Source: Sphingobacteriales bacterium (lineage in GTDB: Bacteria; Bacteroidota; Bacteroidia; Sphingobacteriales; Sphingobacteriaceae). From it: DNA of 35,415 nucleotides. Under the pieces are notes generated by a model. That model did not search any database. It had not been told where the DNA came from and was given only the letters and a program-made list of their open reading frames with translations. Shown here piece after piece: positions 1-35,415 of the stretch; positions within the stretch are counted from its first letter, which is position 1, and every line of letters starts with the position of its first letter. Position numbers and translations under genes: made by a program. The stretch lies in the NCBI GenBank assembly GCA_004292865.1, contig RDXP01000120.1, positions 1 through 35,415 of the forward strand, written 5' to 3'.

Positions 1-102
1 AGAACGCAAAGGAAAAACGCAAAGAACACAAAGCTGCTTGTAAGCACCATCTTAAATAAAAAAGATAAAAAACCACCTCATTATTTATCTCCGAAACTTT
101 AG
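1..102 (+). repeat. Dispersed ~100-bp intergenic repeat, copy A (truncated by window start)
   Basis: cgcaaagaacacaaagctg.ttgtaagcaccatcttaaat.aaaaagataaaaaaccacctcattattta.ctccgaaactttag recurs at 33311-33402 (+) and, reverse complemented, at 31053-31160. Confidence 0.85.
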
Positions 103-138
103 CACTTAACTAACTTTTTTACCGCTTACCCCTAGTTT

Positions 139-179
139 AACCAATGTTATTGCGCTATGCAATGGCATTGGTTTTTTTA
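139..179 (+). terminator. Rho-independent terminator-like hairpin
   Basis: aaccaatg ... cattggttttttt with nested attgc/gcaat stem and a T-run. Confidence 0.7.
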
Positions 180-228
180 GTTTTAGGGCTTTGTTAAAAA
201 AGGCTTGGGCTATTTGTACAAAACGGGT

Positions 229-347
229 GCTAGGGCTATCCCGACTTAATTGCACCAGCCCTGAGTTTTTAAACGGGATAGGAATGAAAAGCCCGAAGTG
301 GGGGGGATGGTGATACGGGCGGACTTGTAATGGATAGCCCGGCTAGC
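229..347. ncRNA. Candidate structured RNA / repetitive element upstream of dnaE
   Basis: gggctatcc (233-241) pairs with ggatagccc (332-340); flanking gcta/tagc extends the stem; GC-rich relative to neighbours; no ORF. Confidence 0.4.
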
Positions 348-463
348 GGTTATGTGGTGGTACAGAGTGGGTTTTCCAAATTGAAAAAAATAATTTAGTA
401 ATTGTTGTGGGGTTTGTATTTTACAAATGGTAGCTTTGAATTTAACGCTTATTAGAATAGATT

Positions 464-3400
464 ATGCCCAATTTTTCTCATTTACACGTACATACACAAT
501 ATAGTTTATTGGATGGTGCTGCCGATATTAAAAAAATGTTTGAAAAAGCGGCGGCGGATAATATGAAGGCAATGGCCATTACGGACCATGGCAATATGTT
601 TGGCGTGTTTAAGTTTGTGGCCGAGGCGGCTAACCATGGGGTGAAGCCTATTGTAGGTTGCGAGTTTTATGTGGTGGCCGATAGGCATAAAAAAGCGTTT
701 ACTAAAGATGCAAAGGATGTGCGTTGCCATCAGTTATTGTTGGCTAAAAATGCGGAGGGGTATAAAAATTTGATTAAGTTGTGTTCGGCGGGGTTTATGG
801 AGGGTTTATATTCGAAGTGGCCGAGGATAGATAAGGAGTTGATTTTGAGGTATCATAAGGGGCTGATTGCGACTACGTGTTGTATAGGTGCGAGTGTGCC
901 GCAAGCGATATTGAAGCATGGTGAAGCGGCGGGGGAGGCTGAATTTAAGTGGTGGCTGGATTTGTTTGGTGATGATTTTTATATTGAGTTGCAAAGGCAT
1001 GATATTAAAGAACAAAATATTGTAAATGAGGTTTTGCTGCGGTTTGCGAAAAAATATGAGGTTAAGGTGATATGTAGTAATGATTCGCATTATGTGGACC
1101 AAGAGGATGCGAATGCGCATGATATTTTGCTTTGTGTAAATACGGGTGATTTACAAAGTAAGCCTAAAGCTACGGATGAGGAGGGTGGTAAAGGTTACCG
1201 TTTTGGCTTTCATAACGACCAGTTTTATTTTAAAACGCAGGCCGAGATGGGTAAGCTATTTAGCGATATACCCGAAGCGTTATTTAACACTGGGGAGATA
1301 GTAGATAAGGTGGAGCATTTGCAGTTAAAGCGGGATATTTTGTTGCCTAATTTTCCGATTCCTGCTGATTTTAAGGTGCATAGTGAAGATACACTGAACC
1401 AATGGGAGTATTTGCGCCACCTGACAATGGAGGGTGCCAGAAAAAGGTACGAAGAAATTACGCCTTCGATACAGGAGCGTTTGGATTTTGAATTGTTTAC
1501 GGTGAAGAGTATGGGCTTTGCGGGGTATTTTTTAATTGTTGCAGATTTTATAAGGCATGGGCGGGAGATTGGGGTGTTTATTGGGCCTGGTCGGGGTTCG
1601 GCGGCAGGGTCGGCAATTGCGTATTGTATTGGGATTACAAATATCGACCCTATTAAATATAATTTGCTTTTTGAACGATTTTTAAACCCCGACCGTAACA
1701 GTATGCCCGATATTGATACCGATTTTGATGATGAGGGAAGGCAGAGAGTGATTGAATATGTGGTAGATAAATATGGCAAAAACCAAGTGGCACAAATTGT
1801 TACTTATGGTTCCATGGCGGCAAAATCGAGCATTAAGGATGTGGCTAGGGTGATGGATTTGCCACTTTCGGAGGCGAATGCACTGGCGAAACTGGTGCCC
1901 GATAAAGTGGGGGTAACGCTAAACCGGGTAATGCTGGCTCCGCTTACGGGCGAAAAATCATTAACGGAGAAAGAGGGCTTGGGTGGCGATGACTTGGAAA
2001 ATGTAAAAAAACTGCGCTTGATAGGTGCTGGCAAAGATTTACAAGCTACGGTTTTAAAAGAAGCGATAAAGCTAGAGGGCTCGGTACGCAATACGGGCAT
2101 ACACGCATCGGCCATTATTATTGCGCCCGATGACCTTACCAATATTGTGCCTGTGGCCATGGTAAAAGATAATGCCTTGCTGGTAACACAATATGATGGC
2201 AAGGTGATAGAGGATGCTGGGGTTATAAAAATGGACTTTTTGGGCCTTAAAACACTTACCATAATGCGGGATGCCTTGCGCTTGATAAAGGAAAATTATG
2301 GGCTAGATATTGTGATTGATGATGTACCGCTGAATGATGAAAAAACATTCGCACTTTACCAAGCGGGAGATACGAATGGGACTTTCCAGTTTGAAAGTGA
2401 TGGTATGCAAATGTATTTGCGAGAGCTAAAACCCGATAAGTTTGAGGATTTGATTGCGATGAATGCGCTGTACCGCCCTGGGCCAATGGAGTATATCCCC
2501 AATTTTATTAAGCGTAAGCATGGTATTGAGGTAGTTACCTACGATTTGGACGATATGGAGGAGTACCTAAGCGACACGTATGGCATTACTGTTTACCAAG
2601 AGCAGGTAATGCTGCTATCGCAAAAGCTGGCTGGCTTTACCCGTGGGCAAGCCGATACGCTGCGTAAAGCGATGGGGAAAAAAGACCGTAAAACGCTGGA
2701 TAAATTAAAGCCTGAATTTATTGAAAAAGCCATTGCGCTGGGGCATGATGCAAAAAAGCTGGAAAAGGTGTGGACAGATTGGGAGGCTTTTGCGATGTAT
2801 GCTTTTAATAAATCGCACTCTACATGTTATGCTTTTGTGGCTTACCAAACGGCTTATTTAAAAGCCCATTACCCTGCCGAGTATATGGCTGCGGTATTAA
2901 ACAACCAAAACAATATTGAAAAAGTTTCTTTTTTTATGGAAGAATGCCAAGCAATGGGCTTAAAAGTTTTAGGCCCAGATGTAAACGAATCTAATTTTAG
3001 TTTTGCGGTAAATAAAAAAGGCGAAATACGATTTGGCATGAAGGGGATTAAAGGCGTGGGCGAAAAAGCGATAGAAAGCATTATTGAGGAACGAAATAAA
3101 AAAGGGCTTTATACTACTATTAATGATTTTGCCCGCCGTTGCAATCCACGTACAGTGAGTAAAAAAGTGTACGAATACTTGGTTTATAGTGGTTCGTTCG
3201 ATTGTTTTGGCATAAGTAGGAAACGTTTTTTTACGCAGGTTCCTAATACAAACATGAACTTTATTGAGCGATTAAATAAATATACAAATGATTTTGAAAA
3301 CGTAAAAAACATGGCCAAGGCATCCTTATTTGGTGGTACTAGCGATGCCGATATTGTAGAACCTACATGCCCCGATGCCGAAGAATTTGGCTTGATTGAA

Positions 3401-4102
3401 AAATTAAAATGGGAAAAGGAAATGATAGGTATTTACTTAACTGGCCACCCATTAGATATTTATAAAGTAGAGATGGATACTTTTTGTAATAAAAACCTTG
3501 GCGATTTAAAATTGATTGATAAAATAAAAAATAAGGAAGAGGTAACCGAGCAGCAACAAAAAGATTTTGAAAAACTACAAAATTTAGATATAAGTATAGG
3601 CGGCTTAGTTACAGTAGCCAACCATAGGGTTACCAAAAACGGTAAGCCATTTGCCATTATAAAAATAGAGGATTATAAAGAATCGTTTGAAATGGCCTTG
3701 TTTGGCGAGGATTATGTAAAGCAACAGAATTTTTTGAAGGAAGGTTATTTCTTGTTTATTAAAGGAAAGGTGGAAGAAAGGTACAGGCAAGCGGGGCAAT
3801 GGGAATTTAAAATTGGTAGTATAAATTTATTATCGGAAATACGGGATAAAATGCTAAAATGTTTAACTATACAACTGCCTTTACAAAATATTAATCAAGC
3901 ACTTATACAAAATTTGCAAGAGCTAGTAAGTTTAAATAGCTCCAATTACGAACAAAAAAACTGTAAACTAAATTTTGAGGTTTCGGATGATGGCTATAAT
4001 ATAAACTTGAACCTTACCTCTACAGTTGTGAAAATAAACCCAGCAAATGATTTTTTAGAGGGGTTAAAATTGATTGGTGGTGTAAGTTATAGGTTGAATT
4101 AA
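464..4102 (+). CDS. dnaE: DNA polymerase III subunit alpha
   Basis: 1212 aa; N-terminal PHP motif HLHVHTQYSLLDGA; GPGRGSAAGS and PDIDTDFDDEGR polymerase motifs; C-terminal OB-fold region. Confidence 0.97.
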   Translation: MPNFSHLHVHTQYSLLDGAADIKKMFEKAAADNMKAMAITDHGNMFGVFKFVAEAANHGVKPIVGCEFYVVADRHKKAFTKDAKDVRCHQLLLAKNAEGYKNLIKLCSAGFMEGLYSKWPRIDKELILRYHKGLIATTCCIGASVPQAILKHGEAAGEAEFKWWLDLFGDDFYIELQRHDIKEQNIVNEVLLRFAKKYEVKVICSNDSHYVDQEDANAHDILLCVNTGDLQSKPKATDEEGGKGYRFGFHNDQFYFKTQAEMGKLFSDIPEALFNTGEIVDKVEHLQLKRDILLPNFPIPADFKVHSEDTLNQWEYLRHLTMEGARKRYEEITPSIQERLDFELFTVKSMGFAGYFLIVADFIRHGREIGVFIGPGRGSAAGSAIAYCIGITNIDPIKYNLLFERFLNPDRNSMPDIDTDFDDEGRQRVIEYVVDKYGKNQVAQIVTYGSMAAKSSIKDVARVMDLPLSEANALAKLVPDKVGVTLNRVMLAPLTGEKSLTEKEGLGGDDLENVKKLRLIGAGKDLQATVLKEAIKLEGSVRNTGIHASAIIIAPDDLTNIVPVAMVKDNALLVTQYDGKVIEDAGVIKMDFLGLKTLTIMRDALRLIKENYGLDIVIDDVPLNDEKTFALYQAGDTNGTFQFESDGMQMYLRELKPDKFEDLIAMNALYRPGPMEYIPNFIKRKHGIEVVTYDLDDMEEYLSDTYGITVYQEQVMLLSQKLAGFTRGQADTLRKAMGKKDRKTLDKLKPEFIEKAIALGHDAKKLEKVWTDWEAFAMYAFNKSHSTCYAFVAYQTAYLKAHYPAEYMAAVLNNQNNIEKVSFFMEECQAMGLKVLGPDVNESNFSFAVNKKGEIRFGMKGIKGVGEKAIESIIEERNKKGLYTTINDFARRCNPRTVSKKVYEYLVYSGSFDCFGISRKRFFTQVPNTNMNFIERLNKYTNDFENVKNMAKASLFGGTSDADIVEPTCPDAEEFGLIEKLKWEKEMIGIYLTGHPLDIYKVEMDTFCNKNLGDLKLIDKIKNKEEVTEQQQKDFEKLQNLDISIGGLVTVANHRVTKNGKPFAIIKIEDYKESFEMALFGEDYVKQQNFLKEGYFLFIKGKVEERYRQAGQWEFKIGSINLLSEIRDKMLKCLTIQLPLQNINQALIQNLQELVSLNSSNYEQKNCKLNFEVSDDGYNINLNLTSTVVKINPANDFLEGLKLIGGVSYRLN

Positions 4103-4322
4103 ATAAAACCAGCCCCCGAATCCCCTCGCATGGTTTTCAATAATTTGTCTATTTCTTTATCGCTTATTGATTTGAAATAAAAATTACAAATTTATTATTC
4201 ATTTTTTTTTTAACCTGTTTTTTGGCTTATTTTTCAGCTTGCAATCTCATCAAAAAACCTAGAAATAAGAATTATTTTCTAATCCTTCTTGTAAAAAAAA
4301 TTGATTTTACTATCTTCACAAA

Positions 4323-5342
4323 ATGAACGAGAACCTCGATCCAAGCTTGGATAAGCTAAATACTTCTGAAAAAGAAATTGAGAAAGTATTGCGTCCGCAG
4401 GTTTTTGAGGATTTTACGGGGCAGGAGAAAATTTTAGAAAACTTAAAAATATTTGTACAAGCGGCTAGGTTACGTGGCGAGGCATTGGACCATGTACTTT
4501 TGCATGGCCCGCCAGGCTTGGGTAAAACCACTTTATCAAATATTATTGCCAACGAAATGGGCGTAGGCTTTAAAGTTACTAGTGGCCCGGTGTTGGATAA
4601 ACCTGGCGACTTAGCCGGATTACTTACCAATTTAGAAACGGGCGATATACTGTTTATTGATGAAATACACCGCCTTAGCCCATTGGTAGAGGAATATTTG
4701 TACTCGGCCATGGAGGATTTTAAGATAGATATTATGCTAGAATCGGGTCCTAATGCCCGCTCGGTACAAATTACCTTAAATCCTTTTACGCTAATAGGTG
4801 CCACCACACGGTCGGGCTTGTTAACATCCCCGCTAAGGGCAAGGTTTGGTATTAACTCTAGGTTACAATATTACGATGCCAAGCTGTTAACCACCATAGT
4901 TTTGCGTTCATCAGAAATATTAAAAACCGAAATTACCGAAGAAGGGGCTTACGAAATTGCCCGCCGTAGCCGTGGTACGCCTCGTATTGCCAATGCGTTA
5001 TTGAGGCGTACCCGCGATTTTGCCCAAATAAAAGGCAACGGAAATATCGAAACCGAAATAGCTAGATACGCCTTAAATGCTTTAAATGTGGATGAACATG
5101 GGCTGGATGAAATGGATAATAAAATACTTTCCACCATTATTGATAAATTTAAGGGTGGCCCAGTGGGTTTAAAAACCATTGCCACCGCAGTGGGCGAAGA
5201 AGAAGGAACTATTGAAGAGGTGTACGAGCCATTTTTGATACAGGAAGGTTACCTTATGCGTACATCGCGTGGGCGAGAAGCTACCGAGGCGGCCTATAAA
5301 CATTTAGGTAAAATTAAAACCGGAGGCGCAACATTATTTTAA
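4323..5342 (+). CDS. ruvB: Holliday junction branch migration DNA helicase RuvB
   Basis: 339 aa; [46 protein letters not shown]. Confidence 0.97.
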
Positions 5343-5365
5343 AACAAAAATTCTTAATATAATAT

Positions 5366-6001
5366 ATGAACAACCACAACCACAATTTCGACGTCGATAT
5401 TCAGCTTCCGTCAAGCAATCAAAAAGTAAAAATCAATAAAGATTTTATCGAAGTAAACAACAAAAAAATTATGTGTAACAACATTGAAGCTATAAAATAC
5501 GGCGTTTCAATGGTGGGAAGCAAAAAAAAACCTTCGAGCAAAAACTACATTATTGAAATAAAAAGTAATAATGGCGAACAGCTTAGTATCAACTTTAGTA
5601 GCAATACGGTACAGCCAATATTGGCCGAAGACCATACGTATTACTATATTATGGCGGGCTTGTGGCAATATGCCAAAAAACAATTGGTAAATAAATTGGT
5701 AGAAACGCTTAACCAAGCGCAATCATTTAAAGTTGCCAATGTAGAGGTTAGCAATACTGGCTTTACAATGCCGTATAAAAATTGGTTTTGGGGTAAAACT
5801 AAATTAGGAAACATTACTTGGGCCGATAGTGATTATTATTTAGAAAAAGGCTTTTTACACCTTGATAGTAAAACAAACGGAAAAATGAAGGCTAAATTAA
5901 GTATCCATAACGATTGGAATGCGGTGGTATTAAATACGCTTTTACATTATTTATGGCAAGATAACCGTAAAGAAAAATTAGCAAAAGGCGAGGTTATTTA
6001 A
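5366..6001 (+). CDS. Hypothetical protein (211 aa)
   Basis: Intact ORF 23 bp downstream of ruvB, same strand, codon usage consistent; no family recognised. Confidence 0.75.
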   Translation: MNNHNHNFDVDIQLPSSNQKVKINKDFIEVNNKKIMCNNIEAIKYGVSMVGSKKKPSSKNYIIEIKSNNGEQLSINFSSNTVQPILAEDHTYYYIMAGLWQYAKKQLVNKLVETLNQAQSFKVANVEVSNTGFTMPYKNWFWGKTKLGNITWADSDYYLEKGFLHLDSKTNGKMKAKLSIHNDWNAVVLNTLLHYLWQDNRKEKLAKGEVI

Positions 6002-6008
6002 CCATCCT

Positions 6009-7055
6009 TTAACCCGCTACTGCACCACCACAGCTACTTCCCGCCCCAGCGGTACACCCGTAACAATGTTGCTTTAAAACAATGTTACGGGTGTTTAAAA
6101 GTTGGATATTAAATTCGCTAAGATGCTGTGATGCTGTAGGTTTAACTTTTAAATCTAACATTTGGTTAAAATCGCAATCGTATAAAAAACCATCCCAACT
6201 TATTGATATGGTATTGCGGCACATTACATTATCAATAGCCGATGGGTTAAATGCGGCTATTAATTTATCCATATATTTTAGGTAATTACCACTCACCAGC
6301 AAATAATCTAAATACCTGCTTATGGGCATATTGGTAATGGCAAAAAGATTATTAAAGCTAATACCATAGTTTTTAAACAGTTCGGTTTTATATTCGGCTT
6401 GTAAGGCCGCTTGCGATGGTGGCAAAAATGCACCTGCAGGGTTGTACACCAAGTTTAAAATTAGGCCGCTGTTTTCTACACCGTAACCTACGGCATTAAG
6501 CATTTTTAATGCGGTAATCGAATCTTCAAAAACCCCATCGCCACGCTGGCTATTGGTACGGTCGGGCGTAAAACTGGGTAACGATGATACCACTTCAACC
6601 TCGTAAAGTTTAAAAAACTCGGGCAAATCGTTAAACTTTTTATTAGCCAATATAATGGTAAGGTTGCAACGTACAATAACGTGTTTACCTAGTTTTTTTA
6701 TCTCCTGTACAAACCACCTAAAATTTGGGTTAAGTTCGGGTGCGCCGCCTGTTAAATCAACTGTTTTTATGGTGGGATTTTGTATCGCTACCAAACACAG
6801 TTGCATAGTTTCGAGCGTCATCATCTCTTTACGATCAGGCCCAGCATCTACATGGCAATGCTTGCAAACTTGGTTACACATTTTACCTACGTTTACTTGA
6901 AACACCTCTATTCCAGTAGCTTGTAAGCCAGTATAGCCAAAAGTAGCAATTTTATTGCTAAAAAATGGTTGCCCATTTAACTCATTTTGTAAAACAGCCA
7001 ATTGGTTATCGGCGTTAGCTAGGTTATGGTTTAATACTTTTAACGATTTTATCAT
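6009..7055 (-). CDS. arsS: Arsenosugar biosynthesis radical SAM protein ArsS-like
   Basis: 348 aa; CNQVCKHCHVDAGPDR radical SAM Cys motif, DLTGGAPELNPNF, C-terminal CYGCTAGAGSSCGG. Confidence 0.88.
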   Translation of the reverse strand: MIKSLKVLNHNLANADNQLAVLQNELNGQPFFSNKIATFGYTGLQATGIEVFQVNVGKMCNQVCKHCHVDAGPDRKEMMTLETMQLCLVAIQNPTIKTVDLTGGAPELNPNFRWFVQEIKKLGKHVIVRCNLTIILANKKFNDLPEFFKLYEVEVVSSLPSFTPDRTNSQRGDGVFEDSITALKMLNAVGYGVENSGLILNLVYNPAGAFLPPSQAALQAEYKTELFKNYGISFNNLFAITNMPISRYLDYLLVSGNYLKYMDKLIAAFNPSAIDNVMCRNTISISWDGFLYDCDFNQMLDLKVKPTASQHLSEFNIQLLNTRNIVLKQHCYGCTAGAGSSCGGAVAG

Positions 7056-7067
7056 ACCACCTAAAAA

Positions 7068-7403
7068 TTACATCGCAATTTCGTTTACCTTGTTCATCAT
7101 TTGTACGCCATGTACCAGCACAGCACCACCTTTTATGGCAGCGGCAACGTGTACGGCTTCCATCATTTGCTGCTTGCTATACCCTTTTTCGTAGGCATCG
7201 GCACTGTAAGCATCAATGCAATAGGGGCATTGTACGGCGTGGGCAACGGCAAGGGCAATCAACGATTTTTCTTTCTCCGTTAATGCGCCGGTTTTAAATA
7301 CTTCGCCATAATAATCAAAAAATTTATCGGCCAGTGGTTTTTGAAATTCGCCAATGTTGCCAAATTTGCCTAAGTCTTCGGAATTGTAATAATGGTTTGC
7401 CAT
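7068..7403 (-). CDS. Arsenosugar biosynthesis-associated AhpD/carboxymuconolactone decarboxylase-like protein
   Basis: CPYCIDAYSADAYEKGYS (CxxC AhpD motif) directly upstream of arsS. Start set at MANHYYNSED (7403); the longer 7517 start is encoded by repeat DNA. Confidence 0.85.
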   Translation of the reverse strand: MANHYYNSEDLGKFGNIGEFQKPLADKFFDYYGEVFKTGALTEKEKSLIALAVAHAVQCPYCIDAYSADAYEKGYSKQQMMEAVHVAAAIKGGAVLVHGVQMMNKVNEIAM

Positions 7404-7461
7404 TTTGGATTTATGATTTTTGATTTGTGATTTATGATTGCGGATTTGTGATTTACCTGTT

Positions 7462-7623
7462 TGATATGATTTTTGATTGTTGATGTGTGATTTTTGATTT
7501 ACGTTGTGTCTTATCATCCTTAAATCCTAATCCTGATATAATTTTTGATTGTTGATGTATGATTTATGATTAATGTCGCATCCTATCATCTTTAAATCCT
7601 AATCCTGATATGATTTTTGATTA
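7462..7623. repeat. 72-bp tandem repeat, ~2.3 copies
   Basis: tgatat.atttttgattgttgatgt.tgattt...atcctaatcc starts at 7462, 7534 and 7606, a 72-bp period. Confidence 0.85.
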
Positions 7624-7879
7624 AAATAGTAAAATAATAGCTCCAAATAGGTAATTAATTTTTTAATTACTAACAACATTTTTATCATTTTTGATATGAA
7701 TAGTAATTTTTAGGTAAGATAATAGTTTGAGGTTATAAAAACAAATTAGAAAAAATTGTTGCTAATTACCAATGGATATATAAATAAAAAAGCTTTGTAT
7801 TGCATTTAATGTTATTTAAACTAAATTTGTTTATTAGTTTTTTTTTTGACCAAATATTTAACTCCTAAAATTATAAACT

Positions 7880-8131
7880 ATGCTTTCTATACACCCACAA
7901 TATATAAAAGATACAAATGGTAACAAATCGTTGGTTATACTTTCGGCCAAAGAGTTTGATGCCCTTATGGAAGAATTAGACGATATTGAAGATATAAGGC
8001 TTTATGACGAGGCAATGAAAGAGGATGACGGCGAACGAATTCCTATGGCGGAAGCATTTAAAATAATTGAAGCTAATAGAAAAGAAAAGAAAAGTGAATT
8101 ACTCCTTAAACTTCAGAAAGCTTGCGCTTAA
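7880..8131 (+). CDS. RelB/Phd-like antitoxin
   Basis: 83 aa: VILSAKEFDALMEELDDIEDIRLYDEAMKEDDGERIPMAEAF; overlaps a RelE-like reading frame. Confidence 0.75.
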   Translation: MLSIHPQYIKDTNGNKSLVILSAKEFDALMEELDDIEDIRLYDEAMKEDDGERIPMAEAFKIIEANRKEKKSELLLKLQKACA

Positions 8132-8348
8132 AGAATTATCGAAAATTAATGAGCCATATTATTCTAACATAAAATAAGCCATTACTAAACTTACCGAAAA
8201 CCCTCGCCCTAAAGGCTATAAAAAACTTAACGGAAGAGAAGGTTATCGAATTAGAACGGGTAATTACCGTATTATTTATAATATTTTTAACAGCGAACTA
8301 CTTATTGATATTATTATTTTAGGCCATCGAAAGGATGTTTATGATTGA
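8094..8348 (+). pseudogene. RelE/ParE-family toxin with in-frame stop
   Basis: GTG at 8094 gives VNYSLNFRKLALKELSKINEPYYSNIK*AITKLTENPRPKGYKKLNGREGYRIRTGNYRIIYNIFNSELLIDIIILGHRKDVYD*; TAA at 8175-8177 interrupts a full-length RelE-like frame. Confidence 0.85.
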
Positions 8349-8445
8349 TACAAAATAGTTTTAGGTTAGTTTTTTATAGTTGCCGAACATTATTTTATTC
8401 TACATTTAAAGTTTTTATTACGTATCAGAAAATTTAATTCCACTA

Positions 8446-8482
8446 AATAAAAAAAAAGAGAGTAACCCTAAAGCTACTCTCT
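8446..8482 (-). terminator. Rho-independent terminator for the 8511-12386 gene
   Basis: Minus strand agagagta gctttagggt tactctct followed by a T-run (A-run at 8446-8457 on +). Confidence 0.75.
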
Positions 8483-8510
8483 ATATTTTATAATGGATAA
8501 AAAAATTCTC

Positions 8511-11500
8511 TTATTTAATAAGCAATTGCTGTGTACCTAAGCCATCTACATTTAAAATATAAACTCCAGCCGAAGGTTTTTCACTAAGTTTTATTTCAAA
8601 TTTACCGTTATTTACCCTTTGTTTTCCTTTGTAAATTAACTGCCCGTGTAAGCTAAATAGTTTAACATCAACAGTTTTAAGGTTTATTTTATTAGAGGTT
8701 ACAAAAATACTATTTCCAGTAACTGGGTTAGGGTAGGTGTTCCACTCATCGTTAGCAGCCAAGTCAACATTTACATCACGTATTTCTACACTGCCTTTAT
8801 CGCCATTTATATCGGTTTGGCTTAGGCGATAATAGTTTACACCTTGGGCTGGTGTTTTATCAATAAATGAATAAGCTTGTGCAACGTTTCCGTTTCCTTT
8901 AGTGGCTATTTGCGTTAAAAAATCGAATGTTTTACCATCCACACTTCGTTCAATTGTAAAATAGTTATTGTTGGTTTCGCTTGCTGTATTCCAGTTTAAA
9001 ACCACATTGCCATTGCTAGCGAGTTTGGCCGTATAGCGGCTTAAAGTTATAGGAAGTACTGCGCCTTGTAATTCAAAAACCGATATATTTCCACTTATTT
9101 CGTTGGCTATCATTACATAAGGTTTACCAGTTGGGCTACTTATTGCATCAATATAAATAATACCTTCGGGGCCTAAATCACTGGTGGCTTGGGTAGCAGT
9201 ACGGTTATTTTTATAATCAACAAATTTAACATTTGCAGGGTCGGTAATGTTGTACACCATTATACCGCCTATACGCTCTAAACCTACAAAAGCATACACC
9301 TTACCAGCAATGGTTGCAAGGGTAACGCCTTCGGGCTCGGGCCCTTTAGCTCGGCTACGGTTTTTTAATGTTGTGCTACCGTTATCGGCATTAAAAAATG
9401 CTGCGGTAATAGGCGATTTTGAAGTTATCAACTCCATATCATCTTTACTATCATAAACTATGCTTTTAGTATCAATATCAAAAATAGAAAACGACCTAGC
9501 ACCTGGCATTAGCAATTCATCATAATCGCCATCGCCATCAGTATCGCCATTAAAGCTCGATATACGTAACCTACCAATGTTAAAACTTTCTTTTAAAACC
9601 TCGGCATTAGGGAAAATTGTTGGGTCTAAAGTTACAGCATCTACGGTGGTACGTTCTACAAAAGTACCGTATTCTTTCTCGTCGCCTTCGTTGGCGGTAA
9701 CCAGGTAGGTTTTACCGTTGGCGGTATAATTTGCAATACCATCTGGCTCGAAATATGATTTTACTGGGAAGTTAGCAATATGAACCTTGCCGCTATTATC
9801 CGATGCATCTAAACCGCTACCTACTGTGTTAAAATCTTTTTTACCTAATGGCCAAATACTGGTGTAAGTATTGGTAACTAAATCTATTTCGGCAATGGCA
9901 TTGTTTTCTTGCAATACTACCCAAGCTTTTTTGCTATCGGCAGATACGGTTACGTACTCGGGTTCAAAATCTTGCGAAAGCGTAGAAGTTAACCTTGTTT
10001 TACGTACACCAGCCGCTATTAAAGTAGCTTCTTGTGCATTAAAACCAGTTAAAAGTAAAGTGGTTACTTTGGTTTGATTTACCGATGCTATGCCACCCGA
10101 AATATCAATAATACTTACCGAACCTTCGGGGTCCACCGTATAAGTTGTATTTGGCTGGCCTTCATTGGCGGTAAATATTTTATTGCCATCGGGCGAAAAA
10201 GTAATCATATCGGGCAATGCACCCACGGTAACTTGTTTTATAAAATCGCCATCGGTAGTAAAAAATACTACTTTACCGTCTAACTGCTCGTTAGCATTAG
10301 GGCAGGCTACTGCAACCACACCATTTTTTACGGCTACGCTGGTAATGCCTCCGTAAGGTGCCATATCTATTGATTTTATCAAAGTTATGGCCGCTGGGTT
10401 TGTAAAATTGGCAATATCTAACCTATCCTGTACCGAGCTTGTCATATATAAACGTTGGCTTGCGGCATCGTGTACCACAATTTCGGTAGTGCTACCTGCC
10501 AGCGTATTGGGTTTAAAACTGCTGGTATAATTAAGCGTAAGTTCTTGCGTGGGTACGGGGGCTTGGCGATCATTATCGCGGATGTAAATTGTAGAAAACT
10601 GTTTGCCCGATAATGCTACGCCGTTTAAATCCTCAAGCGATAGCACAAAATATTCGTCCATTTCGGCCAATAAATCGTTATTGATTGGGATTGTAATCGT
10701 TTGCGTGGTGCTACTGGCAGCGGTAAAGTTTAAAACTTGGGTTGCGTAGGTTATATCGCTTGCGCTGATATTACTAAATGGCGAACCTTTTAAAACTAAT
10801 TTTGCACTGCTAATGGTTGGGTCGGTAAGGGTTAAAACCACATTAACCGAGCCATCGGCTTCGCTTACCGATAAAAAAGTATTTTTAAACGCTATTTGAT
10901 TTGGAGCCGTTGTAAACACCGATGATAAAGTGGTTACAATCGCATTATTGCTAAAATCTTCGATTACATTGGGTTTAATGGCTACATAATATTTTTGGCC
11001 ATTAAGCAATACAGCAGTGGGCACTATATTAATTACCGAACCCGAAATAGTGGCATTAAATGCTACCGTTGCGCCCATTGCATCGTTTACACGGAGTTCG
11101 ATTAGGGAACCTACATTGGCATCTGTTATGGCATTATTATTTATTAACCTAATAGCTTCGTTAAAACTAATTTTGGGATGTGTATTTATAGGCAAATTAA
11201 GCACATTATTTAATGGAGCAAAAACTACCGTGGGAGCAGTAGCATCGGCAATTAGGGTTTTGCCATCAACAGTAAAATTATCAATACGGGTATTACCACC
11301 TGTACCGCCACCTATGGCTGTAAAAGTAATTTTTATTTTAAAGTTAGGGTTATTGTTTACCGCAGCAATTGCGCTAAAATCTAAAGTTTGTAAAACGGGT
11401 ACTTCGGTAATGGCTTGGTTGCTAAATGCTACATAATTTGTACCATCGGTGCTGTATTCTATTACGTGTGTACCAGCTCCTTGGGTAGAGCGACGACCAA

Positions 11501-12386
11501 CGTATTTTACCACAATATCTTTCGAGTTAGTAGTAGGTAAAGCAAAAACCAATGCGCCACCTATGGCATTATCGAAACGTAAATGGTTACCAGCTGCATC
11601 TAAATTACGAGCGTTTAAATTATTGGTATCAAAATTTTGGCCAGTGCTGCTAGCAAAATTTATGGCACTTGTTCCGCCAGCAATGTGCGTTAAACTGCTT
11701 CCAGCAATTAAGGCAATATTTGGGGTGGTTATGGTAGCTACCGATGTTGCGTTATTAAAATTCCAGTAATGCAATAAGGCATCGGCATAAGCAATATCAC
11801 CTTCTAAAGTAAAATTATCGAAACGGTTATTGCCTGCTAAACCGCCTCCACCTTGTGTAAAGCTAATTTTTATTTTAAAGTTAGGATTGTTGTTGGCTCC
11901 TAAAATTGGACTAAAATCTAAGGTTTGCAAAGTAGGGTCGGCAGCTACTGGCATTATGGTTGTAAAATTAATATAGTTAGTACCATCAATGCTATAATCA
12001 ATAATTTGGTTAAATGCACCAGCGGTCGATCGTCGGGTAGCATATTTTACCACCACATTTTTATAACCTGTTGTGGGTAAAGCAAAAACCAAATTACCCC
12101 CCACTGCATTATTAAAACGTAAATGCGCACCAGCCACATCGCTATTGCGGGCATTGGGGTTAGTAGTTTCGAACCCTTGGCCTGTGGTATTGCCAGTTAA
12201 GGGTATTTCGCTATCGGTAATTTTATTGTGTGTAATGCTTGCACCGGGTACTAGTGCAGTATTGGGTGCTAGTAAAGTAGTAAGGGAGGTTGAATTGTTA
12301 AAATTCCAACTGTGTAATAAAGTTTGTGCGTTCGCAACAAAATTTGCGCACAAAAGCACCGCAATAAATAATATTTGTTTTTTCAT
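8511..12386 (-). CDS. Secreted choice-of-anchor I family protein with T9SS-type C-terminal domain
   Basis: 1291 aa; signal peptide MKKQILFIAVLLCANFVANAQ; two N-terminal repeats; Big_5-like TAPTVVFAPLNN; Calx-beta-like segment; choice-of-anchor I motifs (SFNGDTDGDGDYDELLMPGARSFSIFD, GPEGI); C-terminal WNTYPNPVTGNSI...GVYILNVDGLGTQQLLIK. Confidence 0.88.
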   Translation of the reverse strand: MKKQILFIAVLLCANFVANAQTLLHSWNFNNSTSLTTLLAPNTALVPGASITHNKITDSEIPLTGNTTGQGFETTNPNARNSDVAGAHLRFNNAVGGNLVFALPTTGYKNVVVKYATRRSTAGAFNQIIDYSIDGTNYINFTTIMPVAADPTLQTLDFSPILGANNNPNFKIKISFTQGGGGLAGNNRFDNFTLEGDIAYADALLHYWNFNNATSVATITTPNIALIAGSSLTHIAGGTSAINFASSTGQNFDTNNLNARNLDAAGNHLRFDNAIGGALVFALPTTNSKDIVVKYVGRRSTQGAGTHVIEYSTDGTNYVAFSNQAITEVPVLQTLDFSAIAAVNNNPNFKIKITFTAIGGGTGGNTRIDNFTVDGKTLIADATAPTVVFAPLNNVLNLPINTHPKISFNEAIRLINNNAITDANVGSLIELRVNDAMGATVAFNATISGSVINIVPTAVLLNGQKYYVAIKPNVIEDFSNNAIVTTLSSVFTTAPNQIAFKNTFLSVSEADGSVNVVLTLTDPTISSAKLVLKGSPFSNISASDITYATQVLNFTAASSTTQTITIPINNDLLAEMDEYFVLSLEDLNGVALSGKQFSTIYIRDNDRQAPVPTQELTLNYTSSFKPNTLAGSTTEIVVHDAASQRLYMTSSVQDRLDIANFTNPAAITLIKSIDMAPYGGITSVAVKNGVVAVACPNANEQLDGKVVFFTTDGDFIKQVTVGALPDMITFSPDGNKIFTANEGQPNTTYTVDPEGSVSIIDISGGIASVNQTKVTTLLLTGFNAQEATLIAAGVRKTRLTSTLSQDFEPEYVTVSADSKKAWVVLQENNAIAEIDLVTNTYTSIWPLGKKDFNTVGSGLDASDNSGKVHIANFPVKSYFEPDGIANYTANGKTYLVTANEGDEKEYGTFVERTTVDAVTLDPTIFPNAEVLKESFNIGRLRISSFNGDTDGDGDYDELLMPGARSFSIFDIDTKSIVYDSKDDMELITSKSPITAAFFNADNGSTTLKNRSRAKGPEPEGVTLATIAGKVYAFVGLERIGGIMVYNITDPANVKFVDYKNNRTATQATSDLGPEGIIYIDAISSPTGKPYVMIANEISGNISVFELQGAVLPITLSRYTAKLASNGNVVLNWNTASETNNNYFTIERSVDGKTFDFLTQIATKGNGNVAQAYSFIDKTPAQGVNYYRLSQTDINGDKGSVEIRDVNVDLAANDEWNTYPNPVTGNSIFVTSNKINLKTVDVKLFSLHGQLIYKGKQRVNNGKFEIKLSEKPSAGVYILNVDGLGTQQLLIK
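11255..12323 (-). repeat. Internal tandem duplication (two ~175-aa domains) in the secreted protein
   Basis: LLHSWNFNNSTS...HLRFNNAVGGNLVFALPTT...NNNPNFKIKISFT...NRFDNFTLEG versus LLHYWNFNNATS...HLRFDNAIGGALVFALPTT...NNNPNFKIKITFT...TRIDNFTVDG. Confidence 0.85.
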
Positions 12387-12590
12387 AATTCTTAAAATTG
12401 TTAATGTGTTTAAGATTACGAAAGTATTGCACCAGCTTTAGGTAGCTGTAAATTTTGTGTAATGTAATTGGTATTTTATTGTGATGATAATGTTAATGGA
12501 TAGTGCTTTAGGTTTACGTAAAATTAATGTGAGAAAGCGTTTGCCAAATAATTTTAAATCAATTATATTTAAAATAAAAAAATTTCAACT

Positions 12591-14300
12591 ATGCGTTTAT
12601 TTTATTCTAGTTTATTGTGCATCTTATTATCAGTATCCTTATTTGCCCAAAGCAGCAAAAACAACAACAATCCCGATTTAATTTTATTTAACGGTAAAAT
12701 ATTTACAGGCAACAATACCAATTTAACTCAAGCAATTGCAATAAAAAATAACCGCATTGTAAGGGTTGGTACAAGCCAGCAAATTAAAAAATTGGCAAAA
12801 AAAGGTACTCGTTTTATTAATTTAGAGGGTAAAATGGTAATGCCAGGCATTAACGATGCGCATATTCATTTTTTATCGGGTTCGCTGGGCTTAACTAAAA
12901 TAAATTTGAACGATTGCACCACCGAACAAGAAGCATTAGATAGTATTGCTGATTATGCCAAAAAAAATCCCACCAAAAAATGGATATTAGGCATGGGTTG
13001 GCAGTACAAAATTTTTAAAAATGGGATGCCCAATAAAAGCAGTTTAGATAAAATTATAAGCGATAAACCAGTTTTTATCGAATCGTACGATGGCCATAGT
13101 GCCTGGGCCAATAGTAAAGCATTGGAAATGGCGGGCATAAACAGCGAAACAAAATTTAACGGTTTTGGCGAAATTATTAAAGATGCACAAGGCCAACCAA
13201 CTGGCGCAATTACCGAGGCAGCTTGTTATTTGGTTGATAAATTTATACCCGAACCCACCCGAACCGAAAAAATTGAGGCATTAAAAACAGGTATGAAATA
13301 TGCTGCCACGCTGGGCATAACCAGCATACAAAACGCAAGCGGTACTATTGAAGAGTTTGAGTTGTACCAATATTTACTTAAAAAAGGATTAATAACTTTA
13401 CGGTCGTCAACGGCTTTTAGTGCTGGAAACAATACTAGCCAAGCCGATATAAATAGCTTTGTAAAATTAAAAAACAGTATGGCCAGCAACCCATTTTTAA
13501 AAGCGGGTGCTATAAAATTTGTATTAGATGGCGTGATAGAATCGCACACGGCAGTAATGCTAAACCCGTACAGCGATGTGCCTAAAACAGCCGAAACCGC
13601 CAATGGTAAAATAGCCTTGGATTACAAAGTTTACAAAAAATTAGTTACCCTGTTTGATACATTAGGTTTCCAAATATACACCCACGCCATTGGCGACAGT
13701 TCGGTAAGGGCGGCATTAAATGCGTATGAATTTGCAAAAAACACCAACCAAACTTATAACCGAAGACACCGTATTGAGCATATTGAACAAAGCAATACTA
13801 TGGATATACCAAGGTTTGCAAAACTGGGTGTTTTGGCAAGTATGGAACCCATACACGCCGACCCTGGCACAATAGATGTATGGGCTAAAGCCGTTGGAAA
13901 TGAGCGTTTACCGTTTTCGTTTGTGTGGAATACGATTTTAAAAAACAAGGTAAAATTAGTTTTTAGTAGCGATTGGCCTGCTTGTATAACTCCTAACCCT
14001 ATGCGTGGTTTACACAACGCCGTTAACCGACGAACTATTGATGGATTGCCCGAAAATGGCTGGGTTCCCGAGCAAAAAATTTCTTTATTTGAGGCCTTAA
14101 AAGCCTACACCCAAGGCGGGGCTTATTCATCGTTCGAAGAAAAAATAAAAGGAAAAATTGAAGCTGGTTACCTTGCCGATTTAATTGTGCTATCTCAAAA
14201 TTTATTTGAAATACCGCAAATGGATATTTACAAAACCAAGGTATTAATGACCATGGTTGATGGAAAAATAGTGTATAATAAAGGGATTAAGGTTTTTTGA
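12591..14300 (+). CDS. Exported amidohydrolase family protein (YtcJ-like)
   Basis: 569 aa; signal peptide; VMPGINDAHIHFLSG, YTHAIGDSSVRAALNAYE, SSDWPA, LADLIVLSQNL. Confidence 0.9.
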   Translation: MRLFYSSLLCILLSVSLFAQSSKNNNNPDLILFNGKIFTGNNTNLTQAIAIKNNRIVRVGTSQQIKKLAKKGTRFINLEGKMVMPGINDAHIHFLSGSLGLTKINLNDCTTEQEALDSIADYAKKNPTKKWILGMGWQYKIFKNGMPNKSSLDKIISDKPVFIESYDGHSAWANSKALEMAGINSETKFNGFGEIIKDAQGQPTGAITEAACYLVDKFIPEPTRTEKIEALKTGMKYAATLGITSIQNASGTIEEFELYQYLLKKGLITLRSSTAFSAGNNTSQADINSFVKLKNSMASNPFLKAGAIKFVLDGVIESHTAVMLNPYSDVPKTAETANGKIALDYKVYKKLVTLFDTLGFQIYTHAIGDSSVRAALNAYEFAKNTNQTYNRRHRIEHIEQSNTMDIPRFAKLGVLASMEPIHADPGTIDVWAKAVGNERLPFSFVWNTILKNKVKLVFSSDWPACITPNPMRGLHNAVNRRTIDGLPENGWVPEQKISLFEALKAYTQGGAYSSFEEKIKGKIEAGYLADLIVLSQNLFEIPQMDIYKTKVLMTMVDGKIVYNKGIKVF

Positions 14301-14370
14301 TAATGGGATAATATGATTGGGTTTAGTTTTAATAAACGTAAACTATGCCATATCTTTCAAAGATACTGGC

Positions 14371-15027
14371 TCACAAATTTTCGATTTTGTTTAACCAATT
14401 ATTAAATCTATAACTTTTATTTCTAATTTTTTCTAAACCAATAGCATCAGCTAAATAATTGCCATAAACAACCTTATTGTAACCTTTTATAATTCTTTGC
14501 AACCTATTCGATGGTGATGTTTCTTTTTTATCATTTATCATTTCGGGGTTACTAAAGTCAATAAAAGTTTGTTTTAACTCTTCAATACCCACTAGTTCGT
14601 GTGTAGGGATTTGCTCAAAAAAAACATAAATTTCTGTAAATAAAAGCCCCTCAAATTCGTGAAGTTGAATATATGGTAAATACCTGTATCTAAATTGCTC
14701 ATCAATATCTTCAAGCATTTTTGTTTCCAAAAAATCCATTCTAAAATTCTTGTCAACTACATTTAAAGATTCGTCCCAACTAGGAAATTGATATTTACTA
14801 TACAGCCCATAATAGTCGATTAAAGTAGTTACAAACGCGGTTTTATCATTTTTAAGATGAAGCGTAATTTGCTTTTTTAATTCGCTCCATTTTACCATAC
14901 CGCCCATTGTTTTTTTAATTAATGGCGATTGAATATGAATATTTTTGCTTGCAAAAAAAGGGGAAATAATTTTGGTGCAAAACTCTTTTTCTGTTTCTCC
15001 TTCGCAAATAATAATAACTCGCTTCAT
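14371..15027 (-). CDS. DUF4276 family protein (putative TOPRIM-like)
   Basis: 218 aa; IICEGETEKEF, FVTTLIDYYGLY, YIQLHEFEGLLF, C-terminal ADAIGLEKIRNKSYRFNNWLNKI, typical of DUF4276. Confidence 0.88.
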   Translation of the reverse strand: MKRVIIICEGETEKEFCTKIISPFFASKNIHIQSPLIKKTMGGMVKWSELKKQITLHLKNDKTAFVTTLIDYYGLYSKYQFPSWDESLNVVDKNFRMDFLETKMLEDIDEQFRYRYLPYIQLHEFEGLLFTEIYVFFEQIPTHELVGIEELKQTFIDFSNPEMINDKKETSPSNRLQRIIKGYNKVVYGNYLADAIGLEKIRNKSYRFNNWLNKIENL

Positions 15028-15028
15028 A

Positions 15029-16096
15029 TTAATAATTAGGCTGCCCCGTGGCTATAATGTTTCTTTTCCAGAGGTCATCAATGGTGTAATCATCTAACCA
15101 ATCAACCAATGTTTCACTATTTAATCGGTTAAAAACACTTTCGCCATTTAGTTGGTCAACGGTGATAATATCTTCGGGGGTAAAATGACTAATTAAATCG
15201 GTTGATTGTGTGGCAATAATTACTTGGCAACCATTGGCAGCAACCGATTTAATCATACCCGATAACTTTGAAATTGCCGTTGGGTGAAGCCCCAGTTCGG
15301 GTTCGTCTATAATTATTGTTGTGGGCAAGTTGGGTTGCATAAAAAGGACGGTAAGCGCAATAAATCTTATCGTACCGTCCGATAAATCATTTACACCATA
15401 CGTGGTATCGCTATATTTATCAGTCCATTGAAGGCGAACAAAATTTTCGGCGTTGGGGTACAAATAAAAATCAGAAAAATAAGGTGCAATGGATTGTATG
15501 TTTTTTAAAATTCGGTGATATACTATTTTATTATTTTGCTGTATCCAAAATAAAAAAGCAGCTAAATTATTGCCTTTTTCGTACAAAAAATAAATATCAT
15601 TTTGAATATGAGTTGTTTGAGTAAAAGGTGAATTTTTACCCGTATCGTGGAAGTGATATTTTTTAAATGAGTTTAAATATTTTCTGATATAATCGGCTCT
15701 TGGTAAGGTGTTTTCTTTAATTCTCGATTCATTTTGGTAAGAAGAGATATTAATAGGATTTTCTATAAAAGATTTATCATACCACAAACCCTCCGATACA
15801 AAAACAAAATTGCTTTCCCCTTTTTTAAGTTCGAACGAATATCCATTAAAATCTTGTTTAATTTTAGTGTAAATAATATCTGTTACTTTACTTCCTTTGT
15901 GCAGCATTTTTTCTTCGCCGCCAGCCAAAGCCACATATTCAGTTAACTTTTGCTCATAAACTTTATTAAGAAATTCAAAAAAAGAAATGAAATTAGTTTT
16001 ACCACTACCATTAGCCCCAATAAGTATGTTTAAAGGATTAAGTTTAATTTTAACTTCCTTAATTGATTTATATCCGCTAATTTCTATGTAATCCAT
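15029..16096 (-). CDS. OLD-like/AAA_21 ABC-type ATPase
   Basis: 355 aa; IEISGYKSIKEVKIKLNPLNILIGANGSGKTNF (Walker A), NDLSDGTIRF signature, TIIIDEPELGLHP (Walker B), VIIATQSTDL. Confidence 0.92.
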   Translation of the reverse strand: MDYIEISGYKSIKEVKIKLNPLNILIGANGSGKTNFISFFEFLNKVYEQKLTEYVALAGGEEKMLHKGSKVTDIIYTKIKQDFNGYSFELKKGESNFVFVSEGLWYDKSFIENPINISSYQNESRIKENTLPRADYIRKYLNSFKKYHFHDTGKNSPFTQTTHIQNDIYFLYEKGNNLAAFLFWIQQNNKIVYHRILKNIQSIAPYFSDFYLYPNAENFVRLQWTDKYSDTTYGVNDLSDGTIRFIALTVLFMQPNLPTTIIIDEPELGLHPTAISKLSGMIKSVAANGCQVIIATQSTDLISHFTPEDIITVDQLNGESVFNRLNSETLVDWLDDYTIDDLWKRNIIATGQPNY

Positions 16097-16206
16097 TATT
16101 TAATAGTCGATTTTTTTTAGGATAAGTAAATATAGGTTTTAAAATAATTTTTAAAAATAAAAATCAAACTGCGTAGTTAACATCTGTAAAATTTCCCACT
16201 TTGTTA

Positions 16207-17181
16207 TCAATTATCTCTCTCTACCAATATACTAGCAAATTCTTTTAATATCATTTTCCGTTCATCGGGCGCATCAATTTCGCTTAGTGCTTTCAAGCCA
16301 ATTTCGGCGTAAGCCATCATTTCGGCCTGGGCAATGGCTTTAATATTTAATTTATTATAAATGGCAGTTACGGCCATTACTTTTTCGCTGGGGCTGATTG
16401 TGGCACTATCCAAATACCCATTTAATTGTTGCAGCGTTTGCTCATCAGCCAGTTCGAGGGCTTTTATCAATAAAAAAGTTTTTTTGTTCGATAAAATATC
16501 ACCACCTACTTGTTTCCCAAATTTTTTGGGGTCGCCATATACATCCAATATATCATCTTGCAACTGAAAAGCGATACCCAAGTTTAAGCCAAAATCATAC
16601 AATTTATCGGCCTCGCTTAAGCTAGCATCACCTATTAATGCCCCAATTTTTAACGCTCCGCCCAATAACACAGCCGTTTTAAGCCGTATCATCTCTACAT
16701 AATCCGTTACGGAAACCCGCCTAGCAGTTTCAAAATTCATATCAATTTGCTGCCCCTCGCATACCCCCACCGCAGTATCGTTAAACACACCCAACACCTG
16801 CGGTAAAATAAATACATCTACCTGTATCATCAGCTTAAAAGCCTCTACAAACATTACATCGCCCGACAGTATAGCTACGGATTCGCTCCATTTTTCATGC
16901 ACCGTAGGCTTACCTCGCCTTAGTGGTGCTTTATCCATAATATCATCATGCATTAATGTAAAATTATGGAAGGTTTCGATGGCCAATGCAGGTTTAATAG
17001 CCTTGTATATATCACCTCCAAATAAATCGGTTGCCATTAATACAAGTGCTGGCCGCAGGCGTTTACCGCCCAAAGCCATCAAATAAGCAATAGGTTCATA
17101 CAATTCTTTAGGGTGGCTTGGATATTGTTTATCATCCATTGCCTTTTGTATAATTTGCTGTAATTGTGGGATACTATACAT
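16207..17181 (-). CDS. Polyprenyl synthetase family protein
   Basis: 324 aa; GGKRLRPALV, LMHDDIMDKAPLRRG, FQLQDDILDVYGDPKKFGKQVGGDI. Confidence 0.95.
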   Translation of the reverse strand: MYSIPQLQQIIQKAMDDKQYPSHPKELYEPIAYLMALGGKRLRPALVLMATDLFGGDIYKAIKPALAIETFHNFTLMHDDIMDKAPLRRGKPTVHEKWSESVAILSGDVMFVEAFKLMIQVDVFILPQVLGVFNDTAVGVCEGQQIDMNFETARRVSVTDYVEMIRLKTAVLLGGALKIGALIGDASLSEADKLYDFGLNLGIAFQLQDDILDVYGDPKKFGKQVGGDILSNKKTFLLIKALELADEQTLQQLNGYLDSATISPSEKVMAVTAIYNKLNIKAIAQAEMMAYAEIGLKALSEIDAPDERKMILKEFASILVERDN

Positions 17182-17540
17182 AATGCTTACAAAACTCGCT
17201 ATTTATTAATATATATGCGCCATTAATTTGCGTAAAATTACAACTATCTACATAAGTACATAACCTAGCCTAACAGCCCCCAACCGGTGGGTGCCATGTT
17301 ATGCACACAGCAATGGCTCGCTTATCTAATGTTTTTTAGCCTATAACCCAATAATTACCAGCTGGGTTTTGTGTTTTACGTTGTTTAATAACTTGGAGCC
17401 GGGGTAATACCCCTAAATCCGCTCTCATTAGCCGAAGCTCATTTACTAGCACTTGCCACACTATTTTATTTAATTAACCATCTCATTTATAATAATTCGC
17501 TTACCTTTGCGCATTATCACATTACAATAAATTAAAAAAA

Positions 17541-18767
17541 TTGACTTTCAACGATTTTAACTTTAACCAACTTTTACAAGAAGGGTTAGACACAATGGGT
17601 TATAAAGAACCCACACCTATACAAAAACAAGCTATACCGCTAATATTAGAAGGCAAAGATTTAATTGCTTGTGCGCAAACGGGTACTGGTAAAACGGCTT
17701 CGTATTTATTGCCTATTTTAAACAAAATAAACGAAGAAAAAACGGTAGGTATAAACACCCTTATACTGGCACCCACCCGCGAGCTGGCACAGCAAATAGA
17801 CCAACAGATAGAAGGATTGGCTTATTTTACAGGCAACTCATCAATTGCAGTATATGGTGGTGGCGATGGTTTTAATTACGAGCAGCAACGCCGATCGTTA
17901 AACGATGGGGTGGATATTATTGTAGCCACACCAGGCCGCTTAATTGCACACCTTACATCTGGAACTATAAAACTTACAGGCTTAAAACACCTTATTTTAG
18001 ATGAAGCCGACCGTATGATGGATATGGGTTTTTACGATGATATTGTAAGAATTATAAGTTACCTGCCCGAAAAACGTCAAAACCTACTATTTTCGGCTAC
18101 CATGCCACATAAAATTAGGGAACTAACCAAAAAAATATTGCACCAACCTGCCGAAGTAAATATCGAAGTTTCTAAACCTTCGGTGGGTATTTTGCAGCAA
18201 GCATATTTAACCTTTGATGAACAAAAACCTAAATTACTGCGTATTTTATTGAAGCAAAAAGAGTTTAAAAGTGTTATTATTTTTGCATCCCGCAAGGAGA
18301 TTGTAAAAAAATTAGCCAGCAGTTTAGAACGCTCGGGCTTAGAGGTTGAAGCTTTCCACTCCGATTTAGACCAAGCCCAACGCGAAAAAATATTGATGGC
18401 CTTTAGAGGCAAGCAATTACAGGTAATTATAGGTACCGATGTATTATCAAGAGGCATTGATGTAGCAGGCATAAGTTTGGTTATAAATTACGATGTACCG
18501 CCCGATCCCGAAGATTATATACACCGCATAGGCCGTACCGCAAGGGCCGAAACTACAGGTACAGCCATTACTTTTATCAACCAAAAAGACCAACGAAAAT
18601 TTGCCCGAATAGAAAAAATGATTGAAAGGGAAATACCTAAAATCGAACTCCCTGAAGGCCTGGGCGAAACTTTTGTGTACAATCCCTTAGCCAGTGGCGG
18701 TGGCCATGCACACAGCAAATCGCCACGAAAGTGGAAAAAAAAGCCTCGCCCTAGCACCAGTAATTAA
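17541..18767 (+). CDS. DEAD/DEAH box RNA helicase (RhlE-like), TTG start
   Basis: 408 aa; AQTGTGKT, PTRELAQQ, DEADRMMDMGF, SAT, HRIGRTARA; basic C-terminus. Confidence 0.95.
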   Translation: MTFNDFNFNQLLQEGLDTMGYKEPTPIQKQAIPLILEGKDLIACAQTGTGKTASYLLPILNKINEEKTVGINTLILAPTRELAQQIDQQIEGLAYFTGNSSIAVYGGGDGFNYEQQRRSLNDGVDIIVATPGRLIAHLTSGTIKLTGLKHLILDEADRMMDMGFYDDIVRIISYLPEKRQNLLFSATMPHKIRELTKKILHQPAEVNIEVSKPSVGILQQAYLTFDEQKPKLLRILLKQKEFKSVIIFASRKEIVKKLASSLERSGLEVEAFHSDLDQAQREKILMAFRGKQLQVIIGTDVLSRGIDVAGISLVINYDVPPDPEDYIHRIGRTARAETTGTAITFINQKDQRKFARIEKMIEREIPKIELPEGLGETFVYNPLASGGGHAHSKSPRKWKKKPRPSTSN

Positions 18768-18785
18768 ACTAAAACAACCTTAATT

Positions 18786-19250
18786 ATGATAAATTTACAA
18801 ATAGGCAACCCCGCACCACTATTTACATCAAGCAACCAAAATGGCGAAGCTATTTCTTTGGCAGATTTTATTGGCAAAAAGGTAATTTTATTTTTTTACC
18901 CTAAAGATAATACCCCAGGCTGTACCCTTGAGGCTTGCGATTTTAGAGATAATTACCAAGCCTTAAAAACCCAAGGATTTGAGGTATTGGGCGTAAGCGT
19001 TGATGACGAAAAATCGCACAAAAAATTTGAAACAAAATTTGACCTACCATTTACCCTACTGGCCGATACCGATAAAAGCATTGTAAGCAGCTATGGCGTA
19101 TGGGTACAAAAAAGCATGTACGGCAAAACCTATATGGGCACACAGCGCACAACTTTTGTGATAGATGAACAAGGTATAATTATCGCTATCATTGATAAAG
19201 TAGATACAAAAAATGCTTCGCAGCAGGTTTTGGAGGCATTGATTAAATAA
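18786..19250 (+). CDS. bcp: Thioredoxin-dependent thiol peroxidase (BCP-type peroxiredoxin)
   Basis: 154 aa; FFYPKDNTPGCTLEACDFRD. Confidence 0.93.
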   Translation: MINLQIGNPAPLFTSSNQNGEAISLADFIGKKVILFFYPKDNTPGCTLEACDFRDNYQALKTQGFEVLGVSVDDEKSHKKFETKFDLPFTLLADTDKSIVSSYGVWVQKSMYGKTYMGTQRTTFVIDEQGIIIAIIDKVDTKNASQQVLEALIK

Positions 19251-19265
19251 AATTCACCCATTATT

Positions 19266-20051
19266 GTGCTAAACCATGTTACATATATCCATCCTACATC
19301 TACGCAATGGGTAACATTTGTGCATGGTGCAGGTGGCAGTTACAATACTTGGTTTAAACAAATTAAAGCATTTAAAACCAATTTTAATGTTTTACTGCTC
19401 GATTTACGTGGCCACGGAAACTCCGAAGGAAGCCTAACATTAAAAGATGTGAAATACACTTTTGCATTTTTAGCCAACGATATTATATCTCTTTTGGATT
19501 ATCTTAAAATCGCAAAATCGCATTTTGTAGGCATATCATTAGGTACCATTATTGTACGCGAATTGGCACAGTTACATCCCCAAAGGGTAACTAGCCTAGT
19601 GCTTGCAGGTGCTATTATGAAACTAAACTTACGCTCGTGGTTACTGGTAAAATTAGGAAACATATTTAAGTTTTATTTGCCCTATATATCGCTTTATACT
19701 TTTTTTGCCTATATCATAATGCCCCGTAGTAACCATAAAACATCGCGTGATATTTTTATAAACGAGGCTAAAAAATTAAACCAATTAGAGTTTATAAAAT
19801 GGTTTAGCCTAGCAAGCGAGGTAAACCCAGTATTAAAAATGTTTAGAAAAACCGAGCTGCCTAAACCCACACTTTACATTCTTGGCGACCAAGATGCCAT
19901 GTTTTTGCCCGAAATTAAAGAATTAGTAAAAAAACAAAACCGTTTTTCGACTTTAGTAATTGTTAAAAATTGTGGCCACGTGGTAAATTTAGATAGTGCT
20001 TATTTTTTTAATCAAACAGTTGTAGCTTTTATACATCAACATGCCGTATAA
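19266..20051 (+). CDS. Alpha/beta fold hydrolase, GTG start
   Basis: 261 aa; FVHGAGGSYNTW, LLDLRGHGNS, GISLGTI nucleophile elbow, GDQDAMF, NCGHVVNLD. Confidence 0.9.
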   Translation: MLNHVTYIHPTSTQWVTFVHGAGGSYNTWFKQIKAFKTNFNVLLLDLRGHGNSEGSLTLKDVKYTFAFLANDIISLLDYLKIAKSHFVGISLGTIIVRELAQLHPQRVTSLVLAGAIMKLNLRSWLLVKLGNIFKFYLPYISLYTFFAYIIMPRSNHKTSRDIFINEAKKLNQLEFIKWFSLASEVNPVLKMFRKTELPKPTLYILGDQDAMFLPEIKELVKKQNRFSTLVIVKNCGHVVNLDSAYFFNQTVVAFIHQHAV

Positions 20052-20100
20052 TTGTAGTAAATTTTAACGCTACCAATAAAGAAATTTTTGAGATATGATT

Positions 20101-20222
20101 TGGGCGTTTTTACACGCTGTTCGCTGTATCTTTTCATCAATTGCCGTTGGCTTTAGCCAACAGCAATTGATGAAAAGGATGCCTGCCGGCCTGCAGGCGG
20201 GCCGCTACCATCGTTAACGCTC
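20101..20222. ncRNA. Candidate structured repetitive element (long hairpin plus GC-rich palindrome)
   Basis: gcgtt...aacgc closing ends; near-perfect hairpin cttttcatcaattgccgttggct/agccaacagcaattgatgaaaag at 20130-20177; gcctgcaggc palindrome at 20189-20198. Confidence 0.55.
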
Positions 20223-20282
20223 TTTCACACGGTTAAAAACATAATAAATTAGGCTATTAAGTTTAATAAAAAACAAGCAAAA

Positions 20283-20786
20283 ATGAAACGAGAATTAATA
20301 CTAAATACCGTACAAGTTCAGCAAAAAATAAACCGTATAGCCTACCAAATACTCGAAGATAGCTTCGAGGAAAACGAAATTATTATTGTAGGCGTATGGG
20401 CCCGTGGGTATAGGCTAGCCTTGCGGTTAAATGCTGTATTACAAAAAATAACCACCATTAAAATAAGTGTAGCCAGTATTTTATTAGATAAAGATATACA
20501 GCATTACGATACAACAAACGATATTGCACAAATAGATTGTACCCATAAAACCGTAATTATTGTAGATGATGTACTAAATAGTGGCCGCACATTGGCTTAC
20601 GGATTAGGTAAATTTTTAAACATCCCACTTAAAAAATTACGCTCGGTAGTACTTATAGACCGTAGCCACAAGCTGTTTCCGCTTACCACCGATTTTACAG
20701 GTTTACAGCTATCAACCGTATTAAAAGAACACGTAGAAGTTATATTAGACGAACCACACGAAAGCGATGCCGTATATTTAACGTAA
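20283..20786 (+). CDS. Phosphoribosyltransferase family protein (PyrR-like)
   Basis: 167 aa; VIIVDDVLNSGRTLAYG PRPP-binding motif. Confidence 0.88.
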   Translation: MKRELILNTVQVQQKINRIAYQILEDSFEENEIIIVGVWARGYRLALRLNAVLQKITTIKISVASILLDKDIQHYDTTNDIAQIDCTHKTVIIVDDVLNSGRTLAYGLGKFLNIPLKKLRSVVLIDRSHKLFPLTTDFTGLQLSTVLKEHVEVILDEPHESDAVYLT

Positions 20787-21078
20787 ACGTTTGCGGTGAA
20801 CCAACCACGGGCTAACAACTAAAAGTAAAAAACTATTTTATCACCACATTTAAGTAACAATATTAATAGCTAAACTCTCGTAGATAAATAGTTTAAATAA
20901 ACCAAACACTATCAAACAGATAGGCGTATTTGTAGCAAATAAAAAAAGCCAAGCCATATTTAATAAGTACAGTACATTGCCCCATCATCAGGTTAGGCTA
21001 TTGCACTATTGCAAAAATCTATTTGTGGCTAGCATACCTAAAACATATCTTTGACATCACAAATTAAAAATAAAAATT

Positions 21079-21399
21079 ATGGCATTAGAAATAACAGATG
21101 CCAACTTTGAGGAGTTGGTATTAAAAGCAGATAAGCCCGTATTGGTAGATTTTTGGGCCGAGTGGTGTGGCCCTTGTCGTATGGTAGGCCCAGTGGTAGA
21201 AGAGTTGGCCAAAGATTTTGAAGGAACAGCTGTGGTAGGCAAAGTAAATGTGGACCATAACCCCGAGATTTCTGTAAAATTTGGCATTAGAAATATTCCC
21301 GCCTTATTGATATTTAAAAACGGCGAAATTGTTGATAAACAAATAGGTGCAGTACCAAAATCAGTATTAGCCGAAAAACTAAACAAGCAATTGGCTTAA
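21079..21399 (+). CDS. trxA: Thioredoxin
   Basis: 106 aa; DFWAEWCGPCRMVGPVVEELA. Confidence 0.97.
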   Translation: MALEITDANFEELVLKADKPVLVDFWAEWCGPCRMVGPVVEELAKDFEGTAVVGKVNVDHNPEISVKFGIRNIPALLIFKNGEIVDKQIGAVPKSVLAEKLNKQLA

Positions 21400-21407
21400 A
21401 ATCACAC

Positions 21408-21443
21408 AATGCTCCTAAATAATATTTGGGAGCATTTTTTTTT
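21408..21443 (+). terminator. Rho-independent terminator of trxA
   Basis: atgctcctaaataatatttgggagcat followed by a T-run, immediately after the stop. Confidence 0.85.
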
Positions 21444-21452
21444 GGGGTTGGT

Positions 21453-21607
21453 ATCACAAATTCTTTTTAGGCTACGGGCATATAGCCTCGGGCTTACCAT
21501 TTTAAATTCTTTTCGGGCTTCCAGGCAACTAACCTCGGGCTTAGCGTTGATAAATTAATGCAAAATAATATCTTAAACGCTATTCCACTAGCTACTACCC
21601 ACTAAAT
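21453..21607. repeat. Left flanking repeat of the Rpn-like gene
   Basis: atcacaaattctttttaggctacgggca (21453-21480) and taaacgctattccactagctactacccactaaat (21574-21607) are matched at 22606-22633 and 22652-22684. Confidence 0.7.
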
Positions 21608-21642
21608 CCTTGCTTGCACAAAACCCAATGTTAAGCTAATAT

Positions 21643-22515
21643 TTATTCTTTCATTTTGTTCCTTAATTCTTTTATTTTTTGAATTTCTAAATTTGTTAAT
21701 GTAGAAATAAGTTCATTTGAAAGCCCTATATTGATTGCATTCTTTGCAATAGAAATACTGTTTTCTTCACGAACCTTAAATTCTGCTTCTGTTTGTAAAG
21801 TAAACATTTCGCTACTTTTCAATCGCAAACTGTCTATATAACGATTGTAACCATATTCTTCATCTTTGGGAAGCCGCATGATGTCTAAAACTTCTCCTGC
21901 TTCTTTCAATCCTTTTGCTTTGAACTCGTCTTTTACTTCACTGTTTTTTAAAAAATAAATCCATTCGTCCAATGTATCTTTTGCTATGTCATTAAATTGA
22001 TTGACTTTTAATAAGTAGTACTCTGGAAAAATATCAGAAATTTCATTTTTTAAAAAAGTAGTTTTCTGTTTATCTGTAAGTCCTAATTTATCATTTTGAT
22101 GAAGACCAATAAAATCTGTTTTCCCTGTGTAAACATAATCTTGTCCCTGCCCAAGATTGAAATAAACAATATTTATAGAAATTACTTTTTTAATCTCCGA
22201 GTAATTTTGTCCAATATTTAAGTTTTCTGTAATGCTTTTTGAAACACCATAAGCCATTCTATGAAAAAAGTCAATTTCGTAACTGCTTTGTATTTCGATA
22301 ATAATAATTTCGTTTTTTGAGTTTTGAGTAAGAATATCCACTCGGTTAAACTTGTCATTTTCAGTTTCTTGATTACTTTCGCTTTCAAGAATTTGCTCAA
22401 TCTTAATAGTATCAAACAACAGCTCACTTAAAAAACCTTCAAGAACAACAAAATTGGCTTTGTTTCTCAAGAGTCTTTTGATAGCCCAATCAAATCGTAT
22501 TAGTTGTTTAGTCAT
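21643..22515 (-). CDS. Rpn family recombination-promoting nuclease / PD-(D/E)XK nuclease family transposase-like protein
   Basis: 290 aa; FDWAIKRLLRNKANFVVLEGFLSELL, RVDILTQNSKNEIIIIEIQ (D...ExQ), FFHRMAYGVSKSI. Confidence 0.88.
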   Translation of the reverse strand: MTKQLIRFDWAIKRLLRNKANFVVLEGFLSELLFDTIKIEQILESESNQETENDKFNRVDILTQNSKNEIIIIEIQSSYEIDFFHRMAYGVSKSITENLNIGQNYSEIKKVISINIVYFNLGQGQDYVYTGKTDFIGLHQNDKLGLTDKQKTTFLKNEISDIFPEYYLLKVNQFNDIAKDTLDEWIYFLKNSEVKDEFKAKGLKEAGEVLDIMRLPKDEEYGYNRYIDSLRLKSSEMFTLQTEAEFKVREENSISIAKNAINIGLSNELISTLTNLEIQKIKELRNKMKE

Positions 22516-22605
22516 TTTCTTTAAAGTTTACAAACAAATTTAAAGAAATTATTTGTAAAGGTCTTAACTTTTGTATATTGTACAGTGCCCTGAAATTTTC
22601 GCCTA

Positions 22606-22684
22606 ATCACAAATTGTTTTCGGGCTACGGGCACCGGTGTTAATAATTTTTTAAACACTATCCCACTAAAATTACCCACTAAAT
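22606..22684. repeat. Right flanking repeat of the Rpn-like gene
   Basis: atcacaaattgttttcgggctacgggca and taaacactatcccactaaaattacccactaaat, direct orientation relative to the left flank. Confidence 0.7.
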
Positions 22685-22776
22685 ATATTCCCCTATCATT
22701 TACAAAAATTATTTTTTTTTGTATATTTTTATCCGATTTTAAAAATCAGCATAATCCTAATCATAATAATAATTAA

Positions 22777-24090
22777 ATGAAAGTTTTAAAATTCGGTGGT
22801 ACATCAGTAGGAAGCCCCGATAGAATGAAAAAGTTGTTGGATATCATCAATCCTCAAGAGCAACAAATAGTGGTTTTATCAGCCGTATCGGGTACTACCA
22901 ATAATTTGGTAGAAATTTCGGCAGCCTATTTAGAAGGCAATAAACCCAAGGCGGCTTTATTGGTTCAAACTTTAAAAGATAAATACGAAGTTTTTATTAA
23001 AGAGCTTTATGCCGATGCTATTTATTTGGAAAAAGCAAAAACCATTATCGATTTTCATTTTAATTTGATTGCCGAATTTGCCAACCATATTTTTACTACC
23101 ATCGAAGAAAAAATTATTTTAGCACAAGGCGAGTTACTTTCTACCACCTTGTACCATATTTATTTGAGCGAAATTGGCGTGGCATCAGCCCTATTACCCG
23201 CTCTCGATTTTATGAAAATTGATGAAGATAACGAACCCGTGGTTGATTTTATTACCGAACATTTAACCCCATTGCTAAAAGCTAAACCTAATGTAAACCT
23301 ATTTATTACCCAAGGTTTTATTTGCAGAAACTCGTTTGGCGAGATAGATAATTTACGCCGTGGCGGTAGCGATTATACCGCATCATTAATAGGTGCGGGC
23401 ATAAAAGCCGAAGAAGTACAAATATGGACCGATATTGATGGCATGCACAATAACGACCCAAGGATTGTAAAAGGCACTAAACCTATTGCCAATTTATCAT
23501 TTGATGAAGCTGCCGAATTGGCCTATTTTGGTGCAAAAATTTTGCATCCGCAATCGGTTTTTCCGGCGCAAAAATATAAAATCCCCGTAAGGTTATTAAA
23601 CACTATGGAACCCACCGCACACGGCACTTTAATATCTAGCGAAAGCGAAAAAGGTAAAATAAAATCTATTGCAGCCAAAGATGGCATTACGGCAATAAAA
23701 ATACAATCGAGCCGTATGTTGCTGGCTTATGGGTTTTTACGCCGAGTATTCGAGGTTTTCGAACGCTACAAAACACCTATCGATATGATTACCACATCCG
23801 AAGTGGCGGTTTCGGTTACTATTGATGATACCCGTTTTTTAGGCGAAATAACTAAAGATTTAAGCGATTTTGGCATTGTAGAAGTGGATGTTAACCACTC
23901 TATTATTTGCGTAGTGGGCGATATGGGTGCCGAAACTTATGGCTACGCATCACGTATATTTGAGGCTTTAAAACATATCCCGCTAAGGATGATTTCGTAT
24001 GGAGGTTCTAACTATAACATATCATTATTGGTAAAAACCGACGATAAAGTAGAAGCCCTAAGAAGTTTACATAACCGTTTATTCGACTAA
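22777..24090 (+). CDS. lysC: Aspartate kinase
   Basis: 437 aa; KFGGTSVG, RGGSDYTASLIG, FGAKILHPQSV, C-terminal ACT region. Confidence 0.95.
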   Translation: MKVLKFGGTSVGSPDRMKKLLDIINPQEQQIVVLSAVSGTTNNLVEISAAYLEGNKPKAALLVQTLKDKYEVFIKELYADAIYLEKAKTIIDFHFNLIAEFANHIFTTIEEKIILAQGELLSTTLYHIYLSEIGVASALLPALDFMKIDEDNEPVVDFITEHLTPLLKAKPNVNLFITQGFICRNSFGEIDNLRRGGSDYTASLIGAGIKAEEVQIWTDIDGMHNNDPRIVKGTKPIANLSFDEAAELAYFGAKILHPQSVFPAQKYKIPVRLLNTMEPTAHGTLISSESEKGKIKSIAAKDGITAIKIQSSRMLLAYGFLRRVFEVFERYKTPIDMITTSEVAVSVTIDDTRFLGEITKDLSDFGIVEVDVNHSIICVVGDMGAETYGYASRIFEALKHIPLRMISYGGSNYNISLLVKTDDKVEALRSLHNRLFD

Positions 24091-24105
24091 AAAATTTTAA
24101 CCAAT

Positions 24106-25269
24106 ATGAGGCAAATGTTTAATGCCAATATAGTTGCTGGTTTTGCCCAACAACAAACGCCATTTTATTACTACGATTTGGGCTTGCTTAAAAATACTTT
24201 AACGGCCTGCAATACTGCGGCTGCTAAGTATAATTTTCACGTACATTTTGCTTTAAAAGCTAATTGTAACAAAACCATTTTAGCCTTAATAAAAGATAAT
24301 GGCTTGGGTGCCGATTGTGTATCGGGTGGCGAATTAATAAGGGCCAACGAAACTGGATTTGATGCCCAAAAAACAGTTTTTGCAGGTGTAGGCAAAAGTG
24401 ATAGCGAAATAAACATAGCCCTCGACCTTGATATTTTTTGCTTTAATGTAGAAAGTGTGCAAGAACTTTTTGTGATAAACGAGCTTGCCCAAGCAAAAAA
24501 TAAAACTGCTGGCATAGCCATACGTGTAAACCCCAATGTAGATGCCCACACGCACCAATATATTACCACGGGGCTTGATGAAAACAAGTTTGGTATAAAT
24601 ATGTGGGAATTGCCCGCAGTGGCCGAGGCCTTAAAAGCGTGTAAAAACCTCAAATTTTTAGGCATACATTTTCATATAGGGTCGCAAATTACCAATATGA
24701 ATGTTTTTAAAAGCCTTTGTGTAAAAGTTAATGAAGTGCAAAACTGGTTCGAAGAACGTGGAATGCCCGTAAAAGTACTAAACGTAGGTGGCGGATTGGG
24801 TATAAATTACCACCAGCCCGATGAGGATGCTATGGTAGATTTTGAAGCCTACTTTAAAATTTTTAACGATTTTTTAGAAGTTAAGCCCGGTAAAGAAGTA
24901 CATTTCGAACTCGGCCGAGCCTTGGTAGCGCAATGTAGTAGCCTAATTTCTAAAGTATTATACGTTAAAAATGGTAAAAATAAAAATTTTGTTATTTTAG
25001 ATGCTGGCATGTCGGAGTTAATACGCCCCGCACTTTACCAAGCTTACCACCAAATAGAAAACATAAGCCAGCTTGATAAAAATATGAATACCAAATACGA
25101 TGTAGTGGGCCCAGTATGCGAATCGTCGGATTGTTTTGGCAAAGAAGTAATGCTACCCGAAACCCAGCGTGGCAATCTTGTGGCCATACGCAGTACAGGT
25201 GCTTATGGCGAAGTAATGATTTCGGTGTATAATTTACGGCCAGCAATTGGTTTTGTTTTTTCGGAATAA
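24106..25269 (+). CDS. lysA: Diaminopimelate decarboxylase
   Basis: 387 aa; HFALKANCNKTIL, GIHFHIGSQI, GGGLGINY, CESSDCFGKE, YGEVMISVYNLRP. Confidence 0.95.
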   Translation: MRQMFNANIVAGFAQQQTPFYYYDLGLLKNTLTACNTAAAKYNFHVHFALKANCNKTILALIKDNGLGADCVSGGELIRANETGFDAQKTVFAGVGKSDSEINIALDLDIFCFNVESVQELFVINELAQAKNKTAGIAIRVNPNVDAHTHQYITTGLDENKFGINMWELPAVAEALKACKNLKFLGIHFHIGSQITNMNVFKSLCVKVNEVQNWFEERGMPVKVLNVGGGLGINYHQPDEDAMVDFEAYFKIFNDFLEVKPGKEVHFELGRALVAQCSSLISKVLYVKNGKNKNFVILDAGMSELIRPALYQAYHQIENISQLDKNMNTKYDVVGPVCESSDCFGKEVMLPETQRGNLVAIRSTGAYGEVMISVYNLRPAIGFVFSE

Positions 25270-25274
25270 AAGGG

Positions 25275-26255
25275 ATGCATATCCTACTGTTTAATACCTG
25301 CAAAATACCCGCCATTTTATACGGCGGTACCGAACGGGTAATGTGGGATTTGGGAAATGTTTTATGCCAAATGGGTCATAAAGTTACTTTTTTGGTTCAT
25401 AAAGGCTCGTATTGTGCTTTTGCGGAAGTACTTTTTTACGATAATACCCGCGATATAAATACCCAAATACCCGACAGTGTAGATGTAGTACATTGCCAAA
25501 GCATCCCGCCCCAAGCGGTAAAAAAACCTTATTTGGTAACCATACACGGCAACCCCAGCTACGGACTATTATTAGATAAGCAATGCGTTTTTGTAAGCCA
25601 AAATCACGCTCAGCGGTATAATTCAACCGCTTTTGTACATAATGGATTAGATTGGAACAACTACCCAAAACTACAACTATCCAGTAAAAAAAAATATTTT
25701 CATTTTTTGGCCAATGCCGCTTGGAAGGTAAAAAATGTGCGAGGAGCAATTGCAATAACCAAAAAAACCAATGAAAAATTAGTGGTTTTAGGCGGATACA
25801 GGTTAAACCTAAAAATGGGACCTCGCTTTACGTTTGCTACCCACGTAAGTTTTAAAGGGATGGTAAACAACGAGCAAAAAGCAGCTTTTATGCAACAATC
25901 TAAAGGGTTAATTTTCCCCGTTTTGTGGCATGAACCTTTTGGCTTAGCGGTTATAGAAAGCCTATATTTCGGGTGTCCAGTATTTGCCACTCCTTACGGT
26001 TCCTTACCCGAATTAGTGAATAATGAAATCGGTTTTTTATCGGCTAGCAGACATGATTTAGCTAATGCCCTAAAAAATTCTGTTGATTTCGATACACAAA
26101 AATGCCATCATTATGCATTAGATAATTTTTCGGCACAGGTAATGGCCTGCAATTATTTGCGCTATTATGAGCGGGTTTTAAACGGAGAAGTGCTTAATAA
26201 GGTTTTACCAACATTAATAAAAGCTCCTATTGATAAGTACTTGGATTTTGGGTAA
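25275..26255 (+). CDS. Glycosyltransferase family 4 protein
   Basis: 326 aa; YGGTERVMWDLGN, FPVLWHEPFGLAVIESLYFGCPVFATPYGSLPELV; 5 bp after lysA. Confidence 0.92.
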   Translation: MHILLFNTCKIPAILYGGTERVMWDLGNVLCQMGHKVTFLVHKGSYCAFAEVLFYDNTRDINTQIPDSVDVVHCQSIPPQAVKKPYLVTIHGNPSYGLLLDKQCVFVSQNHAQRYNSTAFVHNGLDWNNYPKLQLSSKKKYFHFLANAAWKVKNVRGAIAITKKTNEKLVVLGGYRLNLKMGPRFTFATHVSFKGMVNNEQKAAFMQQSKGLIFPVLWHEPFGLAVIESLYFGCPVFATPYGSLPELVNNEIGFLSASRHDLANALKNSVDFDTQKCHHYALDNFSAQVMACNYLRYYERVLNGEVLNKVLPTLIKAPIDKYLDFG

Positions 26256-26358
26256 AAGCCTAAAAAATCTATTCTTTCCTCACCTCAGCCTTCGCAATAC
26301 ACCAAGTAAATTTATATTAAAATTTCAGAAACAAGACTAAAAACATTAACTTTAAAGC

Positions 26359-26829
26359 TTGAAGCAGAGAATTTACATAGATACTTCGGTTTTTGGAGGA
26401 TACTTTGATGAAGAGTTTGCAGAACATACTATTCCCTTATTAGATAGACTCAGACTTAAGCAAGGAGAATTTATTTTGCTTTTCTCTTCTGTAACACAAG
26501 ACGAATTAGAAAATGCACCTGAGAGAGTTAGAAATCTTGTTCAAAGTATTCCATTAAAAAATACTGAATTTATACAAACAATGGAGGATGCTGTTGAACT
26601 TGCAACTGAGTATATAACAGAAAAAGTTGTGGGACATACAAGTTATGCCGATTGTTTACATATTGCTTTGGCAACGATTAATAGAGCAGATTTTTTGGTA
26701 AGTTGGAATTTTAAACATATCGTAAACGTACAACGCATAAGAGGTTACAGCTCTATAAACATTAAAAACGGTTACAAACAATTAGAAATACGTTCACCAA
26801 GAGAATTTACAAAATATGAAAACGATTAA
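26359..26829 (+). CDS. PIN domain protein (VapC-like toxin), TTG start
   Basis: 156 aa; RIYIDTSVFGGYFDEEF, TSYADCLHIALATINRADFLVSWNFKHIVN PIN acidic residues. Confidence 0.85.
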   Translation: MKQRIYIDTSVFGGYFDEEFAEHTIPLLDRLRLKQGEFILLFSSVTQDELENAPERVRNLVQSIPLKNTEFIQTMEDAVELATEYITEKVVGHTSYADCLHIALATINRADFLVSWNFKHIVNVQRIRGYSSINIKNGYKQLEIRSPREFTKYEND

Positions 26830-26968
26830 CAAAGAGTTTGATGCAGTTCAATTTATGCGTCAACAGAGAGACAAATTAAGCGAAAAGTTATCAAAAATGA
26901 CCAAGGCGGAAATTATTGCATACTTCAAACAAGTAGGAAACAAAACAACTATAAAGCCCTGTGCATAG
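26816..26968 (+). CDS. Small putative antitoxin overlapping the PIN gene (50 aa)
   Basis: ATG at 26816, TAG at 26966: MKTINKEFDAVQFMRQQRDKLSEKLSKMTKAEIIAYFKQVGNKTTIKPCA; 14-nt overlap with the PIN ORF; not in the supplied ORF track. Confidence 0.65.
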   Translation: MKTINKEFDAVQFMRQQRDKLSEKLSKMTKAEIIAYFKQVGNKTTIKPCA

Positions 26969-27128
26969 CATTTATTTTACAAAAAAAAGTGGCATTGGTG
27001 CTTTTTTAAGGTTTACGATTTCTAATAAACTTTAATGCTGAGATTAGGAATTGTGTTACCAATTTCCGCTCCTTCGCAATGCCCGTAGCTGTTGGCTACA
27101 AATTTAGGAAAGAGTTATTGAAATAACC

Positions 27129-29531
27129 TTACCCTTTCCTAACCTCAGCCTTAGCCTCTTTTTCTAAATTAAAAATTAGCTTTTGCATTACGCTATCAAT
27201 TTGTTTATCGGTTAGGGTTTTTTCATCATCTTGTAAAACAAAACTTAAAGCATACGATTTTTTGCCTTCCGGGAGTTTATCGCCCACGTAAACATCAAAT
27301 ACATTTACGGTTTTCAATAATTTTTTTTCAGTTTTAATGGCGATTTTATGTAGCTGTGCAAATGTAATATCGGTATCAATAAGCAACGATAAATCTCGCC
27401 TAACGGCCGGGAATTTAGAAATATCTTGGAAAAATATTTTGTTGTTTTTAATGGTTTTTAAAACCAAATCCCAATTAAAGTTGGCGTAAAATACAGGTTT
27501 ATCAATACCAAAAGGTTTTAAAACAGATTTTGCCACGGCACCAAATTCTACCAAAACTTTATCTCCTTTTTTGTAGGCCAAGCTGTAAGCAAAATGCGGG
27601 TTTAGGCCGTCATCACTAATTAAATTGTTGATACCTAAACGAGCCAACACGCCATCAACCCAGCTTTTGGTGTTAAAAAACGATACTTCGCTTTGTTTTT
27701 GTTGCCAGTTTTCGGGCTGTAAATTGCCGGTTATAAAAAGTGCAAGGTGGTTTGTTTCCTTAAATTTATCATCAATTAAATGGTAGGTTTTACCAAATTC
27801 GTACAGTTTTAAATCGCTGGCTTTACGGTTTTGATTATAGCTAATAGCCTCTAAACCAGCGTATAATATGGTTTGGCGCATTGCATCCAAATCCGAACTT
27901 AAAGGGTTTAAAATCTTAATTGTTTCGGCTTCATTATTTGGGTACGATGATTTTGTAAGCGAATTGCTAAGCATCTCAAAAAAACCATTGGCACTTAACC
28001 CATCGGCAATATGGTTTTGCAAAGTATCTTTATCGGGCTTGCTTACATTGTTTAGCGATGCGTTTATTTTGCTAGGTATTTCAATATTATCGTAGCCATA
28101 AATTCTTAAAATTTCCTCAATCACATCTACATTGCGGGTAACATCTACACGGTAAGTGGGTACTTTTAATTGTAGTTTTTGGCTGTCTTCGGCAACAATA
28201 TCTATTGCTAAACTTTGTATAATGGCTTTTATCTCCGTTTCCGGGATGTTTTTACCTATCAATTGTTGTACGTGTGCATAGCTTAATTCCACATCAAAAG
28301 CAGGTACAGGCTTAGGGTAACTATCAAAAATACTGGACGATATAGTGCCACCCGCCAATTGTTGGATTAGCAAAGCGGCTCGTTTAAGGGCGTAAACGGT
28401 AATCTCAGGGTCGGTACCACGCTCATACCTAAACGAAGCATCGGTTTTTAAGTTGTGTAGCTTAGAGGTTTTACGAACCGTAACGGCATTAAAATAAGCA
28501 CTTTCTAAAAATACAGAAGTGGTTTTTTGGCTTACGCCCGATTGTATGCCGCCATACACGCCAGCAATACACAATGGTTTTTCGGCATCGCAAATCATTA
28601 AATCATTGGCCGATAGTTTACGTTCAACACCATCTAAGGTGGTAAATAAAGTACCTTCGGCACATTTTTTAACCACAATTTTATGGCCAGCAATTTCATC
28701 GGCATCAAAAGCGTGTAAGGGTTGGCCTAAATCGTGTAGCACATAATTAGTAACATCAACTACGTTATTTATGGCTTTAATGCCTATTACAGCCAGTTTT
28801 TCGGTTAGCCATTTGGGCGATGGCGCAACGGTGATGCCTGTAATAGTTAGTCCCGAATAGCGTGGTGCTGCAATTTCATCTTCCACCAAAACATCAATAA
28901 TTAAGTTTTGGTTATCAATTTTAAAATCATCAACATTGGGTTTGGTAATGGATGTTTTTAAAAAAGCAGCTAAATCTCGGGCTACGCCTAGGTGCGATGC
29001 TGCATCGGCCCGGTTAGGCGTAAGGCCAATTTCAAATAAATAATCGTCGTTTAGTTTAAAATAATCTTTGGCTGCAAGGCCTACTTGGGTATCATCGGGC
29101 AACACTAAAATACCATCGTGGCCTTTGCCAAGGCCTATTTCGTCTTCGGCACATATCATCCCTTCGGATACTTCGCCCCGTATTTTAGATTTGTTGATAG
29201 CAAAGGCATCTCCCGCCAAGGGGAAAACTGTACAGCCTACTGTGGCTACAATTACTTTTTGGCCAGCGGTAACATTGGGTGCGCCGCACACTATTTGCAA
29301 AGGGTTTTCGTGGCCTATATTTACTTGGGTTATGCGCAACCTATCGGCGTTTGGGTGTGGTACGCAGGTTAAAACATGGCCTACCACTAGCCCTTTTAAG
29401 CCGCCAGGTACGGCTTGCACTTCATCGAGGCTTTCTACCTCGAGGCCTATATTGGTTAATATGGTTGATATTTGCTGTGGTGCTAAATCGGTATTGATAA
29501 AGGTTTTAAGCCAATTGTATGCTATTTTCAT
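27129..29531 (-). CDS. pheT: Phenylalanine--tRNA ligase subunit beta
   Basis: 800 aa; MKIAYNWLKTFI, tRNA-binding domain, B3/B4, C-terminal FDX-ACB domain (SKFPAVRRDLSLLID). Confidence 0.97.
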   Translation of the reverse strand: MKIAYNWLKTFINTDLAPQQISTILTNIGLEVESLDEVQAVPGGLKGLVVGHVLTCVPHPNADRLRITQVNIGHENPLQIVCGAPNVTAGQKVIVATVGCTVFPLAGDAFAINKSKIRGEVSEGMICAEDEIGLGKGHDGILVLPDDTQVGLAAKDYFKLNDDYLFEIGLTPNRADAASHLGVARDLAAFLKTSITKPNVDDFKIDNQNLIIDVLVEDEIAAPRYSGLTITGITVAPSPKWLTEKLAVIGIKAINNVVDVTNYVLHDLGQPLHAFDADEIAGHKIVVKKCAEGTLFTTLDGVERKLSANDLMICDAEKPLCIAGVYGGIQSGVSQKTTSVFLESAYFNAVTVRKTSKLHNLKTDASFRYERGTDPEITVYALKRAALLIQQLAGGTISSSIFDSYPKPVPAFDVELSYAHVQQLIGKNIPETEIKAIIQSLAIDIVAEDSQKLQLKVPTYRVDVTRNVDVIEEILRIYGYDNIEIPSKINASLNNVSKPDKDTLQNHIADGLSANGFFEMLSNSLTKSSYPNNEAETIKILNPLSSDLDAMRQTILYAGLEAISYNQNRKASDLKLYEFGKTYHLIDDKFKETNHLALFITGNLQPENWQQKQSEVSFFNTKSWVDGVLARLGINNLISDDGLNPHFAYSLAYKKGDKVLVEFGAVAKSVLKPFGIDKPVFYANFNWDLVLKTIKNNKIFFQDISKFPAVRRDLSLLIDTDITFAQLHKIAIKTEKKLLKTVNVFDVYVGDKLPEGKKSYALSFVLQDDEKTLTDKQIDSVMQKLIFNLEKEAKAEVRKG

Positions 29532-29621
29532 TTTATGTGTTGAGGGAAATATATGCTATTTCGTTTTTTGTATTATTGGCAAAAATAGGAATTTAAGGGG
29601 AACAATAAATTTTTTGCGCAT

Positions 29622-30323
29622 TTAGCCTAACATACTTTGGTCGGCAAAACTAAAATAAGCGTTTTCGCCAAAAATAACGTGGTCTATTACCCGTATATCC
29701 AGCAATTTACCTGCCTCAACCATTTTATTTGTGAGTTTAATATCTTGCTGGCTGGGCTTTAAGTTGCCCGATGGATGGTTGTGTGCCAGTACAATGCCTG
29801 TTGCATTGTTTTCGAGGGCTAGTTTATAAACAATTTTAGGGTCGGTTACGGTACTTGTTTTCCCGCCAGTGCTCACCATAAATTTGTGGGTAACTTTATT
29901 GGCTTGGCTTAGTAATATAATCCAAAATTCTTCGTGGCCAATATCCGAAAAGTAACGATTTAATAGGTTGAAAATATCTTTAGAGTTGGTAATTTTAACA
30001 ACTTCGGGTTCGGCGGTTTCTTGCCTACGGCGGCCTAGCTCTAGCCCTGCAATAATGGCTATTGCTTTGGCTTCGCCAATACCTTTAAATTTACAAAGCT
30101 CGCTTACGGTTTGCTTGCCCAGTACCGATAAATCATTATTAAATTGGTGTAATATACGTTTGCTTAGTTCAACGGCTGTTTCGGTAATATTGCCCGAACT
30201 TATTAAAATAGCTATCAGTTCGGCATCGGTTAATGCCCTACGGCCTTGTAAAAGTAGTTTTTCGCGTGGTCTATCTTCTTCGGCCCAGTGTTTTATGGTT
30301 ATTTTATTGTCGTAGGATTGCAT
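29622..30323 (-). CDS. radC: RadC family JAB-domain protein
   Basis: 233 aa; HNHPSGNLKPSQQDIKLT, HVIFGENAYFSFAD. Confidence 0.95.
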   Translation of the reverse strand: MQSYDNKITIKHWAEEDRPREKLLLQGRRALTDAELIAILISSGNITETAVELSKRILHQFNNDLSVLGKQTVSELCKFKGIGEAKAIAIIAGLELGRRRQETAEPEVVKITNSKDIFNLLNRYFSDIGHEEFWIILLSQANKVTHKFMVSTGGKTSTVTDPKIVYKLALENNATGIVLAHNHPSGNLKPSQQDIKLTNKMVEAGKLLDIRVIDHVIFGENAYFSFADQSMLG

Positions 30324-30488
30324 GGGTGCTGCGTTATTTTTTCAATATAAATTTAACCGCAATATAAATTAAAAATGCTTTTTTTAGATGGTTGTTGTGT
30401 ATAATTATTTGCTTAATTGTTTATATTTTGCTGTATATTATTAGGTGTTTTGGCCAATTAAAAGGACAAGTAATCTTTAGTTTCGGTT

Positions 30489-30529
30489 ATTTTGACATGT
30501 AAAAATAATTTTAACAGACATTTTGACAT
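30489..30529 (+). promoter_or_regulatory. Direct repeat attttgacat x2 upstream of hsp20
   Basis: attttgacat at 30489-30498 and 30520-30529, 31 bp apart. Confidence 0.4.
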
Positions 30530-30615
30530 AAAATATTACATCTTTTTACATTGGTATATGCTTTGAGTAATGGATTTCATCTATTCACAATTTTAAAAAA
30601 TAGGAGGAAATTAAA

Positions 30616-31056
30616 ATGACATTTGTAAAATTAAACGAAAGAAAAAATGGAGTAACGGCTTATTCGCCATTTAATGAATTAATCGACGGAATTTTTAACA
30701 ACAGCACTACCATTGACAGGCATTTGCACCATACACCTGCGGTAAATATTAGCGAAACCGAAAACGATTTTATATTGGCTTTAGCTGCGCCAGGGTTAAA
30801 AAAAGAAGATTTTAAATTAAATTTAGAAAAAAACGTGTTAAGCGTAAGCGTGGAAACCAAAGCCGAAACCAGGGCCGAAAACGAGAAAATAAGCAGGAAA
30901 GAATTTAGCTACGCTTCGTTTTTACGCTCGTTCACTTTACCTCAAACAGCCGATTTTAACGCCATTGAAGCAAATTATGTAGATGGTATTTTAAAAATTA
31001 CGATTGCCAAAAAAGAGGAGGCCAAAATACAATCACGCGAAATTGCGATAAATTAA
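30616..31056 (+). CDS. Hsp20/alpha-crystallin family small heat shock protein
   Basis: 146 aa; PAVNISETENDFILALAAPGLKKEDFKLNLEKNVLSVS, A.YVDGILKITIAKKEE; aggagg-like RBS. Confidence 0.93.
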   Translation: MTFVKLNERKNGVTAYSPFNELIDGIFNNSTTIDRHLHHTPAVNISETENDFILALAAPGLKKEDFKLNLEKNVLSVSVETKAETRAENEKISRKEFSYASFLRSFTLPQTADFNAIEANYVDGILKITIAKKEEAKIQSREIAIN

Positions 31057-31160
31057 CTAAAGTTTCGGAGGTAAATAATGAGGTGTTTTTTTATCTTTTT
31101 TTACTGAGGATGCTTACAACCAGCTTTGTGTTCTTTGCGCTTTTCCTTTGCAAACTTTGC
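31053..31160 (-). repeat. Dispersed ~100-bp repeat, copy B (inverted)
   Basis: ttaactaaagtttcggaggtaaataatgaggtg (31053-31085) is the exact reverse complement of 33370-33402; similarity continues to the gcaaag-rich end. Confidence 0.9.
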
Positions 31161-31258
31161 GGTAAAGGTTTTACCGTAAAGAACACAAAGATTTATGCAT
31201 AGCCTATAACTAAATAATTTAATCCTCCCAAAGTTAAGTAAATTTATTTAGGATTGTT

Positions 31259-31297
31259 AAACCTATAAGACTTTAAAAGCCTTATAGGTTTTTTTAC
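31259..31297 (+). terminator. Terminator-like hairpin
   Basis: aaacctataag...cttataggttttttt, perfect 11-bp stem plus T-run. Confidence 0.75.
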
Positions 31298-31503
31298 TTT
31301 TCTGCTAAAATATAAACCCGGTGGTAAATAAAATTTAGCCAAACTATAAATACCTACCTTACACTTTTCACAAAAAAATAATCCCTGGTTTTTTTGCAAA
31401 AAATACTTAAATGTTAATAGCTTTACCTCAAATTTAATTTCCACAAAACCAATTAAAAAATTAAAAATATACCCAAGCCTTGCTAAAGGTAAAGCAATAA
31501 AAA

Positions 31504-33000
31504 ATGATAGATTTAAAACAATACGAAATTTGGTTTATAACAGGTAGCCAGCACCTTTACGGCCCCGAAACATTAGATAAAGTGGCACAACATTCGCAAC
31601 AAATTGCCAGCTATTTTAACCTACATGCCAGCATCCCTGTAAAGGTAATATACAAGCCAGTGGTAAAAACGCCCGACGAAATTTTTGAAGTAATGGAAGC
31701 CGCCAACCAAGCCAAGCATTGCATAGGCTTGGTAACTTGGATGCACACATTTTCGCCCGCTAAAATGTGGATACGTGGTTTAAATATTTTACAAAAACCA
31801 TTGCTGCACCTGCACACCCAATTTAACCGCGATATACCTTGGGATAGCATTGATATGGATTTTATGAACCTAAACCAAAGTGCCCATGGCGACCGTGAAT
31901 TTGGTTTTATGGTATCGCGTATGCGTATAAACCGTAAAGTGGTAGTAGGTTTTTGGCAAGATGAAGCGGTGGTAAACGATATAAATATATGGGCAAGAGC
32001 CGCCGCCGCCTGGGCCGATTGGCAAGGGGCAAAATTTGTTCGCTTTGGCGATAATATGCGTTATGTAGCCGTTACCGATGGCGATAAAGTAGAAGCCGAA
32101 CTAAAATTTGGCTACTCGGTAAATACCCACGGCATTGGCGATTTGGTGGCCATTATTAACCAAATTACCGAAGCGCAAATTGATGCTTTGGTAGCCGAGT
32201 ATAAAACCGATTATACTTTAAGTGCCGATATAGCCAGCAATGAAGTTAAAAAAACTTCTATCCGCCAAGCCGCAAAAATAGAACTAGGTTTAAAAACATT
32301 TTTAGAAACAGGTAATTACAAAGGCTTTACCGATACTTTTGAAGATTTACACGGCATGGTGCAACTGCCCGGCATTGCTGCACAACGTTTAATGCAACAG
32401 GGCTATGGTTTTGCTGGCGAAGGCGATTGGAAAACTGCCGCTTTGGTGCGGGCTTGCAAAGTAATGGGTGCTGGTATGGCCGGAGGAAATGCCTTTATGG
32501 AAGATTATACTTACCATTTCGACCCCGAAAATAGCTTGGTGCTAGGCTCGCACATGTTAGAAGTTGATGCCAGCTTGGCCAGCGGAAAACCAACACTCGA
32601 AATTCACCCATTGGGTATTGGTGGCAAGGCCGACCCTGTTCGCCTAGTATTTAATGTAGCTGGTGGCAATGCTTTAAATGCTTCGATAGTTGATATGGGT
32701 AACCGCTTTCGCTTGATTGTGAACGAGGTACAGGCCATAGAACCACTCCACAATTTGCCTAAGCTGCCCGTTGCCCGTGTGCTATGGAAACCCCTGCCCG
32801 ATATGAAAACAGCTTGTGCTGCTTGGATTTACGCTGGCGGTGCACACCATACCGCATATAGTCAAAATTTAAGCAATGCACACTTGCAAGATTTTGCCGA
32901 TATAGCGGGTATCGAACTTATTACCATTGGCAAGCAAACCACCATTAGCCATTTAAAAAACCAGCTGCAATGGAACGATGTTTTTTATAAGATAAAATAG
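31504..33000 (+). CDS. araA: L-arabinose isomerase
   Basis: 498 aa; [57 protein letters not shown]. Confidence 0.96.
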
Positions 33001-33310
33001 GGTAGGGGAGTTTGAAAATTTAAAATAGAGGTTTACAATTTTTTGGAAAAAGTGGGTTAAATAAATCTTTTTTTTAGCTCAATTTATTAATAAATGGTGT
33101 ATAAATCTAATTTTAATACCATAAATGAAATTGAAACAAAGGCTAACCAAATTTTAAAAATAGGTAGCGAGGATGCCATAATATTAATTAAATTTTCGGC
33201 GCAATTAAAGCGCATAAATATACTTATAGTGCAGCGTATTTATAAAATTAGCTGGATATATACGCAACGGGCTTTGCGTAAATTTTTGTGTTTTTTGTGA
33301 TATATTTTTA

Positions 33311-33402
33311 CTGCAAAGAACCCAAAGCTGGTTGTAAAAGCACCATCTTAAATTAAAAAGATAAAAAACCACCTCATTATTTACCTCCGAAACTTTAGTT
33401 AA
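33311..33402 (+). repeat. Dispersed ~100-bp repeat, copy C
   Basis: See copies A and B; 33-nt exact inverted match to copy B at the outer end. Confidence 0.9.
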
Positions 33403-33566
33403 TAATTAAATTATTATGAAGTTTTCTTTCTACTAAAATACAAAACCTACAATTACATTTACAATCCTATTTGCCATTAAATTTTTGATTTTTTTTATTA
33501 TCATATTTACGCTATAAAAGCTTAGTACTTGCGTTAGCTGTGCAAGCATTTTATAGGAATTATAAA

Positions 33567-33654
33567 TTTATGTAATTTGGCAATAGAGTTTATGTAATTT
33601 GGCAATAGAGTTTATGTAATTTGGCAATAGAGTTTATGTAATTTGTCAATAAAA
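33567..33654 (+). repeat. 22-bp tandem direct repeat, 4 copies (possible fifth, degenerate)
   Basis: tttatgtaatttggcaatagag at 33567, 33589 and 33611 (identical); tttatgtaatttgtcaataaaa at 33633. Confidence 0.95.
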
Positions 33655-33699
33655 TTTATTTTATTTGTAAATTGGTATCACTAAGCTAAACAAAATCAA

Positions 33700-34881
33700 A
33701 TGAATGAGTTTATTAAAAGACAAATTGCGCCCATAATAGAAAGCCAAAAAAGTAAGTTTCCGATATTGGCAATAACTGGCCCTAGGCAGTCGGGTAAAAC
33801 AACCTTATTAAAGCAAGTTTTTAACGACTATCAGTATGTAAGTTTAGAAAATCCAAATATACGTTCGTTTGCAACCGACGACCCAGTTGGTTTTTTAAAT
33901 CAATATAGCGATAAAGTTATTTTAGATGAAGTGCAAAGAGTACCTGAGCTTTTTTCTTATTTACAAGGCAAAGTTGACGACTCAAAAATAATGGGACAAT
34001 ACATATTATCTGGTTCTCAAAATTTTCATTTGATAAATAGCATTACGCAAACACTAGCAGGCCGAGTGGCATTATTCAAATTACTTCCCTTTGATTTTAC
34101 AGAATTAAAACCATACAATTTATTAGAAAACCTTTACACAAAAGTAGCTGTAAAAGGATTTTACCCACCAATTTTTGATAGAGTTATTAAACCTTTTATT
34201 TTTTATACCAACTACATTCAAACCTATATTGAAAAAGATGTAACAGAATTATTAAACATTAAAGATTTAAGATTATTTAGAACATTTATAAGTTTATGCG
34301 CAGGCAGGGCAGGGCAATTATTAAATTATAGTGCTTTGGCTAACGATTGCAATATTTCGCATAATACAGCTAAAGCTTGGCTCTCTATTTTAGAAAGCAG
34401 TTATATAATTTTTATGTTACAGCCTTATCACGAAAACTATAACAAAAGACTTGTTAAAACTCCAAAACTATATTTTTATGATACCGGGTTATTAAGTTAT
34501 TTATTGGGTATTAGAAATGCCAATGAAATAGATGAAAACAGGTTAAAGGGGCAAATATTCGAAAACATGATGGTAGCCGAATATCAGAAGCAAAATCACC
34601 ATGGCTACCTACATAACGACTTTTATTTTTGGCAAGATAGTAATTCAAATGAAGTTGATTTATTAACAAAACAGCAAAATGGTTTTTCTATTTTCGAGAT
34701 TAAAGCAACCGAAACCCTAAGCAATAACTTATTTAAAGAGATGGACAGGTTTGAAGAAATTGTTGCGCCAGTAAGTGTAAACAAAACCTTGATTTATGGC
34801 GGAAATGAAAACCAAAACCGAACAAAATATACTGTTTTAGGCTGGCAAAATATATCGGATATTAAGATTGGTAAAATTTAG
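33700..34881 (+). CDS. ATP-binding protein (AAA_14 + DUF4143)
   Basis: 393 aa; ITGPRQSGKTTLLKQ, VILDEVQRVPELFSYLQ, GSQNFHL, LPFDFTEL, C-terminal nuclease-like NEVDLLTKQQNGFSIFEIKAT. Confidence 0.93.
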   Translation: MNEFIKRQIAPIIESQKSKFPILAITGPRQSGKTTLLKQVFNDYQYVSLENPNIRSFATDDPVGFLNQYSDKVILDEVQRVPELFSYLQGKVDDSKIMGQYILSGSQNFHLINSITQTLAGRVALFKLLPFDFTELKPYNLLENLYTKVAVKGFYPPIFDRVIKPFIFYTNYIQTYIEKDVTELLNIKDLRLFRTFISLCAGRAGQLLNYSALANDCNISHNTAKAWLSILESSYIIFMLQPYHENYNKRLVKTPKLYFYDTGLLSYLLGIRNANEIDENRLKGQIFENMMVAEYQKQNHHGYLHNDFYFWQDSNSNEVDLLTKQQNGFSIFEIKATETLSNNLFKEMDRFEEIVAPVSVNKTLIYGGNENQNRTKYTVLGWQNISDIKIGKI

Positions 34882-35070
34882 ATTATTTGATAACAATGCA
34901 ATAGCAGTTTTTAATGATGCTTTTATATTACTTCCTTAGATTAAGGCGAAGGTTACGATTGTTTACATACAATTTTACACTTTGTTTTTTATCACGTTAA
35001 CGGCGAAAGGGCTTAATAATGGGATGGCGGGGGGGTGGGGGAGGAACTTTAAACCCTCAAAGAGATTGGC

Positions 35071-35316
35071 TTATTTAAGAAATATACATTTAAACTCAGA
35101 ACCAAAAGTAGGATTGTTTTTTAACGGTGTTAACACTCCGTTTACCCAAAATCTAGCAATAAAGCCGTTTTCTGATGAGTATTCGCTACCAACAATATAT
35201 GTTGCTGAATTATCGACTACGATTGACTCAAACGTAGAAAAAAAATTATCGATCTTAATTATTTGTTTTCCATTTTTCCATACTGTTGCTAAATTTTTAG
35301 GATTGCCAACGTTACT
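35071..35316 (-). pseudogene. Truncated remnant of a 'WKNG' repeat (propeller-like) protein
   Basis: Minus frame without start, after an in-frame TAG: SNVGNPKNLATVWKNGKQIIKIDNFFSTFESIVVDNSATYIVGSEYSSENGFIARFWVNGVLTPLKNNPTFGSEFKCIFLK*. Confidence 0.6.
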
Positions 35317-35415
35317 CTAAGGTACTCCCCAATGTTCGTACAGAAAGTTTGTTCAATTAAGATAGAGCGCTAGCCCCAAATGATAAAAAAGTCTCAAAGC
35401 TTTTTTATTATTTGG

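Follow-up and report, generated by a model that had tools for sequence, protein, structure and literature searches.

The pair of minus-strand genes analyzed here, which encodes an OLD-type ATPase and a DUF4276 protein, very probably constitutes a two-gene ATPase and TOPRIM-nuclease candidate anti-phage system working like PARIS and AbiL, and the best reading is that of an ATPase sensor that would restrain a nuclease effector in an abortive-infection type of defense. Within the window (the whole stretch of 35,415 nucleotides that was analyzed), the ORF for the ABC/OLD-family ATPase (AAA_21; 355 aa) occupies positions 15029-16096 and is followed after a 1-nt gap by the ORF for the DUF4276 protein (218 aa), a predicted TOPRIM nuclease effector, at positions 14371-15027; both have ATG starts. 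The initial annotation had described two minus-strand ORFs in this order and spacing, and its coordinates and strand were verified; the motifs that it had named (Walker A, signature, Walker B, EGETE and LIDYYG) were all found and are conserved among homologues. Its finding is real and its interpretation broadly right, but the pair belongs to a candidate family that has already been catalogued.

That family is HEC-01, which is reportedly attributed to a 2024 preprint by Payne et al. The PADLOC model HEC-01A matches the ATPase at 1.2e-134 over residues 1-353 of 355, HEC-01B matches the DUF4276 protein at 1.1e-72 over its full length (residues 1-218), and the two-gene order is identical, which makes the pair a HEC-01 module standing on its own and not new as a kind. 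HEC denotes 'Hma-embedded candidate', a term derived from a guilt-by-embedding approach, and several HECs, HEC-06 included, have been demonstrated to be active (PMC12988326). The relatives of the pair resemble HEC-01 also in being embedded in Hma or restriction clusters, whereas the window copy stands alone beside metabolic genes. In the literature searched, no report of HEC-01 activity, phage resistance or toxicity was found, its only relevant appearance there being in annotations of Desulfovibrio piger genomes, and DUF4276 was not mentioned in any open-access main text searched.

Predicted folds and conserved residues of the two proteins

The domain profile search assigns the ATPase to the ABC-type AAA_21/AAA_15 families (E 5.5e-25), and in an alignment of 42 sequences its key motif residues are invariant or nearly so. 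The Walker A motif GANGSGKT (residues 27-34; 15995-16018, minus strand) has G27, N29, G30, G32 and K33 invariant, the ABC signature LSDGT (residues 238-242; 15371-15385, minus strand) has S239, D240 and G241 invariant, and the Walker B and D-loop segment IIIDEPELGLHP (residues 261-272; 15281-15316, minus strand) has D264, E265, P266, L268, G269, H271 and P272 invariant. The AF2 model (pLDDT 93.2) finds fold matches in the PDB to retron/Septu PtuA, TsOLD, GajA and Rad50/SMC heads, with PtuA-type ATPases as the best of these, and the protein accordingly models as an OLD/GajA/PtuA/Rad50-type head.

The DUF4276 protein matches PF14103 at E 1.6e-51 and yields an AF2 model with pLDDT 95.1 and pTM 0.90. 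The best Foldseek match of this model in the PDB is 6nk8_B, the C-terminal TOPRIM region of the Class 2 OLD protein of Burkholderia pseudomallei (Bp OLD), with a probability of 0.98, whole-chain TM-scores of 0.47/0.49 and an E-value of 6.7e-3, which is a moderate and not a decisive match. Because this E-value is modest and unrelated models from a viral structure library reach similar ones, but with lower TM-scores, the fold match would not convince by itself; the residue counterparts described below add weight to it. The viral structure library returned nothing informative for the DUF4276 model, PDB searches with the single sequence or a profile returned nothing meaningful, and PHROGs contains no DUF4276 family. 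No novelty is claimed for the fold assignment, since a 2020 classification of ABC ATPases may already have treated DUF4276 as TOPRIM.

What does the predicted active site look like? In Bp OLD, metal A is bound by E400, D455 and D457 and metal B by E404, T506 and E508, with K562 as the lysine (PMC7049728). Five of these six metal-ligand positions and the catalytic lysine have near-invariant counterparts in DUF4276 in the same order, a mapping that is one of order and spacing and not of spatial overlap. The EGETE motif (14989-15003, minus strand, as for the residues that follow) contains E9 and E13, the predicted ligands of metals A and B equivalent to E400 and E404, which share the +4 spacing of Bp OLD and are kept in 67 and 68, respectively, of 68 sequences. 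D71-x-Y73 of the LIDYYG motif (14809-14817), where a predicted strand (residues 64-71) ends, would be the counterpart of the TOPRIM DxD; D71, corresponding to D455, is present in all 68 sequences, and position 73, where OLD has D457, is tyrosine in 64 and phenylalanine in 4. E124-x-E126 within QLHEFEGLLF (14650-14658) supplies the predicted metal B ligands in place of T506 and E508, and K185 (14473-14475), in the C-terminal helical part, would correspond to K562; all three are found in 68 of 68. The spacings in DUF4276 and Bp OLD are 62 versus 55 residues from glutamate to aspartate, 53 versus 51 from aspartate to the next pair, and 59 versus 54 from that pair to the lysine. The assignment of DUF4276 as a TOPRIM-like effector is therefore supported by both its predicted fold and catalytic residues that match the Class 2 OLD TOPRIM region, in line with the TOPRIM type proposed in the initial annotation.

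Relation to named defense systems

PARIS resembles the pair in that an OLD-type ABC ATPase is split from a TOPRIM effector; infection is sensed by an assembly of its ATPase, which then switches on a TOPRIM nuclease that cuts tRNA (PMC12409363, PMC12839542). In PARIS the trigger is Ocr and the target is tRNA-Lys. The effector of PARIS, AriB, is a DUF4435 protein, whereas that of the window is a DUF4276 protein with no profile similarity to DUF4435 detectable by HHalign (probability 0.2, against a DUF4435 set of only 4 sequences). Domain and PADLOC profile searches gave no AriB/DUF4435 match in the pair, and AriA models match the ATPase at up to 2.1e-26, far more weakly than HEC-01A does. Membership in PARIS is rejected because the DUF4435 part is missing. 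OLD nucleases and Gabija GajA share the ATPase class, and the C-terminal TOPRIM region of Class 2 OLD resembles DUF4276 in predicted fold, length and catalytic order, but these are single fused proteins where two separate genes are present here. Gabija is rejected as well, since there is no fused GajA and no GajB/UvrD-type helicase adjoining the window copy. Septu and retron PtuAB systems, whose PtuA supplies the best structural matches of the ATPase, have an HNH nuclease as partner instead of a TOPRIM-like one, and a reverse transcriptase is absent here.

The effector shares profile similarity with RloB, which has been tied to the OLD TOPRIM and to AbiLii (PMC10440598). AbiL (AbiLi/AbiLii) and RloA/RloB are likewise two-gene systems of an ATPase and a TOPRIM-like effector; in AbiL, toxicity resides in the effector AbiLii, and RloB is also found in Type I restriction operons (PMC10440598). 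Profile comparison of DUF4276 with RloB gives a probability of 74% (P 2.9e-5) over the EGxTE motif, the comparison with OLD C-termini being weak (about 20%) at that same motif, and RloB also conserves an FE motif similar to that of DUF4276 at the metal B position. RloB has a full DxD where DUF4276 has DxY/F, the PADLOC AbiLii model matches the DUF4276 protein at only 0.0071, and the similarity is distant and confined to the N-terminal motif, so that the protein does not qualify as an RloB/AbiLii effector. The window's own genome also contains an AbiL/Rlo-like pair in which an ATPase gene adjoins an RloB gene (G000:C146, L217:2605-4596) and a second RloB gene (G000:C188), and thus holds several two-gene ATPase/TOPRIM-like modules. 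Elsewhere in that genome (G000:C135, L216:1058-2809) a second ATPase gene (403 aa) is followed by an apparently broken DUF4276-like gene: one part is an ORF of 109 aa, and the remainder of the domain match (2561-2809) is read apart from that ORF.

Distribution, genomic neighborhoods and alternative explanations

A genome-wide scan places an ATPase gene immediately upstream and on the same strand in 78 of 80 DUF4276 loci, and the remaining two matches start no more than about 130 bases from the end of a contig. The pair is sporadic: 3 of 17 other genomes of the genus carry it, as do 7 of the 60 relatives that were searched, a count that takes in the window's own genome, and among 296 genomes sampled from the phylum 56 (about a fifth) have a DUF4276 match. 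Many copies are chromosomal and others are plasmid-borne, the hosts including Aeromonas, Acinetobacter, Piscirickettsia, Nostoc and Ideonella. A phage or viral origin was considered and rejected, as the phage records and viral contigs searched contain no DUF4276 match. Among the plasmid copies, that of Aeromonas media is flanked by helicase and methyltransferase genes, that of A. veronii by a methyltransferase gene and a helicase gene, and that of Ideonella by a methyltransferase gene and an Mrr gene; VapBC adjoins the pair in Acinetobacter, and an AIPR gene adjoins it in Nostoc. The Acinetobacter plasmid, pTR11_2, is mobilizable, 11 kb in length, and also carries the tetracycline efflux gene tet(39).

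Such mobility raises the question of whether the pair is a toxin-antitoxin or a plasmid or island maintenance module, in which the DUF4276 protein would be the toxin, the ATPase its antitoxin, and addiction, not mainly phage defense, the function. Tests in E. coli showed that TOPRIM_OLD and RloB-type toxins were neutralized by AAA ATPases of this class (PMC10440598), and the plasmid copies, one of them beside VapBC on an 11-kb plasmid, would suit such a role. However, embedding in restriction operons points to defense, and many copies reside on chromosomes; moreover, this explanation overlaps with the defense reading because PARIS and AbiL themselves act as toxin-antitoxin-like defenses. Addiction as the main function is for these reasons unlikely, although it is the strongest of the alternatives.

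Within the genus itself, a restriction operon encloses the pair in two of the three genus-mates that have it (loci L127 of G014 and L128 of G016). The Type I operon has the order hsdM-hsdS-PDC-S42-[pair]-PDC-S05-hsdR, and the Type III operon of the other genus-mate has the order DrmD-type helicase-PDC-S02-MTase_III-[pair]-Ppl-REase_III. The presence of the PADLOC candidates PDC-S42, PDC-S05, PDC-S02 and Ppl beside HEC-01 at these loci indicates that several defenses are nested in one operon. Across 12 Bacteroidota loci, methyltransferase, ATPase, DUF4276 and Res genes, in this order, form a tight same-strand cassette with junctions of mostly a few bases. Type I, Type III or DrmD-type neighbors lie within 5 kb at no fewer than 24 of 102 loci, a count that includes two genomes entered twice and is a lower bound owing to short contigs. 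At a threshold of 1e-15, 122 flanking ORFs match 292 PADLOC models, as against 11 models for 122 control ORFs taken from arbitrary parts of mostly the same genomes, with no restriction-modification models among those 11; many PADLOC models are redundant, and the ratio therefore overstates the number of independent genes. The neighborhood check suggested in the initial annotation thus revealed no conserved housekeeping neighborhood, and an enrichment near restriction genes.

Might the pair then have no independent function and simply work as part of the neighboring restriction or Hma system, for instance as a DNA-end-processing nuclease? The tight cassettes at 12 loci and the Type I and Type III operons of the genus-mates would fit such an accessory role. 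Nevertheless, restriction genes are absent from the surroundings of the window copy and of many relatives, and the kind of partner differs between loci (Type I, Type III, Hma-like, toxin-antitoxin and AIPR), which fits an independent cassette and makes dependence on restriction improbable.

The window copy itself lies outside any defense island, between a polyprenyl synthetase gene (16207-17181) and an amidohydrolase gene (12591-14300), with no restriction genes nearby. The initial description of housekeeping genes on both sides is half right, in that the amidohydrolase gene shares with the pair a stretch of about 3.7 kb (approximately 12497-16205) that is missing in the closest relative. The rationale for this statement lies in the relative's site, where the synthetase gene (93% identical) ends at 1450 and the next gene, a homologue of window positions 8511-12386, starts at 1577, leaving the two only 126 bp apart. 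The edges of the insertion were searched for direct or inverted repeats of the kind that would mark a mobile element, and no convincing ones were found. Either this genome gained the stretch or the relative lost it, and the low GC content of the pair (28.9% and 32.2% for the two genes versus 36.4% for the window) favors gain. The amidohydrolase was rejected as a partner, no relative of it being found near any other copy, and it is treated as co-inserted cargo or a chance neighbor. Elsewhere in the window, a PD-(D/E)XK nuclease-family transposase gene (PF12784; 21643-22515, minus strand) lies between metabolic genes, and an AAA_14/DUF4143 ATPase is encoded near the window's end (33700-34881, plus strand). 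A DNA repair or housekeeping role, in which a RecF/SMC-like ATPase and a TOPRIM protein would act in the manner of RecF/RecR with no part in anti-phage defense, would suit the resemblance of the ATPase to SMC/Rad50/RecF heads and the metabolic neighbors of the window copy, but it is highly improbable for a pair that just 3 of 17 genus-mates and roughly one in five of the phylum genomes sampled possess and that is missing from the closest relative's site, is borne on plasmids and is enriched near restriction genes.

Proposed mechanism and significance

How might such a pair act against a phage? The analogy with PARIS and OLD drawn in the initial annotation, that of a candidate immune module with a split ATPase and TOPRIM nuclease, is supported by the predicted folds of both proteins, the conserved residues, the embedding in restriction operons and the carriage on plasmids. 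By this analogy we infer the inhibition, the trigger, the nuclease activity with its target and the protective outcome as follows. Most likely, the OLD-type ATPase would assemble, bind the DUF4276 protein and suppress its activity. On infection, a cue, which given the presence of relatives in restriction operons is plausibly an interference of the phage with restriction, would alter the ATPase, which would then release or activate the DUF4276 protein. The effector would cleave nucleic acid (RNA or DNA) with two metal ions, and this cleavage would stop growth or phage replication. Restraint by the ATPase, with release when restriction is inhibited, would in turn explain why relatives are found inside restriction operons.

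A more specific and tentative hypothesis, which we consider possible though doubtful, is that HEC-01 is a restriction guard, whose ATPase would sense phage anti-restriction and whose DUF4276 protein would be an altered DxY/F TOPRIM nuclease with its own RNA or DNA target. If so, DUF4276 would represent a distinct class of TOPRIM effector beside AriB, RloB/AbiLii and OLD.

The present analysis adds to the catalogued family a map of TOPRIM residues that includes the DxY/F deviation, the embedding in restriction operons within the same genus, and an empty site. DUF4276, a widespread domain of unknown function, is now linked, by prediction, to the catalytic core of OLD-type TOPRIM proteins with its residues named, and these residues make an uncharacterized candidate defense system directly testable. 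HEC-01 would thereby add another pairing of OLD-type ATPases with exchangeable nuclease effectors.
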